A stretch of 64,000 nt of DNA from a bacterium (GTDB lineage Bacteria; UBP7; UBA6624), in assembly GCA_002716355.1 (NCBI GenBank), contig PBAU01000010.1, positions 1 to 64,000 of the forward strand, in the 5' to 3' direction. Below the pieces are notes generated by a model. That model had not been told where the DNA came from and ran no database searches. It saw only the letters and a list, made by a program, of their open reading frames with translations. The position numbers and the translations under genes were made by a program. Below, piece after piece: positions 1 through 64,000 of this stretch (positions within the stretch are counted from its first letter, which is position 1; each line of letters begins with the position of its first letter).

Positions 1-81
1 AAGGACACAATAGCCACAGCAACCATGAAGGACACAATAGCCACAGCAACCATGAAGGACACAATAGCCACAGCAACCATG
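1..81 (+). repeat. 27-bp tandem repeat, three perfect copies
   Basis: Three identical head-to-tail 27-bp units occupy 1-27, 28-54 and 55-81, followed by a decayed partial unit. The unit length is a multiple of three and lies inside the reading frame of the peptidase gene that follows, where each unit encodes nine residues rich in His, Asn and Ser (His-Glu-Gly-His-Asn-Ser-His-Ser-Asn in circular order). The array reaches base 1, so its full copy number is unknown. Perfect identity at the nucleotide level suggests recent expansion or homogenisation. Confidence 0.95.
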
Positions 82-1064
82 AAGGACATCATGACCATCA
101 ACATGGTATGAAAGAAAAAATAATATTTGACCATGGAGTAGACCCTTTAGAGGTTTATCTTGCCTTGATAATTGATGGTGACAAAATCAAAAAAGGAGAT
201 ATTGTTCCTCGTGACAGCAACCATATGCATTTTGGAAAAGAAGTTGAAACAACAATATTAAACCTTGATCCTGGAAGCCATACTTTAACGCTACAAGCAA
301 TCAATTCAAATCGTGAATCTCTTGGTCCTGAATTCTCATCACAAATAGAAATAGAAATCCTTGGTGAAACTGAAGAAAAAACAGTAGAAATAAAGCCAGT
401 TTCCTCTTATTCGATAAGAACAGCACTTTATGAGTCATGGGTCAAAAAAAATAGAGAGAAAACAGAAAAAGATTCAGAAGGCAAGCTTGGATATGTACAT
501 ATTCAAGGAATGAGCCAACCAAGTCTTGAAAGATTTGAAGCCGAGCTTTATTCAGTTGGGCATGACAAGGAAGCTTTAGTTATTGATGTTAGAGACAACG
601 GTGGTGGCTGGACAACAGATATGCTTCTTCAAATATTAATGGTTGAAAGGCATGCATACACCATTCCTAGAGGAGCAAAAGATGGAGAATTCGGATATCC
701 TCAAAACAGATTATCAATGTATTCTTGGACAAAGCCAATAATAGTGTTATGCAACCAAAACTCCTATAGTAATGCTGAGATATTCTCACATGCAATCAAA
801 ACACTAAAAAGAGGAAAGCTTGTTGGCGTTCCTACTAGAGGAGCAGTAATATCAACAGGTTCAAAAGGTCTTATAGACGGATCTTCAATGCGGTATCCAT
901 TTAGGGGCTGGTTTGTTGCTGATGGAGAGAAGCTTGGTCCAAATCAAGAGAATGGACCTGCGATACCTGATATCATTGTTGAAATCACACCAGAAGACGA
1001 AATAAGCGGAAACGACCCTCAGCTCAATGCAGCAATCAAGTCACTACTTAAGGATTTAAGGTGA
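3..1064 (+). CDS. S41-family peptidase with His-rich repeat and DUF4399-like domain (5' partial)
   Basis: The frame is open to the left edge, so the start lies outside the window; the ATG at 108 is internal. Reading from base 3 gives a His-rich repeat segment. It is followed, after the ATG at 108, by about 90 residues resembling DUF4399 (a 'DxNHMHFG' stretch, then 'PGSHTLTL'). Then comes an S41 peptidase core: 'VIDVRDNGGG' strand, and the nucleophile region 'NSYSNAEIF' corresponding to the tricorn/CTP catalytic serine. No PDZ domain is visible in the part present. The family cleaves polypeptides, often at C-termini; location is probably extracytoplasmic, but the N-terminus is missing. The His-rich tract suggests metal binding (inference). 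Domain order His-rich, DUF4399-like, S41 is unusual in my knowledge. The S41 call is firm, DUF4399 moderate. Confidence 0.8.
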   Translation, partial: GHNSHSNHEGHNSHSNHEGHNSHSNHEGHHDHQHGMKEKIIFDHGVDPLEVYLALIIDGDKIKKGDIVPRDSNHMHFGKEVETTILNLDPGSHTLTLQAINSNRESLGPEFSSQIEIEILGETEEKTVEIKPVSSYSIRTALYESWVKKNREKTEKDSEGKLGYVHIQGMSQPSLERFEAELYSVGHDKEALVIDVRDNGGGWTTDMLLQILMVERHAYTIPRGAKDGEFGYPQNRLSMYSWTKPIIVLCNQNSYSNAEIFSHAIKTLKRGKLVGVPTRGAVISTGSKGLIDGSSMRYPFRGWFVADGEKLGPNQENGPAIPDIIVEITPEDEISGNDPQLNAAIKSLLKDLR

Positions 1065-1115
1065 AGCTTTTTGGACTTGGTATAACTTATTTGTGTTTGG
1101 GTCTTGCAACCAAAA

Positions 1116-2225
1116 ATGCCTCCAACGATGCCTAAGCCAAAAATATCACAACCCTACACCTTTCTGAAAGCAAGCAAGAAGATACAGAATCGTACTGTTC
1201 TGGCTGCCATGACAAACAAACAGAGTCATGATGATGGAATTATTTCTGATGATGAAATAAATTGGCTTTTAGAAAGGGCAAAAGGTGGTTTTGGAGTCAT
1301 AACAACAGCGGCAACTAATGTTTCAAAAGAGGGAAAGGCATGGGATGGAGAATTTGGTGTTTATGATGATTCCCATATACCAAGCTTAACAAAATTAACT
1401 TCAGCCATACATCAAACCAAAAGTCTTATTATTGCTCAGTTGTTTCATGGAGGAACAAAATCCGCTCAAAAAATAACGGGGTTTATTCCTGTGTCTGCAA
1501 GTGAATTGAATTGCGCAGAATCATTCACAGGCAAATCGAAGAAAGCTTCAGAGAAAGATATCAAAAAAATAATCAATGATTTCACAACCAGTGCAATCAG
1601 GTGTCATCAAGCAGGTTTTGATGGAATTGAACTACACGGTGCACATGGATACCTAATCTCTCAATTCTTAGGAAAAAAAACAAATTTAAGAAAGGATAGC
1701 TGGGGAGGAAGTTTAGAGAAAAGATCTAAATTGCTTATTGAAATATTCAAATCCATAAGAAAAAATGTTCCAGAGTCATTTATTGTTGGCGTTCGTATTT
1801 CACCTGAAATAAAAAGCTTGGGAGTTGAATTGAATGATTCAATAAACCTTATTGGCATTTTAAGAAAATTACCAATTGACTTCATTCACTTGTCATGCTG
1901 GGATGTTTTTTCCAAATCAAATTCAATCGCAAACAGCCAAAAGACATTAACCGAATTAATCACAGATAGCTATGAAAGTTTACCAACAATCATAAGCACC
2001 GGTAATGTTTGGTCAAGCCTCGATGCTCATAATTTGTTGAAGCAAGGTGCTGACTTGGTTGGTGTCGGCAGGGTAGCAATAGGCCATCCAAATTGGGCAC
2101 ACAATGTCTCTGATCTAAAATATTCACCCAAGAAACCTCCATTCAGCATTCATGAATTAAAAAAAGCAAAATTAAACAAAACATTCATCTCATACATGAA
2201 AAATTGGAATAATTTTGTAAAGTAA
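1116..2225 (+). CDS. Old Yellow Enzyme family NADH:flavin oxidoreductase
   Basis: FMN-dependent TIM-barrel oxidoreductase of the OYE family, which reduces activated C=C bonds or related substrates with NAD(P)H. Seen: 'HGAHGYL' with the paired His that bind the substrate oxygen or nitrogen, 'GGSLEKR' and 'GVRIS' barrel strands, and the C-terminal phosphate-binding 'VGVGRVAIGHP'. Length near 370 aa is that of single-domain OYEs; the C-terminal Fe-S and NAD domains of dienoyl-CoA reductases are absent. An upstream TTG at 1104 extends the frame, but ATGs at 1116 and 1128 are more likely starts; none has a clear ribosome-binding site. It follows the peptidase by about 50 nt and converges with the ABC permease gene. 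Substrate unknown. Confidence 0.85.
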   Translation: MPPTMPKPKISQPYTFLKASKKIQNRTVLAAMTNKQSHDDGIISDDEINWLLERAKGGFGVITTAATNVSKEGKAWDGEFGVYDDSHIPSLTKLTSAIHQTKSLIIAQLFHGGTKSAQKITGFIPVSASELNCAESFTGKSKKASEKDIKKIINDFTTSAIRCHQAGFDGIELHGAHGYLISQFLGKKTNLRKDSWGGSLEKRSKLLIEIFKSIRKNVPESFIVGVRISPEIKSLGVELNDSINLIGILRKLPIDFIHLSCWDVFSKSNSIANSQKTLTELITDSYESLPTIISTGNVWSSLDAHNLLKQGADLVGVGRVAIGHPNWAHNVSDLKYSPKKPPFSIHELKKAKLNKTFISYMKNWNNFVK

Positions 2226-2233
2226 ATAATTTA

Positions 2234-3076
2234 TTACTGAGGTCTTGAAAGATCAATGTTCTTAAACATTCTGTAACCTAAAAATATAAATAAGGCAGAC
2301 CAGACAATCGACTGCATTGCATAAATTGAAGCAATCTCTATTGCATCCTTGCCGGAAACAATGATTGGGAACCATAAACCTATTGTAGGCAAAGCAGGCC
2401 ATCCACCCTTTAAACCACCAAGAGTAACCAGCTCTGTAAAAACCTCATTCTCAACCTTGATAGGGAGTCTCCAAAACCAACTTATAAGCGGCCAACAACA
2501 AAAAGCTAATGCAATGGCAGCTTTTTGGTTAAACTTTGCGGAAAGGAAATAAAGAGCTGACATAACGACAAACATAAAAGATGAAAGCAAAGTCCAGAAA
2601 ACAGTTGCCAGTTCTTTTGCAGCCGGAAGGCCAATAGGTATTTCAAACTCAGGAAGTTGACGAGTTAAGAAAGCAACATTTTTGATGATTTCATAACCTT
2701 CAGTTCTTACAACACCATACTCAAACAAAAGCCAATATAAACCTGATAGAACTGCCCACCCCGGAACAAAAAGACCAAAAAATCTTCCTAAGCTATACTC
2801 AAGCCTGCTTATTGGGGATGTGATGATTGGGGTAAGTGTTTTTTTTCTTAAATCCTCCCTTAGCAAATCTGCTGCTTGATAAGAAATGACAAGAAAAAGA
2901 AAACCTATACCAGTCCATGTAAATGTAACAACTGTTGCATCTTGGTTCTGAGATAAAAGATAAGTTGAAAGGCCAAACAGAAGAGCACCTATAAAAACCA
3001 TCTTGAGAGCCTTTCTGTTGCCTACAACAGACTGAAAGGTCATTTTTCCAATAGTGAATATATTTTTAAACTTCAT
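2234..3076 (-). CDS. ABC-2 type transporter permease
   Basis: Integral membrane subunit of an ABC exporter. Several hydrophobic segments are visible (near residues 30-45, 55-70, 105-120, 155-175, 190-205 and the C-terminus), with the typical cytoplasmic segment 'LREDLRKKTL' followed by 'SPISRLEYSLGRF', seen in NosY/GldF-like permeases. The gene overlaps the ATPase gene upstream in the same operon, so the two form one transporter. A TTG at 3100 gives a longer frame, but the ATG at 3076 preceded by an A/G-rich stretch is preferred. Substrate unknown; the upstream secreted protein (5074-3956) is a possible partner or cargo. Confidence 0.8.
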   Translation of the reverse strand: MKFKNIFTIGKMTFQSVVGNRKALKMVFIGALLFGLSTYLLSQNQDATVVTFTWTGIGFLFLVISYQAADLLREDLRKKTLTPIITSPISRLEYSLGRFFGLFVPGWAVLSGLYWLLFEYGVVRTEGYEIIKNVAFLTRQLPEFEIPIGLPAAKELATVFWTLLSSFMFVVMSALYFLSAKFNQKAAIALAFCCWPLISWFWRLPIKVENEVFTELVTLGGLKGGWPALPTIGLWFPIIVSGKDAIEIASIYAMQSIVWSALFIFLGYRMFKNIDLSRPQ

Positions 3077-3959
3077 CTTTTCTATCACTCTTAGAAACAA
3101 CCCAGTCGATCAAATCAGTCTTATTTTCAGAAACCTCTATTATCTTTGATCCTGATTTGATTAAATTCTGAATTTGTGATTCTCTATCCTTCTTATCAAC
3201 AAGAGCAAGCCAGCAACCATTCAACTGTTTGCTGCCTGGAATAACCTCTTTTTTGTTTTCATAAATTATCTTTACCTCATCCTCTATAGATAAATCCTCA
3301 TTGCTCCCCTCGACTTTGAGCTTTCCATTCTCTATAAAAACAAACCTGTCGCAAACGGTTTCAACCATTTCCATATTGTGACTGCATAATAAAAGTGTTT
3401 TTTTCTGCTTTTTAAGATCAAGCAAAATTTCATTAAGAGCTTTTCTGCCAAAAGGGTCCAAACCCCAAGCTGGTTCATCAAAAATGATCAAATCAGGATC
3501 ATGAAATAAACTTCTTACAATTCCTACTCTTCTTAAAAGCCCTTTCGAGAGCTTTCCAGAGAGTCTATCCATATGAGAATTTAAACCTAGCAAGGAGGTC
3601 AAATCTTTTGCAGCAGAAAGAGCTTGTTTTAAATCCATTCCATGCAAGGCCCCTACTTCTTTCAAATAAGAATTGGGGGTCAAGTAGTCTGGACAAAAGA
3701 AAAACTCTGGAAGATATCCGACTTTAGCCTTGCCTTGAATGTCTCCAGGGCTGAATCCAAACAATTTTGATTCGCCTCCTTGTAAGCCAACCAAGCCAAG
3801 CAGGGATCCAATTAATGTGCTTTTTCCTGCACCATTAGGACCAATTAGACCGACAAACTCACCCTGCTTTACGGTTAATGAAAAATCGTCTAATGCTTTT
3901 ATCTTTCCAAAGTGCCTTAAGGCGTTTTTAACAGATATTGGATATGTCTTGTTTGTCAA
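3066..3959 (-). CDS. ABC transporter ATP-binding protein
   Basis: ATPase subunit pairing with the adjacent ABC-2 permease. Seen: Walker A 'GPNGAGKST' near residues 40-48, a modified signature 'LSKGLLRR' near 137-144 (in place of LSGGQ), Walker B 'LIIFDEPAWGLDP' near 157-169 and the switch His in 'SHNM'. A C-terminal extension of about 80 residues follows the nucleotide-binding domain, as in NosF/CcmA-like exporters. The start is a TTG overlapping the upstream TGA stop (TTGA), so translation is probably coupled to the preceding secreted-protein gene. Confidence 0.9.
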   Translation of the reverse strand: MTNKTYPISVKNALRHFGKIKALDDFSLTVKQGEFVGLIGPNGAGKSTLIGSLLGLVGLQGGESKLFGFSPGDIQGKAKVGYLPEFFFCPDYLTPNSYLKEVGALHGMDLKQALSAAKDLTSLLGLNSHMDRLSGKLSKGLLRRVGIVRSLFHDPDLIIFDEPAWGLDPFGRKALNEILLDLKKQKKTLLLCSHNMEMVETVCDRFVFIENGKLKVEGSNEDLSIEDEVKIIYENKKEVIPGSKQLNGCWLALVDKKDRESQIQNLIKSGSKIIEVSENKTDLIDWVVSKSDRKDEV

Positions 3960-5074
3960 TTTAACTCTTCTGAAATGACAAGAGGGAAGTCCAATTTCAT
4001 CTCAACTCCAGCAGGTGACATTTCAGCAGGAAGATAACCTTCAAGATAAAAACCAAGGTTTATCGATCTTGAAACAAGCATGCCTGTTTTTGAATCTATA
4101 ACCATTTCACCCTCGCCTTTCATTGAAAGCGACATATCTAAAAGAGAACAATCATTACCAAGTTCAGCATCAACTCCATTTAATTCGATCTCCATTAAGG
4201 TTTCCATCGCTAAGCATGAATCTTCTAACGAAACATAACTATCTGCATTTATGGCAAAAACAAGGTTTCCATTTCTTACACCTAAAAGCTCTTGTGAGAC
4301 TTTTGCTTCAGGAATAAGGGCCTCAAGAAAATTTTTCATTTCTGAATATTCATCCTCTGTTGGTTTATTTTCAGATACATAATCTTCGTTATAGTAAAAG
4401 TCCATAACATCAAAAATATTTTTACTGCTCCATTCTTTCTTATAGCCTGAATCTATTGAACCTAAAGGTATGTATCCAAAAATCCATGGAACAACATTCC
4501 CCACACCAGATCCCAACATGTCATATCTGCTTTTTTCTATCTGTTCTCTATAATCTTGCCAATAAAGATCCTCTTGTGAAAATTCTTGATTGTCTTCAGC
4601 TATATCGAATGTCAAAATAGCACCCTTGTTATCAATAAGCATTGTGCCCAAATATCCCTGAATTGTATCTAAAGTTGAATCTATCGGATAACCAAACATC
4701 CTTGCCAAAGCAAGAGCATCTACAGGCTCTGTAGTTTGATTATCCTCAAAAGTCATGCTTAAATCAGAATCTTCAAGATGAACCTGAACCTGAAAATCGT
4801 CTTGATCCCTTGACATCTTTGTTCTGAATTTAGCCCAAAAGCTCATATCGACATTTAAATCTTGCTGCTCTTCAATTGGACCGAAACTAACCTCTAGGTT
4901 CCAATTCCATGTTTTTTCAAGATTGTCAACATCTAAAGTTAAATCTAAAGGAAAGATATCCTTTTCAATCATTTTTGATTTTGTATAACTTTTTTGAGCT
5001 GGTGCAGCAATAATGAAATACCCCACCACACAAAGAATCAAAAACAAAAAATTACCCTTGTTATTCTTTTTCAT
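3956..5074 (-). CDS. Secreted or membrane-anchored protein of unknown function
   Basis: I do not recognise this 372-aa protein. It has an N-terminal hydrophobic segment (about residues 8-25) after two Lys, consistent with a signal peptide or anchor, then a soluble acidic, Asp/Glu-rich, probably beta-rich region. The end pattern (a 'GEGEMVID' strand, then 'GMLVSRSINLGF') is loosely like DUF6263-type secreted proteins, but I would not assign it. A GTG one codon upstream of the ATG is an alternative start. The gene overlaps sdhB upstream and the ABC ATPase downstream, so it may be handled by or act with that exporter. Confidence 0.75.
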   Translation of the reverse strand: MKKNNKGNFLFLILCVVGYFIIAAPAQKSYTKSKMIEKDIFPLDLTLDVDNLEKTWNWNLEVSFGPIEEQQDLNVDMSFWAKFRTKMSRDQDDFQVQVHLEDSDLSMTFEDNQTTEPVDALALARMFGYPIDSTLDTIQGYLGTMLIDNKGAILTFDIAEDNQEFSQEDLYWQDYREQIEKSRYDMLGSGVGNVVPWIFGYIPLGSIDSGYKKEWSSKNIFDVMDFYYNEDYVSENKPTEDEYSEMKNFLEALIPEAKVSQELLGVRNGNLVFAINADSYVSLEDSCLAMETLMEIELNGVDAELGNDCSLLDMSLSMKGEGEMVIDSKTGMLVSRSINLGFYLEGYLPAEMSPAGVEMKLDFPLVISEELN

Positions 5075-5819
5075 CACCTTTCTCCCAAACTATATTGCTA
5101 AATTTATCCTCATTGTCAATCCCTTGAAGGAGAACTTTCTTAACGGCAGCTATAGCTCCTGTCACATCAATATCTCTAGGACATGCATCCGTACAATTAC
5201 CAATTGTATGACATCTAAAAACACCATCTAATCCACCAACTTTCTCTATTATCTTCTCAGCATCTTCATTCCTGGTGTCTAAAATAAACCTAGCAGCCAT
5301 AACCAAGGCCTGAGGGCCTAAATAATCAGAGTCAGACCATAATGAAGGACAAGAGGTAGTGCAGCATGAACACCAAATACATTTAGTCATATCTTCTATT
5401 TTTTCAAAATCCTCTTGAGACATTAAAAGCTCTCTTTCTCCGGCTTTATGTTCTTTAGCAACAACCCAAGGATTCACAGATTTAACCTTGTCCAAAAGTG
5501 GATCCATGTCTACAATCAAATCTTTTTCTACAGGAACACCTTTTAAAGGTGCTATATTTATAGGTTTTCTACCTGGGACATCACCAACGAAAGTCTGACA
5601 AGCCAAACGGTTCAAGCCATCAATCATCATCCCATCACTTCCACAAACTCCATGAGCACAAGAAGCTCGAAAACCTAATGTGGTGTCAACTTCATCCCTT
5701 ATTTTCAAAAGGATATCCAAGATTTTGTCATCTTCATTAACTTCCAGCGTATATTCATCCACCCATTGATTTGGTTCCCTTTCAGGATTGAATCTCTGTA
5801 TCCTAAAAACCCTTAACAT
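5061..5819 (-). CDS. sdhB: Succinate dehydrogenase/fumarate reductase iron-sulfur subunit
   Basis: Carries electrons from the flavoprotein SdhA to the quinone site of complex II. Seen: the [2Fe-2S] cysteines in 'SCAHGVCGSDG' plus a downstream Cys, and the two C-terminal Cys clusters 'CIWCSCCTTSCP' and 'CHTIGNCTDACP' that bind the [4Fe-4S] and [3Fe-4S] centres. A longer frame reaches 5888, but the ATG at 5819, one nt after the sdhA stop, gives the family-like start 'MLRVFRIQRF'. It is fourth in an sdhC-D-A-B block and overlaps the following secreted-protein gene. Confidence 0.95.
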   Translation of the reverse strand: MLRVFRIQRFNPEREPNQWVDEYTLEVNEDDKILDILLKIRDEVDTTLGFRASCAHGVCGSDGMMIDGLNRLACQTFVGDVPGRKPINIAPLKGVPVEKDLIVDMDPLLDKVKSVNPWVVAKEHKAGERELLMSQEDFEKIEDMTKCIWCSCCTTSCPSLWSDSDYLGPQALVMAARFILDTRNEDAEKIIEKVGGLDGVFRCHTIGNCTDACPRDIDVTGAIAAVKKVLLQGIDNEDKFSNIVWEKGDEKE

Positions 5820-5820
5820 T

Positions 5821-7566
5821 TCAATAAACCCTTGCCTTGACCTCAAATTTACCAAGATTGACATTCTTGAATTTAAATGTTGGATCATTTCCTTTTTCTT
5901 GATAGCACAAAGTGTGTTTTAGCCAATCCTGATCATTTCTATCAGGATAATCTTCCCTGCTGTGAGCTCCTCTGCTTTCTTTTCTAAGCATTGCTCCATG
6001 CAATGTTGCTTCGCTAACATCAAGCATACAGGACAATTCAAAAGCAGCCATCATTTCATAATTATAAAAATTAGATTTATCCGAAATTGTAACCTTTTGA
6101 AAATCTTCTCTAAGCTCAGAAAGCAAAGAAGCACATTTTTTCATGCCTTCTTCATTTCTAAAAACAGAACAGTAATCCATCATGATTTCCTGCATTTTTT
6201 CTCTTATTTCGTAAACTTTAGGACCTCTAGTGTTCGATCTTACTTGCTGTAAGAAAGATTCAGAATCATAGCCAGCATCACTCGGCAATTCAGAAAGCTT
6301 GCTTGATTCTGAATAGATAGAAGCATGCTGTCCTGCTCTTTTTCCAAATACAACCAAATCCAAAAGTGAATTTGTACCTAGTCTATTTGCACCATGAACA
6401 GAAACACAGGCACATTCTCCAGAGGCATACAAGCCATGCATAATACTTCCGTCTGGATCAATAATTACTCTTCCATCAACATCAGTTGGTATCCCTCCCA
6501 TTGCATAATGTGTTGTGGGTTTGACTGGAATTGGCTCATCAGCAGGCTCGATATTTAAGTAGGTTCTTGCAAAACCTGTAACATCAGGCAATTTCTCATC
6601 TAAAAGCTTCCTGCCTAAATGAGTCAAATCTAAATGAACAAAATCTTTTGCATCTATTCCTCTTCCAGCTTTTATTTCTTCATAAATAGACCTGCTTACA
6701 ATATCCCTAGGAGCCAAATCTTTAATTGAAGGAGCGTATCTTTCCATAAACCTTTCGCCTCTAGAGTTTACAAGAATACCCCCTTCCCCTCTAGCTCCTT
6801 CAGTTATCAATATTCCTAAAGGATGCAATCCTGTAGGATGGAATTGAACAAATTCCATATCCTGAAGAGGTATTCCCTTTTGATAACATATAGCCATACC
6901 ATCTCCTGTCAAGGAAAGCGCATTACTTGTAACTTTAAAACATCTTCCATAACCACCTGTAGCAAGAATGACTGATTTGCTATGAAACACATGTCTCTCT
7001 CCAGTAGAAAGCTTTACGGCAACAACTCCACAACATGAATTATCTTTTGTTATTATCTCAACTACCTGAAACTCATCAAAAAAATTCGTCTCCCTTCTAA
7101 GAGCTTGCTGATAAAGAGTGTGCAGGATCATATGGCCAGTTCTGTCGGCAGAATGACAAGCCCTTCTCACAGGTGACTCTCCCCAATTTTTGGTATGACC
7201 ACCAAAAGGCCTTTGAGAAATTTTCCCATTACCAAGTCTTGAAAAAGGCAAACCTTTTCTCTCTAAGTCAAAAATAGCGTCAGGAGCATCATTGCACATT
7301 TGTATAATCGCATCCTGGTCACCAAGATAATCACTTCCTTTCACGGTATCGTAAGCATGCCAAAGTGGATTATCCTCTTCTAGATTTCCTAAAGCTGCGG
7401 AGATTCCACCTTGAGCGGCACCTGTATGACTTCTGAATGGAAAAAGTTTTGAAAGAACCGCAACCTTCAAACCTTTGGGTATTGCAGCAACAGCAGACAA
7501 CCCAGCGCCACCAGCGCCTATGACGATTACATCATATTGATGTTTATTCATGACTCCCTGACTCAT
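5821..7566 (-). CDS. sdhA: Succinate dehydrogenase flavoprotein subunit
   Basis: Catalytic subunit of complex II oxidising succinate to fumarate. Seen: N-terminal FAD-binding 'GAGGAGLSA', the 'SHTGAAQGGI' segment with the His that covalently binds FAD, substrate-site 'HPTG' and 'TEGARGEGG', and C-terminal 'HGANRLGTNSLLD'. The 581-aa length is normal. The start could be 7566 or the in-frame ATG at 7551; both overlap sdhD. The complete complex II is encoded 8328-5061. Confidence 0.96.
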   Translation of the reverse strand: MSQGVMNKHQYDVIVIGAGGAGLSAVAAIPKGLKVAVLSKLFPFRSHTGAAQGGISAALGNLEEDNPLWHAYDTVKGSDYLGDQDAIIQMCNDAPDAIFDLERKGLPFSRLGNGKISQRPFGGHTKNWGESPVRRACHSADRTGHMILHTLYQQALRRETNFFDEFQVVEIITKDNSCCGVVAVKLSTGERHVFHSKSVILATGGYGRCFKVTSNALSLTGDGMAICYQKGIPLQDMEFVQFHPTGLHPLGILITEGARGEGGILVNSRGERFMERYAPSIKDLAPRDIVSRSIYEEIKAGRGIDAKDFVHLDLTHLGRKLLDEKLPDVTGFARTYLNIEPADEPIPVKPTTHYAMGGIPTDVDGRVIIDPDGSIMHGLYASGECACVSVHGANRLGTNSLLDLVVFGKRAGQHASIYSESSKLSELPSDAGYDSESFLQQVRSNTRGPKVYEIREKMQEIMMDYCSVFRNEEGMKKCASLLSELREDFQKVTISDKSNFYNYEMMAAFELSCMLDVSEATLHGAMLRKESRGAHSREDYPDRNDQDWLKHTLCYQEKGNDPTFKFKNVNLGKFEVKARVY

Positions 7567-7963
7567 CTCGCATTTCAGCTACGGGACTTTCATATTTAGC
7601 TACACTGCCTTCTTCTGGTGAAAATGTAACAATAATCCATGAGCCAATAATAATAGTTACAGCTGATATCGCTCTTATGAAAAAAAACCAATAAGCTTTG
7701 TATTTTCTAATTTTCTTGTAATCCAAAAGTATTGATTCAATTCCATTTGCACCATGGATCATGCCAAAAACAAGCATCAATGCATCCATTATTCTCCAAA
7801 AAGGTTTGTTCCATTTTTCAGCAACTGTTTCATACTCTAAATTTTCAACACCAAAAATAAAATGAACATCTATAAAATGGATAAAAATAAGTATTATCAA
7901 AAAAGATCCGGATATCCTCTGAAACCACCATGCAAAAGTTCCTGGCACTTTCTTATAGCTCAT
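7544..7963 (-). CDS. sdhD: Succinate dehydrogenase membrane anchor subunit
   Basis: Small membrane subunit (139 aa) with three predicted transmembrane segments. Seen: 'WWFQRISG' at the N-terminus, His residues in 'FIHFIDVHF' and 'MIHGANG' suitable as haem ligands and quinone-site neighbours, and a third helix after 'FFIRA'. It sits between sdhC and sdhA with overlaps of 4 and 23 nt. With SdhC it forms the two-subunit cytochrome b anchor. The assignment rests on topology, motifs and position; the C versus D naming is by order and length. Confidence 0.88.
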   Translation of the reverse strand: MSYKKVPGTFAWWFQRISGSFLIILIFIHFIDVHFIFGVENLEYETVAEKWNKPFWRIMDALMLVFGMIHGANGIESILLDYKKIRKYKAYWFFFIRAISAVTIIIGSWIIVTFSPEEGSVAKYESPVAEMRDESGSHE

Positions 7964-8328
7964 CCGGCAACACCCTCAAATAAAGGTTTTAATAATATGT
8001 AAGTCCCAGGAAGCATCAATAAAATCGTTAAAAAAACAATTATCCAAAATAAAAATTTAGCAAAATGGCTTGTCCTTATTCCTGAAAAATCAATAATAAT
8101 AATTCTCAATCCATTTAAACCATGCCAGAGAATAGCACCCATTAAACCAACTTCAGCAACCCTGAAAAAAGGAGTATTGAACAATTCAACATGATGATTC
8201 CACTCTTCCGGGCCGATTTTCAAATAAATTGCTCCCATTACATGGATGATTAAAAAAATAAAAATTCCAATGCCTGTTAGCCTGTGCAGAAGCCAAGATA
8301 ACATTCCTTCCTTTATCGAATATCTCAT
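7960..8328 (-). CDS. sdhC: Succinate dehydrogenase cytochrome b subunit
   Basis: 122-aa, three-helix membrane protein. Seen: the SdhC signature 'SWLLHRLTGIGIF' with its conserved His-Arg near the start of helix 1, and 'LWHGLNGLRII' in helix 2 with the haem-ligand His. First gene of the sdhC-D-A-B block, starting inside the stop of the upstream S41 peptidase gene (4-nt ATGA overlap). SDH therefore appears to be transcribed with cell-envelope genes here rather than with other TCA-cycle genes. Confidence 0.9.
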   Translation of the reverse strand: MRYSIKEGMLSWLLHRLTGIGIFIFLIIHVMGAIYLKIGPEEWNHHVELFNTPFFRVAEVGLMGAILWHGLNGLRIIIIDFSGIRTSHFAKFLFWIIVFLTILLMLPGTYILLKPLFEGVAG

Positions 8329-9590
8329 TTTTTAGTTTCCTCAATAGCTTTTTCTAACATCAAATCACCTATCCTATCGCGAATATCTATCCTCAAAGCA
8401 GATATTTGGCCTTGAAGGCTTTCTATTTCTTCAAGAATCTGAATAACTTTCTCATCTTCAGAACTAGCAATTTCAAAATCAGGTTTTATTCCATTTCCAT
8501 TGACCTGATGACCATTAGGTGTTAAATAAACTGCTGTTGTAATAATTACCGAGCCACCACTGTCAAGATTTTCACCATGCTGAACTAAACCTTTGCCAAA
8601 AGTTCTATTACCTACAATCAAACCCCTTTCATGATCTTGGATAGCTCCAGCAAATATCTCACTTGCTGAAGCACTATATTCATCAACAAGAACTATCAAA
8701 TCTAAATCCTCACCAATTCCTCCAGGCTTAGCGGAAAAGCTTCTTTCATCATTTTTGAACTTAATGCTTACTATCAAACCTTTATCCAAAAACAAATCTA
8801 CTATTTCCAAACAAGAATACAATTCTCCTCCAGGGTTTCCTCTTAAATCCATAATGATATTTTCAGCACCTTTATCGATGACAGATGCTAACTCCTGCTT
8901 AAGCAATGAAGGCGTATTCTTGTTGAATTGAAGCAATTCTATAAAATAAGTTTTGTCACTTAGCTTCTCGACTTTTCCGATAGAAGGGACAACAACAACC
9001 TCACGAACAACTGAAATATTCATTGTCTCTGCTGTTGTTGAATCTATTATTTCTAATTCAACAGCCTTTCCTATCGGCCCTCTTACATAAGAAACAGACT
9101 CTTCATAACTTGAATCTTCAAAAGAGTTTCCATCTGCAGAAATGATAATGTCTCCATTTTTTATTTCTGATTTATAAGCAGGTCCACCCTTCACAACTGA
9201 TACGACTTGCAAAAATTTACCATAAGGAGCAATGGTTACGCCTATCCCCCCAAACTCGCCTTCTGTATTTTCCCATTCTATTTTTGATTTAGTCGGCGGA
9301 ACGAAACGACTATACCTGTCAAAAGAAGACATCATTCCCGATATAGCATTTTCAGTAATCTCCCTTTTCTTCTCCTCGCTTAAATCTTCAAAATATCTAT
9401 CCTGAACAACCCTCCAAGCCTCCTCCATATAAGACACACCTTCGAAAGAGCCATCGGAAACAGAAAAATCTTTCATTTTCGAAGGCTCGTTGCCAGGCGA
9501 TCCACCATAAGTTTCCAAAACAACAAAAACCAAAAAAACCACCAAGAAGAATTGGATTATTGTTAATGTTTTTTTTAAATTATTTTTCAT
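8325..9590 (-). CDS. ctpA: Carboxyl-terminal processing peptidase (S41A) with PDZ domain
   Basis: Periplasmic protease of the CtpA/Prc family, 421 aa. Seen: an N-terminal hydrophobic anchor (about 9-27), a PDZ domain ('GGIGVTIAPYG' to 'NGDIIISADG'), and the S41 core with 'RGNPGG', the catalytic Ser in 'DEYSASASEIFAGA' and the Lys in 'RTFGKGLVQ'. The C-terminal tail may be coiled. In many bacteria this peptidase is encoded directly after ftsX and an envC-type M23 gene, exactly the order here, where it processes or controls murein hydrolases. It overlaps both neighbours. Confidence 0.93.
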   Translation of the reverse strand: MKNNLKKTLTIIQFFLVVFLVFVVLETYGGSPGNEPSKMKDFSVSDGSFEGVSYMEEAWRVVQDRYFEDLSEEKKREITENAISGMMSSFDRYSRFVPPTKSKIEWENTEGEFGGIGVTIAPYGKFLQVVSVVKGGPAYKSEIKNGDIIISADGNSFEDSSYEESVSYVRGPIGKAVELEIIDSTTAETMNISVVREVVVVPSIGKVEKLSDKTYFIELLQFNKNTPSLLKQELASVIDKGAENIIMDLRGNPGGELYSCLEIVDLFLDKGLIVSIKFKNDERSFSAKPGGIGEDLDLIVLVDEYSASASEIFAGAIQDHERGLIVGNRTFGKGLVQHGENLDSGGSVIITTAVYLTPNGHQVNGNGIKPDFEIASSEDEKVIQILEEIESLQGQISALRIDIRDRIGDLMLEKAIEETKK

Positions 9591-10644
9591 TAGAGTTCAA
9601 ATAAGGGTAAGGGTCATAAGGAACATCATTTTTTCTTGTTTCAAAATGAAGATGAGGCCCTGTCGACAATCCGGTACTGCCAACCAGTCCTATAAGATCA
9701 CCTCTTTTAACTGCCTTTTCATTGTCTATTAATATTTTGCTTAAGTGAGCATATCTTGTTGTCCAACCTTCAGCATGCTGGATAATTATAAATTTACCTA
9801 AACCAGCCCAATTACCACTTTTTTCACCTACAAAAATAACCCTTCCTGTCTCAGCTGCATAAATAGGTGTACCTTTTGGAGCTGCAATATCCTGTCCATT
9901 ATGAGGCCTGACATAACCCAAAACCGGATGAAGCCTATTTGGATCAAAAGGGCTTGACAAACGACCTTCGCAAGGCTTGTATAAGGGCAATTCCCATCTT
10001 GCACCTCTATAAGTGAGTATTGTCTCTGCTTCAATCTCTAGCTCAAGTCGATTTCGTTCATTCCGAAGATCTATGATTTCCTGCTCATAAGTACTATTAA
10101 ATTCTTCTAAAGCATCAATGCTTTCAGAAAGTTCAAATTCTTTTTTGGCAAGGGTTTCGTAAAGCTTATCCTTTTTCGATAAAGAGCTGTTTAAAAGATC
10201 TTCAATTGCATTAATATCAATAGAAACTTTAGACAAAGAGGACTCCATGGAGGATATAGAACCCGTCAAGCCTTTAACCTTTTGCTGGTAAGCATCCAAA
10301 TGCTTATCATAGCCAAAAACCATAAACCACGAAGGGATTATTTGCTTATCTTTGAGAGAGTCATTTAAAACAGAAGAAAGTCTTGAGTATTGTTGTTCGA
10401 TCTCTTCTTCTAACTGGCTTCTTAAAGCAAAAAATTTAGTCTTCCTATTTGTTAAAGTCTCTATATCACTCTCAATAAAATTCACCTTTTCTTCAGACTC
10501 TTGAATAGATGTTTTTTTCTCTTCAACCATGTCCTTATGCAAATCCAAATCTATATAAATAGAATCAATTTCAGACCAAACCTCTTGTAACTCCTGTGGT
10601 ATCTTTTCCAGAAATAAAAAAAATAAAATATAAAAAATATTCAT
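9580..10644 (-). CDS. EnvC-like coiled-coil M23 peptidase
   Basis: 354 aa with an N-terminal hydrophobic segment, a long coiled coil (about 15-200) and a C-terminal LytM/M23 domain (about 225-350). Zinc ligands look complete: 'HNGQDIAAP' (His and Asp) and 'GPHLHFE' (His-x-His). EnvC of Escherichia coli is a degenerate activator of amidases; this one looks catalytically competent, so it may cut peptidoglycan cross-links itself. Overlaps with the ftsX-like gene upstream and ctpA downstream support a role in septal wall splitting controlled by FtsX. Confidence 0.88.
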   Translation of the reverse strand: MNIFYILFFLFLEKIPQELQEVWSEIDSIYIDLDLHKDMVEEKKTSIQESEEKVNFIESDIETLTNRKTKFFALRSQLEEEIEQQYSRLSSVLNDSLKDKQIIPSWFMVFGYDKHLDAYQQKVKGLTGSISSMESSLSKVSIDINAIEDLLNSSLSKKDKLYETLAKKEFELSESIDALEEFNSTYEQEIIDLRNERNRLELEIEAETILTYRGARWELPLYKPCEGRLSSPFDPNRLHPVLGYVRPHNGQDIAAPKGTPIYAAETGRVIFVGEKSGNWAGLGKFIIIQHAEGWTTRYAHLSKILIDNEKAVKRGDLIGLVGSTGLSTGPHLHFETRKNDVPYDPYPYLNSNEK

Positions 10645-11315
10645 GCTTTCTTGAAAGTCCCCCTATTGCAAATCAAAAACAGGCAAATATTCATGACAAA
10701 AATATACAACCATAAATTTTGCAAAATTGAACGAATATCTGTTGATGAAACAAAATGTAAAAACCTCATAGAGAAAGCGCTAAAAACAATAGTCATAAAA
10801 CCACTGAAAACAAAAACAAAGGTTAATTTTTTAATTTTTTCACGCAGAAAAAACAACACAAAAAACAACCACAGAAAACCAAACAAAAAAGATAAATTTT
10901 TAAAATTAACAGCAATTTGATTGTAAAAATCAATATTGTCTAATCCAACCAAATTATCAGAAGGCATTAAGGTCTCTACTTTTTCTTTAAACCTGGAAAC
11001 ATCCTGTCCTCTTTCAGGGTAAATATTCACTGACCAAAAAATTTGATCTGAAGGAATGTTGCCAAAATCAACATTAAACCTAGAAGATGAAAATTCAAGA
11101 TTCATCTCAGGTGTAAAGATTTCAAAACTTGGAAAAAAATCTTTTGATCCTTCAATATATGTCAAGACATCTTGAAGCTCTTCTTCGGTGTTCAAATAAA
11201 CACTTAAGAACACATTTTTTTGAAAGTAAGAGGAAAAGGAAAAAAGCGCAATGAAAAAAATAAAAAAAAAGTTACAGCAAAAAAGATGTAAAGACTTGTT
11301 TATTTCTTTGTACAA
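10641..11315 (-). CDS. Divergent FtsX-like membrane protein
   Basis: 224 aa with the FtsX layout: one N-terminal transmembrane segment (about 11-31), an extracytoplasmic domain of about 100 residues (32-130), then three closely spaced membrane segments (about 132-155, 163-185, 195-215). No sequence motif alone is decisive. The call rests on topology and on the gene order ftsX, envC, ctpA that is conserved in many bacteria. It is shorter than typical FtsX (about 300 aa) and no ftsE ATPase gene is adjacent. If right, it transmits a signal across the membrane to the M23 peptidase encoded next. Confidence 0.6.
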   Translation of the reverse strand: MYKEINKSLHLFCCNFFFIFFIALFSFSSYFQKNVFLSVYLNTEEELQDVLTYIEGSKDFFPSFEIFTPEMNLEFSSSRFNVDFGNIPSDQIFWSVNIYPERGQDVSRFKEKVETLMPSDNLVGLDNIDFYNQIAVNFKNLSFLFGFLWLFFVLFFLREKIKKLTFVFVFSGFMTIVFSAFSMRFLHFVSSTDIRSILQNLWLYIFVMNICLFLICNRGTFKKA

Positions 11316-12010
11316 AATTTACTCCTCAAAACCTTGCTAAAAAATGCAGGATAACAATTTATTATTCTAATTAATCTTCTTGGCTCAAAAAAGATTCTCC
11401 ATAAAAATTCAAAACCAAATTTAACCATTATCAAAGGTGCTCTTGTTTTTTTCATTGAAAAAACATCTAAAGCCCCTCCAACACCAAAATAAACACAGGA
11501 GGTCTTTTTGGTTGCAATCTGCATAATCTCTCGCTCCTGCAGCCCTGCACCCTTGCCTACCAGGACAATTGCTTTTTTGGTTTTACTTATCAAGCCAATT
11601 ACTTCTTTTTGATTTTCAGAAAAGCCATCAAAAGCTTCAATTATTTTTGAATTAAAGTTTAAATAAACCCAATTGTTTTTCAAGCTTTTGCAATCTTGAT
11701 CATTGCCTCCCCAGCAAATAACATTAAAAAAATTTTCCTTCAACAAGCTGGAAACGAGATCTATCCCGGGCAACCTGCGAGCTTTAACACCTAAAAAGAT
11801 CATTGCATAATAAACAGCTATACTTTCAGGTATCCACAAAACATCATCACCAAAATCAAGATCTTTTGTTTTTAGCCAAGTTTCTGGATTTAAGGTAAAA
11901 ACCTTCAAATTTCTATTCTGCTTTGAACAAGATGAAATAAATTCTATTATTTGTTCTTTGTTGGAGATAACAATTTCTCTATCTAGAAAAAAAACTTTTT
12001 TTAAATCCAT
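11300..12010 (-). CDS. WecG/TagA/CpsF family glycosyltransferase
   Basis: 236-aa glycosyltransferase of family GT26, which transfers a sugar (ManNAc or ManNAcA in characterised members) onto a polyprenyl-linked intermediate. Seen: 'NPETWLKTKD' resembling the N-terminal 'hxNxxhhxxa' strand, 'ARRLPGIDLV' matching the conserved RxxGxDL region, and 'GVGGALDVFS' near the C-terminus. It overlaps the pyruvyl transferase gene upstream. TagA-like enzymes paired with CsaB occur in bacteria that pyruvylate a wall polymer, so the pair may act on one surface polysaccharide. Confidence 0.85.
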   Translation of the reverse strand: MDLKKVFFLDREIVISNKEQIIEFISSCSKQNRNLKVFTLNPETWLKTKDLDFGDDVLWIPESIAVYYAMIFLGVKARRLPGIDLVSSLLKENFFNVICWGGNDQDCKSLKNNWVYLNFNSKIIEAFDGFSENQKEVIGLISKTKKAIVLVGKGAGLQEREIMQIATKKTSCVYFGVGGALDVFSMKKTRAPLIMVKFGFEFLWRIFFEPRRLIRIINCYPAFFSKVLRSKFCTKK

Positions 12011-12774
12011 TTTGAATTAGCAAACTGAGGTTTTGGTAAATCTTCATTACTGGAAGAGTAAGGAAAACCAGCCCTTTTGCACAAATGATGAATTTTTCCA
12101 CCTTGAGGACCGATACCAAGACCTTTTTGACCATTCATCCATGCAAGCAAAAGAGGATGATACCTAGAGCTAATGATGGCATCTTTTCTTGACAAAAATA
12201 TAAAACTTTTTTTGATATCCTCTGTTTGATGATAAAAATGATTAAAATCACTAAAATTACAAAAATAATTTCTTTTATCTGAAATGAATACAGAATCCGC
12301 TAAAGCGGGAATGAATTGATCGGCTGGATAAGGACACCACACTACTCCCTGCCTGATGGAATTATTGATACAAGGGAGACAGACTGAATCTAAACCTTGT
12401 TTAAGCTTTAAAAAACTTGTTGCTGGCCTTAGTTCAAAAAAATCAAATTTTAAATTAATCAAAAAATTTAACAAAAACTTTTTAAAAGGGCTTTTTAATT
12501 CGGTTAAATCCATATCATAAGCCTGCGCCTTTCTTGAAAATAAAACCATAAAAAAATACCAATAAAAGGATGCGTTTGAAGTTCTATCTTGAAAAAGACC
12601 ACCTCCAGGAAGAATAATATTTTTTAAAAAAGAAAAAGAAAAATTACATTTCTTAGGAATAAAACCCTTGCTGCAAATTCGATTAGTTTCCCATTTTTTC
12701 ATGGCATCATTAAGAATCCAATCATCTCCAAAATTAGCTTGAGAAAAAGACCCTAGCAATATATTTTTATTCAT
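12001..12774 (-). CDS. Polysaccharide pyruvyl transferase family protein (CsaB-like)
   Basis: 257 aa. Seen: the N-terminal 'GSFSQANFGDDWI' glycine-rich turn, 'ILPGGGLFQD' (the conserved G-G-G strand), and the C-terminal 'ISSRYHPLLLAW' with Arg-x-His, all typical of the polysaccharide pyruvyl transferase/CsaB fold. The enzyme adds a pyruvate ketal from phosphoenolpyruvate to a surface sugar. It is first in the 12-gene minus-strand run and diverges from the LapA-like gene 30 bp away. It is shorter than many CsaB proteins (about 350 aa). Confidence 0.8.
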   Translation of the reverse strand: MNKNILLGSFSQANFGDDWILNDAMKKWETNRICSKGFIPKKCNFSFSFLKNIILPGGGLFQDRTSNASFYWYFFMVLFSRKAQAYDMDLTELKSPFKKFLLNFLINLKFDFFELRPATSFLKLKQGLDSVCLPCINNSIRQGVVWCPYPADQFIPALADSVFISDKRNYFCNFSDFNHFYHQTEDIKKSFIFLSRKDAIISSRYHPLLLAWMNGQKGLGIGPQGGKIHHLCKRAGFPYSSSNEDLPKPQFANSKWI

Positions 12775-12804
12775 ACCAAGTATGTTAAACTTGGAAAGCC
12801 GAAA
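12775..12804. promoter_or_regulatory. 30-bp divergent promoter region with a 6-bp inverted repeat
   Basis: The only non-coding sequence between two divergently transcribed operons. It carries the inverted repeat CCAAGT (12776-12781) and ACTTGG (12789-12794) with a 7-bp spacer. A GGAAAG about 7 nt before the ATG at 12805 can serve as ribosome-binding site for the plus-strand gene. Any -35 elements must lie within the flanking coding sequences. An operator role for the repeat is inference. Confidence 0.4.
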
Positions 12805-13041
12805 ATGGAAAACAAAAAAAACAAAAATGAAAAACCTGTAATACCTGTAAGTTTTACAAAAGCAATTGCGATGCTTTTTCTTGGTTTTTTCATCTGGATT
12901 CTTATGAAGATATCGTCACAAGAAATAGAGTTTTCATTTTTGTTTCCAGAAGCTAAAAAAATCAAAGTTGGGTGGCTTTTGCTTTTTTCCTTTGCTTCTG
13001 GCTACATCTTTTCAAAACTACCTTTAAAATTGAAACTTTAA
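12805..13041 (+). CDS. LapA-like small membrane protein
   Basis: 78 aa with two transmembrane helices (about 18-37 and 55-70) joined by a short loop, matching the layout of lipopolysaccharide assembly protein A domain (DUF1049) proteins: first helix, 'N/E-x-x-x-F-x-F-P' loop, then a Gly-containing second helix. Its stop codon directly abuts the thioredoxin reductase start. The assignment is by size, topology and loop pattern only. Confidence 0.55.
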   Translation: MENKKNKNEKPVIPVSFTKAIAMLFLGFFIWILMKISSQEIEFSFLFPEAKKIKVGWLLLFSFASGYIFSKLPLKLKL

Positions 13042-13968
13042 ATGAATAAAATAGACCTAGCAATCGTTGGTGGTGGAGCAGCTGGCATGGCTGCTGCCCT
13101 ATATGCAGCAAGGTCAAATCTAAATGTTGTACTTTTCGAAGGGCAAAGCCCAGGGGGTCAAATCACATTAACAAACGAGGTAGAGAACTATCCTGGATTA
13201 GGTGTAGAAAACCCTATATCTGGACCAGAAATAGCAATGCTTTTTTTAAATCATGCTGAAAAATTTGGTTCAAAAACCGAATACACTTTTGTTGATTCAA
13301 TAGAAGGTACCGCAGGAAAATTTATCCTAAAAACCTCAAATGGAAGTTGGCTATCAAAAGCAATAATCCTAGCTCCAGGATCAAAAGCTAAAGAGATTGG
13401 CGTGCCTGGCGAAAGGGAGCTTATGGGTCTTGGTGTCTCAACATGCGCAACATGCGATGGAGCTTTCTTCAGGGATCAAGAAGTTGTCGTGATAGGTGGT
13501 GGAAATAGCGCAATTGAAGAAGGCTTATTTTTAACCAGGTTTGCAAAAAAAGTAACAATAGTGCATAGAAGACAAGAATTTAGAGCCACTCCAGTCATAC
13601 TGGAAAGAGCTAAAAAGAACAAAAAAATCGAATGGAAGCTTGACTGTGTTGTTGAAAAAATAAATGGAAAGAACAAAGTTGAAAATGTAGAAATAAAAAA
13701 TATTAAAAACAATCAAACTGAAACTTTTGAAACAAACGGTGTGTTTATTTTTATAGGCCATAACCCAAATACCAACTTTATAAAAAATACTGTTAATCTT
13801 GATGATCAAGGCTATATAGATGTTAACAACAAACAAGAAACAAGCATAAAAGGAATATGGTCTGCAGGAGACTGCTCTGATCATCATTACAAACAATTGA
13901 TAACAAGTGCTGGCGATGGCGTAAAAGCAGCACTTAATGCTATTCATTGGCTAGAAGAAAACAGCTAA
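13042..13968 (+). CDS. trxB: Thioredoxin reductase
   Basis: FAD- and NADPH-dependent flavoprotein that reduces thioredoxin. Seen: N-terminal FAD motif 'GGGAAGMAAALYAAR', 'GGQITLTNEVENYPG', the redox pair in 'CATCDGAFF', the NADPH motif 'GGGNSAIEEG' followed by 'HRRQEFRA', and the C-terminal FAD motif 'GIWSAGDCSD'. 308 aa is standard. It follows the LapA-like gene with no gap and precedes a dehydratase-like gene by 3 nt. Confidence 0.96.
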   Translation: MNKIDLAIVGGGAAGMAAALYAARSNLNVVLFEGQSPGGQITLTNEVENYPGLGVENPISGPEIAMLFLNHAEKFGSKTEYTFVDSIEGTAGKFILKTSNGSWLSKAIILAPGSKAKEIGVPGERELMGLGVSTCATCDGAFFRDQEVVVIGGGNSAIEEGLFLTRFAKKVTIVHRRQEFRATPVILERAKKNKKIEWKLDCVVEKINGKNKVENVEIKNIKNNQTETFETNGVFIFIGHNPNTNFIKNTVNLDDQGYIDVNNKQETSIKGIWSAGDCSDHHYKQLITSAGDGVKAALNAIHWLEENS

Positions 13969-13971
13969 AAA

Positions 13972-14931
13972 ATGCAAAAAATCTATTCAATTGATTTTAA
14001 AAAAGCTTTACAACGAATTGAAAAGCATATTGTAAAAACACCATTAATTGATTTTGAATCAGGCAACCCTAAAATCAAACTTAAATTAAAACTCGAATGC
14101 CTTCAGAAAACAAATTCATTCAAGGCAAGAGGCGCAATGAACCATATACTTCAATTAAGCAAAAGGCAAAAAAGAAAAGGTGTAGTTTCAACAAGTTCTG
14201 GAAATCATGGAAAAGCAGTTTCCTGGGCTGCAAAAAAATACTCTGTCCCTGCAACAATATGCATGGAAAAAAAAGCATATAAAAATAAAATCAAAGCTTG
14301 TCAAGACCTTGGTGCTAATGTGTTTCTTGGCTCCTCAAGAAAAGAAGCTGAAGACGAATGCACTAAACTCGTTGAACAGGGATTGACACTGATTCATCCG
14401 TACAACTCCGCAAAAACAATTGAAGGAGCTGGAACAATTGGGCTAGAAATAGCCGAACAATGGCCTGAAGTTGATGTTGTATGTGTGGCTTCAGGTGGAG
14501 GAGGCAGTATATCTGGAATCTCTTTAGCTTTAAAAAGAGCACTTGGTTCAAAAATTAAGATACTAGGAGTGGAACCAAAAGGCTCACCCAATCTAACAAA
14601 AGGTCTTGAAGCTGGGCATGAGTATTTTCTGAAAAAGATAGAAACAGAAATTCAAGGCTTATGTCCATTGAGCACAGGTGATATTAATGTGGATATCTGC
14701 AAAGAAAATGTTGAAAAAATCCTTCTTCTTGATGATTGTGACATATTTAAAACACAAAAAAAATTAATGGAAAATAACAATTGGATAGTTGAGCCAGCAG
14801 GAGCAGCGGCGGCAACTCCAATTTTCAACGATCTGTTTCCAAAATCATGGACAAAAAACAAAAAAGAATTGAATGTTGTTGCTATTGTTTCAGGAGGAAA
14901 TGCAGATCAATCACAAATTAGAAACCTCTAA
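13972..14931 (+). CDS. Threonine/serine dehydratase-like PLP enzyme
   Basis: 319-aa fold-type II PLP enzyme. Seen: 'TNSFKARGAMN' with the PLP Lys, the substrate loop 'SSGNHGKAVS', the phosphate-binding glycine loop 'SGGGGSISG' and the C-terminal 'VSGGNAD'. No regulatory ACT domain is present, so it resembles catabolic (TdcB-type) threonine dehydratase or serine racemase rather than biosynthetic IlvA. Expected products are 2-oxobutyrate or pyruvate plus ammonia. It ends 3 nt from the convergent membrane-protein gene. Confidence 0.87.
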   Translation: MQKIYSIDFKKALQRIEKHIVKTPLIDFESGNPKIKLKLKLECLQKTNSFKARGAMNHILQLSKRQKRKGVVSTSSGNHGKAVSWAAKKYSVPATICMEKKAYKNKIKACQDLGANVFLGSSRKEAEDECTKLVEQGLTLIHPYNSAKTIEGAGTIGLEIAEQWPEVDVVCVASGGGGSISGISLALKRALGSKIKILGVEPKGSPNLTKGLEAGHEYFLKKIETEIQGLCPLSTGDINVDICKENVEKILLLDDCDIFKTQKKLMENNNWIVEPAGAAAATPIFNDLFPKSWTKNKKELNVVAIVSGGNADQSQIRNL

Positions 14932-14934
14932 ACA

Positions 14935-15567
14935 CTAAAGATCGGCAAGTTTTTTTTGCTCTCGATCAATTCGTATCTTCCTTGAAAGAAACCAAAACAA
15001 CCATGATAAAAAACATAAATAAAAATAAGCAATATGCTCTTTAAAAAATAAATCAAAACAAAAACTCAACAAGAAAATAAAAGCCAAGCATGAAATTACA
15101 AAAAAACTAAACTTTAACCGCTTTCCAAGATTGAATACTACCGTGCCGCATATCCATGAAAAATAAGGAAAAAGAATTGGGATACACGCATTTATCAAAG
15201 CCATTTCACCGCTGCCTGATCGAGCAAGGTAAACAGCAAGAAATAAATAAGTATAAGAAACCAAGAAAGAAGCTCCGACACCCAGCATCAATCTACTGCC
15301 ATTATTCTCTCTATCAGGCTTAAATACAAAATGAGGAACAACAGCAAGTAAGAGTACAAAATAACTTGATAACGACAATATACTCTCTTTGAAAAACAAA
15401 ACAATAAGACCTGTCAGAAAACCAATAACTAAAGATTGAATTCTGGCGCCATCAGATAAGGCAACTTTTATATTCATCAAGTTGCCAAATAAAAAAATAG
15501 CAAGTATTTCAAAAAGAAGTAAAGGAGTTGTTCCCACAAAAGTATCATAAGACAATCTAGAATCCAA
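14935..15567 (-). CDS. Polytopic membrane protein of unknown function
   Basis: 210 aa with about seven hydrophobic segments and a basic C-terminal tail. I do not recognise the family; a weak resemblance to the membrane part of LptF/LptG-type proteins is not enough for an assignment. The listed start is TTG, 3 bp from the divergent ammonia-lyase ATG; an internal start (for example GTG a few codons in) is possible. The gene is a lone minus-strand gene between two plus-strand operons. Confidence 0.65.
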   Translation of the reverse strand: MDSRLSYDTFVGTTPLLLFEILAIFLFGNLMNIKVALSDGARIQSLVIGFLTGLIVLFFKESILSLSSYFVLLLAVVPHFVFKPDRENNGSRLMLGVGASFLVSYTYLFLAVYLARSGSGEMALINACIPILFPYFSWICGTVVFNLGKRLKFSFFVISCLAFIFLLSFCFDLFFKEHIAYFYLCFLSWLFWFLSRKIRIDREQKKLADL

Positions 15568-15570
15568 ATT

Positions 15571-17097
15571 ATGAAGAAATTTTATTTAAATGGCTACAAC
15601 CTAACAGCAAGAATGCTTACGAAGGTTTCTAGAGGGAAGGTAAGTCTCGCAATTGAAGACGAATGCTGGACTCGAATTAACAAATGCAGAAACATGGTTG
15701 AAGAAAAAATCGAAAAAAAAGAACCCATGTATGGAATAAATACAGGAATTGGAGAATTTTCTGAAGTAACATTAAATGAAGAACAAACTCGAAAATTCCA
15801 AAATCACCTTGTTTACTCTCATGCTGCAGGAATAGGAAAGGCAATGTCAAAAGAAATTGTTAGAGGTGCAATGTGTGGAAGAATAAACGTCCATTGCAAA
15901 GGTTTCTCTGGTGGCAGAAAAGAAATCACTGAAAAAATGATTGAAATCCTCAATAGCGATGTAATTCCTTATGTTTGTGAAAAAGGATCTGTAGGAGCAT
16001 GCGGAGACCTTGCTCCAATGAGTCAGATTGCTTTAACCATGATGGGTGAAGGTGATGCTTTCTATAAAGACAAACTAATGAAAGCAAAAGACGCTCTTGC
16101 CAAAGCAAAAATCAAGCCTTTGAAGCTAGAAGCAAGAGATGGCTTGTCAATAATCAATGGTTCAAATGTCCTTACAGCGCTTTCAGCTTTAATCCTCAAT
16201 GATGCAAAATTATGGCTAAAAACACACGACCTTTCAGCCTCAATGACGCTTGAAGCTCTTAATGCAAATATGAGACCCTACAAATCGAAACTTCACGAGC
16301 TAAGAGGTTTTACAGGCTCTAAAAAAGTAGCAAAAAATATCACTGCCTTAACAGAAGGATCAGAAATTCTAAATTCTAAAAATAAAAAACTACAAGATGC
16401 TTACTCTTTGAGATCCACTCCACAAGTAGCAGGAACGCTTAGAGATTCACTTTCATATGCATTGAAACAAGTTGAAATTGAATTAAATGGAGTTGGAGAT
16501 AATCCAATATTTCTGCCAGAAGAAAAAGAGGTTTTAACTGGAGCTAACTTTCAAGGAACTCCTGTAGCGCTACCAATGGAAATGATTGGAACTGGACTAT
16601 CTATGGTTGGAGTGCTTTCAGAAAGGAGAATGAATAGGCTTGTGAACCCAGCTCTTTCAGGGGGACTGCCTCCTTTCCTTACAGAGGATCCGGGTTTTAA
16701 TTCAGGATTAATGGTTAGTCAATACACTGCAGATGCTCTATGTGTAGAAAACAGAATACTCAGTCATCCTGCAGCAAATCAATCCATACCAGCAGCAGCA
16801 GATCAGGAAGATTTTGTTTCAATGGGCTTAACAACAGCGCAAAAAACAAAAAAAATTCTAGAAAACTGTTGGGGCATTCTTGCAATAGAGATGTTGGCAT
16901 CGGCACAAGCTATCGAATTAAGAAAGCCCGCAAAACCAAGTCCAATAATTACTGAAATTGTTAAAGAAATAAGAAAAAACATCAAACATTTAGATGATGA
17001 TAGACCATTGTTTGATGATCATAACAAAATGGTTGAAATTTTAAGAAGCGGCAAACTGGTTCAGATAATAGAAAAGAAACTTGGAAAACTTGAATGA
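15571..17097 (+). CDS. Aromatic amino acid ammonia-lyase, HutH-like, Cys-containing MIO triad
   Basis: 508-aa member of the HAL/PAL/TAL family, removing ammonia from His, Phe or Tyr to give an arylacrylate. Seen: Tyr54 in 'YGINTGIGEF', His84 in 'SHAAGIG', the prosthetic-group loop 'GSVGACGDLAP' with Ala143-Cys144-Gly145, Asn in 'IINGSN', and 'QEDFVSMG'. The 'SHAAG' and 'QEDxVSMG' pattern favours histidine ammonia-lyase over PAL. The MIO cofactor normally forms from Ala-Ser-Gly; here codon 16000-16002 is Cys, a substitution reported to be tolerated in the Pseudomonas enzyme. No other hut genes are near; the operon continues with acyl-CoA dehydrogenase, acyltransferase and ligase genes. Confidence 0.9.
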   Translation: MKKFYLNGYNLTARMLTKVSRGKVSLAIEDECWTRINKCRNMVEEKIEKKEPMYGINTGIGEFSEVTLNEEQTRKFQNHLVYSHAAGIGKAMSKEIVRGAMCGRINVHCKGFSGGRKEITEKMIEILNSDVIPYVCEKGSVGACGDLAPMSQIALTMMGEGDAFYKDKLMKAKDALAKAKIKPLKLEARDGLSIINGSNVLTALSALILNDAKLWLKTHDLSASMTLEALNANMRPYKSKLHELRGFTGSKKVAKNITALTEGSEILNSKNKKLQDAYSLRSTPQVAGTLRDSLSYALKQVEIELNGVGDNPIFLPEEKEVLTGANFQGTPVALPMEMIGTGLSMVGVLSERRMNRLVNPALSGGLPPFLTEDPGFNSGLMVSQYTADALCVENRILSHPAANQSIPAAADQEDFVSMGLTTAQKTKKILENCWGILAIEMLASAQAIELRKPAKPSPIITEIVKEIRKNIKHLDDDRPLFDDHNKMVEILRSGKLVQIIEKKLGKLE

Positions 17098-17101
17098 CAA
17101 A

Positions 17102-18184
17102 ATGCAAAACTTAGATTCATTTAAAAAAGATTTAAAAAAATTCACAAAAGAAAAAATCAAAACAAGAGCTGAAAAAAACAATGAATCTGAAAAATATGAC
17201 ACGAAAACCGCAGTAGAAATATGCAAGAAAGGATGGCTTGGCATATCCGCTCCTGAAAAGTATGAAGGTGGTGGCAAGGATCCATTATGGACTTATGAAA
17301 TCATAAGAACATTTTCACAAGAAGATATAACAGCTGCAGCAATCATCACTGGTCAATTCACACTGGTTGCAGAAATATTGATTAACGAATGCCAAGAAGA
17401 TATCAAAAATAATTACGTACCTAGGATATTAAATGGTGAGATTAATGGCTGTTATGCATTGACAGAACCAGATGCTGGATCAAATCCTTCCGAAATGAAA
17501 TCAAGGGTTAAAAAAATAGAAAAAGGCTGGATTTTAAATGGTCAAAAAATGTGGATAACAAATGGAAACATAGCAGATTTAGCAATCGTATACGCCAAAG
17601 AAGACGATGCTGTAAGCTGCTTCTTAGTTGATATGAAATCAAAAGGAATATCAAAAACAAAAATACATGGAAAAATGGGATTTAAGTCAAGCGACACTGC
17701 AGAGATATCATTTGAGAACGTATTTATACCTGATCAAAATCGCATAGGCAAGAAAGGGAAAGGTTTAAGTGTTGCATTTAAAGCTTTAGATAATGGGAGG
17801 CTTGGTATATCAGTTATGGCATTGGGTGCAATTGAAGGCATACAAAAAAGATTAATTGAAATCGCAAAAAACAAACCAAGTCAAAAAAATATAGAAGATG
17901 TAGCCAAGGTGGAAGTGATAATCGAATCATGTAAATCACTAATATCAAAAGCAATAGATCTGAAATCAAATAAAAAAAATTTCACCAAATACGCATCTAT
18001 GGCAAAACTTAAATCAACAGAGGGAGCAACAAAAGCAGCAAATATGCTGACTGACAAATCAAGAGATAAGTTTGCAAATAGAGTTTGGAGGGATGTCAGA
18101 GTCATGGAGCTTTTTGAAGGAACTAGCGAAATTCAAAAACTTATAATTGGAAACATGATAACCGGGTTCAAAGCATTTAACTAA
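17102..18184 (+). CDS. Acyl-CoA dehydrogenase family protein
   Basis: FAD enzyme forming a trans-2 double bond in an acyl thioester and passing electrons to ETF, which is encoded at 22842-21203. Seen: 'CYALTEPDAGSNP' (FAD/substrate loop), 'WILNGQKMWITNG', 'GRLGISVMALGA', and C-terminal 'LFEGTSEIQKLIIG' with the catalytic-type Glu of 'EGTxxIQ'. The frame extends to a TTG at 17081 inside the previous gene; the ATG at 17102, 4 nt after the ammonia-lyase stop, is preferred. About 360 aa, slightly short at the N-terminus for the family. Substrate unknown. Confidence 0.88.
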   Translation: MQNLDSFKKDLKKFTKEKIKTRAEKNNESEKYDTKTAVEICKKGWLGISAPEKYEGGGKDPLWTYEIIRTFSQEDITAAAIITGQFTLVAEILINECQEDIKNNYVPRILNGEINGCYALTEPDAGSNPSEMKSRVKKIEKGWILNGQKMWITNGNIADLAIVYAKEDDAVSCFLVDMKSKGISKTKIHGKMGFKSSDTAEISFENVFIPDQNRIGKKGKGLSVAFKALDNGRLGISVMALGAIEGIQKRLIEIAKNKPSQKNIEDVAKVEVIIESCKSLISKAIDLKSNKKNFTKYASMAKLKSTEGATKAANMLTDKSRDKFANRVWRDVRVMELFEGTSEIQKLIIGNMITGFKAFN

Positions 18185-19393
18185 TTGAAAAAAAACCAAT
18201 TTTACGAAGATTCATTTTCTATTCCTTATGTCAGAATATTAAACAGCATACTAGCATTCTTGCTTAAGAATAAAGCAAAAGTTAAAAAAATAGAATTTTC
18301 AGAAAGGGACAAAAAAAAACTAAAAAAAACTTTATCAAATGGAGCCCTGATCGCCTGCAATCACCCTACAGATTTTGACCCCCCTTCCCTATACTGCGCA
18401 TTGAGAAAACTAAATCTGGAATTCAGGATAATGACTGCAAGAGATGTAATGTCTAGAACCCCATATATTTTTAGAAAATTAATACAAATGGGTGGCTGCT
18501 TTTCAATAGACAGAACTAAACTTGATAGAAAATCCTTATCAAGGTCAATTGAAATCCTTTCCAGCAAAAAAAATTTGATTGTTTTTCCAGAAGGGAGAAC
18601 ACATGGACAAGGCAACAGAATTCTTGAATACCAGCCAGGCCCAATAAAAATTGCAACGCTTTCTTCCAGAAAAACAAAATCATCTATAAAAATTTTACCA
18701 ATTGCGATTTATTATTCAATAATTGGTGACAAAGATAAAATAATCCAAAAACGATTAGAGGAACTTGAAAAAATACTCAAAATTAAAGCCGATAAAGGAA
18801 ACGACATAGACCTTCGAATTAGCCAAATTGTGCATTTGACAATTAGAAAACTTGAAAAACAAGAAGGGTACGAGGAGCCAGAAAAAAAATACAAAAAATC
18901 TACAGCCAGATGGGAATGGCTAACTTCAAGGATTCAAAAACTGTGTGAAACCTCTATAAAAAATATTGAGATCAAGCTAAAAATAAGACTACTTGAAAAA
19001 GATACGCTTTCTAGCAGGGTGCAGAAAGCAAGAGAAGCAAACGATCTAACAAAAAACAAAAAAGAAAAAAATGCAAATACAAAAAAGATATTGATGCTCC
19101 ATTCATTATCATCCTTGAATTTCAAAAACTGGAAAGAATCACATGAATCAATTGAGGAAATATTGGCAATTTTTTCAAAAGAGATACATAGGCTTATGGA
19201 TAAAAAACATGTTATAAAAACTGAAAAAAAATGTCACTTTAAACTGGGTAAAATCATTGAAGTCAAAAATTTAAAACACTCTACTCCAAGCTCATCTAAA
19301 GAGCATGAAAAAAAATTATTAAACCTGCTCTGGAAATCAACTTGGCAACCTTTAAACGAACTTAAACAGGAGAACAGTACAATTATCAAATGA
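18185..19393 (+). CDS. PlsC-like phospholipid/glycerol acyltransferase
   Basis: 402 aa. The N-terminal half is a 1-acylglycerol-phosphate-acyltransferase domain: motif I 'NHPTDFD' (His-x4-Asp), 'FSIDR', and motif III 'FPEGRTHGQG', followed by 'PGPIKIA'. The C-terminal half (about 200-402) is Lys/Glu-rich, helical and unrecognised, making the protein longer than ordinary PlsC. The start is a TTG right after the upstream stop. The next gene is an acyl-CoA ligase; acyltransferase plus ligase pairs recall Aas-type acyl recycling, or the acyl acceptor may be a product of the ammonia-lyase branch (inference). Confidence 0.82.
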   Translation: MKKNQFYEDSFSIPYVRILNSILAFLLKNKAKVKKIEFSERDKKKLKKTLSNGALIACNHPTDFDPPSLYCALRKLNLEFRIMTARDVMSRTPYIFRKLIQMGGCFSIDRTKLDRKSLSRSIEILSSKKNLIVFPEGRTHGQGNRILEYQPGPIKIATLSSRKTKSSIKILPIAIYYSIIGDKDKIIQKRLEELEKILKIKADKGNDIDLRISQIVHLTIRKLEKQEGYEEPEKKYKKSTARWEWLTSRIQKLCETSIKNIEIKLKIRLLEKDTLSSRVQKAREANDLTKNKKEKNANTKKILMLHSLSSLNFKNWKESHESIEEILAIFSKEIHRLMDKKHVIKTEKKCHFKLGKIIEVKNLKHSTPSSSKEHEKKLLNLLWKSTWQPLNELKQENSTIIK

Positions 19394-21072
19394 TGGTTTG
19401 GATAAAAAAAATATTATCAAAAATTCTTTCATTCTCTTTAAAGCCTGAAAATAGCGATCATCTGGCACACCTTTTTGTCATTTCTTGGAAAAAAAACTTT
19501 AAAAAAACTGCAATAACAGAAAACAAAGATGGAAAATGGATCAATATTTCATATGGCGAATTAGGCTTGGCGGTTCATAAGGTTGCAGGATGGCTTAAAA
19601 ACCAAATAGGAAAATCAGAAAAAAGAATTGGCATTTTTCTTCCAAATTCAGCTGGTTTTGTCGTATCTTTTTTCTCATGTCAAATATTAGGCAAAACAGC
19701 AGTTCCTTTAAATTATGCGCTTTCCCCAAAAGAAGTAAAAGATGTTATAAACGATGCTCAAATAAAAACATTACTTACATTTCAAGCACCTGAAGGCAGA
19801 GCAACAAAAATATTCGGCAATACCTTGGACTACCTTCAAAAAGAGATAGATGATTTAAAAATACTAAAATTAAACAAACCTAAAAATCAAAAAGAAATCC
19901 AGAGGTCAAGTTTTCTAAAAAGCCTCCCAAAGCCAAATCCTGAAGACATATCTTGTTACATATACACTTCCGGCTCAACTGGAAAACCTAAAGGCGTAAT
20001 GCTTTCACATGGAAATTTATCTAGCAACCTTTCAGACTTTTGGAAAGTATTAGGAGATACAGAAAATCACACAATAAGCGGAGTCTTACCTCTTTTCCAT
20101 TCTTTTGGATTGACAGCAGGAATGCTTGCTGGAATGCTTTCTGGTGGTAGATTTGTTCCTGTGCCAGCATTTCAACCAAAAATAGTTCTTGACATAATCA
20201 AGTCTCAAAAAATAACCGTTCTTGAACTTGTTCCATCAATGTATAACTCTTTAATAAACGCTGCAAATAGATTAAAGAATCCTGAAAAAGACTTATCTTC
20301 AATACAGTTAGCTGTAGCTGGAGGAGCACCTCTGCCAAGAGAGGTAATTGAAAGATTTGAAAAAATTACAAAAATTCCAATATATGAAGGGTATGGAGCA
20401 AGTGAAACTAGTCCGGTAATTTCATTTAACAGGCCAGGGAAACCTCCAGTTTTTGGAACATGTGGTATTGCTTTTCCAAGTGTAAAAATTCAACTCAGAG
20501 ATGAAAATGGAGATGAAATTACAACTGCGTTAAGCCCTGAAGATAATTCCAAATCACCAATCAAACCAAAAGAAAATGCTGAAGGTGAAATATGGATCAA
20601 AGGACCAAATGTTTTCAAAGGCTACCATGGAAAAGAAAAAGAAACAAATGAAGTATTGATCAATGGGTGGTATCGAACAGGAGATATAGGAAAATTTGAC
20701 AAAAGGGGAAATCTAACAATTTGTGGAAGAGCAAAACACATGATCATAGTTGCTGGAGAAAATGTTTATCCAGCGGAAATTGAAGATGCCGTTATGAAGC
20801 ATCCAGAAGTTAAATCAGTTGTAGCCATTGGAATACCAGATAAAAAAACTGGAGAAAAAATAAAAGCATTCGTAGAGTTAGAAAACCAGAAAGACAACCA
20901 AGAAATAAAAAATAAAATTATTTCTTTCCTGAATCAAACAAAACTACTAGCAACATACAAAATGCCAAAAGAGATAGAAGTTGTCAAGGAAATCCCCATG
21001 CTGCCAACAGGAAAACCTGACATTCCTGCAATTAAGGGCGAAAGAGATCCTATAAAAAACAAAAACTTATAA
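19390..21072 (+). CDS. AMP-dependent acyl-CoA/ACP synthetase
   Basis: 560-aa member of the ANL (AMP-forming) superfamily, activating a carboxylic acid to an acyl-adenylate and then a thioester. Seen: P-loop 'YTSGSTGKPKGVMLSHGN', 'GYGASETSPV' adenine-binding motif, 'GWYRTGDIG' with the AMP ribose Asp, and the C-terminal 'GENVYPAEIED' hinge and 'PTGKPD' with the catalytic Lys. Looks like a fatty-acyl rather than aryl ligase, but specificity cannot be read reliably. Starts within the acyltransferase stop (ATGATG). Confidence 0.92.
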   Translation: MMVWIKKILSKILSFSLKPENSDHLAHLFVISWKKNFKKTAITENKDGKWINISYGELGLAVHKVAGWLKNQIGKSEKRIGIFLPNSAGFVVSFFSCQILGKTAVPLNYALSPKEVKDVINDAQIKTLLTFQAPEGRATKIFGNTLDYLQKEIDDLKILKLNKPKNQKEIQRSSFLKSLPKPNPEDISCYIYTSGSTGKPKGVMLSHGNLSSNLSDFWKVLGDTENHTISGVLPLFHSFGLTAGMLAGMLSGGRFVPVPAFQPKIVLDIIKSQKITVLELVPSMYNSLINAANRLKNPEKDLSSIQLAVAGGAPLPREVIERFEKITKIPIYEGYGASETSPVISFNRPGKPPVFGTCGIAFPSVKIQLRDENGDEITTALSPEDNSKSPIKPKENAEGEIWIKGPNVFKGYHGKEKETNEVLINGWYRTGDIGKFDKRGNLTICGRAKHMIIVAGENVYPAEIEDAVMKHPEVKSVVAIGIPDKKTGEKIKAFVELENQKDNQEIKNKIISFLNQTKLLATYKMPKEIEVVKEIPMLPTGKPDIPAIKGERDPIKNKNL

Positions 21073-21074
21073 AC

Positions 21075-21206
21075 ATGAAAGAATTCTTTAAAAGAATCAT
21101 CAATCTGTTTAAACCCTTTTCATCAAATTTTGAAAAAGAGCTTAAACAAGAAATGGAAAAAGAAAAAAAAGAACAACTAAAAAGAGACAGGTTTAGAAAA
21201 AACTAA
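21075..21206 (+). CDS. Small highly charged ORF, 43 aa
   Basis: Begins 2 nt after the ligase stop and ends inside the stop of the convergent etfA (4-nt overlap). The product starts '[12 protein letters not shown]' and continues as a Lys/Glu-rich amphipathic helix. The tight fit between neighbours and the good start context suggest a translated small protein, possibly membrane-surface binding through its N-terminus. No homology is recognised; it could be chance. Confidence 0.4.
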
Positions 21207-22084
21207 ACGCTAACCCACTTTTCAAGCACCTCTTTCCAGTCAGCAACAATTCCATAATCACATATATCAAATATCGGAGCATTTCTATCAGTGTTTATCG
21301 CAACTATCACAGAGGAATTCTGTATTCCTGCTCTATGCTGAACAGCTCCTGATATCCCAAAGGCAACATAAAGTTTAGGACTTACTGACTTTCCAGTTTG
21401 ACCAATCTGATGTGAATAATCAATCCAACCCATGTCAACAACAGCTCTTGAAGCCCCAACTGCTGCATCAAGCTTTCCTGCAAGCTTCTTCAGTGATTCA
21501 AAACCTTCTGGACCTTGTATACCTCTTCCTCCTGAAACAACCACATCTGCAGATGTTACATCCTTGTTCTCATCGCTACTTTCTACTGATTCAAGAATTT
21601 CAAATGAAACTGAATCCTGCCCATCAAGAGAGACCACTGAAGGATTTTTTGCTTCCCTAGCGCTTGAGTCAATTGCCTTGGAATTAAATTGAACACAACC
21701 GGAAGAAATCTTTGATGTATAAAGAACCTTTCCACCAAAACCGTATTTCTGCAAAACAATATCGCTATCATCCTTACAGTAATCAAAACCATGACAGCCC
21801 CAAACTACAGGCTCATAAGCACTAACAGAAAAAGAAGCCAATATTTCGCCAGTAAAACCATCATCCAAGCCAACAATAACAACCTGTTCATCAAAATGAT
21901 CAGACAGTCTCCTTCCTGATTTAATAGAGTTATTTGAATCTACATGTATCAAATCTTCAACACCGAAGAAATCAAAATCACATTTTTCACCTATCCAAAT
22001 AGCACCATCTGCTGAAATCTGATTTGACAATTTTGCACAAAGATCTTTATCACTGTGAGTATGAGCTAATATAAAAATCTTCAT
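21203..22084 (-). CDS. etfA: Electron transfer flavoprotein alpha subunit
   Basis: 293-aa FixB-type subunit carrying the FAD that accepts electrons from acyl-CoA dehydrogenases. Seen in the C-terminal half: '[14 protein letters not shown]', 'VGASRAVVD', '[22 protein letters not shown]' region, and '[11 protein letters not shown]', the FAD-domain signature. The gene directly follows etfB (1-nt overlap) and the acyl-CoA dehydrogenase at 24083-22839, ending the fatty-acid operon. Shorter than many EtfA (about 315 aa) but with all core motifs. Confidence 0.95.
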
Positions 22085-22842
22085 CAGAAACCCTCCTTTT
22101 TCAACTCTGCATGAAAGTCAGAAAAGGACTCAATGCCTTCCCATATTTTATTTTTTCTCTCTTTTTTAACATTTTCAACATTAACAACCTCACATCTCTG
22201 ATCAAACTCAAGGGCTTTTTGGTTAATGTCTAAATCTGAAATGGCTAATTTTTCAGGCTGAGGCGCTGACAAAACAGCCATTACATCTGGTATCCTAGGT
22301 TCAGCAACAGTTTTATAAACCGACAAAACAGATGGGTTTTTTACTTTTGCTTTTGTTTTTTTCCCTTGATAGTTAAAAACAACAATTGGCTCAGATGAAA
22401 AATCCTCAACTGAAGAAACTTGATTTAAACAATCCCATCCCAAAAGAGACGCAATTGCAGAAGGCAACAATCCACCCTTTCCATCAGCAGCTGATGCACC
22501 GCATATAACCATTCCAGCATTAACCTTTTTTGCTAATGCAGCAAAAACATTAGCTGTAGCAACTAAATCAGCACCATTTAATGAATCATCAAAAATATGG
22601 CAACAAGAAGCACAACCCATTGCACCAAGTTCAGACAACATTTCAGAAGCCGACTCAGGACCCATTGTCGCAAGGACAACCTCACCAGAAACAGATTCAG
22701 CTATTTGGATTGCAAGCTCAACAGCAGATTCATCATCAGGATTAACAGTTTTTGGAACACTTTCTCTATTAACTATGCCATTTTTACCAAAAGTTAAATC
22801 GGTAGTAGCAGGGACTTGTTTTGCTAAAACTAATATTTTCAT
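22084..22842 (-). CDS. etfB: Electron transfer flavoprotein beta subunit
   Basis: 252-aa FixA-type subunit that binds AMP and helps form the ETF heterodimer. Seen: '[14 protein letters not shown]', '[12 protein letters not shown]', '[14 protein letters not shown]' and 'NPSVLSVYK'. The start overlaps the stop of the upstream acyl-CoA dehydrogenase gene by 4 nt. Together with EtfA it provides the electron acceptor for both acyl-CoA dehydrogenases of the window. The quinone oxidoreductase that would re-oxidise ETF is not in the window. Confidence 0.95.
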
Positions 22843-24083
22843 TTTTTCACCTCATTTAATAATTCTTCAGGTATCCATTGATCTATTGTTGGTATGAAGG
22901 AATCAAGAAATTTGAGAGACGTAGCCTCACGTGCAACATGCCTGCTAACAACAAGTCTTTGGATTTGATTTGTTCCTTCGTAAATTTGAGTGATCTTTGC
23001 ATCTCTCATATACTTTTCAACTGGATAATCTTTCATAAAACCATATCCACCAAAAATCTGAACAGCTTCTGTTGTAACCCACATCGCTGTATCAGTTGCA
23101 AAAAGCTTACCCTGGGCAGCCATCTTGTTTGCCTTAGCCTTCAATGATGGATCTTTATCAGCAGCGTCAATCATTCTTGCAGATTCATAAACTAACTGCC
23201 TTGCTGCTTCAATTCTTGTAGACATATCAGCTAGAAGAAATCCTATTGATTGGTGATTTTGTATAGGTTGACCAAATTGTCTTCTTCTGGAAGCAAACCT
23301 AGAAGCATATTCAAATGCTCCTTGAGCACAGCCTAAAGCTTGAGCTGCAACACCAGGTCTTGCATGGTCAAGAGTCTCCATTGCAATCTTAAAACCTTTA
23401 CCTTCAGAATCGCCTAAAAGATTCCATTTTGGAACGGCACAATCTCTAAAATAGAGCTCTCTTACAGGAACACACCTAATCCCCATCTTGTCTTCTTCTT
23501 TTCCTAGCTCAAAACCGTCTGTTCCCTTTTCTACAACTACTGCTGAAATGGCAGAGGGTTTTCCAACCTGGCTTGGATTAGTGACTCCAAAAACTGAATA
23601 ATAATGTGCCACTCCACCATTTGTATTCCACTTTTTATCACCATTAATCACATACTCATCATCATTTTTAGAGATAAGAGTTTTTAAATCTGAAGCATTT
23701 GATCCAGCCATTTTTTCAGACAAAGCAAAAGAGATCAACCTTTCACCATTTGCAATTTCAGGTAACCACTTTTGCTTCTGCTCCTCTCTTCCCCCTAAAA
23801 TTATTGGGTAGGAGCCTAGAGCATTTACTGCAAACATAACACCTACTCCACCACATGCTCTAGATAATTCCTCAACAACCAAGCAAAGATTCAAGCTTCC
23901 AAGGCCATTGCCTCCATACTCTTTAGGTATCCAAGTTTTTAGCAAACCACTTTCTGCAAGAGCTTCTTTAACTTTCCATGGATACTCCTGTTTCCTGTCG
24001 TGCTCAGAAGCTAAAGGCCTTACAACGTTTTCTGCAACATGTTTCGCCTTTTCTTTAATTTCAAAATTTACACTATCTAACAT
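22839..24083 (-). CDS. Acyl-CoA dehydrogenase
   Basis: 414 aa with complete family features: 'LVVEELSRACGGVG', 'FALSEKMAGSNASDL', 'GDKKWNTNGGVAHYY', 'DHARPGVAAQALGCAQGAFEYA', 'RRRQFGQPIQNHQSI', and the catalytic Glu in 'QIYEGTNQIQRL'. Best match by eye is to short/medium-chain or branched-chain acyl-CoA dehydrogenases. It starts 1 nt after fabF and overlaps etfB, so a beta-oxidation-type enzyme and its ETF are expressed with the fatty-acid synthesis genes. Confidence 0.93.
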   Translation of the reverse strand: MLDSVNFEIKEKAKHVAENVVRPLASEHDRKQEYPWKVKEALAESGLLKTWIPKEYGGNGLGSLNLCLVVEELSRACGGVGVMFAVNALGSYPIILGGREEQKQKWLPEIANGERLISFALSEKMAGSNASDLKTLISKNDDEYVINGDKKWNTNGGVAHYYSVFGVTNPSQVGKPSAISAVVVEKGTDGFELGKEEDKMGIRCVPVRELYFRDCAVPKWNLLGDSEGKGFKIAMETLDHARPGVAAQALGCAQGAFEYASRFASRRRQFGQPIQNHQSIGFLLADMSTRIEAARQLVYESARMIDAADKDPSLKAKANKMAAQGKLFATDTAMWVTTEAVQIFGGYGFMKDYPVEKYMRDAKITQIYEGTNQIQRLVVSRHVAREATSLKFLDSFIPTIDQWIPEELLNEVKK

Positions 24084-24084
24084 A

Positions 24085-25320
24085 TCAAGATCTCCTTAAA
24101 ACTAAACAGGCATTATGCCCTCCAAATGCAAAAGAATTTGACATTGACACATTAACAACCGAATCCCTCGCATCATTAGGAGTATAGTCTAAATCACAAT
24201 CAGGATCATTCGTGTTGTAATTTATCGTTGGAGGCACAATATTTTCTCTCATTGAAACAACACAAGCAGCGCACTCTATTGCACCAGCAGCACCTAACAA
24301 ATGACCATGCATACCTTTTGTGCTTGAAATGTTCAATTTGCCAACATCTGAACCAAAAGTTAATTTAATTGCATTCGTTTCCATCAAGTCATTAAATTTT
24401 GTAGAAGTTCCATGAGCGTTAAGGTAATCAACTTCAGAAACAGGAATCTGAGCATCCCTTAAAGCAAATTCCATAGCCTTTGACGGGGATTCTCCGTTTA
24501 AGTTTGGTGATGTTATGTGGTAAGCGTCACTCGTGACAGCATAACCAGCAACCTCAGCTAAAGGAACACCTCCTCTCTTTTTTAAACTTTGCTCACTTTC
24601 AAGAATAAAAGCGACAGAACCCTCTCCCATTACAAAACCGCTTCTGTCCATGTCAAATGGTCGACTCGCTTCAGATGGATTATCATTAAAATTGCATGCC
24701 AATGCTTTCATGTTTGAAAAACCAGCTAAGGAAGTTGGTGCTATAGCTCCTTCGGCTCCTCCGGTAACCATTACATCCATAATTCCATTTCTAATCAAAT
24801 GAAAAGCTTCTCCTATTGCTATTGTTCCAGTAGCACAAGCTGCAACTGGAGCCGTCGAATAACCTTTTAATCCATATTTAATTGATATCCATCCAGGAGC
24901 TATATTGCATATATTTTTTGGGATGTAAAAAGGACTTATAAACCTGGGGCCCTTTTTAAAATATTTATCAAATTGAGTATGATGCTCCCACATTCCGCCT
25001 ATTCCGCTACTTAAATTAACGCCTACCCTATAAGGATCTATTTCTTCAAAATTGATATCTGAATTTTCTACAGCCTCCTGAGCTGCTGCCATTGAAAACT
25101 GTGTAAACCTATCCATTTGCCTTGAATCTTTTGGATTGATATGCTCTGTAGGGTCCCAATTAGGAACCTCACAAGCAACCTGGCATTTGTGATTGGCAAC
25201 ATCAAATAAAGAAATATTTCTAACAGTAGATTCACCTTTTAGCAAACCTTTCTGCAGGCTTGAAAAGCCATTACCAAACGGTGTCACTGCACCAATACCT
25301 GTAATAAAAACCCTTGTCAT
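24085..25320 (-). CDS. fabF: Beta-ketoacyl-ACP synthase II
   Basis: 411-aa thiolase-fold condensing enzyme elongating acyl-ACP with malonyl-ACP. Seen: start 'VFITGIGAVTPFG', the active-site Cys in 'PVAACATGT', catalytic His in 'NAHGTSTKFND' and in 'GMHGHLLGAAG'. Overlaps fabG by 4 nt, leaving no room for the acpP gene often found between fabG and fabF. Followed after 1 nt by the acyl-CoA dehydrogenase gene. Confidence 0.95.
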   Translation of the reverse strand: MTRVFITGIGAVTPFGNGFSSLQKGLLKGESTVRNISLFDVANHKCQVACEVPNWDPTEHINPKDSRQMDRFTQFSMAAAQEAVENSDINFEEIDPYRVGVNLSSGIGGMWEHHTQFDKYFKKGPRFISPFYIPKNICNIAPGWISIKYGLKGYSTAPVAACATGTIAIGEAFHLIRNGIMDVMVTGGAEGAIAPTSLAGFSNMKALACNFNDNPSEASRPFDMDRSGFVMGEGSVAFILESEQSLKKRGGVPLAEVAGYAVTSDAYHITSPNLNGESPSKAMEFALRDAQIPVSEVDYLNAHGTSTKFNDLMETNAIKLTFGSDVGKLNISSTKGMHGHLLGAAGAIECAACVVSMRENIVPPTINYNTNDPDCDLDYTPNDARDSVVNVSMSNSFAFGGHNACLVLRRS

Positions 25321-26072
25321 GAAACGTCCATACCTCCATTAACTTTTAAAATTTGGCCAGTTACATAAGAAGACTGATCAGAAGACAGAAAAGCAACTGC
25401 AGAGGCAACATCTTCAGGTTGGCCAAATTTCTTCATAGGTATAACACTTAAATAAAACTCCCTCATACTTTTGTTTATATCCTTAGACATATCAGTATCA
25501 ATCAAACCAGGACTAACACAATTGACTGTCACATTCCTATCTGCAAACTCTCTTGACATAACTCGCATCAAGCCTTCAATTCCAGATTTGCTTGCTGCAT
25601 AATTGGATTGTCCAGGCCCTCCAACTGAAGCTGAAACACTTGAGATAAACACAATTCTTCCAAACCTTTTCTTAAGCATTTTTTTTACAGCAATCCTAGA
25701 GCAATAAAATGCACTATTCAAATTTACATCTATAACTTTGTTCCAGCTATCATTTTTCATCATTGATGCAGGTGCATCTTGCCTAATTCCACAACAATGT
25801 ACAAAAATATCAATTCCTGAAAGGAAACTTAAAGATTCTTTCATGAAGCGATCACATTCATCTTGGGAAGAAAGATCAGCGCATAAAGCTTTCACCTTTG
25901 AATTACCAAGAGAAAATTCCGATTCTACAGATTCTGCCAGGTCATGATCACTTCTGTAACCTAAAACTATATTAGAAGAATAGGATGAAAATAATTTTGC
26001 AACTGAATAACCTATGCCTCTTATCCCTCCTGTGATAACAATATTCTTACCTGAAAAATCAAAATTCAACAC
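25317..26072 (-). CDS. fabG: 3-oxoacyl-ACP reductase
   Basis: 251-aa short-chain dehydrogenase reducing beta-ketoacyl-ACP with NADPH. Seen: cofactor motif 'TGGIRGIG', the catalytic Ser region 'FISSVSASVGG', Tyr/Lys pair in 'YAASKSG', and 'VSPGLIDTDM'. The position between fabD (6-nt gap) and fabF identifies it as FabG rather than a general SDR. Confidence 0.94.
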   Translation of the reverse strand: MLNFDFSGKNIVITGGIRGIGYSVAKLFSSYSSNIVLGYRSDHDLAESVESEFSLGNSKVKALCADLSSQDECDRFMKESLSFLSGIDIFVHCCGIRQDAPASMMKNDSWNKVIDVNLNSAFYCSRIAVKKMLKKRFGRIVFISSVSASVGGPGQSNYAASKSGIEGLMRVMSREFADRNVTVNCVSPGLIDTDMSKDINKSMREFYLSVIPMKKFGQPEDVASAVAFLSSDQSSYVTGQILKVNGGMDVS

Positions 26073-26078
26073 AAACGA

Positions 26079-26987
26079 TTACCCCTCTTTACCCATACCA
26101 AATTGCAAATAATTAACCTTAGGTCTATTGTCCTCCCTAGGAATCATATTAAATAAAATTTTTCCAGGACCAACGTCAACCCAAGAATCAAAACTAAACC
26201 TGGAAAGCTCCTTTAAATTTTGCACCCATCTGACAGCTCCTTCAATTTGGTTTATCAAATTATCTTTAATAGAAGAAGGATTGTCTTCATGCATGCAGCC
26301 AGTGAAATTCGAAGCGACTGGCCATGCTGAAGATTTAAATTCAACATCTTTCATAAAATGTTTCATTCTTTCCTTTGCCTCTTTCATTAAAGGAGAATGA
26401 AAAGGTGCTGAAACCTTAAGTTCAACGGCTTTTAGATATCCAAAATCCCTTGCTGTCTCAACGGCTCTTTTTATAGCCTGCATATCACCCGAAAGCACAG
26501 TTTGTTTTTGAGTATTAAAATTAGCAGGGACAAGACAAAAATCACCCTTGCAAGCCTCAAGTAAATCATCAAGATTACCAGAGCCAAGAAGAGCAACCAT
26601 TCCACCTTGACCTTCTTTGACAGCCTCCTGCATTGCTTTTCCTCTTTCCCTCACAAGCCTTAACCCATTCTCATAAGATATTACACCTGATGAAACCAAG
26701 GCTGTATACTCACCTAAAGAATGTCCTGCTGCTGCAACAGGGCTCAACTCATAAATATTTACCAAATATTTATGGGCTGCATAACCGACTGCCAAAAGAG
26801 CCGGTTGAGCGTTTTCAGTTAAGGTTAAATCATCCATAGGCCCTTCAAAAATTAATTTTGAAAGATTGAACCCTAAAATTTGATCAGCTTCATAAATAAG
26901 CTTAATTGATTCTTCACTACCTTTCAAAAAATCAGCCATACCGACTTTTTGAGCACCTTGACCAGGGTACAAAAAGCAATAACTCAT
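26079..26987 (-). CDS. fabD: Malonyl-CoA:ACP transacylase
   Basis: About 302 aa. Seen: 'FLYPGQGAQKVGM' at the N-terminus, the nucleophile in 'GHSLGEYTAL', catalytic His in 'PFHSPLM', and 'DVGPGKIL' near the end. The frame runs upstream to 27056 within fabH, but the ATG at 26987 overlaps the fabH TGA (ATGA) and gives the family start. Transfers malonyl groups to ACP; the acp gene itself is not in the window. Confidence 0.95.
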   Translation of the reverse strand: MSYCFLYPGQGAQKVGMADFLKGSEESIKLIYEADQILGFNLSKLIFEGPMDDLTLTENAQPALLAVGYAAHKYLVNIYELSPVAAAGHSLGEYTALVSSGVISYENGLRLVRERGKAMQEAVKEGQGGMVALLGSGNLDDLLEACKGDFCLVPANFNTQKQTVLSGDMQAIKRAVETARDFGYLKAVELKVSAPFHSPLMKEAKERMKHFMKDVEFKSSAWPVASNFTGCMHEDNPSSIKDNLINQIEGAVRWVQNLKELSRFSFDSWVDVGPGKILFNMIPREDNRPKVNYLQFGMGKEG

Positions 26988-27973
26988 ATCTTTTTCCATT
27001 TGATCAAGACAGAACCCCATGCAAAACCTGCACCAAAGCTTGTCATCAAAACCCAATCCCCATCCTTAAGCATATTCTTATTGTTTGCATCTTCAGCCAA
27101 TATAGGAATTGTTCCATTTGTAGTATTGGCATATTTGTCAATATTAATAGGACATTTACTTTTATCAAGTTTTAACCTTTTTGCAATCGCCTCAATCATG
27201 ACCCCATTTGCCTGATGAAAGAGATGACAACCTATATCAGAAGGATCAAGAGAATTCTTTTCGCAAATATCCTTAACCATTTGAACAAATCTTCTTATCC
27301 CAACTTTATAAACCTTGCTTCCATCCATCCTTACAAAGTGCTCTTTCTTGCTTACTGTTTCTTTTGTTGCGGGGCTTATGGAACCTCCAGAAGGCATATA
27401 TAAATATTTACCACCAGAACCATCAGAACCCAACAAAACATCATGGACACCGTAGTCACCCTCTTCACCTTCCAGCAAAACAGCTCCTGCCCCATCACCA
27501 AAAAGAACAGCTGTTGAACGGTCCTCCATGTCAAGTATAGAACTCATGATGTCACCACCACAAACCAGTATTTTTTTATGAAGTCCAGAAGATATCATTC
27601 CGGAAGCCATTGAAACACCGTAAACAAAACCAGGACATGCATTCACTAAGTCAAAAGCACCTGCATTAACAGCTCCAAGTTTATCTTGAACCAAATTAGC
27701 TGTATTTGGAAACATCATATCTGGAGTAACAGTTGCAACAATTATTAAATCTAATTCCTCAGCCGACACGCCCCTTTTCTTCAAAGCCTTTTCAGCAGCG
27801 CTTACACAATACTTACTTAAACCTTCACCTTTGTCTGCAAATCTTCTTTCTCCAATCATTGATCTTTCTCTTATCCATTCGTCACTAGTGTCCATAACTT
27901 TAGACAAATCATCATTTGTGTAAACTTTATCAGGAACAGATGTCCCAATCGATGTGATAACAGCTCTAATCAT
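26984..27973 (-). CDS. fabH: Beta-ketoacyl-ACP synthase III
   Basis: 329 aa, starting fatty-acid synthesis by condensing an acyl-CoA with malonyl-ACP. Catalytic triad visible: Cys in 'NACPGFVYG', His in 'LFHQANGVMIEAI' and Asn in 'YANTTNGTIP'. Two in-frame ATGs exist at 27985 and 27973; the second has GGAG at a proper distance and gives 'MIRAVITSIGT', the usual start. Overlaps plsX by 8 nt. Confidence 0.95.
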   Translation of the reverse strand: MIRAVITSIGTSVPDKVYTNDDLSKVMDTSDEWIRERSMIGERRFADKGEGLSKYCVSAAEKALKKRGVSAEELDLIIVATVTPDMMFPNTANLVQDKLGAVNAGAFDLVNACPGFVYGVSMASGMISSGLHKKILVCGGDIMSSILDMEDRSTAVLFGDGAGAVLLEGEEGDYGVHDVLLGSDGSGGKYLYMPSGGSISPATKETVSKKEHFVRMDGSKVYKVGIRRFVQMVKDICEKNSLDPSDIGCHLFHQANGVMIEAIAKRLKLDKSKCPINIDKYANTTNGTIPILAEDANNKNMLKDGDWVLMTSFGAGFAWGSVLIKWKKI

Positions 27974-28958
27974 TTTTTTCTCCATTTTGTCTCATTATTA
28001 AATTTTTCATATGTTTGATTGCATTAAAAATCGCCTTTGGATTTGAAGAGCCATGACATATGAAAAAAGGTTTCTTCAAGCCAAGCAACGGCGCTCCTCC
28101 ATACTCAGAATAATCCAATCTTTTTTTAACACTTTTTAATGATTTTTTTATTCCACCTTTAGCCAAGGGTATAAAAATATTACTTCTTGCAGATTCCTTA
28201 AGCCCTGAAGCAAGCATTTCCATCAAAGAAACAGCTATACCTTCAGCAAATTTCAAAATAACATTTCCTACAAAACCATCACAAACAACAACATTTATCT
28301 CTTTACCCTGACCTCCAACCTGTCTCCCTTCAATGTTTCCTACAAAATTAAACAATCCTTCTGATGACGCTTCATCCATCAGGTCGTAAGCTTTTATGGA
28401 CTCCCTATCACCCTTGCCTTTTTCAGATCCAATATTTAACAATCCAACTGTTGGATTTTTTTTACCTGACCAAAAACTATAAAACTCACTGCCTAACTTC
28501 GCAAACATTAAAAGATCTTCTGCTTTTGTGTCTACATTTGCACCAACATCAAGCAAAAAAACTGGATTTTCACTTGTGGGTATAAATGTTCCTAAAACTG
28601 GTTTTCTGACATCTTTCCTCTTGAGGTACTTGGAAGCAGCAACAACAGAGGCTCCTGAATGACCTGCTGAAATTGTCCCATGCGAAAGGTCATCTCCAGA
28701 AAATTTAGTCGCAAGCCCTAATGAGGTCATTTTTAACTTCTTAAGAAAAGAGATAGGTTTTTCACTCATGCTAACCTCCTCTTCTGTGTGTTTAATAGTT
28801 ATGTGTCCAGCCTTTCTGTTGTTTAAAAGTTTATTGATTTTTGTTTCATCACCAAATAAAACTAAATTGACATTAAGTTCAGATGCCAATAAAGCACCTT
28901 CAACTATAGACTCAGGTGCATCATCTCCACCCATGGCATCCAAAGATATAGTTATCAC
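27966..28958 (-). CDS. plsX: Phosphate acyltransferase
   Basis: 330-aa PlsX, converting acyl-ACP to acyl-phosphate for phospholipid synthesis. Seen: 'ISLDAMGGDDAP' start, 'GTFIPTSENPVFLLDVGAN', 'GLLNIGSEKGKG', 'VVCDGFVGNVILK', and 'YSEYGGAPLLGLKKP'. The plsX-fabH-fabD-fabG order is widely conserved; the rpmF gene that often precedes plsX is replaced here by the carbonic-anhydrase-like gene 47 nt upstream. Confidence 0.96.
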   Translation of the reverse strand: MITISLDAMGGDDAPESIVEGALLASELNVNLVLFGDETKINKLLNNRKAGHITIKHTEEEVSMSEKPISFLKKLKMTSLGLATKFSGDDLSHGTISAGHSGASVVAASKYLKRKDVRKPVLGTFIPTSENPVFLLDVGANVDTKAEDLLMFAKLGSEFYSFWSGKKNPTVGLLNIGSEKGKGDRESIKAYDLMDEASSEGLFNFVGNIEGRQVGGQGKEINVVVCDGFVGNVILKFAEGIAVSLMEMLASGLKESARSNIFIPLAKGGIKKSLKSVKKRLDYSEYGGAPLLGLKKPFFICHGSSNPKAIFNAIKHMKNLIMRQNGEKND

Positions 28959-29005
28959 TAGAAACCTTATTTTAAACTAATGGTGGCAATAAGAGAATGT
29001 AAACC

Positions 29006-29479
29006 TTACGAGGAAGAGTTTGGGCTAAAAGGAAGAGAAGAATGGTGAATGTCAATTTTTAAACTTCCATCAACAAGCTTATAGCCAAACGTATACTCCA
29101 CCTTAACCTCAACACCTTCCAAACTAGTAAAAAAATAATTCCCCATTGCGATAGCTCTGTCTTCCTCCAGGATAAAACTTAAATTTTGAAATCTTATATT
29201 ACTCCAGGGCTCTAATGCAAACCCTTTGTCCTCGGCACAGTGCTTGTTTTCACCTGCGATGAAATAAGAAAGTGCTTGTAATTTTGTGGTTCTAAACTGC
29301 TCTTCTGCACATTTTGTAGGCTTAAACAACAAGGGGCCTAATTCAAAAGCGTATCTTTTATCTAAAAATTCATTTGCAAAAGATTCACATTCCAACCTGC
29401 TCTCTTTTAATGAGCCGATCTTTATTACGCCTTCTGCCCATTTGCTTTGAGCATCTAATACCTGATCTTTACTAATCAT
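29006..29479 (-). CDS. Putative iota-type carbonic anhydrase (COG4337/CaMKII-association fold)
   Basis: 157-aa cytoplasmic protein (no signal peptide). Seen: 'LLFKPT' and 'QFRTTKLQALSYF' (Thr and Tyr), 'KGFALEPW', 'AIAMGNYFFT', and 'DIHHSSLPF' with His145-His146-Ser147-Ser148. This series matches COG4337 proteins, some of which are iota-class carbonic anhydrases whose conserved His-His-Ser-Ser motif and nearby Thr and Tyr form the active site; metal-free members are known. Activity here is inference. It starts 7 nt after a tRNA-Glu and precedes plsX-fab genes by 47 nt; bicarbonate supply for acetyl-CoA carboxylase or carbamoyl-phosphate synthetase would make sense. Confidence 0.7.
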   Translation of the reverse strand: MISKDQVLDAQSKWAEGVIKIGSLKESRLECESFANEFLDKRYAFELGPLLFKPTKCAEEQFRTTKLQALSYFIAGENKHCAEDKGFALEPWSNIRFQNLSFILEEDRAIAMGNYFFTSLEGVEVKVEYTFGYKLVDGSLKIDIHHSSLPFSPNSSS

Positions 29480-29486
29480 AATTCAA

Positions 29487-29558
29487 CAGCCCGTAGGGGA
29501 ATCGAACCCCTATTTCCACCTTGAGAGGGTGGCGTCCTATCCGTTAGACGAACGGGCC
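29487..29558 (-). tRNA. tRNA-Glu (anticodon CTC)
   Basis: A full cloverleaf can be folded: acceptor GGCCCGT with ACGGGCT (first pair G-T), D arm GTCT/GGAC, anticodon stem CCACC/GGTGG with loop CTCTCAA (anticodon CTC, reading GAG), T arm AGGGG-TTCGATT-CCCCT, discriminator G as in E. coli tRNA-Glu. CCA is not encoded. The ATG of the carbonic-anhydrase-like gene begins 7 nt after the discriminator base, so the tRNA probably heads that transcript. Confidence 0.96.
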
Positions 29559-29604
29559 TAAACAATGCAAACAAAACACAAAACCAATATTATGATTGTT
29601 TACT

Positions 29605-30876
29605 ATGTCTAAAAATTCTAAAAGATACAGCAAAGAATCTAGATTAATTCATGGCGAAATGAAAACATCAGTATGGGATTATTCTCATAATGTTGTACCA
29701 CCGCTATCATCAAACAGTACATTCAGGCTCGATTCAAGCGAAAGAGGCTCAATGGGTTTTGAAGAATACGCAAATAACAAAAACAATAAGCCAATCTATA
29801 TCTACGACAGGCTAGAAGAGCCAACAACCATGATGCTTGAACAAAGACTTGCTGAAGCAGAAGGTGGAGACCAAGCTCTTACGTTTGCAAGCGGCATGGC
29901 TGCAATATCAACAACATTACTTGCATTGATAAAATCAGGACAAAGAATCATTACTCATCACATACTTTACGGATGTACCGACTCTTTGCTGAGAGACAGT
30001 TTTGCAGATTTAAAAATAGATGTCACAAGGGTCAATATGTGCAACATAAAAGAAATCCAAAAAAACATAACAAAGGAAACAAGGATAATATATCTAGAAA
30101 CTCCTTTAAACCCTACTCTTGAAATGATGGATATACCATCAATATCATCAATTGTTAAAAAAGAAAATGCCAAAAGGGATGGTGGAAACAAAATTTACCT
30201 AATAGTTGATAACACTTTCATGACACCTTGGGGACAAAGGCCAATCCATCATGGAGCAGATATTGTTGTGCATAGTCTCACAAAGGCAATTGGAGGATAT
30301 GGAACAGATACAGCTGGAGCAGCTATTGTTCCAAATGAAATCTATTCCAAATTACAAATTAAAAGAAAAGATTTCGGAGGAATGCTTAGTTCAAGATCAG
30401 CATGGAGTATTCTTACTTATGGAATTCCAACACTTCCATTAAGAGTGAAAAAACAGCAAGAAAGCGCTAAGAAAATTGCAGAATATCTCGAATCACACCC
30501 TAAGGTTAAGAATGTAAAATGGCCAGGGTTAAGGAGTTTCAAGGGTCAAAAAATCGCAAAAAAACAAATGCAAGATCCTGAAGGCAACTTCTTTCCAGGA
30601 TTTATGATTTATTTTGAAATCAAAAGCAATAAGCAAAACATAGGTTCAAAATTCGTAAACTTTATAGCAAAAAATTCATACTCAATAACATTGGCAGTTT
30701 CACTAGGCAACATAAAAACGCTTATAGAGTGTCCATTCTCGATGACTCATTCAGTAATACCTGAAGAAGAAAAGCTAGAAAATAACCTTGATCAAAATGG
30801 AATTAGATTATCTGTAGGGTTGGAATCTCCTGAAGATTTAAAAAAAGATCTTGAAGCTGCTTTTAGTTCAATATAA
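29605..30876 (+). CDS. Cys/Met metabolism PLP enzyme, methionine gamma-lyase-like
   Basis: About 423-aa fold-type I PLP enzyme. Seen: 'YDRLEEPTTMMLE', 'TFASGMAAIS', 'DNTFMTPWGQRP', PLP-Lys in 'HSLTKAIGGYGTD', and 'LIECPFSMTHS'. The sequence 'LYGCTDSLL' places a Cys where methionine gamma-lyase has its active-site Cys (Cys116 in the Pseudomonas enzyme), so it may release methanethiol, 2-oxobutyrate and ammonia. Cystathionine gamma-lyase/synthase or O-acetylhomoserine sulfhydrylase are alternatives. The ATG at 29605 is preferred over a TTG at 29596. A hairpin terminator follows its stop. Confidence 0.85.
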   Translation: MSKNSKRYSKESRLIHGEMKTSVWDYSHNVVPPLSSNSTFRLDSSERGSMGFEEYANNKNNKPIYIYDRLEEPTTMMLEQRLAEAEGGDQALTFASGMAAISTTLLALIKSGQRIITHHILYGCTDSLLRDSFADLKIDVTRVNMCNIKEIQKNITKETRIIYLETPLNPTLEMMDIPSISSIVKKENAKRDGGNKIYLIVDNTFMTPWGQRPIHHGADIVVHSLTKAIGGYGTDTAGAAIVPNEIYSKLQIKRKDFGGMLSSRSAWSILTYGIPTLPLRVKKQQESAKKIAEYLESHPKVKNVKWPGLRSFKGQKIAKKQMQDPEGNFFPGFMIYFEIKSNKQNIGSKFVNFIAKNSYSITLAVSLGNIKTLIECPFSMTHSVIPEEEKLENNLDQNGIRLSVGLESPEDLKKDLEAAFSSI

Positions 30877-30927
30877 AAAAACCCTTGGTTAGCATATTTA
30901 TATGCTAGACTTTAAACTGGGTTTTTT
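30875..30927 (+). terminator. Two-part hairpin terminator
   Basis: After the PLP-enzyme stop, an outer stem AAAAAACCC/GGGTTTTTT encloses an inner perfect 7-bp hairpin TAGCATA-TTTA-TATGCTA (30890-30907). The distal T-run completes an intrinsic terminator. It ends only about 3 nt before the ATG of the next plus-strand gene, so that gene must either be read through or start transcription within the hairpin. Confidence 0.75.
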
Positions 30928-30930
30928 ATT

Positions 30931-31680
30931 ATGCTAGGTGATTTTTTAGTCGAGCAAAAATTAATTTCTTCAGCGCAACTGTCGGAAGTTTTATCTGAGC
31001 TACCGAGATCCGGAAGAAAAATTGGACAACTTTTAATTGAAAAAGGCTATGTCGAGGAAAAAAAACTAAAAGAAGCCTTAGAGGTTCTGTTAAACCAAAA
31101 AAATGTTGATATCTACGAAGGAGACACAACTCTTTTAGATAAAAACGGGGTTGTCATAACCAGGACAAGGATTCTCAACAGAGGAAAAACATATCCTGTT
31201 AAACCAACGAGCAGTGCTAGAAGGACTCAAAAAAACTACAAAAGAATACATCAGTCCCCGGACTCATCAAAAGGTGGAATCATGATTGCATGTGGACTTT
31301 TAACCGCAATAGCTGGAATGCTTTTAGGGCCCTCAGCCCAAGATGGACAAGCTTCATTACCTATAATTGCCTGGATCGGATTAAGCTTATGCCTTCTTGG
31401 AATAATCACCTATCGAAAAAAGGTTGTTACCACTTATACAAGGCATTATTTGGAACTTTTTGAACATGGCTTAACAGGTGTTAGAGTTTTTAAAGATTCT
31501 CAGCCAGAATTCATAGATGAAGCAGTTGCTGTAATAAACAAAAATATTGCCTCTTTTGAAAATTGGGAAGACAGAAAAGAGCAGTATAAGGTAAGCACAA
31601 AAGATTTAGAAAGAGCAAGAGTGGAAATGAACAAACTAAGAGAATCCAGAGGCCAAAAACCTATTGACCATCAAGATTAG
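30931..31680 (+). CDS. MshEN/GspE-N-like domain protein with DUF6232-like membrane region
   Basis: 249 aa. Residues 1-60 resemble the N-terminal domain of type II secretion/MSHA ATPases (MshEN): 'LGDFLVEQKLISSAQLSEVL', then 'GQLLIEKGYVEEKKLKEALE', a motif that binds c-di-GMP in some proteins. No ATPase domain follows. Residues about 65-95 ('VVITRTRILNRGKTYPV') and 145-200 resemble DUF6232, with two transmembrane helices near 108-125 and 133-150. A soluble 50-residue tail ends the protein. Possibly a membrane-bound second-messenger sensor; function is inference. Confidence 0.7.
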   Translation: MLGDFLVEQKLISSAQLSEVLSELPRSGRKIGQLLIEKGYVEEKKLKEALEVLLNQKNVDIYEGDTTLLDKNGVVITRTRILNRGKTYPVKPTSSARRTQKNYKRIHQSPDSSKGGIMIACGLLTAIAGMLLGPSAQDGQASLPIIAWIGLSLCLLGIITYRKKVVTTYTRHYLELFEHGLTGVRVFKDSQPEFIDEAVAVINKNIASFENWEDRKEQYKVSTKDLERARVEMNKLRESRGQKPIDHQD

Positions 31681-32540
31681 TTTAACAATACCGAAAAATC
31701 CAAAAGCCAGCTAAAGAACCTTTTTAGCAAATTCCATATAAACAACAAAGATGCTATTGGCAAAATTATTGCATCTAGTAAAAAAATAGCAGCTAAAAGC
31801 ATGGTGTGTTTCACTATCTGGGAAGAATACTCTTGCCAAAAAGATGCATCATGACTTTTGAACCAAGTTGAAATCTGGTTATATTTTTCAATTGGATCTG
31901 CTGTTGAATTGTAAACTTCGCTTAATCCATTTAACTCTTGGACCTTGGTATCTAAAACCTCTTGTGAACTTAGAAGACTTCCCTCAGTCAAAGTATTAGA
32001 TATTTTTTGGGATGTTAAAACAGTTACAGGGAAAAGAAACTTTAAGGCAATTCCAAAAATTAGTATAAAAATTGAAATTTTATAAACATCAATTTTCTTT
32101 GTTTTCTTCTTTTTAGAGGAAACATAAAACAATCCTAGGAAGCCAAAAAACAGAAGCATATTGGCAAATTTCAAATCTGAAAACTGCAACAACATTCTTT
32201 CAACTTCAATTGCAATCCATGAAATCAAAGTTATATTCCACGCTTTATCTACCAAGTCATAAGTCGGCTCTGCAAAATCACCCGCTTCTATATCTAATGT
32301 AACATCTGCACTTTGGCCCAAAACACCAAATCTAACTCCTGTCTCAATATCACTACCCTCAACAATTGCCAAAACGCTCTTCATTGCTGTTAATGTTAAA
32401 AATGCATTCCTTGCCTTCTCAACTGCAATATCAAGATACAAATCTGCAGGATTTTGAGCATATTCAGTTAAACGATCAGCAATAGGAGTAATTGTCAAAA
32501 ATGCTAATAAAATAAAAAATAATCTTTTGAACTTTTTCAT
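31677..32540 (-). CDS. Membrane protein of unknown function
   Basis: About 287 aa. N-terminal hydrophobic signal/anchor (residues 7-20), an extracytoplasmic segment of about 90 residues, membrane helices near 100-115, 125-145, 155-175, another extracytoplasmic stretch, and a C-terminal pair near 245-275. No family is recognised. A second ATG at 32555 is an alternative start. The gene converges with the MshEN-type gene (4-nt overlap) and diverges from thiC, whose promoter lies just upstream. Confidence 0.7.
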   Translation of the reverse strand: MKKFKRLFFILLAFLTITPIADRLTEYAQNPADLYLDIAVEKARNAFLTLTAMKSVLAIVEGSDIETGVRFGVLGQSADVTLDIEAGDFAEPTYDLVDKAWNITLISWIAIEVERMLLQFSDLKFANMLLFFGFLGLFYVSSKKKKTKKIDVYKISIFILIFGIALKFLFPVTVLTSQKISNTLTEGSLLSSQEVLDTKVQELNGLSEVYNSTADPIEKYNQISTWFKSHDASFWQEYSSQIVKHTMLLAAIFLLDAIILPIASLLFIWNLLKRFFSWLLDFSVLLN

Positions 32541-32573
32541 GGCTAATAAAATCATAGCTCAAATCTTTTGTTT

Positions 32574-32579
32574 TAGAAT
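32574..32579 (+). promoter_or_regulatory. Likely -10 element of thiC (TAGAAT)
   Basis: TAGAAT sits about 7 nt before the first base of the TPP aptamer, so transcription probably starts at the aptamer's P1 helix (near 32586). No good -35 hexamer is seen at the usual distance. This fits the lack of any other leader. Confidence 0.45.
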
Positions 32580-32586
32580 AACAATG

Positions 32587-35187
<2,601 letters not shown>

Positions 35188-35190
35188 GAA

Positions 35191-35829
35191 ATGTCAAGAT
35201 ATAGCGATAAAGACTTAAAAAAGATGGATAAGCTAAAAAAGCTTAACATCATCAATGGGATAACAGGAATAAAATAAGCTAATCTTATTGGAACTTTAAA
35301 CAAGAATAAGGTTGAAAATTGTGCAATATTCAGCTCAACAATACATCTAGGAAGCGATCCTGCGCTAATCGGATTCATCTCTAGGCCAACAATTGATACC
35401 AGAAGGCACACCCTGGAGAACATCAAAGAAAATGGCTTTTACACAATCAGCTCAATTACTGAAGCCATGGCTGAAAGAGCTCATTACACATCAGCTAAAT
35501 TTAATGATGACATCAATGAGTTTGAACGCTGTGGTTTAGAAACAGAATACCTTTCTGGCTTCCCTGCCCCATTCGTCAAAAAAAGCCCCATAAAGATAGG
35601 CATGCGCTATCTAGAAAGTTTAAAAATAGAAAAAAACCAAACAGTGTTGGTGATTGGAGAGCTAGAGACTCTTTCTATTTCTGGTTTGATTATTGATGAT
35701 CGTGGATATATAAATCTTCAAAAAGGAAACATCTGCGGAATAGGAGGCTTGAATCAATATTACACATTGAAAAAAAAGTATGAATACCCTTATGCAAGAC
35801 CAGAAAAAACACCTGAATTCAAAAGGTAA
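35191..35829 (+). pseudogene. Flavin reductase-like (FMN-binding split barrel) gene with in-frame TAA
   Basis: ATG at 35191 opens a frame of 213 codons interrupted once, by TAA at 35275-35277 (codon 29); the frame is open on both sides. Conceptually the protein runs 'NGITGIK-stop-ANLIGT', then 'CAIFSSTIHLGSDPALIGFISRP', 'ERAHYTSAKFNDDINEFE', 'APFVKKSPIKIG' and 'GLNQYY', matching the flavin reductase-like family with FMN-binding split barrel. The stop falls in a conserved segment normally 'K-S/P-ANLIGT', so a single C-to-A change (TCA to TAA) would explain it. Restart at ATG 35467 would lose about 90 residues of the barrel. Nonsense mutation, assembly error or readthrough. Confidence 0.85.
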
Positions 35830-35883
35830 AAACTAAAAAAAATCTTTTCATAACCTTTTAATTTTAAGGCAAAAAAAGAAAAA

Positions 35884-35954
35884 CTGGGGAACTAGGATTC
35901 GAACCTAGATTCCCGGTTCCAGAGACCGGTGTCTTGCCCTTAGACGATTCCCCA
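35884..35954 (-). tRNA. tRNA-Gln (anticodon CTG)
   Basis: Folds as acceptor TGGGGAA/TTCCCCA, D arm GTCT/AGAC, anticodon stem CCGGT/ACCGG with loop CTCTGGA (anticodon CTG, reading CAG), T arm CTAGG-TTCGAAT-CCTAG, discriminator G; CCA is not encoded. It lies 12 nt after the stop of the PPIase lipoprotein gene on the same strand, so it is probably co-transcribed, and a T-rich run follows it. Confidence 0.96.
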
Positions 35955-35966
35955 AAAAAAACTAAA

Positions 35967-36863
35967 TTAGTCTTCTATTTTGATCACAGTGTAATCATGG
36001 TCTCTTTTGTTCTCGATGATCACTGTCTGCATTATTACGTCCTCAACGGGCCTATCTCTTCCGTCTGTAGGAAGGTTGCAGATTCTGTCAATAACATTCA
36101 TGCCCTCAACAACCATGCCAAAAGCAGTATGCTTTCCATTTAAGAAAAAATTGTCCTTATGGTTGATGAAAAACTGACTGCCATTAGTATTAGGTCCAGC
36201 ATTCGCCATAGCTATCGTTCCATAAGCAACAGGAACAGAAGGCAAAGAGTCATCAAAAGAATATCCATCAGATATCAATGCATCCATCTTGGATGCACCT
36301 GTAGCCAAAGCATTTGCAGCATCCATGATTTCTTTCATGAGCTTCTCTTCACCAATCTCAGCAACAACCTCATTAAGCTTCTCTTGAGAATCCACTCCAT
36401 ATTTCTGAAAAACCTCTCTTTGTGCTGCTTGCATTTGGCCTTGCCCAATTTCCTTCTCTTTGTCAAGACCTAAGGCTATCGCGTTAATCTCATCAGCAAA
36501 CCTATATCCAGGACCGCCAGTTCCTACGCCATCCGGATCTCCACCCTGCGCCATAAAGCCTTTTATGACCCTGTGAAAAATCACACCATTGTAAAAGCCT
36601 TCTTCTGCAAGAGAGACAAAATTTGCAACCGTATTCGGAGCTGCATCCTCATACAGCTCAATAACGATATCTCCCATGTTCGTATTAATTCTTGCTATCG
36701 GATTGTTTTCGCTCATAATCTCTGCTCCTTTTCCTTCTTCCCCAATGTTTCCATCTGGAACCTGAACTTCTCTTACCTGAACCTGAGAAGCTCCTTCATC
36801 ATTAACGCTTGGCTTGCAGCCAAAAAAAATCACTGGCAGCAAGATTAAAAAAAGTTTTTTCAT
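35967..36863 (-). CDS. Cyclophilin-type peptidyl-prolyl isomerase lipoprotein
   Basis: 298 aa from the ATG at 36863, which gives a lipoprotein signal 'MKKLFLILLPVIFFGC' with lipobox Cys. Cyclophilin domain (about 55-295): 'VIFHRVIKGFMAQGGDP' (catalytic Arg, Phe and Gln), 'AMANAGPNTNGSQFFI' and 'LNGKHTAFG' (His). A helical insert of about 70 residues, unusual for the domain, lies between 'YRFADEIN' and 'GTIAMANA'. Folding helper anchored in the periplasm (inference from lipobox). Follows a second cyclophilin gene and precedes tRNA-Gln. Confidence 0.92.
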   Translation of the reverse strand: MKKLFLILLPVIFFGCKPSVNDEGASQVQVREVQVPDGNIGEEGKGAEIMSENNPIARINTNMGDIVIELYEDAAPNTVANFVSLAEEGFYNGVIFHRVIKGFMAQGGDPDGVGTGGPGYRFADEINAIALGLDKEKEIGQGQMQAAQREVFQKYGVDSQEKLNEVVAEIGEEKLMKEIMDAANALATGASKMDALISDGYSFDDSLPSVPVAYGTIAMANAGPNTNGSQFFINHKDNFFLNGKHTAFGMVVEGMNVIDRICNLPTDGRDRPVEDVIMQTVIIENKRDHDYTVIKIED

Positions 36864-36873
36864 AATTTCAATT

Positions 36874-38454
36874 CTACTCGTTAACATATCTAACCATCCC
36901 CCAACTAAAAACATTATTACTATCTTTTACTGAAAAATACATCTCTTCTTTAGGGACGATCCAGATTTGCCAATCAAACCCAAGATCAGTAAAGCTAAAA
37001 TTCCAAATACCATTTTCATAAAACCCTACTGACTCATAACGTTTTCCCATAAGGTCTATCGCCATGACCAAATCCCCACTCTCATCTATAAGAAAATAAT
37101 GATTTGTAACATTTTCTCCCACAATAATCTTCAAAACAACAAAGCCTGAAACTTCAAAGGAATTGCCATAAAGCTCCTTCTGAACATTAACTTTTATATC
37201 TTTAAGATTTACATTTCCTATTTGGGCAATCTGCACATCTCCGTCAATTAAAAAATTATCTAAGAAATCAACTGGAGAACCCTTGTCTTCCAAATCAAGA
37301 GAAAATCCCAGCCAAGGAAAAATTTCACTGACTTTCTTGATGATGACTGGTTCAACAGGCCGATGATTGTTTTCTTTATCGACTTTAACAGAATTTATAA
37401 CATCAACAACCTCAAAACCTGAAACAACCCGTCCAAAAACAGAATAATTACCATCAAGCTTTCTGACTCTCTCTGTGTCTTCAATTGGAATAAACCATTG
37501 ACTGCCATTAGTGTTAGGCCCAGCATTCGCCATAGAGAGAACATAGGGTACATGCTTAAGATCAGGATGCACTTCGTTATCAAATTCATATCCAGGCCCA
37601 CCCCAACCTGTACCAGTTGAATCACCGCATTGATTCACGAAGCCAAGAATGATTCGATGACATATAGTGCCATCAAAAAATCCATATCTTGAAAGTTTCA
37701 AAAAATTCTGAGAAGTCCTAGGGGCCTTGTCGAAAAACAGTTCAATAAAATAATTACCATAATTTGTTTCAAGCTTCAAAACAGGGTTTAAATACATCGA
37801 TTCATTAAAACTTAAACTATCGAATCCTTTAAGAGTTACAGAAGTGTCCTGAATAACAAAAAGACCTGAATGATTCATAGGGTTCATTTTTGTAAAAACC
37901 CTTGATCCGAGAATAGGAAAACCATGACTTGATGTAATTACTTCTCCTCTTATATTCCACTTCCAAAAACCATCTTCAGATTCTTCTGCCAAATCAATCC
38001 TGCTTGAAAAAATACGCTCTTCCCCTTCAAGCACTGAACCTTTTATTAATTCTGGATCTGAAAATGACATCGCTGCATCTTTTAATTGCGAAAATGGAAA
38101 TGATGCATCTTCATACTCTGATTCCGAATCAAAAGGAATTAATGAATACGGAAACCCGTAACCTGTTTCTTGTGCCTCCAAATCATCAATTAAATGATAC
38201 CCCTCACAACTCTCGTGAATATCCCCGCTAATAACAAATGCTGCATAATGCTCTTGTGGGCAAACCAACTTAGTTTTGCTGCCATCATCTCTTTTCATAA
38301 AGTATTCGAAGCGATCTTCAAGATCGATAAACTCGACATGGACCTGCTCTGAATGGCTTTCAATAATGGGGTTCAAAAGACCATTTGAATAGTCATAAGT
38401 GGTGCGACTAAACTCTAAATCAGCAATTAAGGAACTGAAAATAATCAAAAACAT
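36874..38454 (-). CDS. Large secreted protein with central cyclophilin domain
   Basis: 526 aa with a short N-terminal hydrophobic signal (about 2-12). A beta-rich region of about 220 residues of unknown family precedes a cyclophilin domain (about 225-385): 'GTICHRIILGFVNQCGD', 'SMANAGPNTNGSQWFI', 'LDGNYSVFG'. Compared with the neighbouring enzyme, the active-site His of 'LxxKHxxFG' is Tyr here, while Arg is kept, so activity may be altered. A further beta-rich domain of about 130 residues ends the protein. Domain order is unusual; the flanking domains are not recognised. Confidence 0.85.
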   Translation of the reverse strand: MFLIIFSSLIADLEFSRTTYDYSNGLLNPIIESHSEQVHVEFIDLEDRFEYFMKRDDGSKTKLVCPQEHYAAFVISGDIHESCEGYHLIDDLEAQETGYGFPYSLIPFDSESEYEDASFPFSQLKDAAMSFSDPELIKGSVLEGEERIFSSRIDLAEESEDGFWKWNIRGEVITSSHGFPILGSRVFTKMNPMNHSGLFVIQDTSVTLKGFDSLSFNESMYLNPVLKLETNYGNYFIELFFDKAPRTSQNFLKLSRYGFFDGTICHRIILGFVNQCGDSTGTGWGGPGYEFDNEVHPDLKHVPYVLSMANAGPNTNGSQWFIPIEDTERVRKLDGNYSVFGRVVSGFEVVDVINSVKVDKENNHRPVEPVIIKKVSEIFPWLGFSLDLEDKGSPVDFLDNFLIDGDVQIAQIGNVNLKDIKVNVQKELYGNSFEVSGFVVLKIIVGENVTNHYFLIDESGDLVMAIDLMGKRYESVGFYENGIWNFSFTDLGFDWQIWIVPKEEMYFSVKDSNNVFSWGMVRYVNE

Positions 38455-38485
38455 AGCGTCATACTATACTATTAAAAAAACAATA
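38455..38485. promoter_or_regulatory. 31-bp bidirectional promoter with overlapping -10 boxes
   Basis: Between divergent genes starting at 38454 (-) and 38486 (+). On plus, TATACT (38465-38470); on minus, TATAGT (complement of 38463-38468). They overlap, so the two promoters should exclude each other. Predicted minus-strand transcription starts almost at the ATG, giving a leaderless or near-leaderless mRNA; the plus leader would be about 9 nt. Any -35 boxes lie in the opposite coding region. Confidence 0.5.
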
Positions 38486-39946
38486 ATGAATGAAAGCCAG
38501 AGCAAAATTAATAAAAGTCTTTTTTATCTGTTTTTAATAGTCGGAGCATTCTTAAGAGTTTTCCAGTTTGGCGAAAGCCCCTTGTGGGCAGATGAAGCAT
38601 TTACACAATATTGGAGCAAATCAATCTTTGAAGGAGAATGGAGATGGCTTTGGCAAATAGATTTTAATCCACCACTGTACTACATCGCACAATCTCCTTT
38701 CAGTTATTTTTCTACAGATCTAGGACTTCAAAATGAAATTTCCGCCAGGTTGCCCTCTTTAATATTTGAATTTATATTCATAATATTTGCATACAGGTTT
38801 CTAAAATTAAAAGAAAATAACAATATACCTCAAATTTTTCTAATCTTATGGATGGTCAGCCCATCAGCAATAGAAGCTGCAAGGACGGGAAGGGGGTATA
38901 CCCTTTTACTTCTTTTCAGCTTTATAGCTTGGAGAAAAATAGAAGAAATACTAAAAGAGAATCAAAAGAAAAAAAATGAAAAAACAATTAGCGCAAAAAA
39001 TAAAATAATATTCACGATATCAGCTACGGGCATGCTTTACACACACTACTATGGGTTTTTAATACTTGGAGGTCTTTTTCTATATTCAGTTTCAATAAAA
39101 AAAACAAAAGAATACCTTCTTGCTCTAATCCCTACAATCCTTTTATTTATTCCATGGCTTCCAAAATTCATGATCCAACTAAACAGAGGGAATGAGATGA
39201 TACAGGATATAACTTTAACAAGAATACCTAGAGGTTTAATTTCAATATTCACAGGTCAAACAATATTTTTAGAAAATTTTGGAATGGAAAATAAAGATTT
39301 GATTCTTTGTATTTTTGTGACTGGGATAATGTCATTCCTTCTTTTGAAATCCATGAATAAAAAAAATAAATTACTCATGTTTGAAGCATTTTCAATACCA
39401 TTTCTAGCAATGCTTTTTAGCTTTTTTGGATTAGAAATCTGGGAAGAGTATTGGTTTTTACCAGGCATTCCTGCAATAATAATATTAATTGCAAAAAATT
39501 TACAAAAAACCAACAAAAAAAATCAAATTAAATTTTATCCTCTTGTGCTTGTTTTGTCTTATATATCATTACAAATATCTTATTACTCCCATCAAGAATG
39601 GAACCTTGCTAAAGGAACTGGGGCAAAAATAATTTTTGCTAACACGCCTTTTGATATTTACCCTTTGAAATTTGTTTCAGAAAGCAGGAATGAAAAAGAT
39701 TATGAAACAACTTACTCTTACTACAAGAATGAAAGAGCTTATGGTGAAAAAATTGCAAAAAAAATATGTGATGAATCACAAAAAAATACAGGTAGTTTTT
39801 TTATATCTGGGTCTTTTGACCCTATTCCATCAGGAGGAGTAATTCAAGATTTAAAAAAATGTGAAAACTTAAAATTAACAGAAGAAAAAATAGGCAGAAG
39901 GGTCTTTGTTTACAAATACACAAGTATAAAAAATCAAGAAAAATAA
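38486..39946 (+). CDS. GT39/ArnT-like integral membrane glycosyltransferase
   Basis: 486 aa from the ATG at 38486 (the frame extends to 38399 within the opposite gene). About ten membrane helices. The first extracytoplasmic loop has 'SPLWADEAFTQYW' with the Asp-Glu pair typical of protein mannosyltransferase and ArnT-type GT-C enzymes, which use polyprenyl-phosphate sugar donors. The rest is poorly conserved. A dolichol-phosphate-mannose-synthase-like gene at 43422-42700 could supply the donor. Acceptor (protein or lipid) unknown. Converges with the STAND ATPase gene (13-nt overlap). Confidence 0.75.
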   Translation: MNESQSKINKSLFYLFLIVGAFLRVFQFGESPLWADEAFTQYWSKSIFEGEWRWLWQIDFNPPLYYIAQSPFSYFSTDLGLQNEISARLPSLIFEFIFIIFAYRFLKLKENNNIPQIFLILWMVSPSAIEAARTGRGYTLLLLFSFIAWRKIEEILKENQKKKNEKTISAKNKIIFTISATGMLYTHYYGFLILGGLFLYSVSIKKTKEYLLALIPTILLFIPWLPKFMIQLNRGNEMIQDITLTRIPRGLISIFTGQTIFLENFGMENKDLILCIFVTGIMSFLLLKSMNKKNKLLMFEAFSIPFLAMLFSFFGLEIWEEYWFLPGIPAIIILIAKNLQKTNKKNQIKFYPLVLVLSYISLQISYYSHQEWNLAKGTGAKIIFANTPFDIYPLKFVSESRNEKDYETTYSYYKNERAYGEKIAKKICDESQKNTGSFFISGSFDPIPSGGVIQDLKKCENLKLTEEKIGRRVFVYKYTSIKNQEK

Positions 39947-42699
39947 TCACCTAGCTTCTTTATTTTCATGCCAAGCTCAGTAAACTCGTTAATGTTTAGC
40001 TTTTCTGAAATACTCTTTGCTTTTAGAAAAGATTTTTTTGAACTGGCCTTATTTCCAATTTGATATTCAGATTCAGATTGATGGCAAAGCATTTTAGCTA
40101 AGCCAAAATCATCTTTTGATTCCTGGAAGATAAGTTTTGCTTTTTCTAAATATTTTTCAACATTTGGGATATCATTTTTTGCAAGACATAAATCAGCATA
40201 AAAGCAATTAGCCCTACCCTTAATCCAGGCAATATCAATAGTATTTGAAATCTCAACAGCTTGAACTAAATAACTTTCAGCATCTTTTATTTTTTTTAAT
40301 TTCAAAAACAATTCGCCTAAACTTATACAAACAGAAGCAATTCGAAAAGTTTCCTTAGTTTCCTGGTACATCTTTAATGCCTCTAGGTAATAACTCTTTG
40401 CATTTTCAAAATCATCTCTATAAAATGCTATAAAACCAAGGTAGGTGCAGCAAAAACCAATCCCTGTAAAATTATCCAAATCTTCAAAAAGACCCATTGC
40501 TTCTACATATCTTTCATGAGCCTGATCGAAATCTCCATCATTAAAATTTATATTTGCAAGATTTGCAAGAATCACACCTTTATTTTCATAGCCAAAACCC
40601 TTTTTCTTAATCACGCTTAAAGCCTTCAAATAACTTTCTTCAGCATTCTCATGTTTATGAAATTCCATATTAAAGTCACCAAGGCTTGAAAGCACTCTCA
40701 CCTGACCTTCAAAATCATCATTTCCTTCATAGAAGCTCAAAGAAAAACAAAGCCTTGATTTTGTTTTTTGACTAGGGTTAAACCTTATTGAAACTATGCC
40801 GTATAGCTCATTGATTAAAGCTTTAGATGGTTCGGAAAGATTGTTTTTGCTAATCGCTAGATCAAAAGCTTTTTCAAGCTGTTTAAGAGAGCCTAGGCTA
40901 AAAAAAGTTTCCAAGAGGATGGTTGAAATGCTTTTCAGCTCCAAATCATTACCTAAATCACATGCGTGTTGAAATGCTTTCATAAGATTGCCCGAATCAT
41001 AAAAAAACTGCTCTCTTTTTAATTTAAACTTCGAACCTCTAAATATCTTTTGCACCTTATCTCTTTCTTTAAATTTTAAATAATAGCCAATAAAGCTCTT
41101 TTTCAAATCCATTTTCTGAGAGCTTGAAAAAGTGCTTTCAAATCTCTCCTCAATAAACTCTTTCACAGATTCATAAATCTTCACTGTCTCGAAATTACCC
41201 TCATGCACATCTACACAAATTAAACTTTTCTCTCTTAGTGACTGAAGGATTTCAATTGCCATAAAGTCAAAATGAGAATCAAGGCATTTCTCTACCAGTT
41301 CAAGACTTGAATCTGAATTAAAAATAGCCATTGCAGCAAACATCTTCCTTTCATCATCACCCAACAGCTCCCAAGACCAATTAATTGTTGCAAAAAGAGT
41401 CTTCTGCCTATCAGGTAAATCCTGCCTCTTGCTAGCTAATATCTTGAAACTTTCCTGCAATCTTCTTAAAATACTCTTTAGCGAAAGGAGATTTACTCTT
41501 GATGCCGCTAATTCAATTGCAAGTGGTGAAAAATCAACTTTTTTAACTATTTTTTTAACTGTATCAAAATCACCATCTTTAAAATCTCGAGAATTTATTT
41601 TTGTTGCTCGATCTACAAAAAGATCAAAAGCATCAGAAGGATCCAATGGAGAAAGGTTTAAAACTTTTTCCTCTTTAACTTTAATTAAATCCCTACTCGT
41701 TAAAATCATAAAAATATTTTTAAGCGGCAAAAAAACACCCAAAATCAATTTGGCAATTTCTTCTGAAACCTGTTCCACATTATCAAAAATCAATAAAACA
41801 TCATCAAGCTGAGAAAAATGCGCTGCAAGCGTCTCAAAACAATCTTCCTCTGAATTTAAATTTAAATTTGATATTGAAAAAATTTTCTTAAGCAAAGAAA
41901 GAATCGAATCCATATCTTTACAATTTGACAAATCAATGAACCAGACTCCATCATTTGCTTGAAATTTTTTTAAATTTCTTATTGCAAACTCTTTAGCAAG
42001 ACTTGTTTTTCCAGTTCCACCTGGCCCAAAAACATTAATCAATCTAGTGTTTTGATCTAGAAGATCTTTTAAAAGCTTCATTTCGTCATTCCTTCCAAAA
42101 AAATCTTGCGAACGTGCTTTTATATTTGTTTTAGACCTCTCGTCAAGATTCAGTCGATCAAATCTTCTTTGAGAAAGCACTTTCGGTAAAACCTGAATCA
42201 AAAAAGTTTTTTCTTTTTCTTCAAGAATGTAAACGAAACCTTTTTCTTCAAAAACAGAATCTTCCGACAATCTGCTTTCCACAAAATGAAAAAAATCTCT
42301 TGAAACTAAAGTTTGTCCAGGGTTACATATTTTGGAAATCTCTTCAGATACTTGAATGCTGTTTTCTGAAGAGTCTATGCCAATCTTAACCCTGAAACCT
42401 CTATAGCTTCCATCTTCACAGCCTTCTTCAATGTTTATCAATGATTGCGGCCAAGCCAATTCAAATAAACCTACCTGTATTGAATTTGCAAATCTTAAAG
42501 CCTGAAATGGGTCCTTGAAAAGGATAACATTTTTTTGCTCCTTGGAATAAAGACTTTCTCCGTTAAACCAGTTAATATACTGTTCAATGAAATCTTGATA
42601 AACCTTTAAAGCCTTCCAGATATCATCTCCAATTTTGTCTTTTATTTTTGTATAAGATTCAATATCTATACAAATACAAAATTTTGAATTTTTATTCAT
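39934..42699 (-). CDS. STAND ATPase with degenerate nucleotide-cyclase domain and TPR repeats
   Basis: 921 aa. Residues 1-170 resemble a class III adenylate/guanylate cyclase domain ('CICIDIESYTKI', then 'FRVKIGIDSSE'); one metal-type Asp is present, but the second 'GD' metal site and the usual catalytic tail are not seen, so it is probably a sensor or dead domain. Residues 195-480 form an NB-ARC/AAA module with P-loop 'GPGGTGKT' (225-232), Walker B 'VLLIFDNVEQV', and 'LTSRD'. Residues about 560-921 are TPR-type repeats. The layout matches signal-transducing STAND proteins, including transcription regulators. First base follows the GT2 stop directly. Confidence 0.85.
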   Translation of the reverse strand: MNKNSKFCICIDIESYTKIKDKIGDDIWKALKVYQDFIEQYINWFNGESLYSKEQKNVILFKDPFQALRFANSIQVGLFELAWPQSLINIEEGCEDGSYRGFRVKIGIDSSENSIQVSEEISKICNPGQTLVSRDFFHFVESRLSEDSVFEEKGFVYILEEKEKTFLIQVLPKVLSQRRFDRLNLDERSKTNIKARSQDFFGRNDEMKLLKDLLDQNTRLINVFGPGGTGKTSLAKEFAIRNLKKFQANDGVWFIDLSNCKDMDSILSLLKKIFSISNLNLNSEEDCFETLAAHFSQLDDVLLIFDNVEQVSEEIAKLILGVFLPLKNIFMILTSRDLIKVKEEKVLNLSPLDPSDAFDLFVDRATKINSRDFKDGDFDTVKKIVKKVDFSPLAIELAASRVNLLSLKSILRRLQESFKILASKRQDLPDRQKTLFATINWSWELLGDDERKMFAAMAIFNSDSSLELVEKCLDSHFDFMAIEILQSLREKSLICVDVHEGNFETVKIYESVKEFIEERFESTFSSSQKMDLKKSFIGYYLKFKERDKVQKIFRGSKFKLKREQFFYDSGNLMKAFQHACDLGNDLELKSISTILLETFFSLGSLKQLEKAFDLAISKNNLSEPSKALINELYGIVSIRFNPSQKTKSRLCFSLSFYEGNDDFEGQVRVLSSLGDFNMEFHKHENAEESYLKALSVIKKKGFGYENKGVILANLANINFNDGDFDQAHERYVEAMGLFEDLDNFTGIGFCCTYLGFIAFYRDDFENAKSYYLEALKMYQETKETFRIASVCISLGELFLKLKKIKDAESYLVQAVEISNTIDIAWIKGRANCFYADLCLAKNDIPNVEKYLEKAKLIFQESKDDFGLAKMLCHQSESEYQIGNKASSKKSFLKAKSISEKLNINEFTELGMKIKKLGDYFS

Positions 42700-43422
42700 T
42701 CAGCAATTATCATTAACCCCTATAAATCTTTCTTTGATCGTCAAAAGACAAAGCATCCAAAATGCCTCTTGAGCATGCTTTGCACTCATTTTGCTTTGAC
42801 CTTTTGTTCTTTCAATAAAAATTATTGGAGACTCTTTTACCTTGAAGCCAGCTCTTGTAGATCTCCACTTGTATTCAATAAGATAACCATAACCCTGTGT
42901 TTGAATAGCACAAAGCTCTAAATTCAAAGGAACATCAATCTTCATAGCCATAAAACCACTAGTTAAATCAGATATCTCGATTCTTAACATCTTCCTTGCG
43001 AGAAAATTAGCAAATAAAGATATTGCGATTCTCTGTATGGGCCAATTGACAACACTAACGCCATTCATATATCTTGACCCAACAATTAAATCATTTTCTT
43101 TAAGCTCTGATAACAATTTATCAATGTATTCAGGAGGGTGTGAGCCATCTGCATCCATGGTTACGACATTCTTGTAACCTTTCTCTATTGCAAATCTAAA
43201 ACCATCCATCTCAGAATTTGCAAATGATCTCCGATCTGATCTAACTAAAATAGTTAACCTTTTATTTTTTATGATTCCTTCTATCTTTTCTACTGTTCCA
43301 TCTTTTGACCTATCGTCAACCACCAACACATCAATCTTTTTGTTTTCTAAAATCTTCTTTATTAAGCCCGGAGCCGTTTCTGCCTCGTTGTAACAAGGAA
43401 GTATTACTAGTGTTTCATTCAT
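42700..43422 (-). CDS. Dolichol-phosphate mannosyltransferase-like GT2
   Basis: 240-aa soluble glycosyltransferase. Seen: 'ILPCYNEAETAPGLI' start, 'VDDRSKDGT', 'VTMDADGSHPPEYI' (DxD motif), 'GSRYMNG', and 'IEYKWRSTRAG'. Matches DPM1-type enzymes that move a sugar from a nucleotide to polyprenyl phosphate, without the C-terminal membrane helices of some family members. Likely partner of a GT-C enzyme such as the GT39-like protein at 38486-39946. Overlaps the EamA transporter gene by 8 nt. Confidence 0.88.
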   Translation of the reverse strand: MNETLVILPCYNEAETAPGLIKKILENKKIDVLVVDDRSKDGTVEKIEGIIKNKRLTILVRSDRRSFANSEMDGFRFAIEKGYKNVVTMDADGSHPPEYIDKLLSELKENDLIVGSRYMNGVSVVNWPIQRIAISLFANFLARKMLRIEISDLTSGFMAMKIDVPLNLELCAIQTQGYGYLIEYKWRSTRAGFKVKESPIIFIERTKGQSKMSAKHAQEAFWMLCLLTIKERFIGVNDNC

Positions 43423-44320
43423 TTTTAAACATCTTTTTATCCATTTTAAATTCTTCTACCAAAACCATAATAATAGATATTGCCACTATTCCGACTCCAA
43501 TCCACTTTTGCGTAAGCATATTGTCTCCAAGTAATGCAATTCCGAAAAATATAGCAAATGGAGCTTCAAGAGTTAACAAAATTGCACTACTGGAAGAAGA
43601 TAAAATTCTTTGTGCCCAAACCTGTAAAACAAATGTTACTGCACTAACAACTATACCTAGAAAAATTAATGAAGACCAATCTCCAGACTCAGGAAAAGAG
43701 AGTTTGCCATCAAATAAAAAAGATGAAAAAAAACTAAAAGAACAGATAGCGAACATTTGTATAGACGTAAATTTAAAAACATTATAAAGTTTAGATTTTT
43801 TGGCAATATAAATAATATGGCCCGCATAAGCAACGGCACATCCAAGAGTTAAAAAATCACCTCTGTTTGAAAACAAAGAATCAAAATTCAAACCTTCTGC
43901 CAAAATGAAGAACAAACCAAAAAATGCTAAGAAACAAGCAAAGAAAGACTTTCGAGAAACGTTTTTCTTATCTAAAAAAAATGCAATTAAAGGTGTAAAA
44001 ACAACATAAAAAACTGTAATTATTCCAGAATTAACAACACTTGTATACTTCAATCCAAAAGTTTGAAAAACATAACCTACAAATAACAAAAAACCAGCAA
44101 TCATTCCATCTTTCCATATTTTTTTATCACCCATGTGAAAAAAATTAGAGGATCGAAAACATAAAGCCAGAACGATAAAAGCAATTAAAAATCGCCAAAA
44201 CAACAACTCAAATACTGAAAAAGAATCTAACTGATTCTTCATTACAACAAAAGCATATCCCCATATCAACCCAACAAGAACCAATGCCAAAGACGCTCTA
44301 GTTTTAATGCTTGAAAACAT
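43415..44320 (-). CDS. EamA/DMT family transporter
   Basis: 301 aa with ten hydrophobic segments in two repeated EamA halves. Seen: 'LVGLIWGYAFVVMK' at the first helix, 'SVVNSGIITVFYVVFTPLIAFFLDKK' in the first repeat, and 'SSSSAILLTLEAPFAIFFGIALLGD' in the second, the classic drug/metabolite transporter pattern. Exports small metabolites or amino acids; substrate cannot be told. Follows fusA by 37 nt. Confidence 0.88.
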   Translation of the reverse strand: MFSSIKTRASLALVLVGLIWGYAFVVMKNQLDSFSVFELLFWRFLIAFIVLALCFRSSNFFHMGDKKIWKDGMIAGFLLFVGYVFQTFGLKYTSVVNSGIITVFYVVFTPLIAFFLDKKNVSRKSFFACFLAFFGLFFILAEGLNFDSLFSNRGDFLTLGCAVAYAGHIIYIAKKSKLYNVFKFTSIQMFAICSFSFFSSFLFDGKLSFPESGDWSSLIFLGIVVSAVTFVLQVWAQRILSSSSSAILLTLEAPFAIFFGIALLGDNMLTQKWIGVGIVAISIIMVLVEEFKMDKKMFKNE

Positions 44321-44357
44321 AAGGCTACTCTATATTCAATTTTTTACAACTTAAAAA

Positions 44358-46415
44358 CTAACTGGCTGAATGTGATATCTTTGCTTTAATGTGTTCAGGT
44401 ACTTTTTCATATTTCAAAAATTCCATACTTGATGTACCAGTACCACTTGTAACATTCCTTAAAACAGTTGTATAGCCAAATGTTTCTGACAATGGCAAAT
44501 GAACCTTAATAACTCTTGTTCCATCATCCAATATTTTAGTATCATAGACAAGACCTCTTCTTTTTTCTAGATCACCAAGAACAACACCGACATGATCTTC
44601 TCTGACCATCACCTCTGCATCCATAATAGGCTCAAGCAATAAAGGTGACGCTTTCATAAAGGCTTTTCTAAAAGCATCTACGGCGGCAATCTTAAAAGCG
44701 ATTTCAGACGAATCAACTTCATGGTAACTACCATCAAGGAGCTTAAGATGAAAATCTATAACTTTATAACCTGCAATAGAGCCATTAAGTGCTGCTTCTT
44801 TCACGCCTTGAAGAACAGCTTTATGATAATCTTTTGGAACAGAACCACCCTTTGTCAGGTCTTCTAATTCTAAAATCTGATCCTTGTCTTTCTTTTTGGG
44901 CTCTATCTCAATAACAACATGACCATATTGCCCCCTTCCCCCACTCTGTCTAACATATCTTCCCTCTGCGGTGCTTGAAGCAGATATCGATTCCCTATAT
45001 GAAACTTTCGGCTTGCCAACATTTGTGTCTAATTTAAACTCCCTAAGCAATCTACTAACTATTATGTCAAGATGCAACTCTCCCATTCCAGAAATTACCG
45101 TTTGTCCTGTTTCAGGATCAACAGAAAACTTAAATGAAGGATCTTCCTCACTTAATTTCGATAAAGATTCACCTAACTTGTCCAAATCAGCAGTTTTTTT
45201 AGGTTCCAAAGATATAGAAATAACAGGATCGGGAAAAACAACTCTTGAAAGTGAAAGAGAGTTTCCCTTATTTGTCATAGTGTCTCCAGTTGTAAAACTC
45301 TTTGCGCCAATAACCGCCCCAATATCACCTGGGCCAAGCTCTTCGATATCCTCTCTTCTATCAGCATTCATCCTTAGGAGCCTTCCAACCCTTTCAGTCT
45401 TGCCAGTTCTTGGGTTGTAAATTTGATCTTTCGATTTGAGCGTTCCAGAATATATTCTTACAAAAATCAATTTACCTACAAATGGATCTGTAGCAACCTT
45501 AAAAGCCAATGCTGATAAATTTTCATCATGAACATTTAGAGAGGTTTCATCTCCATTTTTATCATAAGCAGGAATCTTTTCAATATCAATAGGGCTTGGA
45601 AGGTAGTCTATAATTCCATCCAAAAGCATCTGAACACCTTTATTTTTCAAACTAGAACCACAAAAAACAGGAACAATGCCTTGTTTGATCGTTGCAGTTC
45701 TTATTGCTTTTTTCATTAAAAAAGATGGGATTTCTTTCTCGTCAAGGTATAAAGTCATAAGCTCATCGTCAAATTCTGCTAAAGAATCAAGAAGCATGCT
45801 TCTTGCCAGGAAAGATTCATCTTTCAACTCTTCCGGAATTGCGATTTCATTAAAATTTAAGCCATTCTCATCTACATACTCATAAGCTTTCATTTCAATA
45901 AGATCTATAAGCCCAGTAAACTCTGCTTCAGATCCAATTGGCATCTGAATGGGAATTGCATTTGATTTAAGTTTTTCATTTATTGAATGAACTGCATTTT
46001 CAAAATTGGCACCTGTTCTGTCCATCTTGTTAATAAAAACAACTCTAGGAACATTGTTTCTTGTGGCCTGCCTCCAAACAGTTTCGGATTGAGGTTGGAC
46101 GCCCTCAACTGCACTCACTATAACAACAGCTCCATCAAGAACCCTAAGTGCTCTTTCAACCTCTATCGTAAAATCTACGTGACCAGGTGTATCTATTATG
46201 TTAATTTGATGATCCTTCCATTCTGTTGTAGTTGCAGCAGAAGTTATAGTTATACCTCGTTCTTGCTCTAGCTCCATCCAATCCATAGTCGCTGTACCAT
46301 CATGGACCTCACCTAACCTATGAAGTCTTCCAGAATAAAAAAGAACTCTTTCTGAGGTTGTTGTCTTTCCAGCATCTATATGTGCAATAAAACCAATATT
46401 TCTAATATTTTTCAT
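44358..46415 (-). CDS. fusA: Translation elongation factor G
   Basis: 685-aa GTPase catalysing ribosome translocation. Seen: G1 '[13 protein letters not shown]', switch I '[12 protein letters not shown]', G3 'DTPGHVDF', G4 'NKMDRTG', and domain IV '[12 protein letters not shown]'. Slightly shorter than common EF-G (690-704 aa). It is not in a str (rpsL-rpsG-fusA-tuf) operon; its neighbours are an HTH protein 16 nt upstream and an EamA transporter downstream. Whether it is the only EF-G of the organism cannot be judged. Confidence 0.95.
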
Positions 46416-46431
46416 AATGTAAAAATAAAAA

Positions 46432-46809
46432 TTACTCTTCGTAATTTTCCAAAACTGAATGGATTTGATTCAATTCATCATTTGTTGAATTCATAAGACT
46501 CGCCAGATTATAACCATTTCTATTGTCCATGTATGCTAATAAATCTAATAATTTAAACCTTCTTTGATTTCCAGCAGTTCTATGACATCTAAGAATGCCT
46601 GCCTCGGTATCCCGTCTTATAGTAGTGTGTGAAACACCTAGAAGCAATGCAGCTTGTTGCATTGTTAATTCAGGATTCAACAAGTCAATTATCAATTTTT
46701 TACGAGCGTTTAAACGAGACAGAGCTTTAGCGTATTCCGCTTTTCTGCGGTCATTTTTGGCTAAACTCTGCTTAAGGTTTTCTGATGTAGAAGTATTATC
46801 AAGTTTCAT
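46432..46809 (-). CDS. Excisionase/MerR-type helix-turn-helix protein
   Basis: 125 aa. A basic helical N-terminal region (1-45) is followed by an HTH_17-type domain (about 48-95): '[24 protein letters not shown]' then '[12 protein letters not shown]'. A helical acidic tail ends it. The fold is used by phage excisionases and by small regulators; no integrase or phage gene is nearby, so a chromosomal regulator is more likely. Sits between acyP (4-nt overlap) and fusA. An 8-bp inverted repeat upstream of acyP could be its operator (inference). Confidence 0.75.
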
Positions 46810-47087
46810 TCAGAAGAGGTTGGTAGTATTTCAAAACCCAATCCTAAATCTTCTTTAACTTCCCTCGAATCGACTTCATCGACTCTACTTGAAGGAGGTC
46901 CTTTTTTGAGCAAACTTTTCATTTTTGCAAGATCTTTATCTGATCCTTCCAAAACAACTTCAACATCACCGTTAAGCATATTTCGAGTAGTACCTGAAAG
47001 TCCTAAATTTATGGCCTGTGTTCTAGTAAACCACCTGAAACCAACACCTTGGACCCTACCTTTAACTTCAAATTTTCTTGTCGGCAT
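46806..47087 (-). CDS. acyP: Acylphosphatase
   Basis: 93 aa. Seen: 'VKGRVQGVGFRWFTR' with the phosphate-binding loop and catalytic Arg, and 'GTTRNMLNGDVEVVLEG' with the catalytic Asn. Hydrolyses acyl phosphates such as carbamoyl phosphate or acetyl phosphate. Length is normal. First gene of the run acyP-HTH-fusA-EamA-GT2-STAND. Confidence 0.95.
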   Translation of the reverse strand: MPTRKFEVKGRVQGVGFRWFTRTQAINLGLSGTTRNMLNGDVEVVLEGSDKDLAKMKSLLKKGPPSSRVDEVDSREVKEDLGLGFEILPTSSE

Positions 47088-47115
47088 AGTGACACATATA
47101 TTAACCGATTTTCTT

Positions 47116-47135
47116 ACAGTACCTTTAGGTACTGT
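47116..47135. promoter_or_regulatory. Perfect 8-bp inverted repeat upstream of acyP
   Basis: ACAGTACC-TTTA-GGTACTGT, starting 29 nt before the acyP start. On the minus strand a TAATAT -10 candidate follows, so one arm overlaps the expected -35 region, as a repressor operator would. A T-run follows the repeat only on the plus strand, where no gene ends, so a terminator for the minus-strand genes is unlikely. Confidence 0.5.
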
Positions 47136-47150
47136 ATTTTTTAGGTAGAT

Positions 47151-47879
47151 TTATTTTTTATAAACCTGCCAACCATGCACTCTTTTTTTAATAGATTGCG
47201 GCAGTGAATTCTTCCAAGTTTCATAATCTGGCAAGCTTCCAGAAAAAACCAAAACATTAGCAGCTTCTTTTGTTTGCTTGATGCAAAGATTGCCAAACTC
47301 AGCAATTATCAAATCACAAACATCCAAACATTTTTTATTCTTACCAGAAAGGTTAACCATTAACCTTCCATTTGGAGCAATTTGCTTTTTGATACTTTTC
47401 CATGTTTGAGGATTTTGTAAACTTGAAAGAAAAGAACCATCTAAAAACAAATCAACAATAATCAAAGAATAAGAACCTGAATTAAAAAAACTCTCAGATA
47501 GAGCATTATCTATATTGATTTTTACATTTTCTTCATCAGCTAATCCAAAAAAGCATCTAGCAATATCAACCAGATCTGGATCAATCTCCCAGCAATTTAA
47601 TTTTAAATATGGCCAATATTTCCTATACAGATACACTGTAGTTGCCCCACCTAAACCCAAAATAGCAATTTTGCCTTTTCCTATAATTGGAGGCATTATG
47701 CAAAAATCATCCCAATAAGATTCAGTGCTAATCATCCCGTGCTTGTATATCGAATGAATATTGGAACTTTTATCTAGATAAAGAAGATTTGTACCATCCT
47801 TTTCCTGAACGACTTTAATATCATTAAAATCGTTCTTTCTTCTCAGTAAAACTTTATCTCTTTTCCAGGGCCAGAACAT
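47151..47879 (-). CDS. Spermidine synthase-like methyltransferase-fold protein
   Basis: 242 aa. Seen: 'KIAILGLGGATTVYLYRKYWP' nucleotide/SAM-type loop, 'NCWEIDPDLVDIAR' and 'YSLIIVDLFLDGS', matching spermidine synthase family proteins. The polyamine-site residues are not clearly recognisable, so the true substrate is open. Starts inside the hflX 3' end (26-nt overlap) and ends before the acyP regulatory region. Confidence 0.78.
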   Translation of the reverse strand: MFWPWKRDKVLLRRKNDFNDIKVVQEKDGTNLLYLDKSSNIHSIYKHGMISTESYWDDFCIMPPIIGKGKIAILGLGGATTVYLYRKYWPYLKLNCWEIDPDLVDIARCFFGLADEENVKINIDNALSESFFNSGSYSLIIVDLFLDGSFLSSLQNPQTWKSIKKQIAPNGRLMVNLSGKNKKCLDVCDLIIAEFGNLCIKQTKEAANVLVFSGSLPDYETWKNSLPQSIKKRVHGWQVYKK

Positions 47880-49107
47880 AATTCTTGAAATAGCTTAATA
47901 AATTTTCTGAAATAACAATTGTGTAAACCATGCCATCATTTTTTAATTCTTGATCCAGAATATAACATTCAGCATGAATGATTTTGAACAAATCATCTCT
48001 ATCAAATGGAACAAATACTCTTATTTTTTCGCGTCTATTCATTATCCATTTTTCCAAGTTATCAAAAATTTGACTTAATCCATATTTTGTTTTTGCAGAC
48101 ATATAGTGAACATTATCACCCTTAATGATCTTCAATATCGAATCATCCTTCACAAGATCAACCTTATTGAAAAGATACCATTTTTCTTTATTTGAAACAT
48201 TTAAATCTTCTAATATTTGATTTGTAACCTGTATTTGCGATTGAATATCCTCTCTAGAAGAGTCAACAACATGCCAAATCAAATCGGCTTCATTCAACTC
48301 TGAAAGAGTGGATCTAAAACTAGCAACTAAGCTTGGTGGTAAGTTTTTAATAAATCCAACAGTATCACTCAATAAAATCTTCTGATTTAATATTTTAAAA
48401 ATTTTACTTGTTGAATCCAAGGTTGAAAAAAGTCGATCTTCTGATAGGACACCGGCACTTGTCGCTAAATTCATAAAAGTAGATTTTCCAGCATTTGTAT
48501 AACCTACCAAGGCTACCTTTATAAGGTTTTTTCTTGACTTTCTTCTTTCCACTCCCAACTTCTCTATATTCGTCAACTTTTTATCCAATACTGAAATTCT
48601 TTTTCTTATCTGTCTTTTATCTGATTCAAGTTGTGTTTCTCCAGGGCCTCTAACACCTATACCACCTGCCTGTCTAGATAAATGTGTCCACATTCTTGTC
48701 AGTCTCGGTAAAGTATAGCTCAACTGTGCTCTTTCAACTTGAATTTTAGATTCTGCAGTTCTTGCATTTTGAGAAAATAAATCAAGTATCAATTTTGTCC
48801 TATCTATAACCTTGCATGTAACATACTTTTCTATGCTTAAAATATTTCTCAAATTTAGCGATTCTGAAAAAACCACAAAGTCAGAATTAGAAGACTTTAC
48901 TAATCTTTGAATTTTTTGCAATTGACCTTTTCCCAGAAAAGGCCTTTTGTTTGGAATATTAAAAATTAAAGATTCAACAATTTCTCCACCTACAGAATTA
49001 ACAAGATTGGAAATCTCTTCAATCTCCAAGTTTCCTTCAATCTTGTTTGGCCTTCTGTTTACCAAGACAGAAATTCCCCTCTCTATTTTTTTATTTTTAT
49101 TGAACAA
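47854..49107 (-). CDS. hflX: GTPase HflX
   Basis: 417 aa ribosome-associated GTPase. Seen: HflX N-terminal domain 'GKGQLQKIQRLV', 'ARTAESKIQVERAQLSYTLPRL', 'GGIGVRGPGETQLESDKRQI', G1 'GYTNAGKSTFMN', 'DTVGFIKNLP' and 'NKVD'. HflX splits stalled or hibernating ribosomes. The start is TTG at 49107, which gives the family-like 'GISVLVNRR' N-terminus; no ATG is available. Divergent from the RidA gene with an 18-bp gap. Confidence 0.95.
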   Translation of the reverse strand: MFNKNKKIERGISVLVNRRPNKIEGNLEIEEISNLVNSVGGEIVESLIFNIPNKRPFLGKGQLQKIQRLVKSSNSDFVVFSESLNLRNILSIEKYVTCKVIDRTKLILDLFSQNARTAESKIQVERAQLSYTLPRLTRMWTHLSRQAGGIGVRGPGETQLESDKRQIRKRISVLDKKLTNIEKLGVERRKSRKNLIKVALVGYTNAGKSTFMNLATSAGVLSEDRLFSTLDSTSKIFKILNQKILLSDTVGFIKNLPPSLVASFRSTLSELNEADLIWHVVDSSREDIQSQIQVTNQILEDLNVSNKEKWYLFNKVDLVKDDSILKIIKGDNVHYMSAKTKYGLSQIFDNLEKWIMNRREKIRVFVPFDRDDLFKIIHAECYILDQELKNDGMVYTIVISENLLSYFKNYVLALEKR

Positions 49108-49125
49108 TGGTTTAAACTATATCTT
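49108..49125. promoter_or_regulatory. 18-bp divergent promoter between hflX and ridA-like gene
   Basis: The whole gap holds TATAGT on the minus strand (complement of 49116-49121) and TAAACT on the plus strand. Each would place transcription start at or within a few bases of the start codon, so both genes may be translated from leaderless mRNAs. No ribosome-binding sequence fits in the gap. Confidence 0.4.
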
Positions 49126-49599
49126 ATGTCCTATATACGTGAACTTGCAAAAGAACTAATTGAAGTTGATTTGCCAATTGCAACAAATCCTGTTGCGTCA
49201 TATAAATCTATTCAAATCTCTTCGAAAGGAATGCTTTTTGTCAGCGGTCAGCTGCCTATGAAAGATGGTGAATTAATGCTAAGTGGAATAGTTGGAGAAG
49301 ATCTGTCAATAGAAGAAGGTGAAATATGCGCAAGACAGTGTGCAATTAACATCCTTTCTCAATTAGATAAATACATTGATGAGAATGGTGGCAGAGTCTC
49401 AAAAATCCTGCAGCTTACTGGATTTGTTGCATGCAATAAAACATTTATAAATCATCCGCAGGTTATAAATGGTGCAAGTGATTTTCTTAATAATGTATTA
49501 GGGGATGCTGGCCAGCATAGCAGACAAGCTGTTGGCGTACCATCGTTACCATTAAATGCCCCTGTAGAAATCTCTGCAATTGTTGAAATAAACGCTTAG
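49126..49599 (+). CDS. RidA/YjgF-YER057c family protein
   Basis: 157 aa. Seen: 'GMLFVSGQLPMKDGEL', 'ARQCAINILSQLDKYI', 'GFVACNKTFINHPQVINGASDFL' and 'RQAVGVPSLPLNAPVEISAIVEI', with the Arg used to hold the substrate carboxylate. Longer than classical RidA (about 128 aa) and resembling the YjgF-like subgroup with N-terminal extension. RidA proteins deaminate reactive enamine intermediates from PLP enzymes such as threonine dehydratase, one of which is encoded at 13972-14931. Its stop overlaps the gltX GTG start. Confidence 0.88.
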   Translation: MSYIRELAKELIEVDLPIATNPVASYKSIQISSKGMLFVSGQLPMKDGELMLSGIVGEDLSIEEGEICARQCAINILSQLDKYIDENGGRVSKILQLTGFVACNKTFINHPQVINGASDFLNNVLGDAGQHSRQAVGVPSLPLNAPVEISAIVEINA

Positions 49600-50981
49600 T
49601 GACAAAAGTAAGAGTCAGGTTCGCACCCTCCCCTTCGGGAAATTTACATTTAGGAAATGCTAGGACTGCATTGTTTAATTGGCTTTTTGCAAAATCTAAT
49701 AATGGAAAATTTATCTTGAGGATAGAAGACACAGATGCTGAAAGATCTTCAGAAAAACACTCTGAAGCTTTAATGAACATACTTGAATGGCTTGATTTAA
49801 AACCAGATGAAAGCCCGAGGTACGGTGGCAACTATAAACCTTACAAGCAATCTGAAAGAAACCATATATACAGTGAAATTATAAAAAAAATGATTCATGA
49901 AAAAAAAGCATTTTGGTCTCCGGCTGAAATGGGAAAAGTAAAAAGGTTTGATGAAGAATGGAGAGATGCAAATTTGTCAAAAGAGGAAGCTGAAAAAATT
50001 GGACCTTCAGCATTAAGGTTTAAATCAGCTAAAGCAGACAAGGTTGAAATTAATGATTTGCTTAAAGGGAATATCAAAGTTAACACAAAACAAATTGGTG
50101 ATTTTGTAATATCAAGAAACGACATGAGGCCACTGTACAATTTTGCATGCGTTATTGATGATCACTCTATGGAGATAAGCCACGTAATAAGAGGAGAAGA
50201 TCATTTGACAAATACAGCAAAACAAATACAGTTATACAAAACTCTTGGATGGAAGATTCCAGAATTCATACATCTGCCATTAGTTATGGGTCCCGATGGA
50301 TCTCCTTTGTCTAAAAGGCATGGAGATGTTTCTGTTGAAAAATTCAAAGAACAAGGATTTCTACCTGAATCAATAATAAATGCTTTAGCAATGCTTGGAT
50401 GGGGCCCAGGTGACGACAGGGAAATATTTTCAAAGGGAGAAATTTCTAAATTATTTAAAATTAAAAAACTAAACACATCACCTTCTAAATTTTTCCCAAA
50501 AAAACTTAATTGGTTCAATGGGCAACATATAAGAAGGCTTAAAAAAGAAAAACTTCAAAGTATCATTGCTAAAAAACTAGAAGGAAATGGTATAAAAGCT
50601 CAAGAAGAAACCATTCTTGATTTGATTGACATCACACAAGAAAGGTTAAGAAGTCTTAATGACATCATTCCTATGATTGGTTTTTTCTTCAAAAGCCCAG
50701 AAACCAACAAAACAAAAGACAGCTTGAAAAACTTTGATGCAAACTCTTTTATGAGGCTTCAGCAGTTAATTGAAGAAATAAATGAAATAGACAAATGGAC
50801 AGAAAAGGAAATTGAAACAAAACTAGAGGGCTGGAGGTTAGAAAAAAACTATCACCCAAAAGAAATCTGGCAACCTTTGAGAATAGCTGTCTCTGGCGGG
50901 AAAGTTTCTCCTCCAATTTTTGAAACGCTTTATTTCTTAGGAAAAAAAGAAACGATTACAAGAATAAAAAAAGTTATCTAA
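49599..50981 (+). CDS. gltX: Glutamyl-tRNA synthetase
   Basis: 460-aa class I aminoacyl-tRNA synthetase charging tRNA-Glu. Seen: 'APSPSGNLHLGNARTALFNW' (HIGH motif), 'RIEDTDAERS', 'VIRGEDHLTNTAKQI', 'PLSKRHGDVSVE' (KMSKS motif) and the helical anticodon-binding C-terminus. The start is GTG overlapping the RidA stop codon. Its tRNA-Glu substrate is encoded at 29558-29487. Whether it also charges tRNA-Gln is not decidable here. Confidence 0.96.
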   Translation: MTKVRVRFAPSPSGNLHLGNARTALFNWLFAKSNNGKFILRIEDTDAERSSEKHSEALMNILEWLDLKPDESPRYGGNYKPYKQSERNHIYSEIIKKMIHEKKAFWSPAEMGKVKRFDEEWRDANLSKEEAEKIGPSALRFKSAKADKVEINDLLKGNIKVNTKQIGDFVISRNDMRPLYNFACVIDDHSMEISHVIRGEDHLTNTAKQIQLYKTLGWKIPEFIHLPLVMGPDGSPLSKRHGDVSVEKFKEQGFLPESIINALAMLGWGPGDDREIFSKGEISKLFKIKKLNTSPSKFFPKKLNWFNGQHIRRLKKEKLQSIIAKKLEGNGIKAQEETILDLIDITQERLRSLNDIIPMIGFFFKSPETNKTKDSLKNFDANSFMRLQQLIEEINEIDKWTEKEIETKLEGWRLEKNYHPKEIWQPLRIAVSGGKVSPPIFETLYFLGKKETITRIKKVI

Positions 50982-52878
50982 CTTTTTGAGCTAAATATTT
51001 CGCAATCAAAGCTAAGCAAATAAATCCAATCCAAGGTCCAACTGAACCTAATGCTATTACTGGAATACTAATTTTAGAAACTATAACGCCCGCAAGAATG
51101 ATTCCCATCAAAGCCTCTCCTGTTATCAAGCCACTACAGACAAGAATACCTTGCCTGCTTGTATCTTTCTTTTTTCCATAATGCAAATAATGTCTTAAGT
51201 ACCCACCAAGAAATATAGGGACCGCAAGCTCTATTGGAAGATAGATACCCACAGCAACTGCTAAAACAGGAGCCCTGAACGAGCTTCCCGCTCTTTCTAA
51301 TCTTTTATCCCAAAGAATTATCAAAACCCCTATAGCAATACCTATAAAAACCAAATTCCAAGGAAGTGTTGAATTCTCCCCAAGTATCCCATCAGCAACA
51401 GAAGCCATCAAGCCTGCTTGCGGTGCTGCTAGAAAATTCCCTTGAGCCTCTACCGGCAAGTGCAGATCGGAACCTATACCATAAGCATTATGAAGCAAAG
51501 ATAAAACAGGCGTTATGACTAAGGCAGCAACAACAACACCTAAAATCTCCATAACCTCTTGTTTCCATGGTGTTGCATTGATGATGTTTCCACATTTTAA
51601 ATCTTGAAGGATATCTGAACCTATGGAGGCAGCACAACAAACTATACTGCCAACAAATATTGCAGCAGCTGGACCAATCGAACCTTTACCCATGAAAAGC
51701 AAAACAAATGATGTAAATAAAAGTGTTGCGATTGTTATTCCGCTTATTGGGTTATTGCTTGAGCCTACAAGACCACCCATATAACCTGCAACTGAAGAAA
51801 AAAGAAAGCCTGCTAAAACCATAATTATCCCCATTGCTAGGGCTATATTGAGATCGCTTATAACATGGTTGTAATAAAGAACTATTGGAATCAATAATAA
51901 AAAAATTCCTCCAAGGACAAAAGGCATAGGGATATTCCTTTCTTCTCTTGGTAAATCTTTTTGCCCAATACCCATTTTTCTATAAGCTTCCATTCCGCTT
52001 TTGATTCCATCTAAAACGGGCTTCCAAACCTTCAAAAGTGCATAAATTCCACCAACAGCCATTGCTCCAACGCCTAAATATCTGATCTTCTTGCTCCATA
52101 TCAAATAAGCACCATCAACAGGTGAATTTTGAACAATTGAGTTTATTGAATCTCCACCTATAAGTTCATTTCCATTTAAGTAAACATATAAAGGCAAACC
52201 TATTATCCATGCTATACAGCCACCTAAAAAAACTAATATTCCTATATTTTTACCAACTATATAACCAACACCTAAAAGAGCTGGTGATAAATTTGTTCCG
52301 ATGTAGCCAAGCCATTTTCCACCTAGAAACTTAGCTCCTTCAAGAGCTTCACCCCAGGCCTTAAATCCTGACTGGAAAAACTTAAACAAACCACCAATCA
52401 ATGCACTTTGGCCAATTAAAGATGCACCGGCACCACCCTTTTCACCTTCCTTTAAAACTTCAGCGGTTGCAAGGCCTTCAGGAAAGGTTAATTCCTTGCT
52501 ATCTACAATGAAAGCCCTTCTCAGAGGAATACAAAAAAGTATACCCAAAATACCTCCTAAACCTGCAATCAAAGAAACTTCCCAAAAAGAAAAATCAGTC
52601 CAATGTCCAAGCAGTATCAAAGCAGGAATTGTAAAAATAACACCAGCAGCCAAAGACTCTCCTGCACTTGCTGCTGTTTGAACCATATTGTTTTCAAAAA
52701 TATTATTTCCTTTTTTCCTACCAGCAAAACATGCCAATACACCCATTGAAATAACAGCAGCGGGGATGCTTGCACTCACAGTCATACCTGCCTTTAAACC
52801 CAGATAAGCATTTGCACCGGCAAGAGCTGCAGTTATAAATATTGATAAAACTATAGACCTTAAAGTAATCTCCTTCAT
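50974..52878 (-). CDS. OPT family oligopeptide transporter
   Basis: 634 aa with about 15 hydrophobic segments. Seen: 'AGANAYLGLKAGMTVSASIPAAVISM' at the first helices and 'SIGSDILQDLKCGNIINATPWKQEVMEILG' in the middle, signatures of prokaryotic OPT proteins that import oligopeptides or metal chelates. Last gene of the msrP-to-OPT run, overlapping the PyrK-like fragment gene by 4 nt and converging with gltX. Confidence 0.94.
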   Translation of the reverse strand: MKEITLRSIVLSIFITAALAGANAYLGLKAGMTVSASIPAAVISMGVLACFAGRKKGNNIFENNMVQTAASAGESLAAGVIFTIPALILLGHWTDFSFWEVSLIAGLGGILGILFCIPLRRAFIVDSKELTFPEGLATAEVLKEGEKGGAGASLIGQSALIGGLFKFFQSGFKAWGEALEGAKFLGGKWLGYIGTNLSPALLGVGYIVGKNIGILVFLGGCIAWIIGLPLYVYLNGNELIGGDSINSIVQNSPVDGAYLIWSKKIRYLGVGAMAVGGIYALLKVWKPVLDGIKSGMEAYRKMGIGQKDLPREERNIPMPFVLGGIFLLLIPIVLYYNHVISDLNIALAMGIIMVLAGFLFSSVAGYMGGLVGSSNNPISGITIATLLFTSFVLLFMGKGSIGPAAAIFVGSIVCCAASIGSDILQDLKCGNIINATPWKQEVMEILGVVVAALVITPVLSLLHNAYGIGSDLHLPVEAQGNFLAAPQAGLMASVADGILGENSTLPWNLVFIGIAIGVLIILWDKRLERAGSSFRAPVLAVAVGIYLPIELAVPIFLGGYLRHYLHYGKKKDTSRQGILVCSGLITGEALMGIILAGVIVSKISIPVIALGSVGPWIGFICLALIAKYLAQKVR

Positions 52879-53168
52879 GAAAATCCTCCATTTTTAAATT
52901 CTGAAATAGACCCATAAACATTATCTCCGATATTGACATTGCACAAATCTGAACTCCCTTCAATTGAACCAACCCGCCATAAGATAGCTCCATCTGGCTT
53001 GATATCCATTATAGGAATTGGATTATGAAAAAACTTTTCACCAATCTTGAAAAAAACAAGCTTACCTGTGCTGAAAGATCTTAACCAGGGGGCATGAGTA
53101 TAAAGAACAACGTCTTTATTTGAGACAGGTTCGATACCAACAATCTCAATAAATCCATTTTTCTTCAT
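52875..53168 (-). CDS. Stand-alone PyrK-like FAD-domain protein, truncated
   Basis: 97 aa, resembling only the N-terminal FAD-binding half of the dihydroorotate dehydrogenase electron-transfer subunit PyrK: a beta strand, then 'TGKLVFFKIG', 'NPIPIMDI', 'AILWRVGS', 'NIGDNVYGSI', ending 'NGGFS' where PyrK has 'GPLGNGF'. The flavin-binding Arg and Ser of the usual 'RRPxSI' are lost ('HNPIPI'), and the NAD domain and [2Fe-2S] cysteines are missing. It directly follows carB (ATGA overlap), where pyrK stands in carA-carB-pyrK-pyrD operons. Could be a remnant or a repurposed CarB or PyrD partner. Confidence 0.6.
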   Translation of the reverse strand: MKKNGFIEIVGIEPVSNKDVVLYTHAPWLRSFSTGKLVFFKIGEKFFHNPIPIMDIKPDGAILWRVGSIEGSSDLCNVNIGDNVYGSISEFKNGGFS

Positions 53169-56100
53169 ATGGAATCCTGAAGTGCCCTAACAGGAAAAAC
53201 TTTATCCTCATTGCTCCAAAACTCTAAAGTCTCCACAAAAGCTTCTGCAGATTCAAGATTCGTAAACAAAGGAACCTCATTTCTAACACTTGCTGCCCTA
53301 ATCCTCATGCCATCTGTTTCAGCTTCGCTGTTTCCTGAAACAGAATTAACAACAAAAGAAATACGCTCATCAGATAATAAATTTAATAAATTTGGAGTAC
53401 CTTCGTGAATTTTTCTTATAGGGAAAGCTTCTATTGATTTGGCTTCAAAGAAGTCATATGTTCCAGATGTCGCATAAATCTCATAACCTAACTTTTTAAT
53501 TCTTTTTGCAAGCTTTGCAGCAAAAGGCTTGTCTCTGTCATCGACCGTTATTAAAACAGCACCTTTTCTAATTTTAGAATTGTTAAAACCTAGAGATGTC
53601 CAGGTTTTAGAAAAAACCTCAGTCAAAGATTTTCCGAAACTCATGATTTCTCCAGTCGACTTCATTTCAGGACCTAAGCCAACCTCAACACCTAAAAGTT
53701 TATTAAATGAAAAAACTGGAGCCTTCAAGGTGTTGCACTTTGGTTTTGGGCCCAAGCCTATTGGAACACCTTGATCTTTGATACTTTGACCAAGCATAAC
53801 TTTTGTTGCAACTTTTGCCATTGATATGCCAGTTGCTTTTGCCAAAAATGGAACAGTTCTACTTGCTCTTGGATTGACCTCAAGAACATAAATTGAACCT
53901 TCTGACATGATGTACTGTATATTCAACATTCCTATACATTCAAGACCAAAAGCAATCTTCCTACCAATCTCAACAATTTCATTAATCGTTTTTTCATCAA
54001 GTGAAAAAGACGGAAAAACAGCCATTGAATCACCTGAATGAACGCCAGCTCTTTCAATATGCTCCATAACACCAGGAACATAAATATCAGTACCATCACA
54101 AACCAGATCAATCTCTAATTCTTTACCTAAAATATACTCATCTATTAATATTGGATTTTTTCCATCAACCTGTTCATAAGCATCTTTGACAGCAACAATA
54201 ACATCCTCTTTTGTATAAGCTATGGTCATTGCCCTTCCACCAAGAACAAAAGATGGTCTAACCAATACAGGAAAGCTTAAGACTTCAATTAGCTCTTCTA
54301 GATCCTCGGGACCATCAACAGTATATCCTTTTGGCATATTGACATCTAATTCAGACAACAATCTATCAATTTTTTTTCTATCTTCTGCAATATCTATACC
54401 TGAAAGAGGTGTTCCCAATAAATTAACACCATTTTTTTCAAGTTGATTAGCCATATTTATACTTGTCTGTCCTCCAAACTGCACAATTACACCTTTTGCA
54501 TCTATGTCATCTACCACCTTTAATACATCCTCATGATTTAAAGGCTCAAAAAATAACTGATCAGAAAAATCAAAATCAGTTGAAACTGTTTCTGGGTTAT
54601 TGTTGATCATCACAGCCTCATGACCACTTTCACGAATGGCCTGTAAAGCATGAACACAACAACAGTCAAACTCAATACCCTGACCAATTCTTATAGGTCC
54701 ACCACCAACAACAACTATAGGTGATTTTGTTTTTTCAGATTCGCTATCTTCACCATCTGTACCATAATAATATCTTGTAAAGGATTCAAATTCACTGGCA
54801 CAGGTGTCAACCATCCTAAAAGATCTTTTATCTCTTGATTTTTTAGATGTTTCCTCTCCTGAATAATGGGTGTAAAAGTCAATATCATCTCTGTCAAAAA
54901 ATTCTTGCAATTGCTCTTCGGTGCCGAGCTCTCCAAGAAAAACAAGACGAAGCAATTCTTTAAGCTCTTCTATGAAAAAAGAGTTCCAACCAGAAATAGA
55001 ACAAATTTCCTCGGTTTCCCAACCCCTAAATATAGACTCAAAAATTGCATAAATTCTTTGGTCCGTTGGAGTTTTCAATAAAGACTTAATAAAATCATCT
55101 TCCTTGTCAGCAAAAGGAAATAATTTTTTCCCAGGCATTTCAAGGGAGCCTAAAGCCTTTATGAAGGATTCTTTAAAATTTCTACCTATAGACATAACTT
55201 CACCAGTAGCCTTCATTTGAACGCCAAGCTCCCTGTTAGCCTTTGGAAATTTGTCAAATGGCCATCTAGGTATTTTTGTTACTATGTAATCAAGAGCTGG
55301 CTCAAAACAAGCAGTTGTAGTTCCTGTAACCTTATTTCTTATTTCCGGTAAAGTTTTTCCAGAAGCAATAAGTGCTGCAACCCTGGCAATAGGATATCCT
55401 GTTGCCTTGCTTGCAAGTGCTGAAGATCTGCTGACCCTAGGATTAACTTCTATAACTATATATTCACCATCTTCATTAAGAGCAAATTGAACATTGCAGC
55501 CACCCTTGATGTCAAGACTGTCAATAATCTTCAAGCTTGACGTTCTTAGCTTGTGATATTCTTTATCTGTTAATGTTTGACTTGGTGCAACAACTATTGA
55601 ATCGCCAGTGTGAACCCCCATTGGGTCAAGATTTTCCATATTGCAAACAGTAATGCAGTTACCTGCTCCATCTCTCATAACCTCATACTCAAGCTCTTTC
55701 CAACCATAAATCGATTTTTCCAAAAGAACCTCGGTAACCGGAGACATCTGTAAACCATTTTTTACAATCTCAATAAAGCTCGAAACATCATTTGCAAAAC
55801 CACCGCCAGAACCACCAAGGGTATATGCTGGTCTTATCACAAGAGGAAGACCCATTTTCTTCAAAAAATCTTCAGCTTCATCAAGATTTCTAACAACTCT
55901 GCTCTCTAAAACCGGTTCGCCAATTTGATTCATTAAATCTTTGAAAGAACCTCTATCTTCAGCCATTTGTATAGACTCCAAAGAAGTGCCTAGCAATTTA
56001 ACATTATGTTTTTCAAGTGCTCCACTTTTACCCAACTGAACAGCTAGATTTAATCCTGTCTGTCCACCTAGGGTTGCTAATAAACCTTCTGGCTTTTCTT

Positions 56101-56317
56101 TTTTAATTATTTCAACTAAAGTTTCCAGAACCAAGGGTTCAAGGTATGTTCTGTCAGCAAAATCAACATCAGTCATTATTGTGGCGGGATTATTGTTAAC
56201 CAAAACAATTTCATGCCCTTCTTCTTTTAACGCTCTACAAGCTTGAGAACCAGAGTAATCAAATTCAGCGGCTTGACCAATAACTATTGGGCCACTGCCT
56301 ATAACAAGTATTTTCAT
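53165..56317 (-). CDS. carB: Carbamoyl-phosphate synthase large subunit
   Basis: 1050 aa with the duplicated ATP-grasp layout making carbamoyl phosphate from bicarbonate, ammonia and two ATP. Seen: 'IGSGPIVIGQAAEFDYSG' and 'NNPATIMTD' in half one, 'IEVNPRVSRSSALASKATG', the second half 'GGGPIRIGQGIEFD', 'VLEVNPRASRTVPFLAKATG', and a C-terminal MGS-type allosteric domain ('ITVDDRDKPFAAKLAKRIKKLG'). About 15-20 residues shorter than typical. carA is not adjacent: the upstream gene is LptC-like. Confidence 0.96.
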   Translation of the reverse strand: MKILVIGSGPIVIGQAAEFDYSGSQACRALKEEGHEIVLVNNNPATIMTDVDFADRTYLEPLVLETLVEIIKKEKPEGLLATLGGQTGLNLAVQLGKSGALEKHNVKLLGTSLESIQMAEDRGSFKDLMNQIGEPVLESRVVRNLDEAEDFLKKMGLPLVIRPAYTLGGSGGGFANDVSSFIEIVKNGLQMSPVTEVLLEKSIYGWKELEYEVMRDGAGNCITVCNMENLDPMGVHTGDSIVVAPSQTLTDKEYHKLRTSSLKIIDSLDIKGGCNVQFALNEDGEYIVIEVNPRVSRSSALASKATGYPIARVAALIASGKTLPEIRNKVTGTTTACFEPALDYIVTKIPRWPFDKFPKANRELGVQMKATGEVMSIGRNFKESFIKALGSLEMPGKKLFPFADKEDDFIKSLLKTPTDQRIYAIFESIFRGWETEEICSISGWNSFFIEELKELLRLVFLGELGTEEQLQEFFDRDDIDFYTHYSGEETSKKSRDKRSFRMVDTCASEFESFTRYYYGTDGEDSESEKTKSPIVVVGGGPIRIGQGIEFDCCCVHALQAIRESGHEAVMINNNPETVSTDFDFSDQLFFEPLNHEDVLKVVDDIDAKGVIVQFGGQTSINMANQLEKNGVNLLGTPLSGIDIAEDRKKIDRLLSELDVNMPKGYTVDGPEDLEELIEVLSFPVLVRPSFVLGGRAMTIAYTKEDVIVAVKDAYEQVDGKNPILIDEYILGKELEIDLVCDGTDIYVPGVMEHIERAGVHSGDSMAVFPSFSLDEKTINEIVEIGRKIAFGLECIGMLNIQYIMSEGSIYVLEVNPRASRTVPFLAKATGISMAKVATKVMLGQSIKDQGVPIGLGPKPKCNTLKAPVFSFNKLLGVEVGLGPEMKSTGEIMSFGKSLTEVFSKTWTSLGFNNSKIRKGAVLITVDDRDKPFAAKLAKRIKKLGYEIYATSGTYDFFEAKSIEAFPIRKIHEGTPNLLNLLSDERISFVVNSVSGNSEAETDGMRIRAASVRNEVPLFTNLESAEAFVETLEFWSNEDKVFPVRALQDSI

Positions 56318-56766
56318 TCTTTTAAAACCACCTTTCCTTTTTTTTCAATTGATCCCGAAAGAGTGTCAATCTCTATGCTCAATCCAATTCCTGAAATAAA
56401 AACATGACCATAATCGATTTCAAAAGAAGAATCAGCATAAGCTTTACCCTCAAGGATATCCAAACTTAATGAATCTGCTGAAAGGTTGAAGCCTGAAGGC
56501 GAGCTCATAAAAACATCACTCAGGAAAAACTCATTACTTTCTCGATCCCAGAATCCATCCGATGAATCAAGCTTCAAAACCCCTGCCCCTTTAGAAAAAA
56601 CCATATCTATATTTTCCAAAAATAAAGCTTCATCTAAATTTTCCTGAAAACCTTCACCAGAAAGTTGCACTAAAGGATTGCCACTCTGGTCAGATATAGT
56701 TAAAGATATAGGACTACTAAAAAATGCACCTAAAAAAAGAAGGGGGAGGAGCCAATTTACACTCAT
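56314..56766 (-). CDS. LptC-like exported protein
   Basis: About 150 aa with an N-terminal hydrophobic anchor (3-20) and a beta-rich soluble domain with repeated short strands ('VLKLDSSDGFWDRESNEFFLSDV', 'LSLDILEGKAYADSSFEI'), the pattern of LptC/LptA-type proteins. Its place right after kdsC is where lptC sits in many diderms. Sequence similarity alone is weak. It would link the inner-membrane Lpt exporter to LptA. The start is the ATG at 56766 in an ATGA overlap with kdsC; a TTG at 56772 is an alternative. Confidence 0.6.
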   Translation of the reverse strand: MSVNWLLPLLFLGAFFSSPISLTISDQSGNPLVQLSGEGFQENLDEALFLENIDMVFSKGAGVLKLDSSDGFWDRESNEFFLSDVFMSSPSGFNLSADSLSLDILEGKAYADSSFEIDYGHVFISGIGLSIEIDTLSGSIEKKGKVVLKE

Positions 56767-57299
56767 AAGCAATTTAAAAAAAGGTCAACAAGCTCTCTGA
56801 AAGCGCCCTCTCCCCCTCTCTTAGACAAAATAAAATCAGATTCTTTTTTCAGCAAAGCTTGAGAATCTGCAACACAGCAACCTAAGCCAGAACTCTGAAT
56901 ACATTCAAGGTCATTCAAATCATCACCAAGATAAACTACTTGAGAAAAATTTATTTTTTTCTCTTTTAAATAACTTGAAAGAATTTTTAATTTATCATCT
57001 ACCCCAAGGCCGACTATATCCCAACCCAAATCCTTCACCCTTGCAACACTTGAACCATCTTTTCTGCCAGATAAGACAGCAACAGCCACACCTTTTTCAA
57101 GAAGCAGCTTCCCGCCATAACCATCATGTACATTAAATTGCTTCATGATCTCCAAGCCAGTGTAGTAAAGATTTCCATTTGTAAGCGTTCCGTCAATATC
57201 AGTAACGAAAAGTTTAATGTTGGATGCATCAATACTTAAAAATGGATTACTTTTTTTATTTTTTTCCGACAGGTTCCCTACATCGTCTTTGTATTGCAC
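56763..57299 (-). CDS. kdsC: 3-deoxy-D-manno-octulosonate-8-phosphate phosphatase (KdsC-type HAD)
   Basis: 178-aa C0-type HAD phosphatase. Seen: 'FVTDIDGTLTNGNLYY' (nucleophile Asp and DxD), 'VAVLSGRKDGSS', 'VDDKLKILSSYL' and 'VYLGDDLNDLE'. Dephosphorylates Kdo-8-phosphate, showing Kdo-containing LPS synthesis. The start is GTG at 57299 overlapping the msrQ stop; internal starts a few codons down are possible since KdsC usually begins nearer the DxD motif. Confidence 0.9.
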   Translation of the reverse strand: MQYKDDVGNLSEKNKKSNPFLSIDASNIKLFVTDIDGTLTNGNLYYTGLEIMKQFNVHDGYGGKLLLEKGVAVAVLSGRKDGSSVARVKDLGWDIVGLGVDDKLKILSSYLKEKKINFSQVVYLGDDLNDLECIQSSGLGCCVADSQALLKKESDFILSKRGGEGAFRELVDLFLNCL

Positions 57300-57889
57300 T
57301 AATCATCAATTCTAGAACGAAAACTTAATTTAAAGGCACGAAAAAACAATAAAAATAAACCGAGAAAAAGATAAGCCAAAGCTAATCCTGGGCCTTCTTT
57401 GGATACTGATTTGAAATAATAATGAAATGCAGAAAATGCAAAAGCTGGATAAATTAATTGGTGCAAATTCTTCCAATTCTTGACACCTATCTTTTTTATT
57501 AAATTGTTATTAGATGTAACTGCAAGAGGAATTAAACAAAAAAATGCAAAAAAACCATAAGCTATAAAAGGTCTTGTTTGGAAGTCCTCATAAACACCAA
57601 AGGATTCAATTTCAAAAAATAAATATACTAAAAAATGAAGCAAGGCGTAAAAGAAAGACGTTAAACCGAATATCCTTCTTGCAAACATAAAAAAAGGTTG
57701 TTTGAAGAATTTAACCAATGGAGTAATCATTAAAGTCAAAAGCAAGAACCTAATTGAGCTTTGACCTGAGTAATGCAATATGCTCTCAACTGGATTGATA
57801 AGATAAAAACTATTTAAAAATGGATAAACAAAACTAAAAATAATGATGGTCCAGCAAAAAAAAAGACATTTTTTTTTATTTAAAACCAT
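57299..57889 (-). CDS. msrQ: MsrQ haem-binding membrane subunit
   Basis: 196 aa with about six membrane helices of the ferric-reductase-like domain. Seen: 'SSIRFLLLTLMITPLVKF', 'RIFGLTSFFYALLHFLVYLFFE' with a haem-ligand-type His, and 'NWKNLHQLIYPAFAFSAFHYYF' with two more. MsrQ passes quinol electrons to periplasmic MsrP, which repairs methionine sulfoxide. Overlaps msrP by 10 nt. Confidence 0.92.
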   Translation of the reverse strand: MVLNKKKCLFFCWTIIIFSFVYPFLNSFYLINPVESILHYSGQSSIRFLLLTLMITPLVKFFKQPFFMFARRIFGLTSFFYALLHFLVYLFFEIESFGVYEDFQTRPFIAYGFFAFFCLIPLAVTSNNNLIKKIGVKNWKNLHQLIYPAFAFSAFHYYFKSVSKEGPGLALAYLFLGLFLLFFRAFKLSFRSRIDD

Positions 57890-58764
57890 TTTTTTAAATC
57901 CATATTTTTATAAAGATCATTAACCTCTTCTCCATAACCGTTATACATTAAAGTTTTTCTCCGTAGCCATTCCCCAATTCTTCTTTCAGTTTTTTGACTC
58001 CATCTAGGATGATCAACATCTGGATTCACATTACTGTAAAAGCCATACTCTTTTGGATTTGATTTAACCCAAGAAGTAAGAGGCATATCTCTTTCAAACG
58101 ATATCTTAACAATTGACTTGATACTCTTGAAACCATACTTCCAAGGAGTCACCAACCTCAAAGGAGCTCCATTCTGATTCAATAAAGATTCACCATAAAT
58201 TCCGGTTGATAAAAAAGACAGAGGATGCATTGCTTCATCCATCCTGAGACCCTCAACATAAGGCCAATCAAGAATGTTACTTTTTTGACCAATCATCTCT
58301 TCTGGCCTGTAAAGAGTTTCAAACTTGACATAACGTGCATTATCATCTGGCTCAAAATGCAATAAAAAATCTCTTAATGAAAAACCTGTCCAAGGGATTA
58401 CCATTGACCAACCCTCAACACACCTGAATCTATAAACTCTCTCTTCAATTTTATTCAATTTAAAAATATCATCCATGTCAAGAGTCTTTGGAGACCTGCA
58501 TAAACCACCCACCTCTACACTCCATGGATGTGTGGTTAGTCTAAATGCATTTTTTTTAGGATCACTTTTCGAAGTGCCAAATTCATAAAAGTTGTTGTAA
58601 GAAGTGATTGCTTCATAAGACGTGGGCTTGTCATTCTGTGAAGCAAAAGATGAAAATTGTGCAAATTTCGAAAGACTAAGGCTTGAAATCCCCAAAAAAG
58701 AATTCTTAATAAAAGATCTTCTTTTAAGGTATATTGATTTTGGTGTAATTTTCAAATCAGACAT
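57880..58764 (-). CDS. msrP: MsrP (YedY) periplasmic methionine sulfoxide reductase, molybdopterin subunit
   Basis: About 294 aa. The Tat signal 'LKRRSFIKNSFLG' is visible near the N-terminus. The molybdenum-binding Cys is in 'YRFRCVEGWSM', followed by 'PWTGF', 'YVEGLRMDEAMHPLSFLSTGIYG' and 'PLRLVTPWKYGFKS'. With MsrQ it reduces oxidised methionine in envelope proteins. The ATG at 58764 is preferred over the TTG at 58770. Heads a 7-gene run to 50974. Confidence 0.94.
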   Translation of the reverse strand: MSDLKITPKSIYLKRRSFIKNSFLGISSLSLSKFAQFSSFASQNDKPTSYEAITSYNNFYEFGTSKSDPKKNAFRLTTHPWSVEVGGLCRSPKTLDMDDIFKLNKIEERVYRFRCVEGWSMVIPWTGFSLRDFLLHFEPDDNARYVKFETLYRPEEMIGQKSNILDWPYVEGLRMDEAMHPLSFLSTGIYGESLLNQNGAPLRLVTPWKYGFKSIKSIVKISFERDMPLTSWVKSNPKEYGFYSNVNPDVDHPRWSQKTERRIGEWLRRKTLMYNGYGEEVNDLYKNMDLKKWF

Positions 58765-58824
58765 TCTCAATTCGATTATAGAAGACGCATAAAAAAATTA
58801 TTTAGAATTCTAGACAGCAAACAA

Positions 58825-59532
58825 ATGAAAATTTCCAAAAATATATACAGTCAGAACTTCATACCTTGTAATATCAAAAATCTAAAAAAAATAAATATCC
58901 TTTCTGTGAAAAAGATAAATACAAAATTACTTGAAAGTCTTCTTGGCTCTATATCTCCAGCTAAAAACGGCTTAATGCAATACCCCTTACCGCTTCCTGG
59001 CTACACAAAAGTTAAAAGCATAATAAAAGATGTATCGCTAAACAACAATTCCTATTTTGAAAATAAAGAAATAGAACAAGATATACAGAAAATAAAATTT
59101 AAAAAATTTTTTGAACTTACATTTTATGAAACAATTCTTTTAAATCTTTTTCTTAATTATTTTTGGGATAATGAAAACTTGATAATTCCATTGCATAAAA
59201 AACTAACCGAAGATCAGCTCAGAATAATCGAAAATACAAATTTTAATAAAATTTATATATCAAAAAAACATGAAAATTTTAATTCTTCTGAATTCCATTT
59301 ATTAAGCCCTGCTGGATCAATTGATGAAAAAATTAATTCAAAAATAAAAATCGATACCTATACATTTGAAACATCAATACCTCCTCAAGATTACCTTGAT
59401 AAAGGTGTTTTCATATGGGAAACATCCCCATCAAACAATGGTTGGAAGATATCCACATTTAAAGAAGAAATTCCAAAAGTGAAAAAAATTGACAATTTTT
59501 CAAATTTTTTAAAATCAAATATAAATCTATGA
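58825..59532 (+). CDS. Protein of unknown function, 235 aa
   Basis: Not recognised. Lys/Asn-rich soluble protein with no membrane segment or signal; the most structured-looking stretches are 'LLGSISPAKNGLMQYPLPLPGYTKV' region (about 44-66), 'FFELTFYETILLNLFLNYFWDNENLIIPLHKKLTEDQ' region (about 97-133) and 'PQDYLDKGVFIWETSPSNNGW'. Overlaps the following membrane-protein gene by 4 nt, so it belongs to a three-gene unit ending with a PAP2-like protein. Very AT-rich. Confidence 0.65.
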   Translation: MKISKNIYSQNFIPCNIKNLKKINILSVKKINTKLLESLLGSISPAKNGLMQYPLPLPGYTKVKSIIKDVSLNNNSYFENKEIEQDIQKIKFKKFFELTFYETILLNLFLNYFWDNENLIIPLHKKLTEDQLRIIENTNFNKIYISKKHENFNSSEFHLLSPAGSIDEKINSKIKIDTYTFETSIPPQDYLDKGVFIWETSPSNNGWKISTFKEEIPKVKKIDNFSNFLKSNINL

Positions 59533-60140
59533 AAAAATTAATCAAAATTCTTGCAGCAACGCAATGGAGTTGGTCATCAACAACAAATAATCTTTACCTG
59601 CCTTTATGGTGGTTAACCACAATGATCCCCACTTTAAGCAATCCAAAATTGATGATTCTCTCGATGTTTTTATATGATTTTGGATTTTTTATCTTTTGCC
59701 AAAATAACAAAAAAAATAAAATTTTTAATTTTTACAAAAATAATAATTTTTCTAACAGGGAAATTAAAACCGTTTATATGCTTTCACATCTTGCATGTCT
59801 TGGAGCTACTGGACTTTTCGGAAGTGCATTACTACTCTTAGGAAGCTCATTAGATGCAAAAACATGGATATCTTTTCTTTTATTTAGATCAATATGGGGG
59901 CTTTTCGTTTGTGGGTTGTTAGTAAATTTTAAAAAACCAACTTATGCTTTATGTTTTTCCTTAACCCCAACATTAATCTCTTGCCTGAACTCTTTTAGCT
60001 TTTTTTCAATCACCGGAAAGGCCAAATATCTCTTAGGTTCAATAGTTCCTGGAATAGAACCTTTTAACAAATACAACTTTCTAATACTTTTACCTTTAAT
60101 ATTTACTATGATTAGGCTGTTTGGCAAAAAGGAAACATGA
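59529..60140 (+). CDS. Membrane protein of unknown function, 203 aa
   Basis: About five to six hydrophobic segments separated by short Lys/Asn-rich loops; no family recognised. Starts in the stop of the preceding unknown gene and overlaps the next gene by 4 nt. Its pairing with a PAP2-like phosphatase hints at lipid or polyprenyl metabolism, but the sequence itself gives no motif to test this. Confidence 0.65.
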   Translation: MKKLIKILAATQWSWSSTTNNLYLPLWWLTTMIPTLSNPKLMILSMFLYDFGFFIFCQNNKKNKIFNFYKNNNFSNREIKTVYMLSHLACLGATGLFGSALLLLGSSLDAKTWISFLLFRSIWGLFVCGLLVNFKKPTYALCFSLTPTLISCLNSFSFFSITGKAKYLLGSIVPGIEPFNKYNFLILLPLIFTMIRLFGKKET

Positions 60141-60607
60141 ATATATTCGTTCAAATACTAGCAAATAAAGTTTTTGCAAGTGCATGTTTTGGTTCCCTTT
60201 TTGGAACCATTATCAAAATCTTGTTGCAAAAAATAAAAATAAATGAAAAATCCTCTATCGCTTATGGCGGCATGCCTTCGGGTCATACTTCTTTTTCAAT
60301 TGCTGGAGCTTGGTCTGTTGGAATCAATTATGGCTTTGAATCACCTATATTTGGTGTAGCAATGATATGGGCAACACTTGTTATATTTGATGCATTAGGG
60401 ATAAGAAGGAAAACTGGAGAGCATGCAAAAGCAATAAATAGCTTAATGGGTGATCTTTTTGAAAGGAAAGATGCAGAAACGATTAAAAAAGATTTTCAAG
60501 AGCTACAAGAGATACTTGGACATACACCAATCGAAGTCACAGCTGGGGTCATAACAGGTATTGGAACTGCCTACCTAGTGAATCAGTTTTGGCCGTTCTG
60601 GAATTAA
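60137..60607 (+). CDS. Divergent PAP2 family protein (DUF212)
   Basis: 156-aa membrane protein. Seen: 'YGGMPSGHTSFS' (phosphatase motif), 'IFDALGIRRKTGEHAKAIN' and C-terminal 'LGHTPIEVTAG', the three conserved blocks of DUF212/YuiD-type proteins. Likely acts on a phosphorylated lipid or isoprenoid; no member I know has a settled role. Last gene of the 58825-60607 unit, converging with rpoC. Confidence 0.9.
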   Translation: MNIFVQILANKVFASACFGSLFGTIIKILLQKIKINEKSSIAYGGMPSGHTSFSIAGAWSVGINYGFESPIFGVAMIWATLVIFDALGIRRKTGEHAKAINSLMGDLFERKDAETIKKDFQELQEILGHTPIEVTAGVITGIGTAYLVNQFWPFWN

Positions 60608-60636
60608 ATCCTAAAAAAATCTAATAAACAATAATA

Positions 60637-63600
60637 TTAAGAAGAGAAACCTTCCAGGTCTTCATCAAGTACACCAGTTCCAAAAGGTACACCTTCAACT
60701 TCATAACTAACATCTTCAAAATTTCTAAATCCAGTACCAACAGGGACCCTTTCACCAACTATAACGTTTTCCTTTAAGCCGTTTAGGAAATCCAATTTTC
60801 CTTCTATTGCAGCTTCCATAAGAGCACTTGCTGTCATTTGGAAACTAGCAGCAGAAAGGAATGAGCTACTGTTACTTGCTCCCTTCTTTAGACCTACCAT
60901 AATTTGCTCCCAGCTAATTCTTTTTCCGTCAACCGCTTCAATTCTTTTATTGATTGATCTTATTTCGTTTATTGGGACCTTGTCATCAGGCATATATGTA
61001 GAGTCTCCTCCATCTATAACCTTAACGTATCTAAACATCTCTTTCAATATAACCTCAAAATGGATATCAAAAATATCTACACCTTGAGACCTATAAACAT
61101 TTTGAATTTTATCTAAAGCATATGACTGAGCTGAATCGATACCTTGAGCAGATAATATTTCAATAGGGCTTCTCAAACCACTGCTTATTGGATCAGCAAC
61201 ACTCAGTTCATCTCCAACTCTGACCTCAATATCTCGATTCCTTGGAATCAAAATATTTACAGAATCAGATGCAGCTTTTGATTTTCTTTTTGTCTTTTTA
61301 CCTTTTGGAGCTATTGTTACTTCGTAACTATATCTATTACTATCTATTAGCTCTTTAATATTTGTTATAACTCCAGAAATAGGACTTAAAACAGCTCCTT
61401 CTCCCTTGAGGTCAGGCTTAAATCTACTTTGATAAACTTCAAAAAATATCTCAGCCAAAGGAAGTCCTTGCGTAATATCTGAAACATCAGATCCGGCTAC
61501 ACCTCCAGTATGGAAAGTTCTCATTGTCAACTGCGTTCCAGGCTCTCCAATTGATTGTGCAGCTATCACGCCAACAGGATCAGCCATACTTACAGGAGCA
61601 CCTGTTGCCTTGTTGTATCCATAACAACGAGAACAACAACCCCTTGAAGAATTACATGTAATTGGAGACAATAATTTGACTCCCGTCAAGCCTGACTTAG
61701 ATATACTGCTCCATGAGTTCTTTTTAGCCGCTTTAATGCTTCTTTCTCTGATCAAGTCAATTATTTTGTCAACATTATCTTCAGTAATAAGAACTCTTTC
61801 CTCGCAAAAAACATTGCCTTTTTCATCATAAATTTTTTCAGCAGTGTATCTGTGAAGTATCCTTCTCTTAAAAGAACCCCAATCAAAAGGCCCATCTTTT
61901 TCTAACCACTTTGGACCAAAGGTATCAAAAGCTGCATTTTCTTCTTTTTTTGTTTTAAAGTGCGGTCTCTTTGTTATACCTCTAACAGTTCCACAATCCT
62001 CTTCCACAATGTAAAGAGAATGAGCAATATCAACAAGCCTTCTTGTTAAATAACCAGATCTACTGGTTCTTAATGCTGTATCAGTTTGACCCTTTCTTGC
62101 ACCATGCGTAGAGCTGAAGTATTCATGCACTGACAAACCTTCTTTAAAATTGCTCTTAATTGGCGAAAGGATCAGCTTACCAGTTGGGTCAGCCATTAGA
62201 CCTCTCATACCTGCCAATTGTCTTACCTGATCCATTTTCCCTCTTGCTCCAGAATTAATCATTAACATCAAAGAATTATCTTCAGCTTGCTCTCCAGCTT
62301 CTATCAAAAGCTCTGTTATCCTTTCAGTTGCCCTGTTCCAAAGAGCTTCAATTATGACCTCATGGTCAGTTTTTGTAAATCTTCTATCTTTTAACTTCTT
62401 TCCTGAAAGAGGGCTTAAACCATCAGACCATGCTGAAGGATTGTTATTATCTTTTTTGCTTTTTGGCCTACCTAATTCATTAGGTCTAACAAGTTCTAAA
62501 CCTTTAGTTCTAGGATTTTTTTCAGCAAAAGTAAGATTTGTCTTAAGCCTTTGGTTGCACATTCCAGCTAGCTCAGGAGTCAAAATGCCACCATTATAAG
62601 CTTCGGAAATCAAGGACTCAACCTCTTCTGCAAGAGAAATGATTCTTTGTTTCCTTTTAGGTATGATTACATCATCCACTGATAAAGATATGCCAGCAAG
62701 GCTAGATTGTCTAAAGCCAAGATCCTTGATGGAGTCGCATATTTTGATAGCATCAACCTGAGGGCAACTATTCAAAATTCGATTATTGATTTCTCTAAGC
62801 TCTTTAATGTAAACAGGCTTGTCAACAAATCCGATTTCTTTTGGAAGAATTTGATTAAATATAATTCTTCCAACTGTTGTGATGACATAACCAGAACCAT
62901 TTTTATTTCTCACTAAAACAACATCTCTAACAGATAATGGTGTGTTTTCTTTATCGTCAATTTTACGTTGAGATTCATATGCCAACCTAGCCTCACTTGG
63001 AGAGGTAAAAGAAGCTCTTATCCTTGATATTGGCAAGGTGATCTTTTCGACATCCTTAGGCCATTTTGACCTAATGTCTTTGATTGTTTCCTGATTCAAA
63101 AAACTCCATTTACAGTTAACTTTTTTCTTAAATGGAGAATTTGAACTAGACAGATTACGAGTAAAAACATGCCCTATAAAATTTTTCTCTAATTTTTTTG
63201 CACTTGAAAGATCATTTCTTGACAATTCAACTTTTTGCTTAGGGTTGGTTGTCAAGTATGCAAGTCCGAGTATGACATCCTGACTGGGTAAATTAGATGG
63301 AGATCCTGTACCAGGAACAAAAGGATTATTTGTAGACAACATAAGTAATCTAGCTTCGGCTTGAGCACCTTCAGAAAGAGGTAAATGAACAGCCATTTGG
63401 TCACCATCAAAATCAGCATTAAATGGCGTACAGACCAATGGGTGAAGCCTAATCGCAGATTCATCTGTCAAAATAGGCTGAAAAGCTTGTATGCCAAGTC
63501 TATGCAAGGTTGGAGCTCTGTTTAACATAACAACTGAAGAGCTAATAAGTTCAGCCAATATATCCCAAACTTTTCTTCTTTCTTTCGCCCCTTTTTGTAA

Positions 63601-64000
63601 AAGCTCAGATATAGGATCTTTTGAACCAACACCATCAATGAGGCCTTTTTCTTCAAGTACATTTCTTAATTTAGGCTTGTAAAGCTCTAAAGCAATTTTT
63701 TTAGGCAATCCACATTGCCAGAGTTTTAAAGTGGGCCCTGCAACAATTACAGCTCGTGCAGAGTAATCAACTCTTTTTCCAAGAAGGTTTTGTCTAAATC
63801 TACCTTTTTTACCTCTTAGGGTATCAGTTAAAGACTCGAAAGGTCTGCCATTAGGGTCTTTGTCTGATTTCTGACTTCTCTGATTGTCGAATAACGCATC
63901 TACAGACTGTTGCAAAAGACGTTTTTCATTGTTAACAATTACCTCAGGTGCACGAATCTTGACCATATTCTTAAGTCTTTTATTTCTAGTTACAACTCTA
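60637..64000 (-). CDS. rpoC: DNA-directed RNA polymerase subunit beta' (5' partial)
   Basis: The frame is open to the right edge; residues before the ATG at 63966 read 'RVVTRNKRLKN', as in the middle of beta', so the gene's N-terminal part lies beyond the window. Seen: 'KRVDYSARAVIVAGP', the catalytic 'NADFDGDQMAVHLPLS', 'GARGKMDQVRQLAGMRGLMADP', the trigger loop region 'PGTQLTMRTFHTGG', and the second zinc site 'CNSSRGCCSRCYG'. C-terminus ends with a short acidic tail. rpoB would be expected upstream. Confidence 0.97.
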   Translation of the reverse strand, partial: RVVTRNKRLKNMVKIRAPEVIVNNEKRLLQQSVDALFDNQRSQKSDKDPNGRPFESLTDTLRGKKGRFRQNLLGKRVDYSARAVIVAGPTLKLWQCGLPKKIALELYKPKLRNVLEEKGLIDGVGSKDPISELLQKGAKERRKVWDILAELISSSVVMLNRAPTLHRLGIQAFQPILTDESAIRLHPLVCTPFNADFDGDQMAVHLPLSEGAQAEARLLMLSTNNPFVPGTGSPSNLPSQDVILGLAYLTTNPKQKVELSRNDLSSAKKLEKNFIGHVFTRNLSSSNSPFKKKVNCKWSFLNQETIKDIRSKWPKDVEKITLPISRIRASFTSPSEARLAYESQRKIDDKENTPLSVRDVVLVRNKNGSGYVITTVGRIIFNQILPKEIGFVDKPVYIKELREINNRILNSCPQVDAIKICDSIKDLGFRQSSLAGISLSVDDVIIPKRKQRIISLAEEVESLISEAYNGGILTPELAGMCNQRLKTNLTFAEKNPRTKGLELVRPNELGRPKSKKDNNNPSAWSDGLSPLSGKKLKDRRFTKTDHEVIIEALWNRATERITELLIEAGEQAEDNSLMLMINSGARGKMDQVRQLAGMRGLMADPTGKLILSPIKSNFKEGLSVHEYFSSTHGARKGQTDTALRTSRSGYLTRRLVDIAHSLYIVEEDCGTVRGITKRPHFKTKKEENAAFDTFGPKWLEKDGPFDWGSFKRRILHRYTAEKIYDEKGNVFCEERVLITEDNVDKIIDLIRERSIKAAKKNSWSSISKSGLTGVKLLSPITCNSSRGCCSRCYGYNKATGAPVSMADPVGVIAAQSIGEPGTQLTMRTFHTGGVAGSDVSDITQGLPLAEIFFEVYQSRFKPDLKGEGAVLSPISGVITNIKELIDSNRYSYEVTIAPKGKKTKRKSKAASDSVNILIPRNRDIEVRVGDELSVADPISSGLRSPIEILSAQGIDSAQSYALDKIQNVYRSQGVDIFDIHFEVILKEMFRYVKVIDGGDSTYMPDDKVPINEIRSINKRIEAVDGKRISWEQIMVGLKKGASNSSSFLSAASFQMTASALMEAAIEGKLDFLNGLKENVIVGERVPVGTGFRNFEDVSYEVEGVPFGTGVLDEDLEGFSS

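Follow-up and report, generated by a model that had tools for sequence, protein, structure and literature searches.

The locus described here raises the question of why an intact ORF of only 97 codons, resembling one half of PyrK, should be fitted between carB and the gene that follows it in a bacterium of a little-known marine genus. The window is a stretch of 64,000 nucleotides of contig PBAU01000010.1 (assembly GCA_002716355.1). A reading of that stretch made from the letters alone (the sequence-only reading) had interpreted the ORF as a degenerate FAD-binding domain of PyrK kept for another role, such as binding CarB or PyrD. Our comparison within the phylum covers three genomes: the window genome (G000), a second genome of the same genus (UBP7 bacterium UBA7824, G001), and one from a sister genus of the same family (G002). 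The assemblies of G000 and G001, which both carry the remnant, are incomplete MAGs (87% and 62%).

The ORF and its neighbors

The frame begins with ATG and is intact over all 97 codons (Table 1). ATGA overlaps join it to both neighbors: the carB stop codon overlaps its start, and its own stop codon overlaps the ATG of the OPT gene at 52878. Intactness and ATGA coupling to carB, as first read, were both confirmed from the sequence. The CarB and OPT proteins of this genome are normal. Because the Shine-Dalgarno-like site for the OPT gene lies inside the 3' end of the ORF, its last few residues are doubly constrained. Farther upstream, an msrP/msrQ-like pair (57299-58770; named by eye) precedes kdsC-like and LptC-like genes, in an order identical to that of G001.

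Table 1. Positions of the features discussed; coordinates are those of the window unless a contig is named
Feature	Position	Strand	Basis or remark
PyrK-derived protein, 97 aa, FAD-binding (FNR-type) domain only	52875..53168	-	sequence and homology
carB, carbamoyl-phosphate synthase large chain, 1050 aa	53165..56317	-	stop overlaps start of remnant (ATGA)
OPT-family oligopeptide transporter, 634 aa	50974..52878	-	ATG overlaps stop of remnant (ATGA)
GGAGGA, Shine-Dalgarno-like site for the OPT gene, inside last codons of remnant	52884..52889	-	read from sequence
LptC-like ORF, weak (below Pfam cut-off), upstream of carB	56314..56772	-	order kept in G001
Divergent PyrD, 245 aa	G000:C8:17194-17928 (L001:1483-2220)	-	beside pyrF; relatives L041, L062-L114

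Relationship of the ORF to PyrK

Searched singly, the 97-aa protein gave no sequence match in Pfam, NCBIfam, PHROGs or the PDB, so that a relative, G002, was needed to reveal the link to PyrK. A search of 98 genomes with the remnant returned a 76% match in G001 and a match of 1.9e-11 in a 294-codon frame of G002; weak matches in other genomes were due to chance or to full-length relatives. The G002 gene order is carB, a gene for a full-length PyrK of 245 aa (contig C38), and an OPT gene, which places this PyrK in a position syntenic with that of the remnant. BLASTP aligned the remnant with the G002 PyrK over residues 5-86, corresponding to residues 4-87 of the G002 protein (E=2e-15, 30% identity), and the reverse search with the G002 PyrK found the remnant ORF as its sole match in G000 (E=4.5e-10). 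The G002 protein matched the PyrK model NF000796 at 5e-36, yet under the curated cut-off of that model; it scored above the cut-off for the Fe-S domain PF10418 and below that for PF00175, and it matched the PyrK of Lactococcus lactis in the PDB at 3e-21. The remnant itself aligns with the FAD domains of PyrK and NfnA. Judged by these alignments, the ORF is a leftover of pyrK, as the sequence-only reading had proposed from its resemblance to the PyrK FAD domain. That reading had also assumed a carA-carB-pyrK-pyrD operon; pyrK does follow carB, but the G002 pyrD lies elsewhere, beside pyrF. The likely ancestral state is carB-pyrK-OPT together with a class-1B PyrD beside pyrF, as in G002. The viral contigs searched contained no relative of the remnant, and a literature search found no paper on a PyrK remnant.

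Both remnants have N49-P50-I51-P52 where the FAD-contact motif R-P-x-S/T is expected; the aligned segments are HNPIPI in the remnant, ARPMSI in G002 and RRPISI in L. lactis PyrK. The alignment thus bears out the replacement of the flavin-binding Arg and Ser, by Asn and Pro, respectively. The G-T pyrophosphate motif has become G71-S72, and the GPLG loop is absent. The end of the remnant coincides with that of the barrel: past this point G002 has GWGPLGNSF and the NAD domain, whereas the remnant has GSISEFKNGGFS and then a stop codon. The ORF lacks the NAD-binding domain, stopping at 97 aa where the OPT gene begins, and it lacks the C-terminal [2Fe-2S] cysteines (PF10418), both losses having been recognized in the first reading. 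AlphaFold, given the two remnant sequences as input, predicted four strands in order at a confidence (pLDDT 43) too low to speak for or against an FNR-like beta barrel.

To the profile built from the remnant and full-length FAD domains, 83 of 145 genomes had matches, all in frames of at least 240 codons, with the exception of the two remnants and of a partial, weak match in G089. That match (G089:C65:6600-6725, in an 87-codon frame, E 7.5e-6) covers only profile positions 63-104, the second half of the FAD domain; it is possible that the frame is an independent fragment or a contig artefact. In the incomplete assemblies of G000 and G001, neither a further PyrK nor a PyrK-like NAD domain was found, and no Fe-S domain scored above the cut-off. 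Outside the remnant, PF00175 matched in G000 only an FNR-like 376-aa protein (contig C8), which has a counterpart in G002, and a C12 sequence below the cut-off, and PF10418 scored above its cut-off in G002 and in neither G000 nor G001. A split PyrK, with its NAD and Fe-S half relocated, was considered as well, and these searches of G000 and G001 gave no candidate for one. A further relative of PyrK in G002, of the SudB/NfnA type, is flanked by glutamate-synthase-like genes (L035, G002:C65); no gene of this type was detected in G000 or G001. The first reading had left room for a full pyrK or another kind of pyrD elsewhere in the genome. No full-length pyrK was found in the incomplete assemblies, and the sole PyrD seen there was a divergent, phage-type form.

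The PyrD of the genus

In G000 and G001, whose assemblies are incomplete, the only PyrD found is a 245-aa form encoded beside pyrF and 87% identical between the two species. Against every PyrD model its score is far under the curated cut-off. The pyrF-adjacent PyrD of G002 matches NF005574 at 3e-77; it is an ordinary class-1 protein of the canonical class-1B kind and is 23% identical to the 245-aa form. The order lipoprotein, pyrD, pyrF, lptF is common to G001 and G002 (names by eye except pyrD), and the same pyrD locus holds a different PyrD in the two genomes. Contamination was rejected as the origin of the odd PyrD, because the gene adjoins pyrF in both species and the gene order of G001 is that of G002.

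Relatives of the 245-aa PyrD were found on 53 viral contigs, several of them T4-like, with 39-47% identity, and a 595-kb uncultured phage encodes one as well. A broad, though not exhaustive, sample of 384 other genomes gave none at an E of 1e-20. Some of the viral genes lie near pyrF and some near gp46/gp47-like genes of T4-like phages (identified by eye); within the available contig stretch, none of the 53 loci had a PyrK-like ORF. One published account counts viral pyrD and pyrF among auxiliary metabolic genes (PMC13288924). A midpoint-rooted tree placed both bacterial short PyrDs and all 42 viral PyrDs on one long branch and the G002 PyrD among ordinary class-1 proteins, with a rooting that leaves the direction of transfer unsettled. 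From its relatives and its locus, the 245-aa PyrD looks like the product of displacement of the canonical pyrD by a phage-type gene.

A viral homolog of this PyrD was predicted to form a DHOD barrel (pLDDT 88), with a Z of 24.6 to the PyrD of L. lactis DHODB. The catalytic Cys motif NxSCPN is present as NLSCPN in both G000 and G001. The active-site lysine corresponding to Lys48 in the PyrDB of L. lactis is missing; both proteins have VTG where canonical proteins have VK or TK. Most phage-type PyrDs have T, S or V at this first active-site lysine (residues 26-31 of the G000 PyrD), and a few keep the K (SVKG in L109 and L079); the family as a whole is also some 60 residues short of canonical PyrD. 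From the motifs, the predicted fold of the viral homolog and the location beside pyrF, we infer that the 245-aa PyrD is a dihydroorotate dehydrogenase. All three genomes have pyrE, so the pyrimidine pathway is probably in use.

Selection on the remnant

The sequence-only reading made conservation next to carB in relatives a point to be checked. G001 (contig DLTY01000022.1) has the same 97-aa ORF in the same position, with both ATGA overlaps, and the two remnants are 74% identical without indels. The agreement in frame, place and length indicates that the remnant is more than chance, and the shared 97-aa form in two species implies that the truncation is old, most simply older than the species split. 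Assembly error as the source of the short ORF is unlikely, because two separate assemblies agree.

Comparison of the two remnants by the NG86 method gave a dN of 0.141 and a dS of 0.641, and thus a dN/dS of about 0.22 (codon bootstrap range 0.105-0.413). Values for neighboring genes ranged from 0.04 to 0.29: 0.04-0.05 for carB and the OPT gene, 0.14-0.17 for the LptC-like and KdsC-like genes. The LptC-like gene, at 0.17, served as a yardstick of selection. Constraint on the remnant is therefore weaker than on the genes that flank it. In neutral simulations at the fourfold-site divergence of the neighborhood, mean protein identity was 48%, the observed 74% was reached in 0 of 20000 runs, and the frame stayed free of stops in 6.5%. 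When the observed total divergence was placed at random, equally few protein changes resulted in 1.5% of runs. These comparisons indicate that the remnant is under purifying selection and not in neutral decay, in agreement with the earlier suggestion that it has been kept. Constraint was strongest in residues 46-91, which span the former FAD motif (40 of 46 identical, dN 0.06, dS 0.41), and less in residues 1-45 (28 of 45 identical).

An ORF of 91 aa that overlaps the remnant in another frame (52718-52993) was rejected as a candidate gene, because the substitutions in it lie at the first two positions of its own codons and its dN/dS exceeds 2. Elsewhere in the window, an acylphosphatase-like ORF (46806-47087) differs from its G001 counterpart by only 0.10 at fourfold sites, compared with about 0.29 for its neighbors, possibly as a result of recombination or conversion.

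Three other explanations of the ORF have to be weighed against these values. It could be a slowly decaying relic, left without function when PyrD was replaced and not yet destroyed. Its faster evolution relative to carB and the OPT gene, its degenerate FAD motif and the disappearance of its partner PyrD are what such a relic would show. We consider this explanation unlikely, because the truncation predates a species split at a dS of about 0.6 with no indel or stop since, because even the upper bootstrap bound of dN/dS (0.41) is well under 1, and because no neutral run kept as much identity. The ORF could instead be a spacer for translational coupling, in which the ATGA chain from carB through the ORF to the OPT gene would allow reinitiation, the 3' end would supply the Shine-Dalgarno sequence, and the protein would matter little. 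This proposal fits the ATGA overlaps that flank the ORF in each species and the GGAGG inside the last codons. It seems improbable, since the protein is constrained far from the overlaps, in residues 46-91, while synonymous sites there are free to change, and since the G002 OPT gene follows pyrK without any overlap. We think it very doubtful that the barrel binds flavin or another nucleotide in an altered way, as a redox or carrier protein working with the phage-type PyrD: conservation is highest around the former FAD site and GT has changed only to GS, but both key residues of RPxS have been replaced, the GPLG loop is missing, and onward electron transfer would have neither an NAD domain nor an Fe-S cluster to go through.

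Discussion

The explanation that we prefer is that PyrK apparently shrank to a remnant because the main subunit gave way to a phage-type PyrD, a form found without PyrK. The events may have begun with the exchange of the canonical class-1B PyrD for the phage-type PyrD at the pyrF locus. If the new PyrD reoxidizes its own FMN without PyrK, the binding of NAD, FAD and Fe-S by PyrK would have become dispensable, and electron transfer would have been lost first. PyrK would then have lost the FAD-contact motif and everything past the barrel before the two species split. The leftover barrel, presumably made by translational coupling to carB, may now serve as a small non-redox binding or stabilizing protein whose most likely place is the pyrimidine pathway, with CarB or the new PyrD as its partner. 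CarB is suggested by the coupling and the new PyrD by the history; since the genes for the remnant and the new PyrD are not adjacent, a functional link between these two is guesswork. PyrDB has been reported to be destabilized without PyrK (PMC8097209), which provides a precedent for a stabilizing role. Binding to the old, class-1B PyrD, which the first reading would have allowed, was set aside because the canonical PyrD was not found in this lineage and the phage-type PyrD is in its place. As a whole, the explanation that the PyrD swap freed PyrK and that the barrel was kept as a non-redox binding or stabilizing protein has, in our judgment, an even chance of being correct. Its narrower form, in which an apo (FAD-less) barrel was exapted as a non-redox accessory of the pyrimidine pathway after a viral-type PyrD displaced its partner, we put forward only tentatively.

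The sister genus and this genus together offer a view, before and after, of a redox subunit whose partner enzyme gave way to what appears to be a phage-type gene. A functional remnant would be a flavin domain that persists without flavin. The locus also points to a divergent family of putative dihydroorotate dehydrogenases that is common on contigs of marine viruses.

Among known systems, the class-1 dihydroorotate dehydrogenases share with the short PyrD the DHOD fold (as predicted for the viral homolog), NLSCPN, GGLSG, the second lysine and the NT motif. The short PyrD is about 60 residues shorter, does not conserve the first active-site lysine, and falls with the viral PyrDs in a separate, long-branched clade with no PyrK nearby. 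The NfnA/SudB-type subunits (PRK06222; 5JCA chain S) belong to the same domain family as the remnant and are matched by the profile that includes it; unlike the remnant, they are full length. The remnant differs from the PyrK of L. lactis (1EP3 chain B) and of G002 in being without the FAD motif, the NAD domain and the [2Fe-2S] cysteines, and in having no class-1B PyrD partner in its incomplete genome assembly. It is homologous to both proteins over the FAD-binding barrel (residues 5-86), and it has the same slot after carB as the G002 PyrK.
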